From Candidatus Methylomirabilota bacterium (GTDB lineage: Bacteria; Methylomirabilota; Methylomirabilia; Methylomirabilales; 2-02-FULL-66-22), in assembly GCA_016209735.1 (NCBI GenBank), contig JACQVN010000030.1, positions 1 to 64,000 of the forward strand: a stretch of 64,000 nucleotides of DNA. Direction: 5' to 3'. Position numbers and translations under genes: made by a program. Below are positions 1 through 64,000 of the stretch, piece after piece. The notes beneath the pieces are model-generated. The model had not been told where the DNA came from and made no database searches. It saw only the letters and a program-made list of their open reading frames with translations. Numbering within the stretch: the stretch's first letter is position 1; every line of letters begins with the position of its first letter.

Positions 1-1
1 G

Positions 2-145
2 ACCGAGATGGTCATGCCCGGGGACAACGCCACCCTCACCGTGGAGCTCATCCAGCCCATCGCCATGGAGAAGGAGCTCCGCTTCGCCATCCGGGAGGGG
101 GGCCGCACCGTGGGGGCCGGTGTGGTGAGCGAGGTCCTGGCGTAG
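2..145 (+). CDS. tuf: Elongation factor Tu, C-terminal fragment (truncated by window start)
   Basis: Translation [47 protein letters not shown] is the EF-Tu C-terminus; lies upstream of rpsJ as in str/S10 operons. Confidence 0.95.
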
Positions 146-205
146 GGTGAGAAGGTGACGGAGAGATTCGGGACGCAACGCGCAGCCATTCGACCGGGTA
201 GCGGC

Positions 206-514
206 ATGGACAATCAGAAGATACGAATCAGGCTCAAGGCGTACGATCATCGGTTGCTGGATCAGGCGGTCAAGGACATCGTGGGCACCGTGCAGCGGTC
301 GGGCGCCCTGATCTCCGGGCCCATCCCCCTGCCGACGAAGATCAGCCGGTACACGGTGCTGCGCTCGCCGCACGTGGACAAGAAGTCCCGGGAGCAGTTC
401 GAGATTCGCACGCACATGCGGATGATGGACATCGTCCAGCCCACGCCGCAGACCGTGGACCAGCTCATGCGGTTGGACCTGCCGGCCGGCGTGGACGTGG
501 AGATCAAGCTCTAG
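206..514 (+). CDS. rpsJ: 30S ribosomal protein S10
   Basis: [18 protein letters not shown] motif; operon position. Confidence 0.97.
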
Positions 515-581
515 CAACCCTGGGGAGCGCTCCGGACGCCGCCGGGACGGGCGCGGACCGGGACGCCTGGGACGAACGGCG

Positions 582-1211
582 ATGGCGATCGGTCTGGTGG
601 GTCGGAAGGTCGGGATGACGCAGATCTTTGACGAGCGGGGGCGGGCGGTCCCCGTGACGGTGATCCAGGCGGGCCCGTGTCCCGTGGTGCAGAAGAAGAC
701 CACGGCGCGGGACGGGTACGAGGCCATTCAGCTCGGGTTCGAGTCCCAGCCGAAGCGGCAGCGAGTGACCCGCCCGCTGCAGGGCCACTTCGACAAGGGG
801 CAGGTGCCGTACCAGCGCACGCTGCGCGAAATCCGCCTGCAGGGGAGCGAGGGGGAGTTTTCGGTGGGGCAGGTCCTCACGGTGAATGTGTTCTCCGCCG
901 GGGATCGGGTGCGCGTGAGCGGCACCACCAAGGGCCGCGGCTTCCAGGGCGGCGTCAAGCGCTGGGGGTACAAGGGGGGACCCATGACCCACGGCGCCAT
1001 GTTCCACCGGGCACCGGGCTCCATCGGGGCCTCCTCCTACCCGTCGCGGGTGTTCCGGGGACACCATCTCCCGGGCCACATGGGGGCGGTCCGCCAGACC
1101 GTCCCGGGGCTCCAGGTGGTGGCGGTGGACCCCGACAGGCATCTGATCCTGGTGCGCGGGGCCGTCCCTGGTCCGACCGGCGGCCTGGTCCTGATCCAGA
1201 AGGGGAAGTAA
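582..1211 (+). CDS. rplC: 50S ribosomal protein L3
   Basis: LVGRKVGMTQIFDE..., operon position. Confidence 0.97.
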   Translation: MAIGLVGRKVGMTQIFDERGRAVPVTVIQAGPCPVVQKKTTARDGYEAIQLGFESQPKRQRVTRPLQGHFDKGQVPYQRTLREIRLQGSEGEFSVGQVLTVNVFSAGDRVRVSGTTKGRGFQGGVKRWGYKGGPMTHGAMFHRAPGSIGASSYPSRVFRGHHLPGHMGAVRQTVPGLQVVAVDPDRHLILVRGAVPGPTGGLVLIQKGK

Positions 1212-1222
1212 GGAGCCGGCCC

Positions 1223-1849
1223 ATGGCGACGGTGGACATCGTCAACGCGAAGAACGAGAAGGTGGACAGCCTGGAGCTGCCGGCGGCGATCTTCGGCGCG
1301 CCGGCGAAATCCCATGTCTTGCACGCGGTGGTGCGCATGCAGCTTGCGCGGCGCCGCCGGGGGACGGCGGAGACCAAGGGCCGCTCGGAGGTGTCCGGGG
1401 GGGGCAAGAAGCCCTGGCGTCAGAAGGGCACCGGCCGGGCCCGGGCGGGCACCAGCCGATCTCCGCTCTGGCGACACGGCGGGACGATCTTCGGGCCGCA
1501 TCCGCGCGACTACAGCCACCAGGTTCCTAAGACGGTCCGGCGGCAGGCCCTGCGTGGCGCCCTGACGGCCAAGGTCGAGGCGGGCGCCATCCGAATCCTG
1601 GAGTCGCTTGGGCTGGAGAAGCCCAGCACCAAGGCCATGCGGGGTCTCTTGGCCGGGCTGGGGGCGCAGGGGAAAACCCTGCTGGTGCTGCCCAGCCGGG
1701 ATGACGTGGTGGAGAAGTCGGCCCGAAACCTGCCGGAGGTCCGGGTGCTCACGGTGCGCGGCCTGAACGTGTACGATGTGCTCAGGGCCGACCTCCTGAT
1801 CCTCACGCCGGAAGGGGTGCAGACCCTCTGCGAGGTGCTGGTGCCATGA
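1223..1849 (+). CDS. rplD: 50S ribosomal protein L4
   Basis: [26 protein letters not shown] motif; ATGA overlap with rplW. Confidence 0.97.
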
Positions 1850-2136
1850 AGGGCCCGTACGATGTCATCGGGAAGCCGCTCCTGACCGAGAAGGGGACCC
1901 GGATCAAAGAGGCGGGGAACCAGTACCTCTTCCGGGTGGCCAAGACCGCCAACAAGGTCGAGATCCGGCAGGCCATCGAACAGCTCTTCAAGGTGACGGT
2001 GCTGGAGGTCCGGACCCTACGCGTCCAGGGGAAGCTCAAACGGCTGGGCCGCTTCCAGGGGCGGCGCCCGGATTGGAAGAAGGCCATCGCCACCCTGAAA
2101 CCCGGCGACTCCATCGACCTGTACGAGGGCGTGTAG
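1846..2136 (+). CDS. rplW: 50S ribosomal protein L23
   Basis: [13 protein letters not shown]... L23 family. Confidence 0.96.
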
Positions 2137-2174
2137 GCGGTGCCGAGAGCCGAGTGCCGAGAGCCGAGCACCGC
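2137..2174. repeat. Tandem 14-mer (GTGCCGAGAGCCGA x2) enclosed by GCGGTGC/GCACCGC arms
   Basis: Seen directly between rplW and rplB. Confidence 0.8.
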
Positions 2175-2204
2175 CGACTAGGCTGGGAGAGAAGGACGAC
2201 GGCC

Positions 2205-3023
2205 ATGCCAGTTCGCAACTATCGACCGACCTCGCCGGGGCGGCGTTTCCAGAGCGTCTCCACCTTCGAGGAGATCACCAAGGCGGAACCGGAGAAGTCC
2301 TTGCTGCTGCCCCTGCGCAAGACGGGCGGGCGCAATGCCCTGGGGCGGGTGACCTGCCGGCACCAGGGGGGCGGCCACAAGCGGATGCTCCGGTGCATCG
2401 ACTTCCGTCGGGACAAGGCCGGCGTCCCGGCCCGCGTGGCGGGGATCGAATACGATCCGAACCGCTCGGCCCGGATCGCCCTGCTCTGTTACGCGGACGG
2501 GGAGAAGCGGTACATCCTGGCTCCCCTGGGCCTCAAGGTGGGGGACCGGGTCATGGCCGGTCCGGAGGCGGAAGTGCGGGTGGGGAACGCGCTCCCTCTG
2601 CGGAACATCCCGGTCGGCCTCACGGTCCACAATGTGGAGCTGAAGCCCGGCAAGGGGGCGCAATTGGTCCGCACGGCGGGGGCCAGCGCCCAGTTCGTGG
2701 CCAAGGAGGGGGACTACGGGCTGCTCCGACTGCCCTCGGGCGAAATGCGGAAGGTGCGTTTGGCCTGCATGGCCACGGTGGGCCAGGTCGGGCACCTGGA
2801 GCACGAGAACGTCTCGGTCGGCAAGGCGGGCCGCTCCCGCTGGCTTGGGATCCGCCCGTCGGTCCGCGGCGTGGCCATGAACCCCCACGACCATCCCATG
2901 GGCGGCGGCGAGGGAAAGAGTTCCGGCGGCCGGCACCCCTGCAGCCCGTGGGGGAAGCGGGAGGTCAAGACCCGCCAGCGGGGGAAGACATCCGATCGGT
3001 ACATCGTCAAGCGGCGCCGGTAG
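2205..3023 (+). CDS. rplB: 50S ribosomal protein L2
   Basis: [39 protein letters not shown]. Confidence 0.98.
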
Positions 3024-3102
3024 GGGCGCTGCATGCAGCGCCCGTACTAGGGCCGGGGCAGCGTCGCCCGTACCAGGGGCGCTGCATGCATCGCCCGTAC
3101 AG
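3024..3102. repeat. Three tandem REP-like palindromic units (gGGCGCtGCATGCAGCGCCCGTACtAG)
   Basis: Seen directly in rplB-rpsS gap. Confidence 0.8.
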
Positions 3103-3135
3103 CCCCCGCTGGGGGGGGCGCCGCGGGGAGGTCAC

Positions 3136-3420
3136 GTGTCGCGGTCGTTGAGGAAGGGGCCCTACGTCGACTCGACGCTCATGCGGCGGGTCGAGGAGAT
3201 GAATCGGGCGCGGGAGAAGAAGGTCCTGAAGACCTGGTCGCGGCGCTCGACCGTCATCCCGGAATTCATCGGGCACACGCTGGCCATCCACAACGGGAAG
3301 AAATTCATCCCCGTTTACATCACCGAGAACATGGTCGGCCACAAGCTGGGGGAATTCTCGCCGACCCGCACCTTTCGCGGGCACAGCGCCGCCACCACCA
3401 AGTCGACGGCGCTGAAATAG
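3136..3420 (+). CDS. rpsS: 30S ribosomal protein S19
   Basis: [11 protein letters not shown]..., [15 protein letters not shown]. Confidence 0.97.
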
Positions 3421-3443
3421 GGCCGGAGAGGTTGGGGACAACG

Positions 3444-3791
3444 ATGGCAGAGGCCAAAGCGGTTGCGCGTTTCGTCCGAGTACCCGCCCAGAAGGCGCGG
3501 CTGGTGGTGGATCTGATCCGGGGGCGGGACGTGAACAGCGCCCTGCTCCGGGTCCAGCTCAACAAGCGGGCGGGCGCCCGGATCGTGGAGAAGATCCTGC
3601 GATCCGCCATGGCCAACGCCAGCCAGAACCACGGGGTGCGGGACGTGGACCGGCTGCTGGTGGCCGAGGCCACGGTGGACGAGGGGCCCACCGTGAAGCG
3701 CATCCAGCCGCGGGCCATGGGCCGCGCCTACCGCGTCCGCAAGCGGTCCAGCCATATCACCATCGTCCTCCGGGAACGCGAGGACGTCTGA
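3444..3791 (+). CDS. rplV: 50S ribosomal protein L22
   Basis: [40 protein letters not shown]. Confidence 0.97.
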
Positions 3792-3856
3792 GTCGGCTGC
3801 CCGCCCGGTGGCGCGCCCGTGGCGCGGCCTGGGGTCCGGGCGCACGGGAGGTCGGT

Positions 3857-4594
3857 GTGGGACAGAAGACGCACCCCCTGGGATTCCGCCTGGGAGTCAT
3901 CAAGACCTGGCGCTCGCGCTGGTACGCGGGCCGCAACTTCGCCGAGGTGCTGCACGAGGATCTCAAGCTGCGCCGGTACATCAAGGAGCGGCTGTACCAC
4001 TCCGGTGTCTCGCGCATCGAGATGGAGCGCAAGGCGGACCAGGTGCGCATCATCATCCACGCCGCCCGCCCGGGCATCATCATCGGCAAGAAGGGATCGG
4101 AGGTGGAGAAGCTGCGGGGGGAGCTGGGCCGCCTCACCAAGAAGGAGGTCCGGCTGGACATCGACGAGGTGCGCAAGGCCGAGACGGACGCCCAACTGGT
4201 GGCCGAGAACATCGCCCAGCAGTTGGAGCGGCGCGTGGCCTTCCGCCGGGCGATGAAGAAGGCGGTCCAGTCGGCGCTGCGACTGGGGGCCCAGGGGGTC
4301 AAGGTGGCCTGCGCCGGACGGCTGGCCGGGGCGGAGATCGCCCGCTCGGAATGGTACCGCGAGGGCCGGGTGCCCCTCCACACCCTGCGGGCGGACATCG
4401 ACTTCGGGACCGCCACGGCCCGGACGACCTACGGGTGCATCGGCGTGAAGGCCTGGGTCTTCCACGGCGAGGTGCTGCCGGAGACCCTGGGGGTGGAGAC
4501 TAAGCCGCCGGAGCGGTTGCGGGATCTCCGCGTGCCCTCGGATCGGCCTCGCCGCCGCCGTGCCCCGGGGGCCCCGCCCGCGGCCCGGCCTTGA
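3857..4594 (+). CDS. rpsC: 30S ribosomal protein S3
   Basis: [14 protein letters not shown] domain [14 protein letters not shown]. Confidence 0.97.
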
Positions 4595-4617
4595 GCGTGG
4601 CGCCGGAGGAGTAACCC

Positions 4618-5040
4618 ATGCTGGTACCGAAGCGTGTGAAATTCCGCAAGCAGCAGCGGGGACGGCGATCCGGGATCGCCACGCGGGGCAGCGCGCTGGC
4701 CTTCGGCGAGTACGGCCTGAAATCGCTGGAGGCGGCCTGGATCACGAACCGGCAGATCGAGGCGGCCCGCCGGGCCATGACCCGCTACGTCAAGCGGGGC
4801 GGGAAGGTCTGGATCCGCATCTTCCCGGATAAGCCCATCACCGCCAAGCCGGCCGAGACCCGCATGGGCAAGGGGAAGGGGGCTCCGGAGGGCTGGGTGG
4901 CGGTGGTCAAGCCGGGGCGAATCCTGTACGAGATGGAAGGGATACCCGAGGCCGAGGCCAAGGAGGCCATGCGCCTGGCCGCCATGAAGTTGCCCATCGC
5001 CACCCGCTTCGTGTCCCGGAAAGTTTTGGGGGGCGTGTGA
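4618..5040 (+). CDS. rplP: 50S ribosomal protein L16
   Basis: [19 protein letters not shown]. Confidence 0.97.
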
Positions 5041-5240
5041 TGAAATATGCCGAGCTCACGGACCAGAGCGGGGAGGAGCTCCGCCAGAAGGAGGCGGCGC
5101 TCCGGGACGAACTGTTCAAGCTGCGCCTGCGCCAGGCGAGCTCGCAGGTGGAGAACCCGATGCGCATCCGGGCGCTACGCCGGGATATCGCGCGCGTGCT
5201 GACGGCCCGGCGCGCCCTGGCGGCAAAGGGGGGAGGCTAA
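5040..5240 (+). CDS. rpmC: 50S ribosomal protein L29
   Basis: L29-like coiled ORF at the canonical position. Confidence 0.93.
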
Positions 5241-5501
5241 ATGGCGGAGGAGCGTGGTCGTCGGCAGGCGACGGTGGGGACCGTCGTCAGCGACAGGATG
5301 CAGAAGACGGTGGTGGTCGAGATCCTCCGTACCGAGCGCCACGCCACCTACGGCAAGATGGTCCGGCGAAAGACCCGGGTCAAGGCCCACGACGAGGGGG
5401 GCAGGTGCCACCTCGGTGACCGGGTGCGGCTGATGGAGACTCGGCCGCTGTCCAAGGAGAAGCGCTGGCGGGTCGTCGAGATCGTGGGGCGCGCGGTGTA
5501 G
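5241..5501 (+). CDS. rpsQ: 30S ribosomal protein S17
   Basis: [16 protein letters not shown]. Confidence 0.96.
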
Positions 5502-5502
5502 G

Positions 5503-5537
5503 CCGGATTCCTCACGAAGGAACCGTGAGGAATCCGG
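5503..5537. repeat. Perfect 14-bp stem hairpin CCGGATTCCTCACG-aaggaac-CGTGAGGAATCCGG
   Basis: Seen directly in rpsQ-rplN gap. Confidence 0.9.
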
Positions 5538-5556
5538 ACGCGGGGTGAGGGGCAGC

Positions 5557-5925
5557 ATGATCGGCTTGCGAACCATCCTGGATGTGGCGGACAACTCGGG
5601 GGCCAAGCGCATCTCGCTCATCAAGGTGCTGGGCGGCTCCGCGAAGCGGTACGCTCGCCTCGGCGACATCATCGTGGCCAACGTGAAGGAGGCGGTCCCC
5701 GAGGGCTCGGTGAAAAAGGGGAGCGTGGTGAAGGCGGTGGTGGTGCGGACCACCAAGGAGAAGCGGCGGCCGGACGGCACGTACATCAAGTTCGACCGCA
5801 ACGCCGCCGTGCTCATCAACGACAACCATGACCCCGTCGGGACGCGGATCTTCGGCCCCGTGGCGCGCGAGCTGCGCGAGGCCCGGTTCATGAAGATCAT
5901 CTCCCTGGCGCCGGAAGTGATTTGA
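5557..5925 (+). CDS. rplN: 50S ribosomal protein L14
   Basis: [23 protein letters not shown]. Confidence 0.97.
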
Positions 5926-5962
5926 CCGTCCCGCGGACGTCGCGGGGGGTGCGAGGTTTCCC

Positions 5963-6292
5963 ATGGGCGTGGGACATCGGCTGGCGGTCCGCAAGAACGA
6001 TCTGGTGGAAGTGATCGCCGGGAAGGACAAGGGGAAGCGCGGCAAGGTGCTCCGCGTGCTCCCCAAGCTGGACAAGGTCCTGGTGGAGAAGATCAACTTC
6101 GTGAAGCGCCATGCCAAGCCGGGCCGCTTCGGCCAGCGGGGAGGGATCCTGGAGCGGGAGAACCCGCTCCATGTGTCCAATCTCCAACTGGTGTGCGGCA
6201 AGTGCGATAAGCCGGTGCGGGTCGGTCGAACAGAGCTGGCGGACGGTCGGACGGTCCGCGTGTGCCGCGCCTGCGGCGAGACGATGGATTAG
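5963..6292 (+). CDS. rplX: 50S ribosomal protein L24
   Basis: [22 protein letters not shown] (KOW). Confidence 0.96.
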
Positions 6293-6295
6293 GCC

Positions 6296-6949
6296 ATGGC
6301 AGACAAGGCAGAGCGCAAGGCCAAAGCAACGGCCAGGCCGGAGAAGGGGGAGAAGGGGGAGGCGAAGAAGGGCCCGGCCGCAGCGGCCGCTCCCGTCGCC
6401 CCCCGGGTCCCGGCCCGGCTGCGGGAGCGCTACCGGCGGGAAGTGATCCCGGCCCTGATCCGGCAGTTCAACTACCGGAACCCGATGCAGGTCCCCAAGG
6501 TGGTGAAGGTGGTCCTCAATATGGGGCTGGGGGAGGCGGTGGGAAACGCCAAGGTGGTCGAGACCGCCGTGGCGGAGATGGCGTCCATCGCCGGCCAGAA
6601 GCCCGTAGTGACCCGCGCCAAGAAGTCCGAGGCGGGCTTCAAGCTACGCGCCGGGATGCCCATCGGGTGCAAGGTGACGCTGCGCGGCGAATCGATGTAT
6701 GAGTTCCTGGACCGGCTCCTGTCGGTGGCCCTGCCCCGCATCCGGGACTTCCGCGGCGTCCCCACCCGTTCCTTCGACGGGCGGGGAAACTACGCCCTGG
6801 GCATCCGGGAGCAGCTCATCTTCCCGGAGATCCGCTACGACAAGGTGGAGATGACGCGGGGGATGGACATCTGCGTCGAGACTTCGGCCAATTCCGACGA
6901 GGAGGCCCTGGCGCTCCTGCAGCACCTCGGCTTTCCCTTCCGGAAGTAG
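6296..6949 (+). CDS. rplE: 50S ribosomal protein L5 with Lys/Ala-rich N-terminal extension
   Basis: [36 protein letters not shown]; ~40 aa extra N-terminus. Confidence 0.96.
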
Positions 6950-6961
6950 GCAGGGGGGACC

Positions 6962-7147
6962 ATGGCCAAGACGTCGCTCATCCTGAAGCAGCAGCGGCCG
7001 CCGAAGTTCGGCGTCCGGCGCTACCACCGGTGCCGGATCTGCGGGCGGCCCCGGGGTTACCTGCGGAAGTTCCAGATGTGCCGGGTCTGTTTCCGGAACC
7101 TGGCCCTCCGGGGGGAGATCCCCGGGGTCCTCAAGGCCTCCTGGTAA
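6962..7147 (+). CDS. rpsZ: 30S ribosomal protein S14, zinc-binding type
   Basis: [22 protein letters not shown] (C4 zinc ribbon), 61 aa. Confidence 0.96.
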
Positions 7148-7213
7148 GTCGCGGTCCGGCGTCCTCCCGAGGGCGCCCAGGCCGACCGCGGCGAGAGGGG
7201 AGTGGAGTCACGC

Positions 7214-7612
7214 ATGGCAATGACAGACCCGATCGCGGACATGCTCACCCGGATACGCAACGCCAACCAGGCGCTTCTGGAGCGGGTGGACATCCCGGCT
7301 TCGCGGCACAAGGTCGAAATCGCCAAGCTCCTCAAGGCCGAGGGGTTCATCCGCACCTTCAAGCAGATCGATGACCGCCGGCAGGGGATCCTGCGGGTCT
7401 ACCTGAAATACGGGGCGGGGAATGAAAGGGTCCTGCAGGGGATCCGGCGGGTCAGCAAGCCGGGGTTACGGGTCTACCGGAAGGCCGCCCAGGTGCCGGC
7501 GGTGTACAGCGGGCTGGGGGTCTCCCTGGTCTCCACGTCGCACGGGGTCATGACCGGCAAGGAGGCGCGCGAAAGACGGCTCGGCGGCGAGGTCCTCTGC
7601 TACGTCTGGTGA
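7214..7612 (+). CDS. rpsH: 30S ribosomal protein S8
   Basis: [43 protein letters not shown]. Confidence 0.97.
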
Positions 7613-7681
7613 GGCGGCCGGCAGTCCGGTGAGGGCACTCTGCCTCCCGGGGGCTGCCACCGCGGCGGGAGTGAAGCGAGC

Positions 7682-8221
7682 ATGTCACGGATCGGGAAGC
7701 TCCCCATCGCAATTCCCCGGGCCGTCACCGTCCGGGTGGACGGCCAGACTATCTCCGTGCAGGGCCCGAAAGGGAAACTCGACCTGACGGCGCACCCCGC
7801 GGTCAGCGTGGCGGTCCAGGAGCAGGAGGTGCGTTGCCAGCGGGCCAGCGATGAGCGCGCCCACAAGGCGCTGCACGGGCTGACCCGCAGTCTGATCGCC
7901 AACATGGTGGAGGGGGTCACCCAGGGGTTCGAGCGGCGGCTCGAGCTGGTGGGGGTCGGGTACCGTGCCCAGATGCTGGGCCCGAGCCTGAGCCTGGCCC
8001 TGGGCTACTCCCACCCCATCGTCTTCCCGGTGCCGCCCGGGATCAAGATCGAGGTGAAGGACCAGACCCAGATCACCGTGAGCGGCATCGACAAGCAGTT
8101 GGTGGGTGCGGTGGCCGCCAAACTGCGCAGCTTCCGGCCTCCCGAGCCGTACAAGGGGAAAGGGGTCAAGTACGCCGAGGAGCGCATTCGCCGGAAGGCG
8201 GGCAAGACCGGCGCCAAGTGA
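7682..8221 (+). CDS. rplF: 50S ribosomal protein L6
   Basis: SRIGKLPIAIPRAVTV; PPEPYKGKGVKY. Confidence 0.97.
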   Translation: MSRIGKLPIAIPRAVTVRVDGQTISVQGPKGKLDLTAHPAVSVAVQEQEVRCQRASDERAHKALHGLTRSLIANMVEGVTQGFERRLELVGVGYRAQMLGPSLSLALGYSHPIVFPVPPGIKIEVKDQTQITVSGIDKQLVGAVAAKLRSFRPPEPYKGKGVKYAEERIRRKAGKTGAK

Positions 8222-8360
8222 TTTTTGCGCTCGCGCACAAAAATAAATTTAGGGACCCAGGGAAGGCTTTTGTGATTTTTTGGGCGCGCAGCGCGGAAGA
8301 ACCGAAAGGGAGGAGTATCAAGAACCCCTTTTAGTTTTTGCGCGCGCAGCGCGCAAAAAC
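8221..8360. repeat. Cluster of interspersed palindromic repeats (family GGTTYTTGCGC-n-GCGCAARAACC)
   Basis: atttttgcgctcgcgcacaaaaat (8221-8244); partial ttttttgggcgcgcagcgcggaagaacc (~8275-8303); gtttttgcgcgcgcagcgcgcaaaaac (8334-8360). Confidence 0.8.
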
Positions 8361-8371
8361 TGAGGAGCGAC

Positions 8372-8740
8372 GTGGGACGGGAAGCGGAGAAACGGGCGGC
8401 GAGGATGCGACGGCACGAGCGCGTGCGGCGGACGATCCGCGGGACGGCGGAGCGGCCCCGCCTCTCGGTCTTCAAGAGCCTCAACCACATCTACGCCCAG
8501 CTCATCGACGACGAGGTGGGACGCACCCTGGTGGCGGCCTCGACGCTGTCCAAGGAGCTCAAGGCCTCCGAAGCTCGGGTGAAAAAGACCGAGGCGGCCA
8601 AGGCGGTCGGTGCGCTCATCGCCGAACGGGCAATGGCGGCGAACATCCAGGTGGTGGTCTTCGACCGGGGGGGATATCCCTACCACGGCCGAATCAAGGC
8701 CCTGGCCGGCGCCGCCCGCGACAGGGGGTTGCGATTCTGA
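8372..8740 (+). CDS. rplR: 50S ribosomal protein L18
   Basis: [41 protein letters not shown]. Confidence 0.96.
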
Positions 8741-9285
8741 TGGGTACCGTGCAGACGGTCCAGCGTATCGATCCGGAGGGGCTCCATCTGGTGGAGCGGG
8801 TGGTCCACATCAACCGGGTGGCCAAGGTCGTGAAGGGCGGACGCCGCTTCAGTTTCAGCGCCCTGGTGGTGGTGGGCGACCAGGCGGGCCACGTGGGCGT
8901 GGGGCTGGGGAAGGCCAACGAGGTGCCCGAGGCCATCCGGAAGGGCATCGAGGAGGCCAAGAAGGGCCTGGTGCGCGTGGTCCTCAGGGACAGCACCATT
9001 CCTCACGAGATCCTGGGCTGCTACGGTGCCGGACAGGTGCTGTTGAAGCCCGCCTCCCCCGGGACGGGGATCGTGGCCGGCGGCGCGGCCCGCGCCGTGC
9101 TGGAGGTCGCCGGGGTGCGAGACGTCCTGTCCAAGTCGCTCGGGTCGGACAACCCCCACAACGTGGTCAAGGCCACCCTCACCGGCTTGTCCCTCCTCCG
9201 GGACGTGGCCGAGACGGTGCGGCGAAGGCGGCGTGAGGCGACCCCGGCGGCGGCAGCCGCCCAGTCCGAGGGAGGCCAGGCATGA
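8740..9285 (+). CDS. rpsE: 30S ribosomal protein S5
   Basis: [27 protein letters not shown]. Confidence 0.97.
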
Positions 9286-9515
9286 GCGCTTGGCTCCGCA
9301 TCACCCAGCGCCGGAGCCGGATCGGCTCGACGCCCGGACAGCGCAAGACCCTGGACGGGCTGGGGCTCCGGCGGATCGGTTCGAGCGTGGTGCGGCCGGA
9401 TACCCCGGCCATCCGGGGGATGGTCTTCAAGGTGTGCCACCTGGTGAGCGTCGAGGCCGCCGCCCTTCCGGCGGGCCGCGGGGCGGCCGGGCCAGGCCAG
9501 GGTGCGGGAGCATGA
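9282..9515 (+). CDS. rpmD: 50S ribosomal protein L30
   Basis: [30 protein letters not shown]. Confidence 0.95.
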
Positions 9516-9958
9516 AGCTGCATGAGTTGAAGCCGGCGGCGGGGTCACGCCACCGCAAGAAGATCGTCGGTCGCGGTCCCGGATCGGGGCACGGCCAGAC
9601 GTCCGGGCGTGGGGAGAAGGGCCAGAAGTCCCGGTCGGGCGGCGGCAGCCATCCCTGGTTCGAGGGGGGCCAGCTCCCGCTGCATCGGCGGGTCCCCAAG
9701 CGGGGGTTCGTCAATATCTTCCGTCAGGTCGTCGCCATCCTGAACGTGGGAGATCTGGAGCGATTCGCCCCGGGCACGGCCGTGAGCCCGACGAGCCTCC
9801 AGGAGGCAGGCCTGGTGCCCGCCTCGGCGACCGCGGTGAAGATCCTCGGCAACGGGACCTTGAGCAAGGCACTCACGGTGACGGCCCACCGGTTCTCCAA
9901 GGGCGCCGCAGCCAAGATCGAGGCCGCCGGCGGCCGTGCCGAGGTCATCGCCGCGTGA
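9512..9958 (+). CDS. rplO: 50S ribosomal protein L15
   Basis: [41 protein letters not shown]. Confidence 0.97.
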
Positions 9959-11262
9959 TCGAGCAGATCCAGAACATCTTCCGGGTCCCCGAACTGAAGC
10001 GCCGGGTGCTGTTCACCTGCGCCCTGCTCATCGTCTATCGGATCGGGGCGCACATCCCGACCCCCGGCATCGATGCGCATGCCTTGAAGCTGTTCTTCGA
10101 TCAGCAGGCGGGAAACCTGCTGGGCTTCTTCGACCTGTTCTCGGGAGGGGCCCTGCGCCGGCTCTCGGTCTTCGCTCTGGGAATCATGCCCTACATCTCC
10201 GCCTCCATCATCCTGCAGCTCCTGGCGGTGGTCGTGCCGGCCCTGGAGAAGCTCCAGAAGGAGGGGGAGCAGGGTCGGAAGAAGATCACCCAGTACACCC
10301 GCTACGGGACGGTGTTCCTCTCGGCGGTGCAGGGGCTGGGGATCGCCGTGGGCCTGGAGGGGATGCAGATCAAAGGGGCGGCGGTGGTGCCCCAGCCCGG
10401 CTGGGGCTTCCGGCTGCTCACCACCATCACCCTCACCGCCGGGACCATCTTTCTCATGTGGCTCGGAGAGCAGATCAGCGAGCGGGGCATCGGCAACGGC
10501 ATCTCGCTCCTGATCTTCGCGGGCATCATCGTGCGCCTGCCCGAGGCCATCGTGGCCTCCTGGACGCTGATCTCGCAGGGGGAGATGAACGTCCTGGTGT
10601 TCCTGCTGCTCCTGGTCATCATGGTGGCCGTGGTGGCGGGGGTCATCCTGATGACCCTGGGCCAGCGGCGCATCTCGGTGCAGTACGCCAAGCGGGTGGT
10701 CGGGCGGCGGGTCTACGGGGGACAGAGCACCCATATTCCCCTGCGGGTGAACACGGCCGGGGTCATTCCCGTGATCTTCGCCAGCTCCATCATCGCCTTT
10801 CCGGCGACCATCGCCCAGTTCGTGCCACACCCCTGGGCGCAGGCGGTTTCCTCCTGGCTGCAGTTTGGCGGCGTGCCGTACACCCTCCTGTATGCCGGGG
10901 GGATCATCTTTTTCACCTACTTCTACACGGCCATCATCTTCAATCCGACCGACGTGGCCGACAACATGAAGAAGTACGGCGGCTTCATCCCCGGCATCCG
11001 CCCGGGCAGCAAGACGGCCGAGTTCATCGAAAAGATCCTGGACCGGATCACCCTGGTGGGGGCCCTGTACCTGGCGGGGATTTCCATCCTGCCGGAGATC
11101 ATGATCACGCAACTCAACGTGCCGTTCTACTTCGGTGGCACCTCCCTCTTGATCGTGGTCGGCGTGGCGCTGGACACGGTCCAGCAAGTCGAGTCTCACC
11201 TGCTCATGCGGCACTACGAGGGCTTCCTGAAGAAGGCGCGGGTGCGGGGGCGCATCTCCTAG
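9955..11262 (+). CDS. secY: Preprotein translocase subunit SecY
   Basis: [32 protein letters not shown]; multi-TM. Confidence 0.97.
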
Positions 11263-11289
11263 CCTCACGCCGGAAGCGGAGGAGGCGAC

Positions 11290-11934
11290 ATGCGGATCGT
11301 GCTGCTGGGCCCCCCGGGTTCGGGCAAAGGAACGCAGGCCAAAGTGCTCACGGAGCGGCTCAAGGTTCCCCAGATCTCGACCGGGGACATGCTGCGGGCT
11401 GCGGTGGCGGCCGGCACCTCCCTCGGACGCGAGGCCAAGGCCGTCATGGAGCGAGGCGCCTTGGTACCGGACGCGGTGATCGTCGGGCTGGTGCGGGAGC
11501 GGATCGCCCAGACGGACTGCCGGACGGGCTACATCCTGGACGGCTTTCCCCGCACAGCGGCCCAAGCCGAAGCCCTGGACACGATGCTGAGGGAGCTCCA
11601 GACGCCCCTGGATTCTGTGCTCAGCCTCACGGTTCCCGCCGAGGAGGTGGTGGAGCGGATCGCCGGACGCCGGACCTGCCGGGGTTGCGGGCGGATGTAC
11701 CACATCCGCTACTCCCCAACGAAGGAGGCCGGTCGCTGCGACGCCTGCGGCGGCGAGACCTACCAGCGGGACGACGACGGGGAGGAGACCGTGCGCCGCC
11801 GGATGCAGGTCTACACCGAGCAGACAGCGCCCCTGGAGGCCCACTACGAGCGGCAGGGGCTCCTCAGGCGTGTTCCCGGCACCGGGCGGATCGGGGAGAT
11901 CACCGAGCATCTGCTCCAGACTCTGGGCGTCTGA
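11290..11934 (+). CDS. adk: Adenylate kinase, zinc-lid type
   Basis: MRIVLLGPPGSGKGTQA; CRGCGRMYHIRYSPTKEAGRCDACGGE. Confidence 0.97.
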   Translation: MRIVLLGPPGSGKGTQAKVLTERLKVPQISTGDMLRAAVAAGTSLGREAKAVMERGALVPDAVIVGLVRERIAQTDCRTGYILDGFPRTAAQAEALDTMLRELQTPLDSVLSLTVPAEEVVERIAGRRTCRGCGRMYHIRYSPTKEAGRCDACGGETYQRDDDGEETVRRRMQVYTEQTAPLEAHYERQGLLRRVPGTGRIGEITEHLLQTLGV

Positions 11935-11937
11935 ACG

Positions 11938-12714
11938 ATGCAGGAACGGATCATCCTGAAGGCTCCCTGGGAGCTGGAGATTCTGCGCCGCAGCAACCGG
12001 CTGGTGGCCGAGGCGCTCCAGGAGTTGATCGGGATGGTCCGGCCGGGCGTGACCACGCTGGAGCTGGATCGCTTTGCCGAGGCGTATCTTGTCCGGCGGG
12101 GCGCCCGACCGGCGTTCAAGGGGTACCGGGACTACCCGTTCACGCTGTGCACGTCGGTGAACGAGGTCGTGGTCCACGGCCTGCCGTCGGCCAAGCCCCT
12201 CCGGGCGGGCGATATCCTCAGTCTGGACATGGGGGCGGTGGTGGACGGCTACTACGGGGACGCGGCCGTGACCGTCCCGGTGGGGCCGATCTCCCCCGAG
12301 GCGGCCCGGCTCCTCCAGGTGGGACGGGAGTCCCTGGGGCGAGCCATCGCCGCGACCCAGCCGGGGGCCAGGTTGACGGATATCTCGCGGGCGATCCAGA
12401 CCCACGTGGAGGCCCAGGGGTGCTCGGTGGTGCGGGTTTTCGTGGGGCACGGGATCGGCCGGGCCCTGCACGAGGCGCCGCAGATTCCTAACTTCGTGGA
12501 GCCGGGGCAGGGACGGGGGCCCGTGCTGAAGCCCGGGATGGTGCTGGCCATCGAGCCCATGATCACTGCCGGCGGGCCGGAGGTGAAGGTGCTGGAGGAC
12601 CGCTGGACGGCGGTGACGGTGGACGGCTCCCTGGCGGCTCATTTCGAGCATACCGTGGCGCTCACGGAGCGCGGGACCGAGGTCCTGACGGCCGGGGATG
12701 GGCATTCGGGGTGA
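11938..12714 (+). CDS. map: Type I methionine aminopeptidase
   Basis: TSVNEVVVHGLPS; GHGIGRALHEAPQIPNF; AIEPMITAG. Confidence 0.96.
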   Translation: MQERIILKAPWELEILRRSNRLVAEALQELIGMVRPGVTTLELDRFAEAYLVRRGARPAFKGYRDYPFTLCTSVNEVVVHGLPSAKPLRAGDILSLDMGAVVDGYYGDAAVTVPVGPISPEAARLLQVGRESLGRAIAATQPGARLTDISRAIQTHVEAQGCSVVRVFVGHGIGRALHEAPQIPNFVEPGQGRGPVLKPGMVLAIEPMITAGGPEVKVLEDRWTAVTVDGSLAAHFEHTVALTERGTEVLTAGDGHSG

Positions 12715-12750
12715 GGCGCGGGCGGGCGACCCGCGGGGGATGGCAGGCGA

Positions 12751-12969
12751 ATGGCCAAAGAAGAGGCGGTGGAGGTCGAAGGCACGGTGGTGGAGCCTCT
12801 CCCCAACGCCATGTTCCGTGTCGAGCTGGAGACCGGACACAAGGTTCTGGCCCACATCTCCGGCAAGATGCGGATGCACTTCATCCGGATCCTGCCCGGG
12901 GATCGAGTGATCGTCGAGCTGTCCCCCTACGATCTCACCCGGGGGCGAATCATCTACCGCTACAAGTAA
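12751..12969 (+). CDS. infA: Translation initiation factor IF-1
   Basis: [27 protein letters not shown]. Confidence 0.97.
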
Positions 12970-13036
12970 TCCCGGCGTGCCCTGCCGGGCCTGAGGGAAG
13001 CGGCGGGGCGGCGGGGACGGGAGGGCAGGTGCGCGG

Positions 13037-13150
13037 ATGAAGGTGCGGTCGTCGGTGAAACCGATGTGTGAGAAGTGCAAGATCATCAGGCGCAAAGGGG
13101 TCATCCGGATCCTGTGCGAGAACCCCAAGCACAAGCAGCGGCAGGGGTGA
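13037..13150 (+). CDS. rpmJ: 50S ribosomal protein L36
   Basis: Own translation: [37 protein letters not shown]; not in ORF track. Confidence 0.96.
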
Positions 13151-13154
13151 TCCC

Positions 13155-13250
13155 AATGCGGAATGCGGAATGGCGAATGCGGAATGCGAGGCGGAGCGGT
13201 GCGGGGGCGGGTCCTCATTCCGCATTCCGAATTCCGCGTTCCGCATTCCA
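13155..13250. repeat. Word-like repeat island (GGAATGCGGAATG left arm / CATTCCGCATTCC right arm)
   Basis: Seen directly between rpmJ and rpsM. Confidence 0.85.
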
Positions 13251-13265
13251 GGGTAGGAGGCGGAT

Positions 13266-13661
13266 GTGGCCAGAATAGCGGGGGTGGATCTGCCCCGGGA
13301 GAAGCGGCTGGAGGTGGCGCTGACCTACATATTCGGGGTCGGCCGCTCCCTGTCCAGGCGGATCCTGAGCGAGGCGGAGGTCAGCGAGGATGTCCGGGTG
13401 AAGGATCTGACGGAAGATCAGGTCAACAAGCTTCGCCGGGTGATCGAGGGCGGATACCGGGTCGAGGGGGATCTGAAGCGCCAGGTCTCCATGGACGTGA
13501 AGCGGCTGATGGACATCGGCTGCTACCGCGGCCTCCGCCACCGGCGGGGGCTCCCCGCCCGCGGGCAGCGCACGCGCACCAACGCCCGGACCCGCAAGGG
13601 CCCGCGGCGCGGCGTGGGCGTCAAGAAGTCCGGCAAGGCGACCCCGGCGGCGAAGTCGTAG
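13266..13661 (+). CDS. rpsM: 30S ribosomal protein S13
   Basis: [26 protein letters not shown]. Confidence 0.97.
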
Positions 13662-13700
13662 CCCGGATGCTTCGCCAAAAGACGGCGAAGAATCCGGGCT
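13660..13700. repeat. Hairpin AGCCCGGATGCTTCGCC / GGCGAAGAATCCGGGCT
   Basis: Seen directly; left arm overlaps the rpsM stop codon. Confidence 0.85.
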
Positions 13701-13751
13701 TAAGCGGCATCCGAATCCGTCCGGGGCCGGCGGCTCCGAGGGTTTCTGTTA

Positions 13752-13792
13752 AGCCCGCATGATCCCCGGCAGTTTGGTGAATCATGCGGGCT
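13752..13792. repeat. Hairpin AGCCCGCATGAT / ATCATGCGGGCT
   Basis: Seen directly upstream of rpsK. Confidence 0.85.
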
Positions 13793-13803
13793 GGAGGGAG
13801 GGA

Positions 13804-14208
13804 ATGGCGACACCGACGAAGCGACCGGCGCCCGTCCGGCCCGGCAAGAAGGAAGGCCGCGGAGTCACCCACGGCATCGCCTGCGTTCAGGCGACGTTCA
13901 ACAATACCATCGTGACCATCACCGATGGGGCCGGCAACGTCGTCACCTGGGCCAGCGCGGGCAGCGTGGGGTTCAAGGGATCGCGCAAGAGCACCCCGTT
14001 CGCGGCCCAGATGGCGGCAGAGAGCGCCGCGCAGAAGGCCATCGGACAGGGCCTGAAGGAGGTGCGGGTTTTTGTGAAGGGGCCGGGGGCCGGTCGGGAA
14101 GCGGCAATCCGCTCCCTCCAGGCGGCCGGGTTGGAGATCACGGCCATCAAGGACGTCACCCCGATTCCCCACAACGGCTGCCGCCCCCGGAAACGGCGGC
14201 GAGTCTAG
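13804..14208 (+). CDS. rpsK: 30S ribosomal protein S11
   Basis: [29 protein letters not shown]. Confidence 0.97.
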
Positions 14209-14284
14209 GAGAGCGTGCTGCCGTTGTGCCGGGGCCCCCGGGGGGCCCCGGCACCGCGGGAGCGCCGCCCAAGGAGTAGGGTCC

Positions 14285-14911
14285 GTGGCACGACACACCG
14301 ATCCGGTCTGCAAGCTTTGCCGTCGCGAAGGGATGAAGCTGTTCCTGAAGGGGGACCGCTGCTACTCGGTGAAGTGCGCCGTCGAGAAGCGCAATTACCC
14401 GCCGGGGGAGCACGGCCAGCGCCGTTCCAAGCCCACGGAATACGCCCAGCAGCTCCGCGAGAAGCAGAAGATGAAGCGGATCTATGGCGTGCAGGAGACC
14501 CAGTTCCGCACCTACTTCCAGAAGGCCGAGCACCAGAAGGGCGTCACCGGCGAGAACCTGGTCCGACTCCTGGAGCAGCGGTTGGACAACGTGGTCCACC
14601 GGCTGGGATTCGCCGCCTCCCGGGCCCAGGCTCGGGTCCTCATCGGCCAGGGGCATTTCCAGGTCAACGGCCGGCGCGCCACCGTCCCCTCCCTGCTGTT
14701 GAAGGCGGGGGACGCGGTGGAGGTCGCGCCGCGGAGCCGGGAACTCGTCGCCATCGCCGGGGCGCTGGAAGGGGCCAAGAAGCGGCGCGTGCCCTCCTGG
14801 CTGGAGATGGATGCGGCCAATCTCAAGGGGGTCTTGCGAACGCTGCCGAGCAAGGACGAGCTGGCGATTCCGGTGCAGGAGCAGTTGGTGGTCGCGCTGT
14901 ATTCGAAGTGA
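14285..14911 (+). CDS. rpsD: 30S ribosomal protein S4
   Basis: [26 protein letters not shown]. Confidence 0.97.
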
Positions 14912-14933
14912 GACGGCGAGGGAGAGGCTGCGC

Positions 14934-15938
14934 ATGCAGAAGTTCAAGGGATTCCAGAAGCCCAAGCGGCTCGAGTGCGAGCTGGAAACGCTGACCAGCA
15001 CGTACGGCAAGTTCGTGGCCGAGCCGTTGGAGCGCGGATTCGGACTGACTCTGGGGAACTCCCTGCGTCGGGTGCTGCTCTCCTCCATCGAGGGGGCGGC
15101 CATCACCACCGTGCGCGTCGCGGGGGTTCTCCACGAGTTCTCGACGGTCCCCGGCGTGAAGGAGGATGTTACCGACATCATCCTCAACCTGAAGCAGCTC
15201 CGGCTGAAGCTCAGCGGGGACGCCCCCCGTACCCTCAGCCTGCGGGCGGCGGGGGAAGGGGAGGTCCGCGCCTCCCAGATCACTGCGGACCCCACCGTGG
15301 AGATCCTGACTCCCGACCTCTACCTCTGTTCCCTGGACAAGGACGGTCGGCTGGACATGGAGCTGGAGGTGCGGCACGGCCGCGGCTACGTGCCGGCCGA
15401 GCGGAACAAGCGGGAGGGCATGCCGGTCGATGTCATGCCCATCGATGCCATCTTCTCGCCCATCCGAAAGGTGAACTTCCAGGTGGAGGATACCCGGGTC
15501 GGGCAGGCCACGGACTACAACAAGCTCATCCTGGAGGTGTGGACGGACGGCTCGGTGCTCCCGCAGGACGCCGTCGCCTACGCGGCCAAGATCCTCAAAG
15601 ACCACCTCACCATCTTCATCAACTTCGAGGAAGAGGCGGAGACCGAGGAAGAGACCGTGGACGAGAGCCGGGACCGGATGCTGGATAACCTCAGTCGCCC
15701 CGTCGACGAGCTGGAACTCTCCGTGCGGTCCGCCAACTGCCTGAAGAATTCGAATATCCGGCACATCTACGAGTTGGTGGAGAAGACCGAAGCGGAGATG
15801 CTGAAGACCAAGAACTTCGGCCGCAAGTCCCTGAACGAAATCAAGGAGATTCTGGCGAACATGGGCCTGCACCTGGGCATGAAGCTGGACGGCCTGCCCG
15901 TGGGCGACGCCGCCAGGCGGAAAACGGCCAAGGGCTAG
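14934..15938 (+). CDS. rpoA: DNA-directed RNA polymerase alpha subunit
   Basis: [26 protein letters not shown]. Confidence 0.97.
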
Positions 15939-15972
15939 CGCGGACGGCGCAATTCGGGGGAGACCAACGGCC

Positions 15973-16461
15973 ATGCGGCATCGCAGAGCGGGGCGGAAAC
16001 TCGGTCGGACCACGGCCCACCGGGAGATGATGATGCGGAACCTGGTGACCTCCCTGGTCCTGTACGAAAAGATCATCACCACGGCGGCCAAGGCCAAAGA
16101 GCTTCGTCGGGTGGCGGAGCGGCTGGTCACCTTGGCCAAGCGCGGTGACCTCCACGCCCGGCGGCAGGCAGCCGAGGTGCTGAACGACGAGAAGGCGGTC
16201 AAGAAGATATTCGAGAGTCTGGGAGGACGCTACCAGGAGCGCAATGGCGGGTACACCCGCATCACCAAACTGGACTACCGGATGGGGGACGGGGCGCCCC
16301 TGGCCGCCATCGAGTTCGTCGGTGCGGAGGTTCCTGCCGAGGCCAAGAAACCCAAGGCGAAGGCCAAGGGTCCCGAGTCGGCCGAGGCGGGAACGGGACG
16401 GCGCAGAAGGCGCCGCCGGCGCAAGGCGGAGGCTCCGGCGGCGGCCGGCGCGGAAGGCTGA
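15973..16461 (+). CDS. rplQ: 50S ribosomal protein L17 with basic C-terminal extension
   Basis: [28 protein letters not shown]. Confidence 0.96.
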
Positions 16462-16490
16462 GCGTCCGGTGTCTCCGGCATGAGCGAATT

Positions 16491-16526
16491 ACGCCCTTCC
16501 ACAGCGGATTGCGGAAGGGCGTTTGC
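16491..16526 (+). terminator. Hairpin (ACGCCCTTCC-n12-GGAAGGGCGT) plus short T stretch after rplQ; candidate terminator of the r-protein operon
   Basis: Perfect 10-bp stem followed by ttgcatt. Confidence 0.6.
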
Positions 16527-16558
16527 ATTCCGGCGGCCGGGCGGCACGGGGAATCCCC

Positions 16559-17812
16559 ATGGATGTGCTCCTGAAGTACGGACACCGGAATCAGGTCTGC
16601 CGATTCCCGGAGGCGGGGGTAAAGCTTTGCATCCTGCGGCCGGGCCGCCAGGCCGCGGTGGCCGACGAGACGGCGGCCCTGCGCGCCGCGCTGGCCCAAC
16701 CCGTGGGGAGTCCCCGGCTGTCGGCCCTGGTCTCTCCAGGTCAGACGGTGGCCGTGGTCACCTCGGACATCACCCGGCCGTGTCCATCGCACCGCCTCGT
16801 GCCGCCGGTCCTGGGCGAACTGAATGCGGCGGGGGTGACCGACGACGACGTCCTGGTGGTGCTGGGCCTCGGCGTCCACCGCCCGCACACGGCAAAGGAG
16901 CGGGAGCGGCTGGTCGGACCCGCCGTGGCAAAGCGGGTGCGCTGCATCGACTCTGACCCACAGGACGTGGCGCGCGTCGGGGTCACGCGGCAGGGAACGC
17001 CCGTGGAGGTGTTCCGCCCGGTGCTCGCTGCGGATGTCCGGATCTGCCTGGGGGTGATCGAGTACCATTACTTCGCCGGGTACAGCGGCGGCCTGAAAGC
17101 CCTGGTTCCCGGCGTCTCGAGCGCCGCCACGATCCAGGCCACGCACCGTCGCATGACGGAGCCCCACGCCGTCGCCGGCGTCCTGGAGGGCAACCCGGTG
17201 CGCGCGGATCTCGATGAAGCCGGCGAGCTGATCGGCGCCTCCTTCCTGCTGAACGTGGTGGTGGACGAGGAGCACAGGATCGTCAAGGCCGTGGCCGGGC
17301 AGCCGCGCCTCGCCCATCAGGCGGGATGCCGGGCCCTGGATGCCTTCGGGCGGGCGCTCGTGGATCGGCCTGCTGACTTGGTCGTGGTGGGTGCGGGGGG
17401 CGCCCCCAAGGACCTCAATCTGTATCAGGCGCAAAAGGCCCTGGACAACGCCCGGCACGTGGTCCGGCCCGGCGGTGTCATCCTCCTGGTGGCGGAGTGC
17501 CCGGAGGGGCTGGGGAGCGAGACCTTCGCCGCCTGGATGCGGGATCCGGGCGGCCCGAGCGCCATCCTGGCGCGGATCCACCGGGAATTCGTGCTGGGGG
17601 GGCACAAGGCCGCGGCGGTGGCCCAGGCCATGACGCGGGCCGAGGTAGCCCTGGTCTCCGCCATCCCACCCCAGGAGGCCCGGAGTTACGGCTTCCACCC
17701 CTACGACAGCGTGGAGGCGGCCCTGGCCGCGGCCCTGGCCAAGCTCCCTCCGGATCCGCTGGTCGTGGTGATGCCCGAGGGGGGCGCTCTCCTGCCGGCC
17801 GTGTCGAGTTGA
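16559..17812 (+). CDS. LarA/DUF2088-family protein (nickel-dependent lactate racemase-like)
   Basis: TSDITRPCP...; GLGVHRPHT; EYHYFAGYSGGLKALVPGV motifs of the LarA family. Confidence 0.8.
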   Translation: MDVLLKYGHRNQVCRFPEAGVKLCILRPGRQAAVADETAALRAALAQPVGSPRLSALVSPGQTVAVVTSDITRPCPSHRLVPPVLGELNAAGVTDDDVLVVLGLGVHRPHTAKERERLVGPAVAKRVRCIDSDPQDVARVGVTRQGTPVEVFRPVLAADVRICLGVIEYHYFAGYSGGLKALVPGVSSAATIQATHRRMTEPHAVAGVLEGNPVRADLDEAGELIGASFLLNVVVDEEHRIVKAVAGQPRLAHQAGCRALDAFGRALVDRPADLVVVGAGGAPKDLNLYQAQKALDNARHVVRPGGVILLVAECPEGLGSETFAAWMRDPGGPSAILARIHREFVLGGHKAAAVAQAMTRAEVALVSAIPPQEARSYGFHPYDSVEAALAAALAKLPPDPLVVVMPEGGALLPAVSS

Positions 17813-17896
17813 AGGACGGGGCGAGGAAGGTGCGACCGACCGGTCTGGCGCCCGCAGGAGTTTTCCCTTGCACGGCTCCCGGGGAGTGTGCTAGCT

Positions 17897-17923
17897 GGTT
17901 CTTGCGCTGATGGCGCAAGAACC
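17897..17923. repeat. Interspersed palindrome ggttcttgcgc-tgatg-gcgcaagaacc
   Basis: Same family as 8334-8360 and 51917-51943. Confidence 0.85.
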
Positions 17924-18045
17924 AAACCAGTCCAAGAGTCAGGGGTGAGAAACTACGGGCGTACGGGCATGACGGCGTGGACTCCGCGGGGCTTTCCCCG
18001 CGAGGGGCTCCGTCCTGTGGCATCCGCATATCCACGAGGGGAACA

Positions 18046-20142
18046 ATGAAACGATCCGAGACGGCAAAGATCCGCAACGTCGCTGTCGTCGCACACGGCA
18101 GCGCCGGAAAGACGACCCTCACCGAGGCCATGCTCTTCTCTGCCGGGGCCACCACCCGCCTGGGGCGCGTGGAGGACGGGACCACCATCACGGATTTCGA
18201 CGACGACGAGATCCGGCGGAAGATCAGCATCAGCACGGCCTTGGCCTGGGCGGAGTGGAAGGGGCATAAGCTCAACCTGCTGGATACCCCCGGGTACGCG
18301 GCCTTCCTGGCTGATGCCAGGAACGCGCTGCGGGTGGCGGATGCGGCCATCGTGGTGGTGGGGGCGCCCGACGGGGTGAAGGTCTCGACCGAGAAGGTGT
18401 GGGGCTACGCCGCCGCCTTCGGGCTGCCGCGGGTCATCTACCTGTCCAAGATGGACCGGGAGCGGGCCGACTTCGGCCGGGCCCTGGAAGATGTCCGGAA
18501 GACACTGTCCGCCCAGGCCGTTCCGCTGCAGGTGGCCATCGGGGAGGAGGCGGGCTTCAGTGGGGTGGTGGATCTGGTGAAGATGCGCGCCCTCCGCTTC
18601 ACGGCCGACGGACCGGGGAAGGCGACGGACGAGGAGGTGCCGGACGCGGTTCGGGCTGCCGCGGAGGCGCAGCGGGCCGTGCTGGTCGAGGCCGTGGCCG
18701 AGGCCGACGATCGCTTGCTGGAGAAGTACCTGGAGGCGGGCGAGCTGTCCGAGGCGGAGCTGCGCGAGGGTCTTGCCCGCAGCATCCGGGAGGAAAAGAT
18801 CTTCCCGGTGCTGTGCGGGGCGCCGGCCCGTAATGTGGCGGTGACACCGCTCCTGGACTTCATCGTCGAATACCTCCCATCCCCCCTGGATCGGCCGGCG
18901 GTGACGGGGGCGACCGGGAAGGGGGAGGAGATCTCCAGCCGGGAGGCCAGGGACGAGGCGCCGCTGGCGGCCCTGGTCTTCAAGACCATTGCGGACCCGT
19001 ACGCCGGCAAGGTCACCATGTTCCGCGTCTACGCGGGGACGCTCCACTCGGATTCGACGATCTTCAACGCCGGCAAGGACGTCAAGGAGCGGATCGGCCA
19101 GCTCCAGCTCATCCGCGGGAAGCAGCAGGCAGCAACGGAGGCCATCGGGGCGGGGGATCTCGGTGCCGTGGTGAAGCTGAAGGAGACGGGTACCGGCGAT
19201 ACCCTGTGCGACGAGAAGAATCCCATCCGGCTGCCCGGCATCAGCTTCCCGGCCCCGGTCATCTCCTTTGCCGTGGAGCCGAAAGCCAAGGGGGACGAGG
19301 ACAAGATGAGCACGGCCTTCGCCCGGCTGCGGGAGGAGGATCCCACGATCCAGATCCGGTACGACGCCCAGACCAAAGAGACGGTGGTCTCCGGCATGGG
19401 GCGGGCCCACGTGGAGATCGTGGCCGAGCGCCTCAAGCGGAAGTTCGGCGTGGAGGTTACCCTGAAGATGCCGCGCGTTCCCTACAAGGAGACCATCAAG
19501 GCCAAGGTCCGCGAGGTCCAGGGCCGCCACAAGAAGCAGACGGGCGGGCGCGGCCAGTTCGGGGATTGCTGGATCCACATGGACCCGCTCCCCCGGGGAG
19601 CCGGCTTCGAGTTCGTCAATGCCATCGTGGGCGGCGTGATTCCGAGGAACTTCATCCCCGCCGTGGAGAAGGGGATCGTGGAGGCCATGGAGCGGGGGGC
19701 CGTGGCTGGCTACCAGACGGTGGATCTCCGCGTCACCCTCTACGACGGCTCCACGCATCCCGTGGACTCCTCGGAGCTGGCCTTCAAGCTGGCCGGCCGC
19801 CTGGCCTTCCGCAGAGCCATGACCCAGGCCAGGCCGGTTCTCCTGGAGCCGATCATGACCGTGGACGTGGTGGCCCCCGGCGACTGCATGGGAGACATCG
19901 TGGGGGATCTCAACAGCAAGCGGGGGCGGGTGCTGGGCATCGAGGCCAAGGGCCGCAACCAGGTGGTCAAAGCCAGCGTGCCGCTGGCGGAGATGCTGGA
20001 GTACGACTCGCGCCTCAGGTCCATCACCGGGGATCGGGGGGACTACAGCATGGAGTTCTCTCACTACGAGGAGGTCCCTGCCCACATCCAGGAGAAGATC
20101 GTCGCCGAATCGAAGCCCACTGCAGAGGAAGAGGAGGAGTAG
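18046..20142 (+). CDS. Elongation factor G-like GTPase (EF-G paralog)
   Basis: AHGSAGKTTLTEAML, DTPGYAAF, domain IV/V; not in the str operon position. Confidence 0.88.
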   Translation: MKRSETAKIRNVAVVAHGSAGKTTLTEAMLFSAGATTRLGRVEDGTTITDFDDDEIRRKISISTALAWAEWKGHKLNLLDTPGYAAFLADARNALRVADAAIVVVGAPDGVKVSTEKVWGYAAAFGLPRVIYLSKMDRERADFGRALEDVRKTLSAQAVPLQVAIGEEAGFSGVVDLVKMRALRFTADGPGKATDEEVPDAVRAAAEAQRAVLVEAVAEADDRLLEKYLEAGELSEAELREGLARSIREEKIFPVLCGAPARNVAVTPLLDFIVEYLPSPLDRPAVTGATGKGEEISSREARDEAPLAALVFKTIADPYAGKVTMFRVYAGTLHSDSTIFNAGKDVKERIGQLQLIRGKQQAATEAIGAGDLGAVVKLKETGTGDTLCDEKNPIRLPGISFPAPVISFAVEPKAKGDEDKMSTAFARLREEDPTIQIRYDAQTKETVVSGMGRAHVEIVAERLKRKFGVEVTLKMPRVPYKETIKAKVREVQGRHKKQTGGRGQFGDCWIHMDPLPRGAGFEFVNAIVGGVIPRNFIPAVEKGIVEAMERGAVAGYQTVDLRVTLYDGSTHPVDSSELAFKLAGRLAFRRAMTQARPVLLEPIMTVDVVAPGDCMGDIVGDLNSKRGRVLGIEAKGRNQVVKASVPLAEMLEYDSRLRSITGDRGDYSMEFSHYEEVPAHIQEKIVAESKPTAEEEEE

Positions 20143-20250
20143 CGGCCCTCCCGCTTTTTCCCTTGCCCGGGCAGCCGGTACTGTGCTATAAGACACACAG
20201 AGTGGGCACACGCCCGCTCTTTGTGTTTCGTGCGGGGAGACGAGTCGAGC

Positions 20251-20739
20251 ATGGCACGTGCAAGGGGCGGCGCCTCGCCGGCCGCGGATATCCTCGGGCG
20301 GGTTCGGCCGCTGGCCGAGACGGTGGCGGCCGGACAGGGCCACGAGCTGGTGGGAGTGGAGTTCCGCCGAGAGGCCCACGGCTGGATCCTGCGCATCTTC
20401 ATCGATCACCCGGGCGGGGTGACCCTCGACCACTGCCAGCGCATGAGTGAGGAGTTGGGGGATCACCTGGATGTTGAGGACCTCATTGCCCATCCCTACC
20501 ACTTGGAAGTTTCGTCTCCCGGGCTGGATCGCCCGCTGACACGCGAGGCGGACTTCGTGCGGTTTGCGGGCCGGGATGCCCGTATCATGACCCGGGAAGC
20601 CATGGCGGGGCAGCGAAACTTCCGCGGGCGCCTGGCGGGCCAGGACGGTCGGGCCATCATCCTGGAACGGTCGGACGGCCAACGGGTGGCCATTCCTTAC
20701 GACCTCATCCTCAAAGCGCGACTCGAGCCGGAGCTCTAG
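20251..20739 (+). CDS. rimP: Ribosome maturation factor RimP
   Basis: HELVGVEFRREAHGWILRIFIDHPGGVTLDHC; YHLEVSSPGLDRPL. Confidence 0.93.
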   Translation: MARARGGASPAADILGRVRPLAETVAAGQGHELVGVEFRREAHGWILRIFIDHPGGVTLDHCQRMSEELGDHLDVEDLIAHPYHLEVSSPGLDRPLTREADFVRFAGRDARIMTREAMAGQRNFRGRLAGQDGRAIILERSDGQRVAIPYDLILKARLEPEL

Positions 20740-20828
20740 CCGCCGCCGCGGCGGCAGCCGATCCTGGGGGGAGTGGGGAGCGGTCCGCCCTGCGGCAAGG
20801 GCCCCGGGTTACACAGGGGAGGCACGGC

Positions 20829-22211
20829 ATGGACCTGATGCAGGTCATCGATCAGATCGGACGGGAGAAGGGCATCGAGAAGGGAGTGCTCATCGATGCT
20901 GTGGGAGCGGCGATCCTCTCCGCCTCCAGGAAGAGCTTGCCCGCGGCACAGGCCGCCCTGGATCTCCGCGTGGATTTCGACGCCAAGACGTCCCAGTTCA
21001 TGCTCTACGCCGTCAAGAAGGTGGTGGACACAGTTGCCAACTCCAAGGTGGAAGTCGGCCTGGAGGAGGCGCAGCAGATCAACTCCAGCGTGCAGATCGG
21101 CGACGAGGTGCGATCTCCCGTTCCCGTGCCGGCCCAGAGCTTCGGTCGTATTGCCGCGCAGACCGCCAAGCAGGTGATCATTCAGCGGGTGCGCGAGGCC
21201 GAGCGGGACTCGGTGTACCAGATCTTCAAGGAGAAGGAAGGGGAGTTGGTGCACGGCTTGGTCCAGCGGGTCATCAAGGGCAGCGTGATCCTGAACATCG
21301 GGAAGGCGGAGGCGATTCTTCCCCAGCGGGAGCAGTTGCCGCGGGAGGAGTTCCGGGTGGGGGACCGCGTCCGGGCCTACATCCTGGACGTCAAGAAGAC
21401 GACCAAGGGCTCCCAAATTGTGGTGTCGCGCACCCACCCCGGGTTCCTGAAGCGGCTCTTCGAGCTGGAGGTGCCCGAGATCTACGAGGGGATCGTGGAG
21501 GTCCGGGCCGCCGCGCGGGAGGCGGGGGAGCGGGCGAAGATCGCGGTGGTCTCCAAGGACAGCAACGTGGACCCGGTGGGAGCGTGCGTGGGCTACCGGG
21601 GCGCGCGCGTGCAGTCTATCGTCCGGGAGCTGCAGGGGGAGAAGATCGACATCATCCCCTGGCGCGAGGAGCCGGCGTCCTTCGTCAAGGCGGCGCTGGC
21701 GCCGGCGGAGGTGCAGCGGGTCACGGCGGATTCGGAGACACGCACCCTGCGCGTGGTGGTGGCGGACGATCAGCTCTCCCTGGCCATCGGGAGGCGGGGA
21801 CAGAACGCCCGCCTGGCCGCCAAGCTGGTTGGCTGGAAGGTGGATATCAAGAGTACGGCGGAGCTGCAGCGCGAAGCCCAGGCGGCGTTCTCCGGTCTGC
21901 TGGGAGCGCAGGGTCGGGGGGAGATGCCCGCCCCCGAGGACCCCGAGGCGGCCATCCGTCGGCTGGTGGCCCTGCCGGGCGTGGGAGAGCGGCTGGCCGC
22001 CCGCCTGGTGGCGGCCGGCTATACCAGTCTGCGCCGCTTGGCCGACGCCGGCCTGGAGGCGCTGCAGGAGATCGACGGCATCGGGTTGAAGAGCGCGGAG
22101 CGGATCCAGTTCGCCGCGCGCGAGGCGCTGGCCGAGCTGGAGGCGGCCGAGGCGCCGCCGGCGGCGGGGACCCCGGGAGGCGAGGCCGACAGCGAGGCAG
22201 TGGAGGGCTGA
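20829..22211 (+). CDS. nusA: Transcription termination/antitermination factor NusA
   Basis: S1/KH domains; GACVGYRGARVQSIVRELQGEKIDII. Confidence 0.96.
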   Translation: MDLMQVIDQIGREKGIEKGVLIDAVGAAILSASRKSLPAAQAALDLRVDFDAKTSQFMLYAVKKVVDTVANSKVEVGLEEAQQINSSVQIGDEVRSPVPVPAQSFGRIAAQTAKQVIIQRVREAERDSVYQIFKEKEGELVHGLVQRVIKGSVILNIGKAEAILPQREQLPREEFRVGDRVRAYILDVKKTTKGSQIVVSRTHPGFLKRLFELEVPEIYEGIVEVRAAAREAGERAKIAVVSKDSNVDPVGACVGYRGARVQSIVRELQGEKIDIIPWREEPASFVKAALAPAEVQRVTADSETRTLRVVVADDQLSLAIGRRGQNARLAAKLVGWKVDIKSTAELQREAQAAFSGLLGAQGRGEMPAPEDPEAAIRRLVALPGVGERLAARLVAAGYTSLRRLADAGLEALQEIDGIGLKSAERIQFAAREALAELEAAEAPPAAGTPGGEADSEAVEG

Positions 22212-22217
22212 GTCCCC

Positions 22218-22532
22218 ATGGGGCGCCCGTCGCTTCGCACCTGTGTCGGCTGTCGGAGGCGCCGCGAGCGGCGGGAGCTGGTGCGACTTCATGCCGACGC
22301 TGACGGCCGGTTGACCATCAGCCGGCCGGGGGCGGCAGGACGGGGAGCGCACCTCTGCCCATGCCCCGACTGCCTCCAGAAGGCGCTGGCGGGAAAACGG
22401 TTCCCCCGCGCGCTGCGCCGGCCCGTGATCATCGCGGATCCCGCGGCGCTGGCGCCAGCGTTCTGCGGGGAGATTCAGCGACGCTTCCCGGCGAAGACGG
22501 GGCGCGAGGGTGACCAGGCGGCAGCCGGATAA
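22218..22532 (+). CDS. ylxR: YlxR (DUF448) RNA-binding protein
   Basis: [18 protein letters not shown]; between nusA and infB. Confidence 0.88.
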
Positions 22533-22606
22533 AGGCGACGGACCGGAGCCCCGGTCCGAGGAGTCTCCGCTCGTGGAGCGGGGCAGTGGAGGATGGCAGC
22601 GTGGGT

Positions 22607-25300
22607 ATGGTGCGGGTATATGACTTGGCAACCGCGTTCCGTCTGACGACCAAGGAAGTCTTGGAGCGACTGAGCGCCGGCGGGGTCGAGGCCACCACCT
22701 TCGGCAGTTCGGTGGACGAGGTCAGGGCCCGGGAGGTTCTCAGCCAGCCGGTGGCCCGCATCCCGGCCCGGACCATGCGGCCTGGATCGGGCACGACCCC
22801 GGCGAAGCCCGCCCCCAAGCGCGCCGCCCGCCCCAAGACCAAGGCCGCCGCCGGAGAATCGCCGGAGGCTGCCCAGCCCGCTCCCCGGCGCCGGACGGCC
22901 ACCAAGGTCGGGGAAGAGGGCGAGGCAAAGCCCACCCCCAAGCCCCGGGCGCCGCGCAAGCGGGCCGCGGTCGTCGAGGCAAAGCCGCTCCTGGTCACCC
23001 TGGAGGCGCCGACGGTGGAGCCGGTCGCCGCGGCCCCGGTGCTGGAGCCGCCTCCTCTCCCCGCCGAGCCGCCGGCGACAGTTCCGGTTGTCCCCATCAA
23101 ACCGGCCGCGCCGCCACCGCTTTCGGTCGTCGAGCCGGTGGCACCCGCCGCAGCCCGCGAACCGGTGGTGTGGGGGGAAACCCCGTCTCCCCTCCCGGCG
23201 GAGGCGCCGCTGGTGGAGAAGCCGAGGCCGGTCACCCCGCCGCTCGAAGCGGCACCTCCCCCGCCCCGCCCCGCCCCGCCCCGCCCGGGAGCGCCGCGCA
23301 AGCCGGCCCCGCCAGTGGCCGAGGGGTGGCGGGCGGATCAGGAGCTTCCGCGGCCGGCGGTGGAGCCGCCGCGGCCAGTGGTGGCCGAAGGGCAGGCGCC
23401 GGACCTGGGCGCCCTGGAATCCGCTGCGCCCAGCTTCCTGGCTCCCGAGCCCGAGGTGGCGGCCCCCAGCGAGGTGAAGGCGCCCGCCAGGGCCCCCGCT
23501 CCTCCGCCCCCCCCGAAGCCGGCGCCTCCGGCCCCCCCGGCCCCCAAGATTCTGAAGGTGGGCGAGGCCTTGACCCCGAAGGCGCTGGCGGAGCGCATGT
23601 CGGCGGCGACCAGCGACGTGATCAAGCGCTTGATCAAGCTGGGGGTGCTGGCCACCATCAACACCCCCATCGATCTGGAGACCGTTGGAAAGGTGGCGCA
23701 GCAGTTCGGGTACAGCGTGGAACAGGCGTCGCCCGAGGAGATGGTGGCCGAGATCACAGAGGTCGAGGATCCCAGGCTGGTCCGGCCGCGGGCCCCGGTG
23801 GTGACGGTCATGGGGCACGTCGACCACGGCAAGACCTCGCTCCTGGATGCCATCCGGCACACCAACGTGATCGCCACCGAGGCGGGGGGCATCACCCAAC
23901 ACATCGGTGCCTACGAGGTCGAGGTTCCGGGGCATGCCGTGGACCGGGTGGTGTTCCTGGATACGCCGGGCCACGAGGCCTTCACGGCCATGCGGGCCCG
24001 TGGGGCACAGGCCACGGACATCGTGGTCCTGGTGGTGGCGGCGGACGACGGCGTGATGCCGCAGACTATCGAGGCCATCAACCATGCCAAGGATGCCAAG
24101 GTGCCCATCCTGGTGGCCATCAACAAGATCGACAAGGCCGATGCCGACCCCAACCGGATCAAGCAGCAGCTCGCCGAGTACAACCTGGTGCCCGAGGAGT
24201 GGGGCGGCGAGACGATCTTCGTGGCGGTCTCGGCCAAGCGGCGGGAGGGGATCGAGAATCTCCTGGACAACCTGCTGGTCCTGGCCGAGGTGCAGGAGCT
24301 GAAGGCGAACCCGGACAAGCCGGCCCGCGGCCTGGTGGTGGAGGCCGAGCTGGACAAGGGGCGGGGGCCGGTGGCCACCGTGCTGGTGCAGGCCGGCAGC
24401 CTGCGGGTGGGGGACGTCATCGTGGCCGGATTCCATCACGGACGCGTGCGCGCCATGGTGAACGACAAGGGTCGGAAGATCGGCCTTGCCGGGCCGGCCA
24501 CTCCCGTGGAGATTCTCGGGCTCTCCGGGGTGCCGCTGGCCGGCGACACCTTCGCCGCCGTGGGCGACGAGCGGAAGGCGCGCCAGATCGCCCTGGCGCG
24601 CCAGGAAAAGCATCGCCAGGAGACCATGGTCAGCCAGCCCCGCACCACCCTGGATGCCTTGCACCAGCAGATCCAGCAGGGGGAGGTGAAGGATCTCCGC
24701 ATGATCCTCAAGGGAGATGTCCAGGGGTCGGTGGAGCCCCTGCGCGACTCCCTGGAGCGCCTGGGCACCGAGCAGGTCAAGGTCCGGGTGATCCACAGCT
24801 CGGTGGGGGCCATCACCGAGAGCGACATCATGCTGGCCTCCGCCTCCAATGCCATCATCGTGGGCTTCAACGTCCGCCCGGAGCCCAAGGCACAGCGACT
24901 GGCCGAACAGGAGCGGGTAGACGTGCGCCTCTACACGGTCATCTACGACGCCATCAAGGAGGTTCGCGCCGCCATGGAGGGGCTGTTGGAGCCCCAGTTG
25001 ATCGAGCGCCCGCTGGGCCGCGTGGAGGTGCGCCAGGCCTTCAACATCTCGAAGGTCGGCACCATCGCCGGCTCCTTTGTGGTGGACGGCAAGGTGACGC
25101 GGGACGCCTCGGTGCGCCTGGTGCGAGACGGGCGGGTCATCTTCACCGGCAAGATCGCCTCCCTGCGCCGCTTCAAGGACGACGTGCGCGAGGTGCAGAG
25201 CGGCCTGGAATGCGGCATCGGGCTCGTGAACTACAACGACATTCACCAGGGCGACATCCTGGAAGCCTACGAGGTCGAGGAGGTCGCCCCCAAGCTCTGA
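22607..25300 (+). CDS. infB: Translation initiation factor IF-2
   Basis: [19 protein letters not shown]; Pro/Ala-rich N-domain. Confidence 0.97.
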
Positions 25301-25336
25301 AGCAATGACCCATGAATCAAGGATCAATGACCAATG

Positions 25337-25362
25337 GGTTCTTGCGCTGGCGCACAGGAACC
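25337..25362. repeat. Interspersed palindrome ggttcttgcgctggcgcacaggaacc
   Basis: Degenerate copy of the GGTTYTTGCGC family. Confidence 0.7.
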
Positions 25363-25554
25363 ATACTTGAAACACAGCAGAGAACCTCTGGGGGATTGGC
25401 CGGAAGTGAACACGGACCACCCCAGGAGGAGGTCACCCCGAGGGTTACGCGTGATGGGACACGACCCGAATCGCCGGGGGTCGCCTCCCAGTATACGTTC
25501 CCTTGATGAGACTGCCCGGAAGCCCCGCGCAAAAATTCTTTGCACTACCAGTTT

Positions 25555-25579
25555 GGTTTTTGCGTACAGCGCAAAAACC
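25555..25579. repeat. Interspersed palindrome ggtttttgcgtacagcgcaaaaacc
   Basis: Copy of the GGTTYTTGCGC family, 17 bp upstream of the DUF503 ATG. Confidence 0.8.
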
Positions 25580-25596
25580 AGGGCGGAGCCAGCGGG

Positions 25597-25884
25597 ATGA
25601 CGGTTGGGAGCGCCAAGATCGAGCTGCACATTCCCGCCAGCGGCTCGCTCAAGGACAAGCGGCGGGTGGTGAAGAGCCTGAAGGACCGGCTGCTGGCGCG
25701 CTTCGCCGTGGCCGTGGCCGAGGTGGACCACCTGGACGAGTGGCAGCGGGCCACCCTGGGGGTCGCCTGTGTGAGCAACGACGCCCGGCTGGTGGACGCC
25801 ATCCTCTCCAAGATCGTGGCCTGGATCGAGGGGAGCGCGGACGTCTTGGTCATCGACGTGGACATCGAGCTGGTGACGCACTGA
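25597..25884 (+). CDS. DUF503 family protein (YlxP-like)
   Basis: IELHIPASGSLKDKRRVVKSLKDRLLARFAVAVAEVD; infB-rbfA context. Confidence 0.9.
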   Translation: MTVGSAKIELHIPASGSLKDKRRVVKSLKDRLLARFAVAVAEVDHLDEWQRATLGVACVSNDARLVDAILSKIVAWIEGSADVLVIDVDIELVTH

Positions 25885-25936
25885 GGCCGCCCTGCGTCCG
25901 CTTCCCCGCAGGGCCCCGCCGCGCGGACCATGTGCC

Positions 25937-26302
25937 ATGCCCCAACCCTTCAAGCGTGCCGACCGCGTCGGCGAGCAGATTCAGCGCGCCCTGAGCGAGC
26001 TTTTGCGGCGTGAGGTCAAGGATCCCCGCGTGGGCGGTGTGGTGGTCACCGTCGTCCGGGTGAGCGCCGACCTCCGTCACGCCCACGTGCGCTTCACCTG
26101 CGGGTCGGACCAGGCGCGCCAGGCGGAGGCGCTGGCAGGGCTTTTGTCTGCCGCCGGCTACCTGCGCGGGCGGTTGGGGCGCAGCCTCCACCTGCGCTAC
26201 GCCCCGGACCTCAGCTTCGCGCTCGACGACTCGGTGGACTACAGCCTGCGTATCGCGGCCCTGCTGAAGCAGGTGGGCCAGCCGGAGGCCGAGGGTGACT
26301 GA
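25937..26302 (+). CDS. rbfA: Ribosome-binding factor A
   Basis: RADRVGEQIQRALSELLRREVKDPRV. Confidence 0.94.
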   Translation: MPQPFKRADRVGEQIQRALSELLRREVKDPRVGGVVVTVVRVSADLRHAHVRFTCGSDQARQAEALAGLLSAAGYLRGRLGRSLHLRYAPDLSFALDDSVDYSLRIAALLKQVGQPEAEGD

Positions 26303-27281
26303 TCTGGAGGGAGTGATCGCCGCCCTCCGGGCCGCACCCTCGGTCGCGGTCCTGGCCCACGTCAATCCTGAAGGGGACGCCATCGGCTCGCTGCTGGGCG
26401 CTGTGCTGGCCTTGCGGGCGGCGGGCAAAGCCGCGCACGGCTACCTGGCGGATTCCTTGCCGCCGAATCTGCGGCAGTTGCCGGGCGCGGGGGAGCTCCG
26501 GCGCCAGGTGCCCATCGGTCCTCCGTATCCGTGCTATCTGGTCCTGGACACGGCCGACCTGGCCCGCACCGGGGGGCTCCTGCGCTCCCGTCCGGCCGCC
26601 TCGGTGGTGGTGAACGTGGACCACCACCCCGACAACAGCCGCTTCGGGGACGCGAACTGGGTGGAGCCGACGGCCTCTTCGGCAGGCGAGATGGTCCTCC
26701 GTCTGCTGGAGACAGCCGGCTTCCCGCTGCCGCCTCCTGCGGCGGCGAATCTGTATGCGGCCATCTTGACCGACACCGGGTCGTTCCGCCACGGCAACAC
26801 GTCCCCGGCTGCCCTGCGCGCCGCCGCCAGGCTGGTGGAGGCGGGGGCCGATCCTGCGGTCATGGCCGAGGGACTCTTCGGGCAGCGGCAACTTCGCGAG
26901 TGGCGGCTGCTGGCGGCGGCGCTGGCCACCCTGGAGGTGAGCGCGGATGGCCGAGCGGCCTGGATCGAGGTGACGGCCGAGGCGCAGGAGCGCGCCGGGG
27001 CCGGGCTGGAGGACACCGAGGAGATTGTCGACTATCCCCGTACGCTGGCCGGCGTCTTGGTGGCCGTGGCCTTCAAGGAGGTCGGGCCTGGGGAGGTCAG
27101 GGTGAGCTTCCGCTCGCGCGGCACGCTGGACGTGCGAGCCGTGGCGACCTCCCTGGGGGGCGGGGGGCACCGAAACGCCGCCGCCTGTACCCTGTGGACG
27201 GACCTGGGGGCGGCAAAGGCGGCCGTCCTGCCTGCGGTAATGCGACTCCTGGCGACGAGCCTCGAGGGCAGGGAAGACTAG
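26295..27281 (+). CDS. DHH/DHHA1 phosphoesterase, NrnA-like
   Basis: AHVNPEGDAIGS, NVDHHPDN, ILTDTGSFRHGNT, GGGGHRNAA. Confidence 0.9.
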   Translation: MTDLEGVIAALRAAPSVAVLAHVNPEGDAIGSLLGAVLALRAAGKAAHGYLADSLPPNLRQLPGAGELRRQVPIGPPYPCYLVLDTADLARTGGLLRSRPAASVVVNVDHHPDNSRFGDANWVEPTASSAGEMVLRLLETAGFPLPPPAAANLYAAILTDTGSFRHGNTSPAALRAAARLVEAGADPAVMAEGLFGQRQLREWRLLAAALATLEVSADGRAAWIEVTAEAQERAGAGLEDTEEIVDYPRTLAGVLVAVAFKEVGPGEVRVSFRSRGTLDVRAVATSLGGGGHRNAAACTLWTDLGAAKAAVLPAVMRLLATSLEGRED

Positions 27282-27310
27282 CGTCCTGGGGGGCGGCGGC
27301 GACCGAGGCC

Positions 27311-28264
27311 ATGCGCATTCGACCGGAAGTGCACGGGGTCCTGAACATGAACAAGCCGGCGGGGATGACCTCCCACGACGTGGTGGACGTCGTCCGCCGG
27401 ATTCTGGGCCTGCAGCGCGTGGGGCACACCGGCACACTGGATCCCCAGGCGACGGGTGTGCTGCCTCTGTGCGTCGGGCGGGCCACCCGCATCGCGCAAT
27501 TCCTGACCCAGGCCGACAAAGAGTACCAGATGACGCTCCGGCTGGGGATCACCACGGATACGCTGGACGCGGCGGGCCGGGAGACGGGCCGCCAGCCGGT
27601 GGAGGTGAGCCGGGAGGCCGTGGAGGCCCTCCTGCCCCGCTTCGTGGGGGAGATCCAGCAAGTGCCCCCCCTCTATTCGGCCAAGAAGGTCCGCGGCGAA
27701 AGGCTCTACCGGCTGGCCCGCCGGGGGGAGGACGTGCCCCGCGACCCGGTCAAGGTCCGGGTGCACAGCCTGACCATGCTGGAGTTTCTCCCCCCCCTGG
27801 TGCGGCTGCAGGTGGCCTGTTCCAAGGGGACCTACGCGCGAACACTCTGCGACGACCTGGGACGGGCCCTCGGCTGCGGCGGCCACCTGCAGGATCTGGT
27901 GCGCATACGCTCCGGTCGCTTCACCCTGGAGTCTGCCGTCAGCCCGGAGGCGCTGGAGGCATGCGTCCGCGAGGGACGGCTTGGGGAGGCCCTCATCCCC
28001 ATGGCGGAGGCCTTGGCCCACCTGCCGGCCGTGCGCCTGGCCCCGGAGGCGGCGGCGAGGCTGCTTCACGGCGGCGCCGTGGCGGTGGGAATGGTGGCGC
28101 AGTTTCCGGGGGACCTTCCGGTGGGAAGCCTGGTGCGGGTGCTGGGGTACCGGCGGCAGCTCCTCTCGGTCGCAGAAACCACCGTGGCGTCGGCGGACTT
28201 CGCCGCGTGCGAGGCCACGCGGGTGGTCCTGCGCCCGGTCCGCGTGTTCGCCGGGTCCGCCTGA
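27311..28264 (+). CDS. truB: tRNA pseudouridine(55) synthase TruB
   Basis: GVLNMNKPAGMTSHDVV; GHTGTLDPQATGVLPLC. Confidence 0.96.
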   Translation: MRIRPEVHGVLNMNKPAGMTSHDVVDVVRRILGLQRVGHTGTLDPQATGVLPLCVGRATRIAQFLTQADKEYQMTLRLGITTDTLDAAGRETGRQPVEVSREAVEALLPRFVGEIQQVPPLYSAKKVRGERLYRLARRGEDVPRDPVKVRVHSLTMLEFLPPLVRLQVACSKGTYARTLCDDLGRALGCGGHLQDLVRIRSGRFTLESAVSPEALEACVREGRLGEALIPMAEALAHLPAVRLAPEAAARLLHGGAVAVGMVAQFPGDLPVGSLVRVLGYRRQLLSVAETTVASADFAACEATRVVLRPVRVFAGSA

Positions 28265-28276
28265 GGTGTTGCGGCC

Positions 28277-29245
28277 ATGCAGGTGATCCGCGCCGCGCGT
28301 CCCGAGGAGTTCGCCTGGAGTCTTGTGCGCCCCGTGGTGGCCATCGGGACCATGGATGGGGTGCACCTTGGACACCAGGCGGTCCTGGCGAGCGCCCGGG
28401 AGCTGGCGGCGGCGCTCCACGGAACGGCGGCCGTTCTCACTTTTGCCCAGCATCCGCTGGAGGTGGTCCGGCCGGCGGAGGCGCCGGCGGTCATCACGCC
28501 GCTTCCGTTGAAGCTCCTGCTCCTGGAAGGCTGCGGGATGGAGGCGGCGCTCGCCATCGAGTTCTCCGCGGCCATGGCGGCCGTGGAGGCGGAGGCGTTC
28601 GTCAGCGACATCTTGTTCAAACGCCTGGGGGTAGCCGGTCTCGCCGTGGGCCACGATTTCGGCTTTGGCCGCGGTCGCCGCGGGACGGTGACACTCTTGA
28701 CCTCCATGGCGGCGAGCGCGGGGGTGAGCCTGGTCGTGGTGCCGCCCGTCCGGCTCGGCGAGCAGGTGGTATCCAGCCGCCATGTCCGGGGCCTCCTGGC
28801 GGCGGGACAGGTCGCCGAGGCCCGTCGCTTCTTGGGCCGGCCCTTCGCCGTGTTGGGCCAGGGGCAGCCCGGGGCGGGGCGGGGCCGGGGCCTGGGCTTT
28901 CCCACCGCCAACCTGGCGCTCCTGGGCCGACCGGTCCTCAAGGACGGGGTGTACGCGGGGCGGGTCCTGGTGCGTGGCGAGTATCGGGACGCCGTGATGA
29001 ACCTGGGGGTGGCGCCCACCTTTGGGGCGGGGGCGCGCCGGCTGGAGATCCACATCGCCGGATGGGCGGCTCCCCTGTACGGAGAGCGGCTGGTCGTCTA
29101 CATCCTGGAGCGGCTGCGGGACGAAGCGCGCTTCCCCGATGCTGCAGCCCTGAAAAGCCAACTGGAACGCGATCTGGCTGCGGCAGAGGCCGTCTGGGAG
29201 GCCGCGCGCGGGCTTCCCTGGCCAGAATGGACTTTACAGGCTTAG
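28277..29245 (+). CDS. ribF: Bifunctional riboflavin kinase/FMN adenylyltransferase; last codons supplied by the integrated element
   Basis: GTMDGVHLGHQAVL; GRGLGFPTANLAL; C-terminus ...EWTLQA*. Confidence 0.95.
   Translation: MQVIRAARPEEFAWSLVRPVVAIGTMDGVHLGHQAVLASARELAAALHGTAAVLTFAQHPLEVVRPAEAPAVITPLPLKLLLLEGCGMEAALAIEFSAAMAAVEAEAFVSDILFKRLGVAGLAVGHDFGFGRGRRGTVTLLTSMAASAGVSLVVVPPVRLGEQVVSSRHVRGLLAAGQVAEARRFLGRPFAVLGQGQPGAGRGRGLGFPTANLALLGRPVLKDGVYAGRVLVRGEYRDAVMNLGVAPTFGAGARRLEIHIAGWAAPLYGERLVVYILERLRDEARFPDAAALKSQLERDLAAAEAVWEAARGLPWPEWTLQA
29223..29240. repeat. attL core: 18-bp direct repeat cagaatggactttacagg
   Basis: Identical 18-mer at 43953-43970; next to the integrase 3' end. Confidence 0.9.
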
Positions 29246-30406
29246 CGGGAAATCACGGACTTCGCTGCGGCCACTTGCGCGGGAGTTGCGTCCACTTGCA
29301 CCGGCCGGGCGAGGATTTCGCCAATCACGTCCGCCGCCGCCCGCCCGGTCCCCGGCACAGCATGGCAATACGTGTTGATCGTCGTCGAGATGTCCTTGTG
29401 CCCCAACTGCCGACTGACGGTCAGGATGTCTACGCCCGCCCGAATCGCCAAGGTCGCGTAGGTGTGGCGGAGAATGTGCGGGTGAATGCGCCGCACCCCC
29501 GCTGCCGCCAGCGCCCGCCAGAGGGCCTCCCGCACGGGTGATTCGGTAAGGGGTCTGCCGTTGATGTCGCCGGGGAAGAGCCAGCGCGCCTCCGTCCCCC
29601 GCACGGCCGCCTCAGCTTGCACAATCTGCGCCTGCTTCACCAAGAGCGCCATCACCGCTTCCGGCACGGCCACGGCCCGCCCTTCCCCATTCTTCGGTGA
29701 GGAGATTTTCCCGCCGCGCCCCACCTCCCGGACCACAAGCACTTTCAAGCTCGTCTGATCGAGGTCGCCCGGTTGCAAAGCCAGGCCTTCGCCGATCCGC
29801 ACCCCCGTCGCCGCCAGCGCAACGAATACCGGGAAGAACCGGGGGCACACCCGCTCGGCCGCCGAAAGCGTCCGGTTGAGTTCCTCGCCGCTGAGGAAAT
29901 CCACCTTCCGAATCTCGCCGTCTCGCCGCCCAAGACGCCCCGCGATCCGAAGGGATGGGTCCTTTACCAGGTAGTCTTCCATCACCGGCCGTTGCGCGAT
30001 GCTGCGCAGGACCCCGCGATAATTGGCGAGGGTCTTTCGATCAAGCCCGCTCTCGCGTTGCCGCACCCACCAATCTTCGATTTGGCCCGCCGTCCGGGCC
30101 GTGATGTAGCTCCCCGAAGGCCGGGAGGATCTTGCTCCTGACGATGCCCTCATAGTTCCGCACGGTTCCGGCCTTCCAGGTTGGCGCGTTCGCCCTTAAC
30201 CATTGCTCTGCCACAGCCTTGACGGTCGGCACGGGGGTCTCGGACTCGAAACACTTCAGGTCCCCCAGCGTCAGCTTGGCCTGAATCGTCTGCGCCACAG
30301 CGAGGGCCGCCTTCTTGTGGCCCACGCGCTTGGCCTTCCGCTTGCTTTGGTGATTGATGAACACCCACCAGGCGCCGTCTTTCTCCCGAACCGTGACACC
30401 CGTCAC
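29242..30406 (-). pseudogene. int: Tyrosine recombinase split by a +1 frameshift near 30112-30115 (N-part ORF 30041-30406, GTG start; C-part ORF 29242-~30115)
   Basis: N-part SAM-like core-binding ...RSKILPAFG; C-part ITARTAGQIEDWW... with HILRHT, LGHKDISTTINTYCH catalytic motifs; parts join at a GGGG run. Confidence 0.85.
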
Positions 30407-30609
30407 GCACCTCCTTTTCGGGGCCTTGCGCGGGCCGGCTTCGCCAGGTACTCCTCCAGCGCATTCAGCATGACCGTGCGGAGGTCGCCTTCCTCGATTG
30501 CCCGCACCTTGGCCGCCTTCCACAATTCCTCCGGCATCAGGAGCGTCGTGCGAATCATGGTGGCGGATTCACCTCCCTTCGTCCCGACCATTCGGCGTCG
30601 CGGAGACAT
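30403..30609 (-). CDS. Ribbon-helix-helix type DNA-binding protein
   Basis: MIRTTLLMPEELWKAAKVRAIEEGDLRTVMLNALEEYL; stop overlaps integrase GTG start (GTGA). Confidence 0.65.
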   Translation of the reverse strand: MSPRRRMVGTKGGESATMIRTTLLMPEELWKAAKVRAIEEGDLRTVMLNALEEYLAKPARARPRKGGA

Positions 30610-30859
30610 CGCGTTCCTCCTTGTGGGGGAGTTGATGTGTTGCACCGATACACTAAAACTCTGCTACACTAATGTCAAGTGGGAATCGACGGACGAACAC
30701 TGAAATCGTGTGAGTGTTTCCGTGGTACGGGCTCCCCACGCCCGCTTGCTCGCCATCCGCCCCTGGGCCTCACGGTACACCGCTCGCAGAGTTCTCTTGC
30801 GGGTGAGGCCGGTGGCTTGTAGGATAACACTTACCGAAAGGGCGGACCGGGAAGGTGCT

Positions 30860-31108
30860 ATGGGTGCACAAACCGTGAGGGGCATGCGGGTGAAATACGA
30901 TGTCGGGAATGACGTACTGTACTGCTTCTTCGGGGAGCCCGAGGAAGCCGTGTCCTTCGAAGTGGCGGACGGCGTCCTGCTGCGCGTGGACCCGAACGAC
31001 GAGACCCGCGTGGTGGGCTTCACCGTCCTGGACCTCCGGCGCCGTTCCCTGGAGCAGCAAGGCTTCGATATCCCCTTCGAGACGGAGAATCTGAAAAGCG
31101 TGGCCTGA
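30860..31108 (+). CDS. DUF2283 (YuzE-like) protein
   Basis: MRVKYDVGNDVLYCFFGEPEEAVSFEVADGVLLRVDPNDETRVVGFTVLDLRR. Confidence 0.7.
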   Translation: MGAQTVRGMRVKYDVGNDVLYCFFGEPEEAVSFEVADGVLLRVDPNDETRVVGFTVLDLRRRSLEQQGFDIPFETENLKSVA

Positions 31109-31141
31109 GGCCGTCCGTTGACGGGAGAGAGGGGACCGACG

Positions 31142-31417
31142 ATGTTGACGCAGGCCATCGCCCAGAAACTCGACATGCCGCCCGAAGCCTTGGAGAAGGC
31201 CTCCTTGCGGGCGTTCCTGGAGGCTCGCCGTCGCGAGACCGAGGCGCAGCTCTTCCTCCTGGCCAAGAAACACGGCGTCCAGACCGTCCAGGAGTTCGAT
31301 GCCGCCGTCCAGGCGGGACGCATCCGCGAGGAAGATGGCTTCGAGGACTTCTTGGTTTTTGACCGGCTGGAAGCGGACCGGGAGAAGATTCTCGAAGCAC
31401 TCCAGAGCCTCCCGTGA
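31142..31417 (+). CDS. Small acidic helical protein, candidate antitoxin partner
   Basis: MLTQAIAQKLDMPPEALEKASLRAFLEARRRETEAQLFLLAKKHGVQTVQEFDAAVQAGRIREEDGFEDFLVFDRLEADREKI; adjacent to DUF2283. Confidence 0.55.
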   Translation: MLTQAIAQKLDMPPEALEKASLRAFLEARRRETEAQLFLLAKKHGVQTVQEFDAAVQAGRIREEDGFEDFLVFDRLEADREKILEALQSLP

Positions 31418-31424
31418 CGCGCCT

Positions 31425-31763
31425 TCATGGCGTTCGTTGCTTCCCGCCTGACGACGTGATCCGCATGTCCGCCAGAACGTCATTGACGATCTTGTCCACG
31501 TCAGGGACATGGCGGAAGGCTGCCATCCACTTGTCAAAGTCGGAGCGGCGCACCAGGATCTTGCCCGAGACGGCCCGGCGCCTGCCGTCTTTGCCCTGAA
31601 TGACGTGGGGCTCCTTCATGCGATAGCAGGGGAGCGGGTGCTCCGGGTCGGCCAGGTAGGCGCGGAGGGATCGCACGGACATGCCGGAGTAACCGCTCAG
31701 GGCCTCCAGGCCCATCCACGGGTCCAACTCCATGCCGATGCTCACGGCCTCAACGACCTTCAC
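31425..31763 (-). CDS. Helix-turn-helix (excisionase/MerR-like) protein
   Basis: GLEALSGYSGMSVRSLRAYLADPEHPLPCYRM...ILVRRSDFDKWM. Confidence 0.6.
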   Translation of the reverse strand: MKVVEAVSIGMELDPWMGLEALSGYSGMSVRSLRAYLADPEHPLPCYRMKEPHVIQGKDGRRRAVSGKILVRRSDFDKWMAAFRHVPDVDKIVNDVLADMRITSSGGKQRTP

Positions 31764-31792
31764 GCCGCGCTCCGCCTTCTAGCCACCCTGTC

Positions 31793-32251
31793 TCACCCGC
31801 TCGATCGCCGCATCACGCGCAGGATTCCGCCCCAGAACAGTTCCTCGGCCCGCCGGCGTCTCAGCCACCGCCGGACGCGGCGAACCTCGCACTTGGGGAT
31901 GTACTCCCGGCGGAGGCGCCACTCGTCTAATTCCGGATCCCAGGCCTTATATCTGAGAAACGAGTAGGGCCCATGCTTCATGCCACGGCTACAGCAACAC
32001 GCGGGCTTTCCGCAGTTGGTCCGCTCGGTCACGAGGTAGGGGTTTTCGATGTCCCCGCTGGGGATGCTCAAGTATCGGAACCGCTTGAGCGGGCGCGGCG
32101 ATTTCTGAGGGCAGACGGGGTCCTGCTTCTTCGGCCCCTCGCGCGCCGCTGAGTGACCGCCTGATACGTCTCGTGGATCAACTTGTCTCAGTCTAATCGC
32201 CGCTCTCCTCGAAGCCGACCACGCCCGCTTCAAGCGCGTCCGTCGCCGCAC
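31793..32251 (-). CDS. DUF6788-like protein (CGKPxCxC motif)
   Basis: NCGKPACCCSRGMKHGPYSFLRYKAW...REYIPKCEVRRVRRWL. Confidence 0.55.
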   Translation of the reverse strand: MRRRTRLKRAWSASRRAAIRLRQVDPRDVSGGHSAAREGPKKQDPVCPQKSPRPLKRFRYLSIPSGDIENPYLVTERTNCGKPACCCSRGMKHGPYSFLRYKAWDPELDEWRLRREYIPKCEVRRVRRWLRRRRAEELFWGGILRVMRRSSG

Positions 32252-32387
32252 GGTAGGCCGTCGCGCGACTCACCTCCGCGTCATGCCGGATCGCCGCAAC
32301 CAAGTCGGGAAGGGAGACACTCGCCTGGGTCTGGAAGAGCTTGTGCAGGATCGCTTGCACCTGCTCGGGAGAAGGCCGTCGTCTCAT
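32193..32387 (-). CDS. Small putative HTH protein
   Basis: VQAILHKLFQTQASVSLPDLVAAIRHDAEVSRATAYRAATDALEAGVV. Confidence 0.45.
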   Translation of the reverse strand: MRRRPSPEQVQAILHKLFQTQASVSLPDLVAAIRHDAEVSRATAYRAATDALEAGVVGFEESGD

Positions 32388-32554
32388 TGTCTCAACTCCT
32401 CACGTCTCACCGCGTTCGGTCTGCCTATCGGCGTCTAGGTTCGGGCAGCCTCTCCCCAAGCCCCAGCCGGGTCCTGCAGCTATGGCACAGGTCCAGGCCG
32501 CGAGTGATCAACGGGGGCGTGGCAGGTACTGAAAGACGTTCGGGCCTGCGTTTC

Positions 32555-32884
32555 TCACGGCCTCCCCTCCAGCGCCAGTTCTGCAGCCAAGGTGCACAGC
32601 TCGCAACGCAGCTCATCCTCACCTATCGGGGCACCGCACGAGGAGCAACCCTCCGCTGTCCACTTCGGGTCTCGCAGCCGGACGAATGGATCTGGGCCGG
32701 CCGTCGAAAGTTGCCGGGAGAAAACCGATACTCGGCGTAGGACCGCCTCGATTGTCCGCCGGTCCTGGCGGAGCGATTGAGCGAAGTCTGAGGGAACCAA
32801 GCGGGGGCTCAGGGCACCGTTCTCCCACGTGAGCAACCCGTGAGCTGCTAGGTGTTCAACGGTCGCTAGGCCACGGGCGCGCAT
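32555..32884 (-). CDS. Hypothetical protein with C-terminal Cys4 zinc ribbon
   Basis: CSSCGAPIGEDELRCELC; overlaps the 3' end of the prim-pol gene. Confidence 0.5.
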   Translation of the reverse strand: MRARGLATVEHLAAHGLLTWENGALSPRLVPSDFAQSLRQDRRTIEAVLRRVSVFSRQLSTAGPDPFVRLRDPKWTAEGCSSCGAPIGEDELRCELCTLAAELALEGRP

Positions 32885-34569
32885 GCTCGCTCCCTCCACA
32901 TCTGGTGTCGCTTGCAGAACTGAGAGCCCACCAGCGGGCGTCCGACACAGACCAGGCCGGCCCGGGTCGTGGCCTCGCAGCGCCGGTTGGGATCGGTCTT
33001 GACCAAGGGGGCCGCATCTTGCACCACCGCTTCCCGCAATGAGTCCGGCGGAGTCCAGTTCAGCCAGTCCTGCACGCCACCTTCCCAGACCGGCTTTCGG
33101 CTTCCATCGGCTTGAACCTGATAGACCCTCTTCCGAACTTCCGAGCTCATCTCGGAGTCCAGCCGCATGCTGGCGCGCACCTTCCCCATCCCCGCCGCTT
33201 CAACGCCTTGCGACAGCAGGGAACGGCCCGGAGAGAGCCCCAGACCGGGATCCTCTCTCCATTCATGATCAGAGAGCACATGTTCCGCACTTCCTGCGGA
33301 GTGGTTGCGGTTGACATGTTCCGCACTTCCTGCCGGTGGAGTCGCTTTGGCTCCGATAGTCATTGGGTATGCGCGGGGGACTCGAACGTAGGCCGATTGC
33401 GCTTCAGCGTCATTCAAGCTCGTTGCATCGGCCTCTCCTACGTCGACATCTTCCGCACTTCCTGCGGAGGTTGTCAGAGGCGGCGTCATCTGCAACCAGA
33501 GATTCCTCCGGCCACCTGGCGCCGGTCCTTTGCGGATAACGCCCGCCTCAGCCAGTTCGTCGGTCGCCTTCCCAATCCGGTCCTCGCTCACCCTGGCTTC
33601 AGCCGCCATACGGCGCATTGAAATACGCACAATGAACGATGGACGCTCCGCACGTACCACCAGGACGGGTAGCACCGCCTTGGCCCGCTCCGAGAGTTGC
33701 GCCATCGCCCCGGAGGTCACCACCCACGCGGGAAACTGGCCGAAGCCCGTGTGGGGTCGCGGCCGTGTACCGCCGGAGGCAAAGGCCTTCTCAACGGTGC
33801 GGCGCAAGTAGTCCGTCGTCCGGCCGCCGGCCACCGGCCACGGGGCATGCAAGAGGATCGCCGTCACCTCCTCCGGCGCGAAGTGATACCGTCTGGCACA
33901 ATGGGCCAGCGTCATATCCCTGCCGCTCCCGCTCCGGTCAGGGTGGTCCGCTATCTCGCCTTTCCATACCGCACGGACTGAGGGATATTGAGCCACCAAC
34001 TGAAGCCACCGTTGCGGGGGTCCCTCGTTCGCCGGCATCGAATGTGCCGACGGCTTAGGGAACAGGTCCATTACTCGTTGGGGTAATTCCGCAAGCGGTG
34101 TGTCCGGATCTTCAAAACAATAGATCAGCCCGGAGGGATGCACGGCCGGCGGCGCTAGGACGGACTCTCCGTCCGCCCGAAGCTCAATTGCATCACCACC
34201 GGGTAGACGCAGGGAGCGTGAAACAAGTGGCCCAGCATGGTGAAAATATCGATGGCGTCCTCGCATCGTCCGTACGGTAAGGGTCGTCGGCAAGTTCAGA
34301 CCTTCAACCAGCGCCTCGGTTTCTCGCCCGTCTGTGTCGAGAACCGCAAGGCCAGACACCTTTCCGCAACCGACGGCCACGTTCGGGTTTCCGCCCTCAG
34401 CCGCGAAGTCAGCTCGCAACTCGTTCGGCGTGGCCCGGCGGCGTTGCCACTTCTTCCAGGGTCGCACACGTGTCTTGCTCCCTTCAGGCACCGCCATGGC
34501 CGCCCAGCCGCGTGCCAGGTACTCAAGGCCCGCCCGCAACGTCGGGGCGTCGGTCGGTCTCATGCTCAT
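32866..34569 (-). CDS. Bifunctional primase-polymerase (prim-pol/AEP) domain protein
   Basis: LEYLARGWAAMAVPEGSKTRVRPWKKWQ; GCGKVSGLAVLDTDG; TVRTMRGRHRYFHH. Confidence 0.8.
   Translation of the reverse strand: MSMRPTDAPTLRAGLEYLARGWAAMAVPEGSKTRVRPWKKWQRRRATPNELRADFAAEGGNPNVAVGCGKVSGLAVLDTDGRETEALVEGLNLPTTLTVRTMRGRHRYFHHAGPLVSRSLRLPGGDAIELRADGESVLAPPAVHPSGLIYCFEDPDTPLAELPQRVMDLFPKPSAHSMPANEGPPQRWLQLVAQYPSVRAVWKGEIADHPDRSGSGRDMTLAHCARRYHFAPEEVTAILLHAPWPVAGGRTTDYLRRTVEKAFASGGTRPRPHTGFGQFPAWVVTSGAMAQLSERAKAVLPVLVVRAERPSFIVRISMRRMAAEARVSEDRIGKATDELAEAGVIRKGPAPGGRRNLWLQMTPPLTTSAGSAEDVDVGEADATSLNDAEAQSAYVRVPRAYPMTIGAKATPPAGSAEHVNRNHSAGSAEHVLSDHEWREDPGLGLSPGRSLLSQGVEAAGMGKVRASMRLDSEMSSEVRKRVYQVQADGSRKPVWEGGVQDWLNWTPPDSLREAVVQDAAPLVKTDPNRRCEATTRAGLVCVGRPLVGSQFCKRHQMWRERACAPVA
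33279..33465. repeat. Three 19-bp direct repeats (catgttccgcacttcctgc) inside the prim-pol C-region
   Basis: 33279-33297, 33315-33333, 33447-33465 (catC in the last); encode repeated AGSAE(H/D)V. Confidence 0.85.
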
Positions 34570-34636
34570 TGCTCGGTCCCGCTGCCGGAACCCGCAGCCG
34601 TGCCGATGGGGTGCGCGGGCCGGGTCGCCGTCGCGG

Positions 34637-34837
34637 TCATCGCTGACCCAATCCCGCCGCGCGTTTGGGATCGAAGCCCACACGGGCCATGGCCTCCACG
34701 TCCGAATCGCGGAGGCGAACCGCTCGCCCAATGCGCACGCAGTTCAAGTGCCGGAGAGAAAGCCACTTCCGCAACGTGGCAGGGGCAAGCGCAAGCCGAT
34801 CTGCAGCTTCTGGGATCGTTAGGAGCCTTTCGGTCAC
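34637..34837 (-). CDS. Excisionase/AlpA-like HTH protein
   Basis: LTIPEAADRLALAPATLRKWLSLRHLNCVRIGRAVRLRDSDVEAMA; GTG start preceded by AGAGGAGG. Confidence 0.7.
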   Translation of the reverse strand: MTERLLTIPEAADRLALAPATLRKWLSLRHLNCVRIGRAVRLRDSDVEAMARVGFDPKRAAGLGQR

Positions 34838-34934
34838 TTTCTGCCCTCCTCTGAAGTGCGCCGGTTGAGGGCAGACTACCACCCGGAGATTGCGGCTGTC
34901 ATAGAGGGAATAAAACGTTACCGGCGAGGGGTAA

Positions 34935-36194
34935 CTACTTCAAAGATCGAGGATAGCGGGGGAAATTCAGAATGCTGATCGTTCCAGCCTTCCGTTGGGC
35001 CGAGAACCACTCAGCCAGAGATTGGCCAGGCGCGACAAGCGAGGGCTCACGAATCTGAATCACCACGGGCTTTCCTGTGGATTCCAGAGGGCGAAAGCCT
35101 GCCATCTCCTCCCATTGCTTTCGGAACCGTCGCCATGGGATACGTCGATCGGCAACTTCTGAGACAAGGGAACCTCTCAAAGCATCCCCCACCACCCATC
35201 GGATTCTTCCCCTGACGCGCGGAAGCTCAGGTGAAAGGGTCGAGCGCACTCGACGCACTTCCCGACGGAGGGCCTCTGCGTGACTGTCCTTCTCCCCATT
35301 CTCTCGCCTGCTTTCCTCCTCCTCGGCCACTGCTCCCCTTGCGACAAATTCGCGGGAGAGTTCCGCGATGAGCTTCCACATCCGAAAGCACCCATTCGTG
35401 ACGCGGGTGCAATGATCTACCGCGATCACTTGGAAGACGCGCAGTGCCCAGAGGAAAGGATCTCTGGAGACGGGTCGGCGGCCTTGGCGCCGTCGGTCAG
35501 ATGGCGGCGGCTTGAAAACGATGCACAGGCTTCCAGGTTCGCCGGGGATTTCTTTCGGCGACTTACCTCGTCGCTCCCGGTAGCTGCGAACCCGTAGCTT
35601 GGTGGCTCGACGCAACTCCCCCCGCGCGGCCAGCAGCGCGTTGGGCGACGTGGTTTCCTTCAGGAGCCACCAGAGGGCTCCAATGACGAAGTGGGCGTTA
35701 TGGCCCAAGCGCCGCACTAATTCCCGGACATGTCTCGACTCGCGAAGGCGGCGGTAGAACTCCGCCTCACGCACAGCGTGAAGGTAGGACAGGAAATAGA
35801 AGTACGAGTCCATGGGATCCCGCGGGGCTTGCATAGCCCGTGAGATGATCTCCCGGCTCCGCGCTGCCCACGGGGTGAGAATCTGTCCGAGACGTGCGGG
35901 GGAGGGCGGGAAGACCCACTCGTCTGGCATACCGGGGAGGATGAAATTCTGTGCCACCAGGACTTCTTCATACTCGCGCTGCCCCAGATGCTTTAGGAAC
36001 TGCAGGTGGCAAGGTAACGCTCGCTTCTTGCGTCGGCGAAACAAGCGCGCGAGGGCGTCCCATCGAGCGCGTGTACTCCCCTCCGGGGAGTTTTGCTCTG
36101 CTACATCTGTGCGCCGAACCTTGGCTATTTTGCAGACCGGCGCATCGTTCGGCTGCTGGTCCTTCGGATGGGATCCAGGAGGTTTGCTTGGCAT
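34935..36194 (-). CDS. Unknown cargo protein, 419 aa
   Basis: Long ORF without a family I recognise. Confidence 0.5.
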   Translation of the reverse strand: MPSKPPGSHPKDQQPNDAPVCKIAKVRRTDVAEQNSPEGSTRARWDALARLFRRRKKRALPCHLQFLKHLGQREYEEVLVAQNFILPGMPDEWVFPPSPARLGQILTPWAARSREIISRAMQAPRDPMDSYFYFLSYLHAVREAEFYRRLRESRHVRELVRRLGHNAHFVIGALWWLLKETTSPNALLAARGELRRATKLRVRSYRERRGKSPKEIPGEPGSLCIVFKPPPSDRRRQGRRPVSRDPFLWALRVFQVIAVDHCTRVTNGCFRMWKLIAELSREFVARGAVAEEEESRRENGEKDSHAEALRREVRRVRSTLSPELPRVRGRIRWVVGDALRGSLVSEVADRRIPWRRFRKQWEEMAGFRPLESTGKPVVIQIREPSLVAPGQSLAEWFSAQRKAGTISILNFPRYPRSLK

Positions 36195-37563
36195 CGCCCC
36201 TCCCGAAGGAGGCCCGAGTGGATCCCCGGCCAGGCCATTCGGGAGACCATTTCTCGGGAGCGCCGGGGGTGCAACAGCTATCGCACTTACCCCTCCGCGT
36301 GTCCGTCGTGCTATCTGCTATGAAGCCCCGGATAACCCAACGAATCGAAAAAAAGAGCACCCACGGAATTGTTGCCGCGCCGACCGCTGCGCTTGCCCCC
36401 AGCAACCACTCCCAGGCAGAAAGCGGAGTGGATATTGGGTTGCCGATGAACTGCTTCTTGCGCAATTCTGCCAGATCGGCTTTTTCCTCCGGCGTGAGTG
36501 TGCCTCTGGCTTCGGCTTGCAGAATCGCCTTCCTGCTGTACAAGATGGAGGGTCTGTTGGCAGAAGCGGGAGAATAATAATAATGGAGGAAGGCGGACCC
36601 CTCTTCGTACGGAGCAAGGCAGAAACCGAGGCGTGGTCCCGTTGTAGCATCATTATCAAGGGCCTCCTTAATCGCCGACTCCGTTGTTCCGTCATCAAAA
36701 CAAACGGGTCTCCCACCACTTCTATTTGATGCTGCCGCGTATACAAAGGAGGTGCCACCTTGATCCAGTATTTCGCCCGCGCGATGCCATTTCTCCCGGC
36801 GAGCCCCATCCATAAGGGCAACAAGAGAAAAGACTGCAAAGAACAGGAGCACAGAGAGCAGCCAGGTAATCCGCCGGAACCCCCGCTCGACGTTTATGGT
36901 CTTACCCGCGCCGGCGGAAACCGCGCAAGAGGCACGCCGGTGCCCTTCGCGTATCAGACGTGGCCATGACGGCTCCCAATATTGTGTGCGGCTAAGAGCG
37001 GTCAGCATCCAGCGCAGCAACCCGGTGAGCCCTGCAACGGTGCCACCCGCCACCACGATCAGCAATGCCAAACGGCCCGTCTCGGAGAATCCCTCTGTCG
37101 CTTGTATCCACCATGGAGTAGTGTTCACCCAGCGCGCCGTCTGCCACACCGCGTACATCAGCGCGAGCGTCAGCGCAACGCCGGTCCACTCCGCCACAGC
37201 GTACTGACTCCGTTTCAGGTCAGGCCGCGTCGGCTCCGGCTGCCCGCCCTCTGGCTCCCATGCCTCCCAGGCGCGCCGGTATGCCCGTGATGCGCGCCAC
37301 TCTAACACCTGGATTACGCACGATATGCTGACTCCACAGAAGATACTCCCCACCGCCCCAACTACCGGCAGGAGTACGGCCAAGAGCGAGATGAAGGAGA
37401 TCCACGCGACCACCCGCTCCCCGAGAGGTCGAGGCGGACTCGTCCCCGACCAAAAAACTATCAGAGCAAAGAGGATGAGCAATACGGTCCAAGGAACCCA
37501 CCACAGGCCCCACAGCCTGAAAATCCAATTTCGCACCATCTGCAGGGAGCTGTGGATTTTCAC
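35968..37563 (-). CDS. Unknown multi-TM membrane protein, 531 aa (3' end overlaps the 419-aa ORF)
   Basis: About 5-6 hydrophobic segments, e.g. WTVLLILFALIVFW, ITWLLSVLLFFAVFSLVALM, ATIPWVLFFSIRWVI. Confidence 0.6.
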   Translation of the reverse strand: MKIHSSLQMVRNWIFRLWGLWWVPWTVLLILFALIVFWSGTSPPRPLGERVVAWISFISLLAVLLPVVGAVGSIFCGVSISCVIQVLEWRASRAYRRAWEAWEPEGGQPEPTRPDLKRSQYAVAEWTGVALTLALMYAVWQTARWVNTTPWWIQATEGFSETGRLALLIVVAGGTVAGLTGLLRWMLTALSRTQYWEPSWPRLIREGHRRASCAVSAGAGKTINVERGFRRITWLLSVLLFFAVFSLVALMDGARREKWHRAGEILDQGGTSFVYAAASNRSGGRPVCFDDGTTESAIKEALDNDATTGPRLGFCLAPYEEGSAFLHYYYSPASANRPSILYSRKAILQAEARGTLTPEEKADLAELRKKQFIGNPISTPLSAWEWLLGASAAVGAATIPWVLFFSIRWVIRGFIADSTTDTRRGKCDSCCTPGAPEKWSPEWPGRGSTRASFGRGDAKQTSWIPSEGPAAERCAGLQNSQGSAHRCSRAKLPGGEYTRSMGRPRALVSPTQEASVTLPPAVPKASGAARV

Positions 37564-37978
37564 CGTCTTCTCCGTTACCCCATCGTCTCCGCTTCCATCG
37601 GCGGTCCCGGGCAGCGCCGGGCCGAGGCAGGACGTGCCGCCGCGTAGGCAGACTTCCCGCGGGCGATGATGCTCAGCAGCCGTCGGTTAACCGAGCACCA
37701 CATTGATTGGGACCTTATCCGGCCTCAAGCAATAAGGCCCTTGACCGTACTGGGCCAAGGGCCTACGTTTCGAGTAGCCGCACCTGGCCGATCAGGTCGC
37801 GGTCAGTCGAAGGACCTCGCCGATGGCACCGCGGGGCCCGTCGCCTGCCATCTCACTTCGTCATGGCTTCAACCTGCACGCCTCCCGAGTCTCCGCGTCA
37901 AGGGACGTCTTGATGACGGACGCCGAAAGCTTTTCTGCGGGGGTCCTCATTGCCTGGCGCAGTTCATGGCGCGTCGAG

Positions 37979-38070
37979 GTTCTTTCCAAAAATCTCGCGA
38001 CGAAAATGCCATTCACAGAAACTCGTCTTGCGATTCCTCCATCCGGTTCCGGTCGCCGGCACCATTCCTG
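37979..38070. repeat. R-repeat copy 1 (diverged ~65-90 nt motif)
   Basis: Aligns by eye with 38825-38905 and 43340-43410. Confidence 0.6.
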
Positions 38071-38261
38071 CCTCCCCTCGCGATCGATAGCTCAGGGAGG
38101 GTGAGACTCATTCGAACGACATCAGCCGTTCTCGCATCGCCCGTTCCACGTTCTGCGTGATTCGAAGCGGCCACTCCTTCAGCCGGTTGCGCATGGCCGC
38201 GGCCGACACCGCGTACAGGCGGGCCAACCGCTCGGCCAAGTGGGCTTCCACCGCCGCGGGG

Positions 38262-38447
38262 TCACCAAACCCGACCGCCGTGACCAGTTAGGGGTACACG
38301 GCGCGCGCCTCCCGGGACATGGTGATGGTCGGCATCAGGAGGGCCGCCGCCCCCGAGGAGCGCCTCCACGAGCCAGGCGACCATGGTCGCGACGACAATC
38401 CAGAGCGAGGCATCCGATCCATAGGCGAGGCAGGGGCGTGGGGTCAT
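38262..38447 (-). CDS. Small hydrophobic peptide 2, copy A (61 aa)
   Basis: MTPRPCLAYGSDASLWIVVATMVAWLVEALLGGGG...; ATGA overlap with peptide 1; intact in both module copies. Confidence 0.45.
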   Translation of the reverse strand: MTPRPCLAYGSDASLWIVVATMVAWLVEALLGGGGPPDADHHHVPGGARRVPLTGHGGRVW

Positions 38448-38551
38448 CGGACAGGACTCCCGTCCCCAAAGATGGCCATGAGGAGGTCGACGATGGCCTG
38501 CGCCACCATCGCCCAGAGCGAGAGATCCGAGATCAGGCTGAGGAGATGCAT
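38444..38551 (-). CDS. Small hydrophobic peptide 1, copy A (35 aa)
   Basis: MHLLSLISDLSLWAMVAQAIVDLLMAIFGDGSPVR. Confidence 0.5.
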   Translation of the reverse strand: MHLLSLISDLSLWAMVAQAIVDLLMAIFGDGSPVR

Positions 38552-38940
38552 TGGGGCCTCCTCCCCCGGACACTGACCGGGAAGTCGAGGACCTCGATGT
38601 GGGTGAAGCCGGCCGCGCGGTATGAGCGAAACGGGCCAACCGCCCGCAATATTCGGAAGGAGCGAGCGCCCTAAGGTGGCTTCGAGGGAACGCTCACCCC
38701 AAATCCTACGCCTAACCGCCGTGCGGAGCCAACCCGAAGCTCGGCCCGCCCTCAGCCCGCGCCGGAATGCGGCAAGGAGGGGAAGGGGAATCTTCAACGG
38801 TCGGGGGGGGGAGTGGCCCCGGGTTTTGGCCCAAAATTTCGCGGCGGAAATGCGATTCACGGAAATCCGTCTGGCGGTTTCTCCGTCCGGTTGGCCTGCC
38901 AGGCCCATTTCCCGTCGGAGACGGCAGGCCGGGGAGACGA

Positions 38941-39444
38941 CTACCGGACGGCCAGAGCGGCCGGCGAGAGCACCAACTTTGCCGGACGGTGGCGCTTCCG
39001 CGCGATGGACCGCAGGGCATCCCGAATCCGCTGGAGGTGGGGCGGTAACGGCGCGGTCTCGTCAATGCACCACACGCCGTAGACCAGCCGGATGAGCCGA
39101 TCGCTCGGGGGGCCGATGGGTTCGGCGCCGGTCTCCCACCGCGTGACGCTTTCCCGTTGGACCCCGACAATCTCCGCCAGGTCTTGGGCGCGGAGGCCCA
39201 TCTGCTTGCGGAGGAAGCGGAACTCGGGGCCGCTGAGGGGTCGCGGTTCCTGCGCGAGCCAATCCGCGATCCCCCGATGGAGCCGGCGGGAGTTCGGGAT
39301 CTCGGGCAATTCGGCCGCGCAGCGCCGGCACCGGTAGACCGTGATCCCCTTCAGCCACAAGTTTGGAATCCCGCTCTCCGGGTACGGAATCGTCCGGTTC
39401 CGATGTGCCCGCATCCGCGTGCCGCAGTCCAAGCATCGCATCAT
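38941..39444 (-). CDS. YgiT/MqsA-type zinc finger + XRE HTH antitoxin-like protein
   Basis: CLDCGTRM...YRCRRCAAELPEI; FRFLRKQMGLRAQDLAEIVGVQRESVTRWETG. Confidence 0.75.
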   Translation of the reverse strand: MMRCLDCGTRMRAHRNRTIPYPESGIPNLWLKGITVYRCRRCAAELPEIPNSRRLHRGIADWLAQEPRPLSGPEFRFLRKQMGLRAQDLAEIVGVQRESVTRWETGAEPIGPPSDRLIRLVYGVWCIDETAPLPPHLQRIRDALRSIARKRHRPAKLVLSPAALAVR

Positions 39445-39466
39445 GGTGCCTCACCCCCCTCGCCGA

Positions 39467-39799
39467 TCAGTAGGCAGTGATCAGGATCAACCGGAAATTG
39501 GCTTCGTCGATGCACACAACCACGTGGAGTTCGTTCCCTCCCACATCGGTGCCGGCCATATCGTAATTGTGGGCCCGGTGCTCCGGCTTCCATTGCCCCG
39601 GCCGAAGAACGGCCCCGTGTTCGAGAACGTGGTTCACATCCCCCATGTCGGCGTTGGCCCGGGCCAATTCGCGCACGAAGTGCTCGGTGCGGCTGAAGGG
39701 TCCCCCCTCCAGGAAGACGCGCCGAATCGCGGTCGTCGCCTGGGCAGGGGTGAGAGACTGTGGTGGTCGGTCGTCCGGTGTTCTTCCTCGTGTGCCCAC
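39467..39799 (-). CDS. DUF4258-type toxin-like protein
   Basis: FSRTEHFVRELARANADMGDVNHVLEHGAVL...YDMAGTDVGGNELHVVVCIDEANFRLILITAY; directly upstream of the MqsA-like gene. Confidence 0.7.
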   Translation of the reverse strand: MGTRGRTPDDRPPQSLTPAQATTAIRRVFLEGGPFSRTEHFVRELARANADMGDVNHVLEHGAVLRPGQWKPEHRAHNYDMAGTDVGGNELHVVVCIDEANFRLILITAY

Positions 39800-40149
39800 C
39801 GTAGTCTCCTGTGTAACATTTCCTCACATGATCCGTCAACGGAAAACTGCGGTCCACCCGGGCGGGGGCCGACTCTGCAGAAGAATCGCCGACAATTCTT
39901 CGGGCTACAGACCGTGGCCGCGGGCATCTCAACTGGTAGTGAGCACTGCGCTCAGGAAGTGATCATCCTACTGCTTCGTTGGCCACCACCTGGCCGGCGC
40001 GCAATTGACGCCCTGACAATTGATGATTTCTCTCGTTCACGATGGCCCGGCGCCCGCAGGGTAACGGGCTTTTGGTCGAAGGTTTTGGGCTCCCGGAGGA
40101 TCTCACCGCAGGTCGTGGCCGACGTGGGCTGCATCAGCAAGAGCGAGGG

Positions 40150-40590
40150 TCAGAGTTTGGTGTGGGTAAGATCCACCCAGCCGCACGCGAAACAAAACGC
40201 TCGCCCCGGATTGAAGGTCGCAAGGTTCAGGAACACATCGTGGATCTGAACACGAGACGGGTCGCGCTCGTTATTGTGCTGCTCGCAAAGGCTCAAGAGC
40301 CACTCCCCTATTGATGGTGTCAACGCCGGGTTCCACTCACCCGTTTCACGGTCCACGGAGAAGAACGGGTTTCCAAGACCGAGGACCCCGGCGGGATGGA
40401 CACGCCCCCACCTTGTTCCGTCCGGCAGCGTGATCACCGCCCTCCCGTCCGCGATCTGCTCCCAGAGGCCCTCGGTATCATGTGGCTCCCTTATGTACTC
40501 ACGGGCCTCCTCTAGACTGTGGAATCGGACCTCCCGCTCGATTGGAAGGGGTTTGATCACAAAACCTTCAAGGTCCAGCGACCATTTCAT
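40150..40590 (-). CDS. Hypothetical protein, 146 aa
   Basis: Plausible coding composition; no family recognised. Confidence 0.45.
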   Translation of the reverse strand: MKWSLDLEGFVIKPLPIEREVRFHSLEEAREYIREPHDTEGLWEQIADGRAVITLPDGTRWGRVHPAGVLGLGNPFFSVDRETGEWNPALTPSIGEWLLSLCEQHNNERDPSRVQIHDVFLNLATFNPGRAFCFACGWVDLTHTKL

Positions 40591-40969
40591 AGTGTCTGAC
40601 CTCCGCGTTACAAGCGAACTTGGCAGAGAAGAGGCAGCCCTTCACGGCGACGCCCTCCGTGGTGGCACGAAGACTCCAACGAAAAAGAGAGGGAAAGATC
40701 ATCAAGGGCCAGGCGGCCCTGGTCATCCGGGTGGTGGAGTGGGTGCCCCCGGGGTGTTAGTGGGGACGCCCACCTGAACGCTACCAGCACCACCTGCGCG
40801 AGTCAGTCGCTCTCCAGGCTGCGAGCCGGCCAACGGGTCGGGCTCGGCGTACCCTGCTGTCGGCTCCACCGCCCCGCGACGATCGCCCCTGCCTCCCGGC
40901 CCCCGGCTGTCCACCGGCCCCCTCGGCCCGCCGCCCGCTCCTCTGCGCCCGGCCTCTTCGGGGCCTCCG

Positions 40970-41413
40970 ATGCCGCCTCACGCGGGCGCGGGAGCCATTC
41001 GGATCATCAGGGCTGGCGCGCCACGAAGGGCCGCGGCTATCGCGGCCCAAGAAGCCGACGATAGCAAGAAGCTTGCCGCCGGATTACGGTGGCGGATCTG
41101 CTCGCCCTCGCGAGCCTCCCCCTCGAAACCGACCCTCTCTTTGTCCCTGCCTGAGCCGACCGCCCGTCTCGCGGAAGCCCGCCGGCTGACGACCGCCTAC
41201 CAGGCCGGGGGTCCCGATGCGGTTCAGGCCTTCCGTGACCTCGTCGATATGCCGGCGGATGTCACCATCACCGCGCAGCAGGTGGAGGTGAGCTTCCACC
41301 GCCGATCTCACCTGCCCACCGTGTTAACCTCGGGGCTCCTGGACCAGCCCGTGCCCATCCCGTGGTGGAACGGCGTCCCCTTGCGCCTGACCACCTACCA
41401 CGGACCTGCGTGA
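40970..41413 (+). pseudogene. Possible C-terminal remnant of a transposase-like protein
   Basis: C-part ADVTITAQQVEVSFHRRSHLPTVLTSGLLDQPVPIPWWNGVPLRLTTY looks like a conserved tail; N-part low complexity. Confidence 0.3.
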
Positions 41414-41466
41414 TCACTCAATTCTTAGGAGCCGTTCTCGTCGATCTGTCGGCCTGGGTTGCCTCT

Positions 41467-42114
41467 TCAGTCGGCGAGGGAGAGCGCCTTAGCGTCGAGG
41501 GCCCGATCAACTTTCCGCAGGACCTCCACAGGCCAGCGCTCGAGGCGGTACTGCATGGGACCGACGTTGACCACGTACCGCTGACTGAGACGGATTACCA
41601 GGGAGCGTCTGAATACCGCGAGCCGGTCAAAGCCGTACTGCTTGACCAATCCGGCATACACCTGGCGGGCATCCTGGAGCAGCGGGGTCGAAGGCATCAA
41701 GAGGGCCGAGGCAAACCACTTGGCATTCCGGTCCAGATACTCGTAGTCGGAAGACGCATGCAGCATGGCCGCCTCTTCCACCGAGTGGACGTGGCGAAGG
41801 ACCGGCCGGTGCAGGTGGAGATGTCCCAATTCCTCGCCAACCGTGAAGCGGTAGAAGCCGGGGTTCCCATCGGCGACCGCCTCGTCAATCAGGACGGTGA
41901 AACGATCCTCCTTGGGGTGGTAGACCGTCACCCCGGGGACGCCGAATTGTGCCTGCAAGCCCCGCTCGGTATCGAGGGTCACCCCAGGCTCCCGCTCCGT
42001 GAGCAGCTCGATATCCACGGGAATCGTGAGGCCTGGCCAGCGTTCGCGCAGGAGATCGCACGCGAGGGATTCCAGTTTGGTCAGCGCGTAACGCGGGATC
42101 GGCGGCGTGCTCAT
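41467..42114 (-). CDS. ImmA/IrrE-family metallopeptidase-like protein
   Basis: FTVGEELGHLHLHRPV (HExxH-like position reads EELGHLHLH); ASALLMPSTPL. Confidence 0.75.
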   Translation of the reverse strand: MSTPPIPRYALTKLESLACDLLRERWPGLTIPVDIELLTEREPGVTLDTERGLQAQFGVPGVTVYHPKEDRFTVLIDEAVADGNPGFYRFTVGEELGHLHLHRPVLRHVHSVEEAAMLHASSDYEYLDRNAKWFASALLMPSTPLLQDARQVYAGLVKQYGFDRLAVFRRSLVIRLSQRYVVNVGPMQYRLERWPVEVLRKVDRALDAKALSLAD

Positions 42115-42506
42115 CGCTTGCGGCGTTTCCGGTTGATGAACCGGGTGAGTTCCGCGATTTCCTCCTTCGTCAAGCGCCGGTTCTGGAGGGTGCGCAGCAT
42201 CACGGGGATGCCCGGAGTCCTGGCGGCGAACGCCGCGACATCCGGCGGGAGCGTCTGTTTCTTGTGGGCGACGGCGAGGTCAAAAAGACGGTCCCGCTCT
42301 TTCGAACCCTCCGGGAAGCCAAGCGTCTCGGCGATCCGGCCCAGGATCCCGAGGTCTTGGGGGGGCGGAATCCGTCCATGCTCCACATTGCTGAGATTGG
42401 ATGGTTGCATGTCGACGGCTTCGGCGAACACCCGTAGCCCAAAGCCGGCCTTCAACCGGCAGGCCCGCAGGTACTCACCGAAGGTTTCCCTCTTTGCCAT
42501 GGCCAC
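42111..42506 (-). CDS. XRE-family HTH regulator (ImmR-like)
   Basis: FGEYLRACRLKAGFGLRVFAEAVDMQPSNLSNVEHGRIPPP; ATGA overlap with the ImmA-like gene. Confidence 0.8.
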   Translation of the reverse strand: MAMAKRETFGEYLRACRLKAGFGLRVFAEAVDMQPSNLSNVEHGRIPPPQDLGILGRIAETLGFPEGSKERDRLFDLAVAHKKQTLPPDVAAFAARTPGIPVMLRTLQNRRLTKEEIAELTRFINRKRRKR

Positions 42507-42638
42507 CCCCTTCGCGGGAAGTTATATGTCTCATATAACATACGCTTCCCATCCGGTGGTGTCAACCGGTTCTTCCATTCGGCCAGGGCCTCGGGAGAGC
42601 CCGTTCCGTCGCGAGCGGCAGGCCGGGAAGCGTGCGAC

Positions 42639-42870
42639 TCATTCGAGCGACATCAGCCGCTCTCGCATCGCCCGTTCCACCTTCTGCGTGATCCGAAGCG
42701 GCCACTCCTTCAGCCGGTTGCGCATGGCCGCGGCAGATACCGCATGCTGGCGGGCCAACCGCTCGGCCAGGTGGGCTTCCACCGCCGCGGGGTCACCAAA
42801 TCCGACCGCCTTGACCAGTTGGGGGTACGCGGCGCGCGCCTCCCGGGACACGCTGATGGTCGGCATCAGG
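42639..42870 (-). pseudogene. ImmA/IrrE C-terminal remnant
   Basis: AALLMPTISVSREARAAYPQLVKAVGFGDPAAVEAHLAERLARQHAVSAAAMRNRLKEWPLRI; copy A (38107-38340) carries an in-frame TAA. Confidence 0.6.
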
Positions 42871-42978
42871 AGGGCCGCTGGCCCCGAGGAGCGCCTCCAC
42901 GAGCCAGGCGACCATGGTCGCGACGACAATCCAGAGCGAGGCATCCGATCCATAGGCGAGGCAGGGGCGTCGGGTCAT
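42793..42978 (-). CDS. Small hydrophobic peptide 2, copy B (61 aa)
   Basis: MTRRPCLAYGSDASLWIVVATMVAWLVEALLGASG... Confidence 0.45.
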   Translation of the reverse strand: MTRRPCLAYGSDASLWIVVATMVAWLVEALLGASGPPDADHQRVPGGARRVPPTGQGGRIW

Positions 42979-43082
42979 CGGACAGGACTCCCGTCCCCAA
43001 AGATGGCCATGAGGAGGTCGACGATGGCCTGCGCCACCAAGGCCCAGAAGGAGAAATCCGAGACGAGCGCGAGCGAATTCAT
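42975..43082 (-). CDS. Small hydrophobic peptide 1, copy B (35 aa)
   Basis: MNSLALVSDFSFWALVAQAIVDLLMAIFGDGSPVR. Confidence 0.5.
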   Translation of the reverse strand: MNSLALVSDFSFWALVAQAIVDLLMAIFGDGSPVR

Positions 43083-43952
43083 TGCGGTCTCCTGCCCCGG
43101 ACACTGACCGGGAAGTCGAGGACATCGATGTGGGTGAACCCAGCCGCGCGGTATGAGTGAAACGGGCCGGCTGCCCGCAGTATACGGAAGGAGCGAGCGC
43201 CCCGAGGTGGGTATGGGGAAGCGCTCTAGAAACAGCCTACGCCTAAGCGTCATTCCGAGTCAATCCGAATCCCGGCCCGCCCTCAGCCCGCGCCGGAATA
43301 CCAGCCAGGAAGGGATACGGCCGGTGAATCTTCAACGAATTTTGGCCCGAGATATTTTGGGGGAATGCCGTTTCTGGGGCTCGGCCTGGGCGTTTCTCCG
43401 TCCGGTTCCTGTTCCCGGCGCCCTACCTGTCTCCCCTCTTCCCCCCTGCCCAACGCGCCCCTCCGGGACTTGCCCAGGTGCTCCCTGCTCACCCTTCCTG
43501 GATCCGGGCGTCTAAGGATTGGCCTTCGCTGACACTGGCCCGACCTTCCCCCTCGCCCGTGCCGTCCTGTGGGTCCGCTGGTCCCACTCCGCAATCAGCG
43601 CAGTCCAGCCGATCCTTTGGCCTCTGTTGCTGTTCCAGGCCGGCCAGGTTGGCCGATCTCGGAGTGGCGGCTACCTTGTGGGGGCGTTCAGCGGCTTGAT
43701 GTCTCCCCCCCCCTCGTGGCGGGGACCGGGGTTGCCGGTTGCCCGATGTGCGTCGAGCGTAGTTGCGGAGCGCCCCTCACGTGGTCGCCGACGTACTACA
43801 CTAGTACCCGGTCCGGCCCCCGCCTCCGGGGGAGGCCAGCCCGATCCTCCCCCGGATTTTCCGCTTGCGCGGGGCTTGCATTTCCTGCCTCGAAATGGTA
43901 ATTTTTGCCACCCTGTTTCCCTTAAGTTCCCGCCAGTTACGCCCCTTCAAGG

Positions 43953-43970
43953 CAGAATGGACTTTACAGG
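43953..43970. repeat. attR core: 18-bp direct repeat cagaatggactttacagg
   Basis: Retains displaced original ribF 3' end: gaa tgg act tta cag ggg tag. Confidence 0.9.
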
Positions 43971-44039
43971 GGTAGGCCCCTATGGTAATTTCGCCAATTG
44001 CCAAGAATTCACACTGGGCTCGAAAGGAGGGGAGCGATC

Positions 44040-44309
44040 ATGCCCAAGGAATGGTCGAACAAGGGAGAAGTCATCGGGCAATACCGCCGGCACGATACGG
44101 ACACCGGTTCGCCCGAAGTGCAGATCGCCCTCCTCTCGGGGCGCATCGGGTACCTGACCGAGCACCTGAGCGTTCATAAGAAGGACCACCACTCGCGGCG
44201 CGGCCTCCTCATGCTGGTCGGCCGGCGGCGGAAACTGCTGGACTACTTGAAGATCAAGGACATGGACGGCTACAAGCGAGTCATCGAAAGGCTAGGCATT
44301 CGCAAATGA
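44040..44309 (+). CDS. rpsO: 30S ribosomal protein S15
   Basis: [44 protein letters not shown]. Confidence 0.97.
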
Positions 44310-46471
44310 CGTTTCGCGCAGAACTCACGCTGGAGGGGCGCCCGCTCAGCATCGAGGTGGGACGGGTGGCCCGGCAGGCCGACGGCGCGGCATGGATCCG
44401 GTACGGGGACACCGTCGTCCTGGTGACGGCGGTGGCTTCCAAGGAGGCCCGGGAAGGGATTGACTTCTTCCCGCTCACCGTGGATTACCAGGAAAGGGCC
44501 TACGCGGCCGGCAAGATCCCGGGCGGATTCTTCAAACGCGAGGGACGGCCGCACGAGAAGGAGACCCTGACCTCGCGCCTCATCGACCGCCCTGTCCGCC
44601 CGTTGTTCCCCAAGGGCTACCACCAAGATGTCCAGATCATTGCCACGGTGCTGTCCGCGGACATGGAGAACGATCCCGACGTCCTGGCGGTGCTGGGGGC
44701 CTCGGCGGCCCTGACCGTTTCCCCCATTCCCTTCCATGGGCCTCTGGGGTGCGTGCGGGTGGGCCGCCTCGACGGCCGCCTGGTGGTGAATCCCACCTAT
44801 GCCCAGTTGGACCAGAGTGACCTGGAAGTGGTCCTGGCGGGCACGGAATCGGCCATCGTCATGGTGGAGGGCGGCGCCAAGGAGGTCTCGGAGGAGATCC
44901 TGCTGGAGGCGTTCCTGCACGCGCATCGCGCCATGCAGCCGATCATCAAGATGCAGCGAGAGTTGGCGGAGCAGCTCGGCATCGCCAAGGCCCCCTTCGA
45001 CGCTCCGCCGGTGGAGCAGGCCCTGCAGGCCCGCCTGGAGGCGTTCTGCCATTCCCGCCTGCGGGAGCTGGTCCAGGAGCGGGAAAAGGAGGCCCAGCGG
45101 GCGCGCCGCAAGGCGCTCCTGGAGGAGGCCATGATCGCCCTGGCGGCCGAGTCGGACGCCGCCAAGCTGCAGCTCATGGACCTCTTCGAGGAGCTGGAGA
45201 AGCGCGAGATGCGCCGGCTCATTCTGGACGAGGGTCGACGAGCCGATGGGCGCGCCGTCACGGACGTGCGGCCCATCAGTTGTGAGGTGGGGGTGCTCCC
45301 CCGCACGCATGGCTCGGCGCTCTTCACGCGCGGGCAGACCCAGGCGTTGGCCACCACGACCCTGGGGACCTCCGAGGACGAGCAGCGGCTGGACGAACTG
45401 GAGGGAGAGAGCTTCAAGCGGTTCATGCTGCACTACAATTTTCCTCCCTTCTCGGTGGGGGAGGTGAAGATGATGCGGGGGGCGTCTCGGCGGGACATCG
45501 GCCACGGAGCGTTGGCGGAGCGGGCCATCCTGCCGGTCTTGCCGGGCAAGGAGGAGTTCCCCTACACGATCCGCATCGTCTCGGACATCCTGGAGTCGAA
45601 CGGCTCTTCCTCCATGGCCACCGTCTGCGGGGCCAGCCTCTCGCTCATGGATGCGGGGGTGCCGATCCGCGCCGCGGTGGCCGGCGTCGCCATGGGCCTG
45701 GTGAAGGAGGGGGACCGGACCGCGGTCCTCACCGACATCCAGGGCCTGGAAGACCACCTGGGGGACATGGACTTCAAGGTGGCCGGCACCAGGAGCGGCG
45801 TGACCTCCATCCAGATGGACATCAAGATCCAGGGGATCACCGAGGCCGTCCTCCGCCAAGCGCTTCACCAGGCCCACCAGGCGCGCCAGCAGGTCCTGGG
45901 AAGCATGGGCTCGGCCCTGGGCGGGCCGCGGCCGGCCCTCAGCCCCTTCGCCCCCCGCATCATCTCCTTCAAGATCCCGGTGGACAAGATCCGCGAGGTC
46001 ATCGGTCCCGGCGGGAAAGTCATCCGCGGGATCGTGGAGCAGACCGGGGCCAAGATCAATATCGAGGACGACGGGACCGTGGCCATCGCCTCCGTGGACG
46101 AGGCCGCCGCCCAGAAGGCCATGGACATCATCGGAAAGATCGTCGAGGTCCCCGAGGTGGGCAAGGTCTACTCGGGCAAGGTCGTGAAGATCATGGAGTT
46201 CGGAGCCTTCGTGGAGATCCTCCCCGGGACGGACGGCCTCCTGCACATCTCGCAGATCGCCCGCGAGCGGATCAAGCGGGTGGAGGATGTCCTCAAGGAA
46301 GGGGACGAGGTCATGGTCAAGGTGCTCGAGGTGGACAAGGCGGGGAAGATCCGGCTGAGCCGTCGCGAGCTGTTGCCGGATCCCGGCCCGCCGGCGAACG
46401 ACGATCCCCCCGCTTCCCCGTCTGAGGGGTCCGGGCGCACCCGGGGAGGGAGAAAGCCATCCGGACGCTAG
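44306..46471 (+). CDS. pnp: Polyribonucleotide nucleotidyltransferase
   Basis: RNase PH, KH ([15 protein letters not shown]) and S1 domains. Confidence 0.97.
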
Positions 46472-46491
46472 GCGAGCCGTTCCACAAGGAG

Positions 46492-47700
46492 GTGCTGCCG
46501 AACGGCCTGATCGTCCTCACAGAGCGAATGCCCCAGGTCCGCTCGGTCTCCATCGGCCTGTGGGTTCGCGCCGGCTCCCGCTGGGAGCCGGGCTCGGCCG
46601 CGGGCATCTCCCACTTCATCGAGCACCTGCTCTTCAAGGGCACCACGTCCCGCAGCGCGGAGGATATCGCCCGGGCCATCGACAGCGTTGGCGGGACGCT
46701 GGACGCCTTCACCTCCCGCGAGAATACCTGCTTCTTCGCCAAGGTCCTGGGGGAGCATCTCCCGCTGGCGGTGGACCTGTTGAGCGACCTCCTCCGGCAT
46801 CCGCGCCTCGACCCGGACGACCTGGAGAAGGAGCGTCGGGTCGTCCTCGAAGAGATCAAGATGGTGGAGGACGACCCGGACGACCTGATCCACGATCTGT
46901 TCGCCGAGCGGTTCTGGGCGGGCCATCCCCTGGGCCGCTCGGTGCTGGGCTCCCGGGGGACCCTGGCGGCCATCACGCGGGAGGCGGTGCTCCAGCACCT
47001 TCATGACTACTACCAGCCCGACCGGGTGGTGGTGGCCGCCGCCGGCGACCTGGAGCACGGCCGGGTGGCGGACCTGGTGCAGGCCGCCCTGGGGGATTGG
47101 CGCGGGACCTCCGCTCTCGTCAACGGCTCGGCCCCTGTCTGCCAGCATACCGCGCACCACGAGGAGCGGGATTCCGCCCAACTTCACCTGGTGCTGGGGG
47201 TGGAGGGGTTGCCGTACGGGCACGCCGACCGGTGGGCCTTTTACCTGCAGAACGCCATCCTGGGAAGCTCCATGAGTTCTCGCCTCTTCCAGGAGATCCG
47301 CGAGAAGCGCGGCCTGGCCTACTCCATCTATTCCTATCAGGCCTCCTTCCAGGACTCGGGGCTCATGGCGGTCTACGCCGGCACGAGCCCGGAGTCCTAT
47401 CGGCAGGTCGTCTCCCTCATTCTGGAAGAGTGCCGCCGGCTCAGCCAGGAGCCGGTGGACCTGGAGGAATTCCGCCGGGCCAAGGCGCAGCTCAAGGGGA
47501 ATCTCCTCCTGGGTTTGGAGAGTACCAGCAGCCGCATGACCCGGCTGGCCAAGGCGGAGATCTATTTCCAGCGCGCCGTCGACCTGGATGAGATCATCCA
47601 GAGCATCGACGGCGTCACCCCTGAAGCCTTCGCCGCGCTGAATCGCTCCGTTTTTCGGCCCGATCGGTACGGGCTGACCACCATCGGCCACCTGCCCTAG
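46492..47700 (+). CDS. M16 family zinc peptidase
   Basis: GISHFIEHLLFKGT (HxxEH); true start may be slightly upstream. Confidence 0.93.
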   Translation: MLPNGLIVLTERMPQVRSVSIGLWVRAGSRWEPGSAAGISHFIEHLLFKGTTSRSAEDIARAIDSVGGTLDAFTSRENTCFFAKVLGEHLPLAVDLLSDLLRHPRLDPDDLEKERRVVLEEIKMVEDDPDDLIHDLFAERFWAGHPLGRSVLGSRGTLAAITREAVLQHLHDYYQPDRVVVAAAGDLEHGRVADLVQAALGDWRGTSALVNGSAPVCQHTAHHEERDSAQLHLVLGVEGLPYGHADRWAFYLQNAILGSSMSSRLFQEIREKRGLAYSIYSYQASFQDSGLMAVYAGTSPESYRQVVSLILEECRRLSQEPVDLEEFRRAKAQLKGNLLLGLESTSSRMTRLAKAEIYFQRAVDLDEIIQSIDGVTPEAFAALNRSVFRPDRYGLTTIGHLP

Positions 47701-47708
47701 GAGACACC

Positions 47709-48623
47709 GTGGAGAGCGTCAAGCTGATCGCCAGCGGACTGCAGTTTCCGGAAGGTCCCGTGGCGATGCGCGACGGGTCGGTGATCTTCGCCGAGATCCG
47801 CAGCGGCGCGGTCAGGCGCGCGGCGCCCGACGGAACGCTTTCGCTCGTCGCGCACTGCGGGGGCGGTCCCAACGGGTTGGCCATCGGGCCCGATGGCGCC
47901 CTGCACGTCTGCAATAACGGCGGCAACACCTATCCCCCGGATCAATTTGTCGCCCTCGGGCCGGCCAAGGATTATGCGGGCGGTTGTATCCAGCGCGTCG
48001 ATCTCGCCACCGGCGAGGTCCGCGTGCTGTACCGGGCCTGCGGCGGGAACCGCCTGTCCTCGCCGAACGACCTGGTCTTCGATGCGCATGGCGGCTTCTA
48101 CTTCAGCGACATGGGGAAGAGGCGGGCCAGGGATCGCGATCACGGTGCGCTCTACTACGCGCTGCCGGACGGCTCGAGCATTGCGGAAGTTGCCTTCCCG
48201 ATTCAAGCGGCCAACGGGGTCGGCCTGTCGCCGGATGGCCAGACCGTCTACGTTGCCGAGACGGAAACCTCGCGGCTTTGGGCTTTCGACATCATCGAGC
48301 CCGGCCGGGTCAAGAAGTATCCATTCCCGTCCCCGCACGGGGGCCGGCTGGTCTGCGGCCTGCCCGGCTTCCAGCGATTTGATAGCCTTGCCGTCGACCA
48401 GCAAGGCAACATTTGTGTGGCGACCTTGGTCACCGGCCATATCACGGTCATCGCTCCGAGCGGGGCAGTGGTGCGCCAGGTGAAGGTGCCGGATACCTAT
48501 GTCACCAACATCTGCTTCGGCGGCGATGACTTGCGCACCGCATACATGACCCTCTCCGGCGTCGGGCAATTGGTTTCGCTGCCCTGGCCCGAGGCCGGAC
48601 TGAAGCTCCACTTCAGCGCATAA
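47709..48623 (+). CDS. SMP-30/gluconolactonase/LRE family protein
   Basis: FPEGPVAMRDGSVIFAEI; GGPNGLAIGPDGALHVCNNGG; SPNDLVFDAHGGFYFSD. Confidence 0.9.
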   Translation: MESVKLIASGLQFPEGPVAMRDGSVIFAEIRSGAVRRAAPDGTLSLVAHCGGGPNGLAIGPDGALHVCNNGGNTYPPDQFVALGPAKDYAGGCIQRVDLATGEVRVLYRACGGNRLSSPNDLVFDAHGGFYFSDMGKRRARDRDHGALYYALPDGSSIAEVAFPIQAANGVGLSPDGQTVYVAETETSRLWAFDIIEPGRVKKYPFPSPHGGRLVCGLPGFQRFDSLAVDQQGNICVATLVTGHITVIAPSGAVVRQVKVPDTYVTNICFGGDDLRTAYMTLSGVGQLVSLPWPEAGLKLHFSA

Positions 48624-48854
48624 TCCCATGCCCCATGATCCTGGTCCCGCGACATGCCGGGGGGCTGCCGCCGCGGCCATCTTCGCCCCCCCTCGGGGGG
48701 CACCAGGCGGCGCACAAGGATGGCAGGAAGCCGTCGCCTGCGGCCTGTCCTCCGGAACATCCTGGAGATCGGGGGAGGCGGGAGAGCACACGGTGCCGCG
48801 CGGAGGAGGATGGCGCCGGCGTAGCGAAGTCCCTTGCGGAAGGAGGATCCCCGT

Positions 48855-49040
48855 ATGACCACGGAACCGAAGCATATCCCTGAGCAGTCGCGGAGCCTGG
48901 CCGGGCTCCAGGAGGCCGTCGTGGCCCGGGACGTGCCCGGGGGGGCCACCCGGATCGGGGCCGGCGGCTACGGCCGCGACGCCCTGGAGGGGGTGGCGCT
49001 GGCCCGGCAGCTCGTGGCCCCGGAGGCCCCCCATGCTTAG
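48855..49040 (+). CDS. Small hypothetical protein (61 aa), coupled to the MtmB-like gene
   Basis: AGGAGG RBS; 8-nt overlap with the 49033 start codon. Confidence 0.5.
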   Translation: MTTEPKHIPEQSRSLAGLQEAVVARDVPGGATRIGAGGYGRDALEGVALARQLVAPEAPHA

Positions 49041-50418
49041 CCTCCTGGAGATCGCCGAGCGGTCCCAGAAGGGGCCCAAGATGGACGAGCGGGCCTGGGA
49101 CATGGCGCTCTTCCGGACGATGACCGCCCTCGCCAAAAAATACGACATCCAGTATCCCTCGGAGCGTCCCTTCGTCAACCTGGACGACTCGCTTCCCCCG
49201 CGGGCCTTCGAGGCCGCGGTGGAGTTCCTGGCCACCGCGGGTGTCTACTGCGTCTCCACCGGTCGCGTCATCCACTTCACCGAAGAGGAAGTCCGCCAGG
49301 CCGCCCGCGAGGCGCCCAGCCGGGTGATTGTGGGCGAAGGCCGCGACCAGCGGGTCATCACCCAGAAGAAAGTGGAGGGCACCGAGCCCCTCAACCACTG
49401 CGGCGCCCACCACGCCCCCTTCTCCGAAGAGCTCGCGCCCCTCGTGGTGAAGAACTTCGCCCAGATCCCCCGCGCCGACTACCTGGAGGGGTTCAACTTC
49501 GCCGCCGTGGACGGCCGGGAGATCTTCGGGCCGCCGATGGAAGCCTACGCGGCGAAGCGCGAGCTTGCCTGGATGCGGGAGGGGGTCCGGAAGGCCGGCC
49601 GCCCCGGCATGGCCATCTGCTACTACCCCATCAACACGCGGGCTTCGACCATGCTCGCCCCGCTGGACCCCGTCGCCGGGTTGCGCCGGACCGACGGCGT
49701 GATACTGTCCCCGCTCCCGGATATCAAGGTGGAGACCGACCTGCTGACCGCGGCCATCGTGTACGAGGACTACGGCTGCTTCCGGATCAACCATGGCGCC
49801 CTGGCGTTGGTCGGCGGCTTCTGCGGGGGAGCCGAAGGCGCGGTCATCGAATCCGTCGCCAGGACGCTGACCGGCTGCCTTGTCTATCACGCCTCCTTCG
49901 CGTTCCCGGGCGTCCAGTCCAGCCGGAACACGACGGCCAAGACGATTGTCGCCCGGGACCCCAACCTGCTCTGGGCAACCTCCGTCGCGCATCAGACCGT
50001 GAACCGCTGGAGCAACGTCATTTGTTTCTACCCGACCTCGGGAGCTTGCGGGCCCGGGACCCGCTCGGTCCTGGTGGAGCATGGCATGATTGCCATCCTC
50101 TGCGCGGTCAACGGGGCGAACGTCGGCCATGGGCGCCAGCACCGGGCCCGCATGAACGCCGCCCAGGATCCGCTGATGAAGGAGTGGGTGGTGGAGGTGT
50201 CCGACGCCGTCCTCCGTATGCGGCTGACCCGGGAGAAGGCCGACCGGATCCTGCGGAGCCTGTACGCGCTGGTGGGGGGGAAGCCCGTGGAGCGGGGCGT
50301 GGAGGACATCCGGGAGTGTTACGACCTGGTGAACCACCGGCCCAGCCCGGAGTACCTGCGTCTCTACCTCCGGGTGAAGGAGGAGTTCGCCCGGCTCGGG
50401 TTGCCGCTGAACCCGTGA
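49033..50418 (+). CDS. Monomethylamine methyltransferase (MtmB)-like protein without an in-frame UAG
   Basis: ERAWDMALFRTMTALAKKYDIQY; GVYCVSTGRVIHFTEEEV; AGRPGMAICYYP aligns with MtmB AGRPGMGV-Pyl-GP. Confidence 0.75.
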   Translation: MLSLLEIAERSQKGPKMDERAWDMALFRTMTALAKKYDIQYPSERPFVNLDDSLPPRAFEAAVEFLATAGVYCVSTGRVIHFTEEEVRQAAREAPSRVIVGEGRDQRVITQKKVEGTEPLNHCGAHHAPFSEELAPLVVKNFAQIPRADYLEGFNFAAVDGREIFGPPMEAYAAKRELAWMREGVRKAGRPGMAICYYPINTRASTMLAPLDPVAGLRRTDGVILSPLPDIKVETDLLTAAIVYEDYGCFRINHGALALVGGFCGGAEGAVIESVARTLTGCLVYHASFAFPGVQSSRNTTAKTIVARDPNLLWATSVAHQTVNRWSNVICFYPTSGACGPGTRSVLVEHGMIAILCAVNGANVGHGRQHRARMNAAQDPLMKEWVVEVSDAVLRMRLTREKADRILRSLYALVGGKPVERGVEDIRECYDLVNHRPSPEYLRLYLRVKEEFARLGLPLNP

Positions 50419-50650
50419 CGGTGCGCTCCGGGGTGGGGTCATCGGGCGCCCGCAGGCGCGGGTGGCCGGTGGATCCGGCGCCCCCGCCGGGGGGGAGGCC
50501 TGACTCCCCTTGGACCGCGGCCCACCAGAGTCCATGGCCCACCCATCTCCCCGACACCTGATCTGGCCGCCGGTCCGCCGGACGGGGCGACGGGGGCCGT
50601 TGCGCCCGAAAAACAGATTCCTCTTACCGGATCGAAGCGGGGAGTGAAGC

Positions 50651-51913
50651 ATGCTCGAACGGAGACAGGAGAACCCAGCAGGCGCTTCCAGCGAGCAGGC
50701 GAAGCCGGCGCACGCCCAGACGGCATTGGCTGGGGTCCGGGTGGTGGATCTCAGTCAGTTCGAGGCCGGGACCTCCTGCACCCAGATGCTGGCGTGGCTG
50801 GGTGCAGACGTGATCAAGGTCGAGCCGCCGACCACGGGCGAGCAGGGCCGGGGCGTGAATGCGACCAGCGGCTATTATTTCATGGTGCTCAACGCCAACA
50901 AGCGCAGCGTCACGTGCAACCTGAAGAGCGAAAAGGGGCGCGAGCTGCTGTGCGGTCTCATCCAGCGGTCTGACGTCTTCATCGAGAACTTCGGCCCCGG
51001 CGTGATCGAGCGGCTGGGCTTCGGCTATGACGCGGTGCGCACGATCAATCCCCGCATGATCTACGCGCAGATCAAGGGCTTCCCCCCGGATGGCCCCTAC
51101 GCAAGCTATCTGGCGTTCGACATGGTCGCACAGGCCACCGGGGGCTCCATGTCGGTCACCGGGTTTCCGGGCAACCGCCCGGTCAAGCCCGGCGTCAATG
51201 TGGGGGACACCGGGGCAGGCCTGCACGCCGCGATCGGGATCCTGGCCGCGCTTCACCAGCGCCAGTCGACCGGGAAGGGTCAGCGCATCGAGATCGCCAT
51301 GCAGGAGGCGGTCACCAACTTCGGGCGCATCGCCTTTGCGGCGCAGGCGCTCCTCGGCACGCCGGCGCCGCGCACGGGGAACCAGAGCATTCTCACCACC
51401 ACCGCGCCGAGCGAGGCGTACCCCTGCAAGGGAGGCGGCCCCAACGATTACTGCTATATCTATACCACGCGCGCCGGCAATCATCACTGGGACCGGCTGC
51501 GGAAGCTCATGGGGCGCGAGGACCTGGCGAAGGATGACCGCCTGGCCACCCCGGAAATGCGGGCCAAGAACGCGGAAGCCGTGGACGCCGTCGTGTCGGA
51601 GTGGACGCGACAGCACGACAAGCGGACGGTAATGAAGCTGGCCGCGGAAGCGGGCGTCCCCGCCGGCGCCGTGTTCGACACGATGGAGCTGACCCACGAT
51701 CCTCACCTGCGACGGCGCAGGACCATGGTGACGATCCATCATCCTGAATACGGCGAATTCACCATGCCCGGCAATCCGATCAAGATGTCGGGGTCGGAAG
51801 TCGAGGTGCAGCCTGCGCCGATGCTGGGCGTCGACAACCAGCGCATCTACGGCGAGATGCTTGGGCTCACGCCCGCCGATCTCGCTCGGCTCCGGCAAGA
51901 AGGGGTGATCTGA
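50651..51913 (+). CDS. CaiB/BaiF family (class III, formyl-CoA transferase-like) CoA-transferase
   Basis: GVRVVDLSQFEAGTSCTQMLAWLGADVIKVEPP; NKRSVTCNLKSEKG. Confidence 0.93.
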   Translation: MLERRQENPAGASSEQAKPAHAQTALAGVRVVDLSQFEAGTSCTQMLAWLGADVIKVEPPTTGEQGRGVNATSGYYFMVLNANKRSVTCNLKSEKGRELLCGLIQRSDVFIENFGPGVIERLGFGYDAVRTINPRMIYAQIKGFPPDGPYASYLAFDMVAQATGGSMSVTGFPGNRPVKPGVNVGDTGAGLHAAIGILAALHQRQSTGKGQRIEIAMQEAVTNFGRIAFAAQALLGTPAPRTGNQSILTTTAPSEAYPCKGGGPNDYCYIYTTRAGNHHWDRLRKLMGREDLAKDDRLATPEMRAKNAEAVDAVVSEWTRQHDKRTVMKLAAEAGVPAGAVFDTMELTHDPHLRRRRTMVTIHHPEYGEFTMPGNPIKMSGSEVEVQPAPMLGVDNQRIYGEMLGLTPADLARLRQEGVI

Positions 51914-51916
51914 CCT

Positions 51917-51943
51917 GGTTCTTGCGCTGAGCGCGCAAAAACC
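51917..51943. repeat. Interspersed palindrome ggttcttgcgctgagcgcgcaaaaacc
   Basis: Directly upstream of the aaaggagg RBS of the next gene. Confidence 0.85.
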
Positions 51944-51958
51944 AAAGGAGGAATTCCC

Positions 51959-52909
51959 ATGTGGAGAAGAGTCATCCTGTCCCTCCTCGGGCTCTGCGTT
52001 CTGTGGGCGACCGGCGTCGCGGCGCAAGGGTATCCCACCAAGCCCATCCAGATGATCGTCGCCTTTCCTGCCGGGGGCAATACCGATCTCATGGCCCGGG
52101 CCCTTGCGCCGGGGCTGGGCAAGGAACTCGGGCAGCCAATCGTCATCGTCAACAAGGGGGGAGTGGGCGGCGTTGTCGGATCGACGGACCTCGCGCGGTC
52201 CCGGCCGGACGGATACACGATCATGCTGTCGCCCAACAGCCCGCTGACCATCCTGCCCCATCAGCAGAAGCTCACCTACACCCTGGACAGCTTCCGTTTC
52301 GTCTGTCTGACCTACGACAATCCCTTCGTCCTGGCGGCAGGACCCCAGGCGCCCTTCAAGACCTTCGCCGAGTTCGTGACCTTCGCGAAGGCAAAGCCCA
52401 ACAACGTAGCCTATGCGTCGGGTGGCCCGGGATCCATGCCCCATCTGCTCTTCCTCGACATTTTCCGGCAGATCGGCGCCGAAGGGGTGCACATCCCCTT
52501 CACGGGCGCCGGCCCCCAGGTGCAGGCGATCCTGGGGGGCACCGTGCAGGTCATGATCGATTCCCCGGCCACCGTCTCCTCGAACAACCTTCCGCTGCTG
52601 GCGGTCTTTGCCGCCAAACGTCTTGCCAGCATGCCCAACGTTCCCACGATGCAGGAGCTGGGGCTCGATCTGAAAGCCTTCTCCGCCGGCGGGTTGATCG
52701 TGCCCGCGGGCACCCCCGACGCGGTGGTTGCCACGCTGGACCGAGCGTGTGTCAAGGCCACGGAGAGCGAGGGCTACCTGGGCACGCTGGCGAAGCTGAA
52801 GGCCGCCGCCAGGCACCTGCCGGCGGATCGCTTCCGCGAACTGTTCGTGGAGGACTCGGCGCGGAACTACGAGACGATCCGCAGAGCGGGGATGCTCCCC
52901 AAGCCATGA
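51959..52909 (+). CDS. Tripartite tricarboxylate transporter substrate-binding protein (TctC/Bug family)
   Basis: YPTKPIQMIVAFPAGGNTDLMARALAPGLGKELGQPIVIVNKGGVGGVVGS. Confidence 0.92.
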   Translation: MWRRVILSLLGLCVLWATGVAAQGYPTKPIQMIVAFPAGGNTDLMARALAPGLGKELGQPIVIVNKGGVGGVVGSTDLARSRPDGYTIMLSPNSPLTILPHQQKLTYTLDSFRFVCLTYDNPFVLAAGPQAPFKTFAEFVTFAKAKPNNVAYASGGPGSMPHLLFLDIFRQIGAEGVHIPFTGAGPQVQAILGGTVQVMIDSPATVSSNNLPLLAVFAAKRLASMPNVPTMQELGLDLKAFSAGGLIVPAGTPDAVVATLDRACVKATESEGYLGTLAKLKAAARHLPADRFRELFVEDSARNYETIRRAGMLPKP

Positions 52910-52967
52910 GCGCCGGATCCGTCGAGGAAGAGCGCTTCGACCCCACTCGGAGCCAGGGGGGGCTAGG

Positions 52968-53450
52968 GTGACCGTGCAGTCAACTCGCCTGGGCAGGCTG
53001 TGCAGTCTCGGGTTGCTCTGGGCCGTGGGGATCCTCGCCATCGCCATGGCGTTGCGGCTGGGATTGTGGCGCAGCGGTTCGCCCGGCCCGGGGTTGTTTC
53101 CCTTCCTCGCGGCGCTGGCCATCGTCGTGCTGGCAACGATCGGGATGATGGCGGCCGCGCTGCGGAGGTGGCCCGCGGCCCCCGCGGAGACCATCCACGC
53201 GCGAGGCCGCTGGCGCATCGCCCTCTATGTGGTGGCGCTGATCGCCTACGCTCTGCTGCTCGAGCCGCTCGGCTTTCACGCCGCCACGACGCTCGCGCTG
53301 CTGGTCATCTCCAGGGCTGCCGAGCGCCTGCGATGGCGGACGGTCGTCCCGTTGATTGCCGGGACGCTGTTTTTCACGCATCTGGTGTTTGCCCGCTGGC
53401 TCGGCGTGTACTTTCCCGCGGGCACGCTTTGGGGGGATCTCCTGGGGTGA
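52968..53450 (+). CDS. TctB-like small membrane subunit
   Basis: Four-TM protein between TctC and TctA; RSGSPGPGLFPFLAALAIV. Confidence 0.85.
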   Translation: MTVQSTRLGRLCSLGLLWAVGILAIAMALRLGLWRSGSPGPGLFPFLAALAIVVLATIGMMAAALRRWPAAPAETIHARGRWRIALYVVALIAYALLLEPLGFHAATTLALLVISRAAERLRWRTVVPLIAGTLFFTHLVFARWLGVYFPAGTLWGDLLG

Positions 53451-53481
53451 GGACGGCGCTCGACGTGGCATAGGGAGGGCG

Positions 53482-55041
53482 ATGGATCTGCTCGGCTTTC
53501 TCTCCATCGGCTTTGCGACGGCGCTCAGTTGGAGCAATATTCTGGTCTGCTTCGCCGGCGTATTCCTCGGCACGGTGATCGGCGTCCTGCCGGGCCTCGG
53601 TCCGACCGCGACGGTATCACTCCTGCTTCCGCTCACGTTCACGATGAACCCGGCGTCGGCGGTCATCTTGATGGCGGGAATCTACTACGGGTCGCAGTAC
53701 GGCGGGTCGCTGACCTCCATCCTCGTTCGGATACCGGGGGAATCCGCCTCGGTCGTCACCTGCATCGACGGCTACGAGATGGCGAAGCGTGGACGCGCCG
53801 GCGCCGCGCTCGGCATCGCCGCCTTCGGGTCGTTCATCGCGGGAATCGTCGTGACCATCGCCCTCTTCTTTGTCGGCCCCGTCCTGGCCCGCTTCGCGCT
53901 GCGTTTCGGACCGCCGGAGTATGCCGCCCTCGTGCTGCTTGGGCTGCTGCTTGTCACGCAGGTCTCCCAGACCTCGTGCCTGAATTCGCTGATCATGGCC
54001 TGCCTCGGCCTGCTCCTCAGCACGGTCGGCGTCGATAGAATCCACGGCGACCAGCGGTTCACCTTCGGTCTCATCGGCCTCTTCAATGGATTCAACGTCG
54101 CCGTTCTGTGCATGGGCCTGTTCGCGATCGCAGAGCTTCTGACGTCCGCGGAAGGCCGGGAAAACACACCAAAGCCCGTCGCCCAGCCGCGCCGCCTTCG
54201 CGAAATGCTGCCGAATCGAGAGGAGTGGCGGCGGAGCACGCTGCCGATCACTCGCGGCACGGCGCTCGGCTTTCTGCTCGGGATTCTCCCCGGCGGCGGA
54301 GCGACGATCGCCTCCTTTGCGGCCTACGTGATGGAGCGGCGCATCTCCAAACACCCGGAGCGGTTCGGCCAGGGCGCCATCGAGGGGGTGGCGGGGCCTG
54401 AGTCGGCCAACAATGCGGCCGCGCAGGCCTCCTTCATCCCGCTCCTGAGCCTCGGCATTCCGGCGAATGCGGTGCTGGCAGTCGTCCTGGCCTCCCTCTT
54501 GGTTCAGGGCGTCCTGCCGGGACCGACCCTGATGACGAAGAGCCCCGACCTCTTCTTCGGGGTCATCATCAGCATGCTGGTCGGGAATGTCATTCTCGTC
54601 GTCTTGAACGTGCCGCTCATCTCGGTTTTTGTGCTGCTGCTCCGCGTCCCCATTTCCATCCTGTCTCCGTTGATCATCGTGTTCTGCGTGATCGGTGCGT
54701 ATAGCCTGGACAACAGCAGCGCAGACGTTCTGATGATGGTCGGGCTCGGCCTCGCGGGATACCTCATGCGGAAGGTCGACCTCGACCCCGCACCCCTGGT
54801 CCTGGCCTTTGTCCTCGGCCAGATTTTCGAGACGGCTCTGCAACAGAGCCTGCTGGTGGGACGAGGCTCCTTGGGGGTGTTCCTCGACCGCCCCATCGCG
54901 GCCTTCCTGATCGGATGCTCGGTTTGCCTCATTGTGTTTCAGGCGGGCGGAGCGATCCTTGCCCGCGCGCGTGCGGCGGCTGGTCGAGGTTCCCGGAACG
55001 AGAGTCAGCCGATGCGTCGGTTCAGTCGGCCGCCGCCATAA
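53482..55041 (+). CDS. TctA-like large membrane subunit
   Basis: GTVIGVLPGLGPTATVSLLLPLTF; GIYYGSQYGGSLTSILVRIPGE. Confidence 0.93.
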   Translation: MDLLGFLSIGFATALSWSNILVCFAGVFLGTVIGVLPGLGPTATVSLLLPLTFTMNPASAVILMAGIYYGSQYGGSLTSILVRIPGESASVVTCIDGYEMAKRGRAGAALGIAAFGSFIAGIVVTIALFFVGPVLARFALRFGPPEYAALVLLGLLLVTQVSQTSCLNSLIMACLGLLLSTVGVDRIHGDQRFTFGLIGLFNGFNVAVLCMGLFAIAELLTSAEGRENTPKPVAQPRRLREMLPNREEWRRSTLPITRGTALGFLLGILPGGGATIASFAAYVMERRISKHPERFGQGAIEGVAGPESANNAAAQASFIPLLSLGIPANAVLAVVLASLLVQGVLPGPTLMTKSPDLFFGVIISMLVGNVILVVLNVPLISVFVLLLRVPISILSPLIIVFCVIGAYSLDNSSADVLMMVGLGLAGYLMRKVDLDPAPLVLAFVLGQIFETALQQSLLVGRGSLGVFLDRPIAAFLIGCSVCLIVFQAGGAILARARAAAGRGSRNESQPMRRFSRPPP

Positions 55042-55325
55042 TATTTCTCCGGTGGTTCGACCGGACCCGTGACCTCCGGGTCCATCTCCCTGACGAGCCG
55101 CTGAGCACTCAGGATTTGATCGGGTCGCGCTCCGCCCCCGAGACCCTCAATGGGCGTCGGCTCGTGACGGGGGTCTCTGGCCAGGCGGCGGGTAGGCAGA
55201 CTTCCCAGCCCTTGGGTGTGTCATGTCTTGAGATGGGCATGGGCGCTGGCACCCGAGAGGGGCAGCGGGTGCCCGCACCCGCCGTTGTGTCCGTCACCTC
55301 TCTGTGATAGCCTGGCCATGGTCTT

Positions 55326-55680
55326 ACGGTTCGCGGTTCATGGTTCGCGGTCGCAGTCCCGCCTCCGGCGGAACGGAGATCCCCCGCAGCGGGATTCGAG
55401 GTTGTCGGTTCAAGGTTCCCGGTTCGAGGTTTACGATGGAAGGTTCAAGGTTCGGGATTCCCGGTTCTCCCCGCCGCACCCTGAATCCGCCAGAGGCGGA
55501 CACCTCGAACCGCGACGCCTCCAACCGCAGCACCGCCCCACCTCGAACCGCGGCGGCATCAACAGCAGAACCGCAGCTCTTTGAACCGGTGCGCCCGACC
55601 CTCGAACCGATAACCCTGAACCCTGAAACCCGAACCTCGAACCGTGAACCTCGAACCTTGAACCGAGAACTTCGAACACC
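55326..55680. repeat. Word-like repeat island (GGTTCGAGGTT arm, then AACCTCGAACC arm)
   Basis: Many degenerate copies, opposite polarity in the two halves; immediately upstream of purB. Confidence 0.85.
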
Positions 55681-55695
55681 GCCGAAGGAGGGCCC

Positions 55696-56991
55696 ATGAT
55701 CCCGCGGTATTCTCGGCACGAGATGGGCGCCATCTGGGAGCCGGCGAACCGCTTTGCCCTCTGGCTCAGGATCGAACTGATGGTCTGCGAGGCCTGGGCG
55801 GAGCAGGGCCAGATTCCGGCAGACGCCCTGGCACAGATCAAGGCCAAGGCGAGCTTCGATGTGGACCGGATCGACGCCATCGAGCGGGAGGTCAAGCACG
55901 ACGTCATCGCCTTCCTGACGGCCGTGGCCGAGCGGGTGGGCCCAGCCGCCCGGTACATGCACCTCGGCCTCACCTCCTCGGACATCCTGGATACCTGCCT
56001 GGCGCTGCAGCTCGTGCAGGCGGCCGACCTGCTGCTGGCCGACCTGGCGGCCGTGGAGGCGGTGCTGGCCGACCTGGCGCGGCGGCACAAAGACACGGTC
56101 ATGATGGGCCGCACCCACGGCGTTCACGCCGAGCCGACGACCTTCGGTCTGAAGCTGGCCATGTGGCTGGAGGAGGTGCGGCGGGGCCGGGCGCGACTTC
56201 AGCGGGCGCGGGCGGTGGTGGGGTTCGGGAAGCTGTCGGGCGCCGTGGGGACCTTCGCCAACGTGCCCCCCGTCATCGAGGAGTTTGTCTGCGCGCGCCT
56301 GGGGCTTACCCCCGAGCCGGTCTCCACCCAGATCATCCAGCGGGACCGGCACGCCGAGTATCTGGCCGCGCTGGCCATCGTCGGCTCCTCCCTGGACAAG
56401 TTCGCCACGGAGATCCGTCACCTGCAGCGGACCGAGGTCCGCGAGGCCGAGGAGCCGTTCAGCCAGGGACAGAAGGGCTCCTCCGCCATGCCCCACAAGC
56501 GCAATCCCGTGGCCTGCGAGCAGATCTCGGGGCTGGCGCGGCTCCTCAGGGCCAACGTGCAGGCGGGGCTGGAGAATATTGCGCTCTGGCACGAGCGGGA
56601 TATCAGCCATTCGTCGGCGGAGCGGGTGATCCTCCCGGATAGCACCATCCTCCTGGATTACCTCATGGTCCGGTTCCGCGAGATCCTGGAGGGGATGCGG
56701 GTCTACCCGGACCGGATGCTGGCGAACCTCAAGGCCAGCCGCGGGGTCATTTTCTCGCAGCAGGTGTTGCTGGCGCTGGCCAAGGCCGGGGCCGCGCGGG
56801 AGGCGGCGTACCGGCTGGTGCAGCGGAACGCCATGCAGGCCTGGGAGACGGACGTGGAGTTCCAGGCGCTGCTCCTCTCCGACGCCGAGGTGCGGCACTA
56901 CCTCGGCCCCGCGGAGATTGCAGCCTGTTTTGAACTGGGGTATCATCTCCGCCACGTCGACGCCATCTTCCGGCGGGTGGGGCTGCTGTAG
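55696..56991 (+). CDS. purB: Adenylosuccinate lyase
   Basis: HLGLTSSDILDT; GQKGSSAMPHKRNPVACEQISGLAR. Confidence 0.96.
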   Translation: MIPRYSRHEMGAIWEPANRFALWLRIELMVCEAWAEQGQIPADALAQIKAKASFDVDRIDAIEREVKHDVIAFLTAVAERVGPAARYMHLGLTSSDILDTCLALQLVQAADLLLADLAAVEAVLADLARRHKDTVMMGRTHGVHAEPTTFGLKLAMWLEEVRRGRARLQRARAVVGFGKLSGAVGTFANVPPVIEEFVCARLGLTPEPVSTQIIQRDRHAEYLAALAIVGSSLDKFATEIRHLQRTEVREAEEPFSQGQKGSSAMPHKRNPVACEQISGLARLLRANVQAGLENIALWHERDISHSSAERVILPDSTILLDYLMVRFREILEGMRVYPDRMLANLKASRGVIFSQQVLLALAKAGAAREAAYRLVQRNAMQAWETDVEFQALLLSDAEVRHYLGPAEIAACFELGYHLRHVDAIFRRVGLL

Positions 56992-57183
56992 TGTTTGATT
57001 GCCGCACTCCATGCTTCGACTGGCTCATGCTTCGATCCCGCCGGGGCGGGACTCAGCATGAGCGGGAAGAACTCAAGGCCTTCGAGCCATTCTCCGCTTA
57101 CCCTGAGCCCGTCGAAGGGTGAGCGGGTCGAGGGCGAACGGAAGGTTTTCCAGTATCCTGCTAATGCGGGAACGGGGTCACCG

Positions 57184-57897
57184 GTGACGCGGGCAGAGCG
57201 GGGCCGACAGCTCTACGAGGGGAAGTGGAAGGTCCTCTACGAGGCGGCGGAGCCGGACCACCTGATCCTGCGCTTCAAGGATGTGCCCAGCTTCCGCCGC
57301 GCGGGACGGCCGACCCGGGTGCCGGGGCGAGGGTCGCTGAAGGCGCGCATCACTGCCCGGCTGTTTGCCGAGCTCATGGGCCAGGGGATCCCCACCCATT
57401 TCGTAAAGATGCTCGGCGAGCGGGAGCTCCTGGTCCGGCGGCTGGAGATGATCCGACTGGAGGTGGTGCTCCGCAACGTGGTGGCGGGGAGTCTGGCCGC
57501 CCGCCTCGGCATGGAGTCGGGCACCCCGCTGTCGGCGCCGGTCCTGGAGCTCTACTACAAGAGCGACGCCCTGGGCGATCCCCTGGTCAACGAGAGCCAC
57601 GTCTTCGCCCTGGGGCTGGCCACCGGGGCGGAGCTGCGCACGATCCGCGAGACGGCGCTCAGGGCCAACCGGGCGCTCCTGCCGTTCTTCGCGGAGCGGG
57701 AGATCCTGCTGGCGGATTTCAAGCTGGAGTTCGGCCGGCACCGCGCCACGCTCATGGTGGGGGACGAGCTCACCCCGGACGGCTGCCGTTTCTGGGATCG
57801 CGCCACCCAGGCGCGACTGGGAAAGGAACGGTCCCGGATGAGCCCGGCGCAGGAGGCGGCCCGGTACCACGAGATCTACGCGCGCATCTGCGCGTAG
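57184..57897 (+). CDS. purC: Phosphoribosylaminoimidazole-succinocarboxamide synthase
   Basis: LYEGKWKVLYEA; VVLRNVVAGSLAARLG; DEL TPDGCRFWD. Confidence 0.94.
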   Translation: MTRAERGRQLYEGKWKVLYEAAEPDHLILRFKDVPSFRRAGRPTRVPGRGSLKARITARLFAELMGQGIPTHFVKMLGERELLVRRLEMIRLEVVLRNVVAGSLAARLGMESGTPLSAPVLELYYKSDALGDPLVNESHVFALGLATGAELRTIRETALRANRALLPFFAEREILLADFKLEFGRHRATLMVGDELTPDGCRFWDRATQARLGKERSRMSPAQEAARYHEIYARICA

Positions 57898-58063
57898 TGC
57901 GGCGAGGCACGGAGAGCCGGTTCTGGCCCTCTCGACCGGGAAGCGGGCGGGCATGAAGCCCGCCCCTACGCAACCACAATTGACGCGAACACGGTCCTCC
58001 GTAGGGGAGGGGTTTATCCCCTCCCGGAGGTGGAGGGGTTTACCCCCTCCTCGAATGATCGAC

Positions 58064-58129
58064 CCTGAACCGCGAACCTCGAACCGATAACCTCGAACCG
58101 GGAACCCTGAACCTCGAACCGAGGGGCCC
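58064..58129. repeat. Word-like repeat island (GAACCTCGAACC) upstream of purS
   Basis: tgaaccgcgaacctcgaaccgataacctcgaaccgggaaccctgaacctcgaaccga. Confidence 0.8.
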
Positions 58130-58384
58130 ATGCTCGAAGCCCAGATCTACGTGACGCTGAAGCGGAGCGTTCTGGACCCGCAGGGCGAGACGGTGAAGAG
58201 CGGCCTGGCCTCCCTGGGGTTCACGGGCGTCGAGGACTGCCGGGTGGGCAAATTCCTGGTGCTCACGCTCGGCGAAACGGACCCGGAACGGGCCAGGGGG
58301 CAGGTGGAGGAGATGTGCCGGCGGCTCCTGGCCAACCCGGTCATTGAAGAGTACCGCTTCCAGCTCCGCGAGGTGGCCGGATGA
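58130..58384 (+). CDS. purS: Phosphoribosylformylglycinamidine synthase subunit PurS
   Basis: DPQGETVKSGLASLGFTGVEDCRVGKFLVL. Confidence 0.95.
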   Translation: MLEAQIYVTLKRSVLDPQGETVKSGLASLGFTGVEDCRVGKFLVLTLGETDPERARGQVEEMCRRLLANPVIEEYRFQLREVAG

Positions 58385-59070
58385 GGGTGGGCGTCCTGGT
58401 CTTCCCCGGAACCTGGAGCCATCAGGACTTCGCCCATGTGTTGGGAGACGTGGTGCGTTCGCCCTGGGGATTCGTGTGGCACAAGGAGCGCTCCGTGGCG
58501 GGCTACGACTGCCTCATCCTCCCCGGCGGTTTCGCGCACGGGGACTACCTCCGCTGCGGGGCCATCGCGCGCTTCTCGCCGGTGATGGAGGCGGTGGTGC
58601 GCTTCGCCAAGGAGGGCGGGCCGGTGATCGGAAGCTGCAACGGCTTCCAGATCCTGTGCGAGGCGGGCCTCTTACCCGGGGCGCTCCTCCGGAACACCTG
58701 TCTCCAATACCGCTGCCAGTGGGTCCACATCCGGACGGAAAACCGAAACACGCCCTTCACCCGGAGGCTGGCGCCGGGGCAACTGCTTCGGATTCCCATC
58801 TCGCACGGCGAGGGGCGCTATTACGCGGCGCCGGAGACCCTGGCGGCCATGCGGGCGCGGGGGCAGATCGTCTTCCGTTACGCGACCGCGGACGGCCGGG
58901 TAACGGCGGAGGCGAACCCGAACGGCTCGCTGGAGAACATCGCCGGGGTCAGCAACGAGGCGGGCAATGTGGTCGGCCTGATGCCGCACCCCGAGCGTGC
59001 CGCCGAGGCCCTCCTGGGCTCCCAGGACGGCCTGCCGCTGTTTTTGGGCGCCATACAGACAGTGCGATAG
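58381..59070 (+). CDS. purQ: Phosphoribosylformylglycinamidine synthase subunit PurQ
   Basis: LPGGFAHGDYLRCGAIARFSPVM; IGSCNGFQILCEAGLLPGAL. Confidence 0.95.
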   Translation: MRVGVLVFPGTWSHQDFAHVLGDVVRSPWGFVWHKERSVAGYDCLILPGGFAHGDYLRCGAIARFSPVMEAVVRFAKEGGPVIGSCNGFQILCEAGLLPGALLRNTCLQYRCQWVHIRTENRNTPFTRRLAPGQLLRIPISHGEGRYYAAPETLAAMRARGQIVFRYATADGRVTAEANPNGSLENIAGVSNEAGNVVGLMPHPERAAEALLGSQDGLPLFLGAIQTVR

Positions 59071-59193
59071 TTCGGGAATTCGATAGATCGAGAGATCGAA
59101 CGTTCACAGGATCGGAACGCCCCTGCTCCTCCGGAAGCCTTGAACGCTCGAACCTTCGACCCGTTGAACTGCCGAACAGAGTTAGGGACCCAC

Positions 59194-61416
59194 ATGCGGG
59201 AATCCAAGGCCATCACCCCCGATCTGATCGCCAGCCACGGCATCAGTTCCGAGGAGTACGCCCGCATCCAGGGCATCCTGGGACGGGATCCCAATTTCAC
59301 CGAGCTGGGCATCTTCTCGGTGATGTGGTCGGAGCACTGCAGCTACAAGAGCTCCCGGGTTCACCTGAAGGGCCTTCCCACGCAGGGGCCCTGCATCCTG
59401 CAGGGCCCCGGCGAGAACGCCGGCGTGGTGGACATCGGCGACGGCCTGGCCATTGTGTTCAAGATGGAGAGCCACAACCATCCCTCCTTCATCGAGCCGT
59501 ACCAGGGGGCGGCCACCGGCGTGGGGGGAATCATTCGGGACATCTTCACCATGGGGGCGCGGCCCATCGCCCTTTTGGATTCCCTGCGCTTCGGTCCGCT
59601 CGGCGACCCCAAGGGGCGATACGTCGCAGGCGGGGTGGTGGCAGGGATTGCGGGGTACGGCAACGCCGTGGGCGTGCCCACGGTGGGGGGAGAGCTCTTT
59701 GTCTCCGAGCGCTACGCGGGCAACCCGCTGGTCAATGTCTTCTGCCTGGGGATCGCCCCCAAGGAGCGCATCTGGCTGGCTCGGGCTGGCGGCGCGGGAA
59801 ACCCCGTCATCTACGTCGGCGCCAAGACGGGCCGGGATGGCATTCATGGGGCCACCATGGCCTCGGAAGCCTTCGCCGAGGGCTCGGAAGAGCGGAGGCC
59901 CACGGTCCAGGTGGGGGATCCCTTCCGGGAGAAGCTGCTCATCGAGGCCTGCCTGGAGCTCATGGCCCAGGACGTTCTCGTCGGCATCCAGGACATGGGG
60001 GCGGCGGGTCTCACCTGCTCGACCTGCGAGATGGCCAGCCGGGGCGGCGTGGGCATCGAGATCGACCTGGCCAAGGTGCCGCGCCGCGAGACGGGGATGA
60101 TTCCCTACGAGGTCATGCTCTCCGAGTCGCAGGAGCGGATGCTCCTGGTGGCGAAGCGCGGCCGCGAGGCCGAGGTGCTGCAAATCTTCCGCAAGTGGGA
60201 CCTGGACGCCGTGATCATCGGCCGGGTCACCGAGGACGGAATGATGCGGGTAAAGGAAGGGGGGCAGGTGGTCGCGGAGATCCCGGCCCACCCCCTGGCG
60301 GAGGACGGTCCGGTCTACCGGCGGTGCATGGCGCGGCCCGACTACCTGCAGGAGACGGAGCGGGCGGACTTGTCCTGCCTGCCGGTTCCCCGGCGGCTGG
60401 GCGAGGTCCTGATTCAGCTCCTCGGCTCGCCCGGCATTGCCTCCAAGCTGCCCGTCTGGCGACAGTACGACCACATGCTCTTCTGCAACAGCGTGGTGGA
60501 GCCGGGATCGGATGCCGCCGTGCTGCGCATCCAGGGCACCCGCAAGGGGCTGGCCCTCTCCGCCGATGGGAACGGCCGCTACACCTACCTCGACCCCTAC
60601 GAGGGGGGAAAGCTTGCCGTGGCCGAGGCCGCCCGCAACGTCGTCTGCGCCGGGGCGCGGCCGCTGGCCATCACCAACTGCCTGAACTTCGGCAGCCCGG
60701 AGCGCCCCGAGATCATGTGGCAGTTCGCCGAGGCGGTGCGGGGCATGGCGGATGCCTGCCGCGCCTTCGGGACGCCCGTGACCGGCGGAAACGTGAGCTT
60801 CTACAACGAGACGCTGGGGACGGCCATCTTCCCGACGCCCATCATCGGGATGGTGGGGCTCCTGGAGGACATTCGCCACGCCGCCACCCAATGGTTCAAG
60901 GCGGAGGGGGACGTCATCTACCTGTTCGGGGAGACCCGGGACGAACTGGGGGGCAGCGAGTATCTGAAGGTCATCCACGGCCTGGAGACCGGGCGACCGC
61001 CCCGCCTGGACCTGGACCGGGAGCGGGCCGTCCAGGCGGCCTGCCTGGCGGCCATCCAGGCGGGGATCGTGCGCTCCGCTCACGACGCTGCGGATGGCGG
61101 CCTGGCGGTGGCGCTGGCCGAGTGCTGCGTGAGCGGGCCTGAGGCGCGACTGGGTGCGATCGTGGAGCTACGGGGGGAGGTCCGACCGGATGCCCTCCTC
61201 TTCGGCGAGTCGGCCTCGCGCATCCTGGTGAGCGTCACGCCCGCCGATGCCGACCGGCTGGAGGCGGTGGCCGCGACCCACGGGGCCCCCTGCGTCCGCC
61301 TGGGAAAGGTCGGTGGCGAGGAGCTGATCCTCAAGGGGCGGGGGTTCGAATGCCGGCTTCCGCTGGCGCGGCTGCACGACGCCTGGGCCACTGGCCTCAG
61401 CCAGTTGCTCGAATAA
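59194..61416 (+). CDS. purL: Phosphoribosylformylglycinamidine synthase subunit PurL
   Basis: [46 protein letters not shown]. Confidence 0.97.
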
Positions 61417-61444
61417 TTGCGAACGTGGCGATTGAACCGCCGGT

Positions 61445-61465
61445 ACCAACGGCCATGCCGTTGGT
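61445..61465. repeat. Hairpin ACCAACGGC-cat-GCCGTTGGT after purL
   Basis: Perfect 9-bp stem, 3-nt loop. Confidence 0.7.
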
Positions 61466-61660
61466 GCGCAAAGGTCGCAAAGAAAGAGTATGAGATTTCC
61501 AGGAGGTTCCGGAATCGCCTGGCGTGAACTGACCGGACCGTGTCCAGGGCCGGTGTGGGACGAGATCTGGAAGTCGTGCCTCTCTGTGTGGTCTTGGCGA
61601 GCTTGGCGGTGAGAGGTCCGGGGCAATTCGGGGAGGAACAGGGAAAGCGAGGCAAGTCGC

Positions 61661-62962
61661 ATGAAGATCATCAATGTCGGCATCCTGGGGTTAGGTACCA
61701 TCGGGTCGGGGGTCGTGAAGGTCCTGCAGGGCCACCAGGCCCTCCTGGATCGACGCGTCGGGGCCAGGCTCCGCATTCGCCGCATTGCCGAGGTCGGCAC
61801 GCCGCGGATCGAGGTGGACCCCAAGCTCCTCACGCGGGACGCCCGGGAGGTCATCGACGATCCGCAGATCGACATCGTCGTCGAGCTGATCGGCGGGACC
61901 ACTGTGGCCAAGACCCTCTGCCTGGAGGCCGTGAACAAGGGCAAGCACCTGGTGACCGCCAACAAGGCCCTCCTGGCGGAGCAGGGCCTGGAGATCTACC
62001 AGGCGGCAGCCACCAAGCGGGTCGATCTGGGTTTCGAGGCTAGCGTCTGCGGCGCCATCCCCATCATCCGCTCGGTGCGCGAGGGGCTGGTGGCGAACCA
62101 GGTCCGCTCCATCATGGGGATCGTGAACGGGACCACCAACTACATCCTGACCAAGATGACGGAGAGCGGCCAGGCCTTCGCCACGGTGCTGGCGGAGGCG
62201 CAGGCCAAGGGCTACGCCGAGGCCGACCCCACGCTGGACGTCGGGGGCTTCGACGCCGCCCACAAGCTCCAGATCCTGGGCTCCCTGGCCTACGGGAGTT
62301 ACATCCGGTACTCCGACATCCACATCGAGGGCATCCAGAAGGTGGAGGCCGTGGACATCGAGTTCGCCCGCGAGCTGGGGTGCCGCATCAAGCTGCTGGC
62401 CATCGCCAAGGAAGAGCAAGGCGAGCTGGAGGTGCGCGTCCACCCCACCATGATTCCCGACTCCCACCTGCTGGCCTCGGTGGGCGGGGTGTACAACGCC
62501 GTGCACATCCGCGGCGACTCGGCCGGCTCCCTGATGTTCTCCGGCCGGGGGGCGGGACAGATGCCGACCGCCTCCTCGGTGGTGGCGGACATCGTGGAGA
62601 TCGCCCACAACATCATCTTCCATCGGCCCTCGCGGGCCTCGCTTCTCCCCACCACCCTCATGGCGGACGAGGGGATCCGCATCCGGCCGATCGAGCGGAT
62701 CCGCGGCCGGTACTACCTCCGCATCATGGCCGTGGACAAGCCCGGCGTGCTCTCGAAGGTGTCCGGGGTTCTGGGGGAGTATAACATCAGCATCGCCTCC
62801 ATGATCCAGAAGGGGCGCGCCGAGCAGGCGGCAGTTCCCATCGTCATGCTGACCCACGAGGCCAACGAGGGCGATGTCCAGAAGGCGCTCAAACGGATCA
62901 ACCACCTGGAGGTGGTGGCCCAGGACGTTGTTCTCTTCCGCATGGAGGGGATCGAGGACTGA
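61661..62962 (+). CDS. hom: Homoserine dehydrogenase (with ACT domain)
   Basis: [38 protein letters not shown]. Confidence 0.96.
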
Positions 62963-62993
62963 ACCTCGAACCTCGAACCGGGAACCCGTACCC

Positions 62994-64000
62994 ATGCTCT
63001 GGCGCGGAGTGATACACCAGTACCGGGAGCACCTGCCGGTCACGGACCGGACGCCCGTGGTGACGCTGAACGAGGGAAACACCCCCCTTATCCGGTCGGA
63101 GCGCCTGGCCCGCGAGCTGGGCATTCTTTGTCCGGTGTACTTGAAGTACGAGGGGCTGAACCCCACCGGATCGTTCAAAGATCGCGGGATGACCTTGGCC
63201 ATCAGCAAGGCCATGGAGCGGCAGGCCAAGGCGGTCATCTGCGCCTCCACCGGAAATACCTCCGCCTCCGCCGCAGCCTACGCAGCCCGGGCCGGTCTCG
63301 AGGCCTATGTGCTCATCCCCGAAGGGAAGATCGCCCTGGGCAAGCTGGCCCAGGCCATGATTCACGGGGCGCAGGTGCTGCAGATTCGTGGGAACTTCGA
63401 CGACGCGCTCAAGTTGGTGCGGCAGATCTCCGAGCGGCATCCGATCGTCTTGGTCAACTCCCTCAATCCCGACCGCATCGAGGGACAGAAGACGGGGGCG
63501 TTCGAAATCTGCGAGCAGCTCGGCGGCCCCCCCACGCACCACTTCATCCCCGTGGGGAATGCCGGGAACATCACCGCCTACTGGCGGGGGTACCGGGAAT
63601 ATCACCGATACGGAAAGATTCCTTGGCTGCCCAAGATGATCGGCTGGCAAGCGGAGGGGGCGGCACCCATCGTGCGCGGCCATGTGGTCGAGCGGCCGGA
63701 GACTGTGGCCTCGGCCATCCGCATCGGGAACCCCGCGAGCTGGCAAGGGGCCGTGGAGGCAGTGCGGGACTCGCAGGGCGCCATCGACACCGTCTCGGAC
63801 GAGGAGATCCTGGAGGCCTACGGGCTGCTCACCCGCCTGGAGGGCGTGTTCTGCGAACCCGCCTCGGCGGCCCCCGTGGCCGGGCTGGCCAAATGGGCCA
63901 AGACAGTCGGATTCTCCATGGACGACACGGTGGTCTGCATCCTCACCGGGCATGGTCTGAAGGATCCCGACATGGCTGTGCGGCGATCCACTAGGCCCGT
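62994..64000 (+). CDS. thrC: Threonine synthase (3' end outside window)
   Basis: [49 protein letters not shown]. Confidence 0.95.

What the first reader, a model, noticed from the sequence alone, without database searches (positions are those of the whole stretch)
29223..43970. 14.7-kb integrative element using the 3' end of ribF as attachment site
Sequence: the 18-mer cagaatggactttacagg occurs at 29223-29240 inside the last codons of ribF and again at 43953-43970 just before rpsO. In frame, attL reads GAA TGG ACT TTA CAG GCT TAG and attR reads GAA TGG ACT TTA CAG GGG TAG. Thus the element regenerates a complete ribF, changing only the last residue (G to A), and leaves the displaced native tail on the far side. 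The integrase gene ends at 29242, so its stop codon (on the minus strand) overlaps the ribF stop codon supplied by the element. Knowledge: tyrosine-recombinase elements usually target tRNA 3' ends; a flavin-biosynthesis gene as attB would be an unusual site.
Basis: partly seen in the sequence, partly recalled or inferred. Interest (0 to 1): 0.78.

Follow-up and report, generated by a model that had tools for sequence, protein, structure and literature searches.

The report
Mobile element inserted at promoter box
A 14.7-kb mobile DNA element in an NC10 bacterium sits in the "minus 35" box of the promoter of a ribosomal-protein gene, which overlaps the end of ribF; its relatives sit in the same box of other housekeeping promoters, each time leaving the promoter's DNA whole, so gene promoters seem to serve as landing sites the way tRNA genes usually do.

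Summary
An exact 18-bp repeat bounds a 14.7-kb element with a tyrosine integrase between ribF and rpsO, and six same-genus genomes have the junction empty with one site copy. The reading changes: the conserved attachment site is not the ribF gene end but the sigma-70-type promoter of rpsO (TTTACA-N17-TAATTT), whose -35 box overlaps the ribF tail in most families of the order. In another family ribF stops upstream and the promoter motif stays. The repeated core leaves a complete promoter at attR and a complete ribF at attL (last residue G to A).

This is not a one-off. The three nearest integrases, same genus, lie in elements at the promoters of rho, a proteasomal ATPase and a lipoprotein. A shared arm-site motif finds further ends at a Tat-protein, secD and HU promoter. 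In five of seven cases the -35 box lies 82-83 bp from the arm site. These integrases form one fully supported group beside tRNA-targeting cousins. The window's own integrase is frameshifted, so this copy may be immobile. I found no description of an integrase lineage specialised on -35 boxes; single prophages in promoter regions are known. Promoter function is inferred, not measured.

The parts
28277..29245 (+). ribF, last codon and stop supplied by the element (...EWTLQA*)
   Evidence: ORF; native tail at attR reads ...EWTLQG*
29223..29240 (+). attL core CAGAATGGACTTTACAGG (orphan -35 copy, no -10 behind it)
   Evidence: sequence
29274..29290 (+). left arm-type site CTTGCGCGGGAGTTGCG, 33 bp inside the core
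   Evidence: shared with sister elements
29242..30523 (-). tyrosine integrase, split by a frameshift (PF14659 part 30041-30523, PF00589 part 29242-30153)
30403..30645 (-). Arc-like / ribbon-helix-helix small protein (ORF as listed; likely starts inside)
   Evidence: phrog_6506
30860..31108 (+). DUF2283 protein, 74% identical to one in the rho-site element of G004
31425..31733 (-). small HTH-like protein near int, with relatives in all four elements; candidate excisionase
   Evidence: 67% identical in L089, 29-36% in L090/L091; HTH_17 below cut-off
32866..34731 (-). Prim-Pol primase/polymerase
   Evidence: PF09250 1.4e-23
34637..34882 (-). HTH_17 excisionase/regulator-like protein
38941..39444 (-). 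MqsA-like HTH antitoxin candidate
   Evidence: HTH_3; MqsA_antitoxin below cut-off
39467..39799 (-). DUF4258 toxin candidate
   Evidence: PF14076
41467..42114 (-). IrrE/ImmA-like M78 protein
   Evidence: PF06114
42111..42506 (-). HTH repressor-like protein
   Evidence: PF13560
43864..43880 (+). right arm-type site CTTGCGCGGGGCTTGCA, 72 bp before the core
43953..43970 (+). attR core
43963..43968 (+). -35 box TTTACA of the rpsO promoter, inside the core
43986..43991 (+). -10 box TAATTT of the rpsO promoter, native side
44040..44309 (+). rpsO

Best explanation
This is a 14.7-kb integrative element that entered the chromosome by tyrosine-recombinase recombination at the -35 box of the rpsO promoter, which in this genus overlaps the last codons of ribF. 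Shown: the ends, the empty site in relatives, the 18-bp duplication, arm-type sites inside both ends, and the motif TTTACA-N17-TAATTT kept at attR. Also shown: the three nearest-relative integrases lie in elements at other promoter-like sites (before rho, a proteasomal ATPase and a lipoprotein), and element ends with the same arm motif lie at three more (before a Tat-signal protein, secD and HU). Inferred: the integrase lineage uses the -35 hexamer as the centre of its core site. Because the core carries the hexamer, strand exchange leaves a complete promoter on the right (element upstream, native -10 downstream) and a harmless orphan half on the left; where the core lies in a coding tail, the element supplies replacement codons and a stop. 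This is the tRNA-end logic applied to promoters. This copy is probably stranded, since its integrase reading frame is broken.
For: Direct repeat and chance level; empty ribF-rpsO in six relatives. The promoter motif occurs once in each of seven genus genomes, always at rpsO, and persists in f4 where ribF ends upstream. Nearest integrases (52, 42, 41%) lie at coaE/rho, fmdB/proteasomal ATPase, engB/lipoprotein. Empty sites there show TTGACA-N17-TAGAGT, TTGACA-N16-TAAGAT and TTGACG-N17-TAGAGT. attL/attR cores AAAAGACTTGACACCCC (17 bp) and ATTCACGTTGACGGC (15 bp) were found. A search with the arm motif GTTGCGCGGGGGTTGCG gave further ends at Tat-protein, secD and HU promoters, where homology to empty relatives starts about 5-14 bp before the -35. 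Arm-to-hexamer distances: 82, 83, 83, 82, 83, 77, 92 bp (rho value read). Promoter-site integrases form one group, support 100/100, in a tree with tRNA-site cousins. Such a motif lies within 15 bp of 0.18% of window positions.
Against: No transcription data: the promoters are inferred from sequence and conservation. The rho-site element lacks a recognisable attL core. attL and the integrases of the Tat, secD and HU elements were not found, so their link to this integrase lineage rests on the arm motif. Five of 14 arm-motif hits do not sit at such a promoter or are unresolved (G002:C222, G004:C227, G021:C167, G010:C162, G010:C201). The secD hexamer is weak (TTGCAA). The HU -10 (TATAGG) fails the strict TANNNT pattern. 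The promoter rule was noticed while reading junctions, so the statistics are after the fact.
Confidence: 0.82

Rival explanations
1. An ordinary element that uses the 3' end of a protein-coding gene (ribF) as attB; the promoter overlap is a coincidence of compact genomes.
For: The core does lie in ribF codons and the element restores the frame. Sisters also lie near coaE and engB 3' ends.
Against: The proteasomal-ATPase site is about 235 bp past fmdB and intergenic; HU and secD sites are intergenic too. What is shared by all seven is the -35 box at nearly constant distance from the arm. In f4 ribF and the motif are separate.
Confidence: 0.08
2. The integrases are indifferent to promoters as such; insertions elsewhere were lost by selection, and -35 boxes survive because the core duplication makes them harmless.
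For: Essential genes (rpsO, rho, secD) tolerate insertion only if the promoter is restored; tRNA sites are explained in the same way (own knowledge).
Against: Most of a genome is not essential, yet the well-resolved ends all lie at promoters, with the hexamer at a near-fixed distance from the arm. Each element also carries a 15-18 bp core that matches its own promoter.
Confidence: 0.08
3. Assembly or binning artefact: foreign DNA joined between ribF and rpsO.
For: G000 is a metagenome-assembled genome, 69% complete.
Against: truB-ribF on one side and rpsO-pnp on the other in canonical order, perfect 18-bp duplication, matching arm sites at both ends, and related elements in other genomes with the same architecture.
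Confidence: 0.02

Closest known systems
tRNA-site tyrosine-integrase elements (NC10 cousins L040, L041, L052, L094; class in general)
   Same: Same integrase family (PF00589), int at the attL end, target restored by the core duplication.
   Different: Target is a promoter -35 box instead of a tRNA 3' end; the promoter-site integrases form a separate, fully supported group.
dusA-specific integrative elements / SGI1-like (PMC8409611)
   Same: Site in a conserved housekeeping gene; the element repairs what it splits.
   Different: There the element enters the 5' end of the coding sequence and brings a new promoter and reading frame; here the native promoter is kept by a core that contains its -35 box.
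HK022 prophage at torS-torT (PMC6814406) and SpyCI at mutL (PMC3430984)
   Same: Insertion upstream of a gene, with consequences for its transcription.
   Different: HK022 replaces the native promoters by a phage promoter; SpyCI separates mutL from its operon promoter. Neither is described as restoring the native promoter through the core.
E. faecalis pp7 / EfCIV583 phage-related island (PMC3675006)
   Different: A single site; the passages I read report no -35 core and no relatives at other promoters.
CTnDOT-type conjugative transposons (own recall, not tested; no paper found)
   Same: I recall an attB consensus resembling the Bacteroides -7 promoter box.
   Different: Different phylum, promoter type and integrase behaviour; recalled, so only a lead.

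Membership tests
Tyrosine-recombinase integrative element | integrase of the phage-integrase family with the catalytic residues | tested here: met
   PF00589 E 1.7e-22; R, HxxR, H and Y motifs visible in alignment A1; but reading frame broken in this copy
Tyrosine-recombinase integrative element | direct-repeat core at both ends and a single copy in empty relatives | tested here: met
Tyrosine-recombinase integrative element | arm-type sites inside both ends | tested here: met
   (sequence only; binding not tested)
Tyrosine-recombinase integrative element | excision to a circle | not testable with these tools
   needs reads or PCR
Integrative and conjugative element | relaxase and type IV secretion genes | tested here: not met
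   no such family among the element ORFs scanned
Prophage | capsid, terminase, tail genes | tested here: not met
   none among ORFs scanned
Phage satellite / integrative plasmid-like element | integrase, excisionase, primase or replicase, no virion genes | tested here: inconclusive
   int, HTH proteins and Prim-Pol present; helper dependence cannot be tested
Promoter-site (-35) integrase group proposed here | -35 hexamer inside the core, complete promoter at attR, arm-to-hexamer spacing near 82 bp | tested here: met
   82 bp in the window; 82-83 bp in five of seven sites

The most novel reading that the evidence does not exclude
A lineage of tyrosine integrases in NC10 bacteria has specialised on sigma-70 -35 hexamers as attachment sites, so that promoters of essential genes serve as safe, self-restoring landing sites. 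Members switch between promoters by changing a 15-18 bp core around the hexamer.
Probability: 0.7. Interest if true: 0.72.

Novelty: new variant of a known kind. Interest (0 to 1): 0.63.

Why it matters
Why integrases favour tRNA ends is an old question; the usual answer is conservation plus self-restoration. A lineage that lands on promoter -35 boxes instead gives an independent test of that answer. It also offers candidate integration sites for element finders, which mostly look at tRNA genes and gene ends. It predicts insertions that change what lies upstream of housekeeping promoters without destroying them.

Tried and rejected
ribF-specific literature and rpsO-site literature: nothing relevant. 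A promoter-like sequence at 43865-43905 first looked like a second rpsO promoter; it contains the right arm site. IMG/VR relatives of the integrase: only 23-40% identity; the single arm-motif hit in IMG/VR (L331) looks like chance. Close integrases in GTDB genomes: only an NC10 genome at 42%, the rest distant (about 25-35%; higher only over short segments). Phage and plasmid collections: only distant hits. Defence genes: none convincing. CTnDOT promoter parallel: no paper in the library. G010 arm hits (one near a tRNA-Gln-like sequence, one near a gene end resembling an M20 peptidase) left unresolved.

Full report
Observation. The 18-mer is exact at 29223-29240 and 43953-43970 and nowhere else, even with three mismatches. 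attL finishes ribF with GCT TAG, attR carries the native GGG TAG, and the integrase stop overlaps the ribF stop supplied by the element. All six same-genus genomes have ribF directly before rpsO with one copy of the site. The gene order truB-ribF-[element]-rpsO-pnp is canonical (order from own knowledge). The integrase, however, is split: tblastn with an intact sister integrase matches residues 2-106 in one frame and 108-372 in the next frame, meeting near 30107. This is a metagenome bin (69% complete), so a consensus error cannot be excluded, but the plain reading is a broken integrase.

The site is a promoter. In the empty junctions the core is followed by TTTACA-N17-TAATTT just before rpsO. 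The pattern occurs once in each of the seven genus genomes, each time at this place. In genomes of family f4 ribF ends 125-149 bp before rpsO while TTTACA-N18-TANNNT lies at -103 to -116, outside ribF (L024, L027). The conserved object is thus the promoter, and the 'WTLQ/WALQ' tail of RibF in the other families is coding sequence laid over it. After integration the right end keeps the -35 (in the duplicated core) plus the native spacer and -10; the left end has an orphan hexamer. So both neighbours are served: ribF gets a new last codon, rpsO keeps a complete promoter.

Relatives show the same rule. The three best integrase matches are in the same genus and none is beside a tRNA. G004:C268 lies after engB; empty relatives have TTGACG-N17-TAGAGT before a lipoprotein-like gene, and attL and attR share ATTCACGTTGACGGC. 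G005:C57 (the same contig as METI01000057.1, NC10 bacterium RIFCSPLOWO2_12_FULL_66_18) lies about 235 bp after fmdB; attL and attR share AAAAGACTTGACACCCC over 9.3 kb, and the promoter before a proteasomal-ATPase gene is complete at attR. G004:C222 lies at coaE; attR keeps AAAAAACTTGACAAAGCC and TAGAGT before rho, but no core is recognisable at attL, perhaps through a deletion that also extended the integrase frame into coaE. Names of the neighbouring genes come from my reading of their translations, not from a family search.

Arm-type sites. All four elements carry a repeated motif near GTTGCGCGGGGGTTGCG inside the ends. Searching for it in 13 genomes found 14 places. Three new kinds of right end stand before promoters of a Tat-signal protein (G004:C294), secD (G001:C459) and HU (G012:C155 and G021:C24); homology to empty relatives begins about 5-14 bp before the -35 box. 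Five arm hits do not fit or are unresolved. The distance from arm end to the hexamer is 82 (rpsO), 83 (proteasomal ATPase), 83 (lipoprotein), 82 (rho, degenerate arm, read), 83 (Tat), 77 (secD) and 92 bp (HU). Such constancy is expected if the hexamer sits at the strand-exchange centre; that step is inferred.

Chance. A TTGACA-like hexamer (up to 2 mismatches) with TANNNT at 16-18 bp begins within 15 bp of a random window position in 0.18% of cases; six of seven sites pass this strict pattern. Under a far milder null, insertion anywhere in a 200-bp stretch before a gene that has one promoter, a site would fall in such a 15-bp interval about 7.5% of the time, so seven of seven is about 1e-8 (own arithmetic). 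The rule was noticed while reading junctions, so these figures are after the fact.

Tree. The four promoter-site integrases form one group with support 100/100, apart from nine tRNA-site cousins and other relatives. Labels 'tRNA' come from ARAGORN within 500 bp of the integrase stop. The root is arbitrary, so which kind of site came first is not shown.

Cargo. Prim-Pol primase, HTH proteins that may be excisionases, DUF2283, DUF4258 with an MqsA-like protein, and an HTH/IrrE-like pair; no relaxase, secretion or virion genes were found among the ORFs scanned. A small HTH-like gene near int has relatives in all four elements. The sister at rho has a DnaB-N/DUF3987 protein where this one has the Prim-Pol. 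The element is plasmid- or satellite-like rather than a prophage or ICE.

Comparison. Known single cases of insertion in or before promoters bring their own promoter or separate a gene from it (PMC6814406, PMC3430984, PMC8409611), or are noted without detail (PMC3675006). I found no description of an integrase lineage that lands on -35 boxes and keeps them; the library is open-access only and my searches were few.

Verdict. Observation confirmed; interpretation shifted from 'ribF 3' end' to 'rpsO promoter -35 box'; a new variant of a known kind, with a testable rule.

Noticed in passing
G000:C21:64727-65575 (just past the window end; L092): A second tyrosine integrase (519-aa frame, about 40% identical) next to tRNA-Cys, 20 kb from the element.
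   Followed up: partly
window 38075-38374 and 42606-42905: 300-bp direct repeat inside the element, 91% identical, around what reads like a C-terminal fragment of an IrrE-like protein.
   Followed up: no
window 30041-30153: Frameshift between the two parts of the integrase.
   Followed up: yes
L289 (G001:C459) upstream of secD: A repeat of about 125 bp occurs about 20 times in G001, G002 and G005; REP/MITE-like.
   Followed up: no
L089:5840-5900 (G004:C222): Integrase frame of the rho-site element runs into the coaE 3' end and the attL core is missing.
   Followed up: partly
L295:3512 (G004:C227): Degenerate arm motif about 290 bp before a TTGACA promoter-like site of a PhoH-like gene; possibly a decayed element end.
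   Followed up: no
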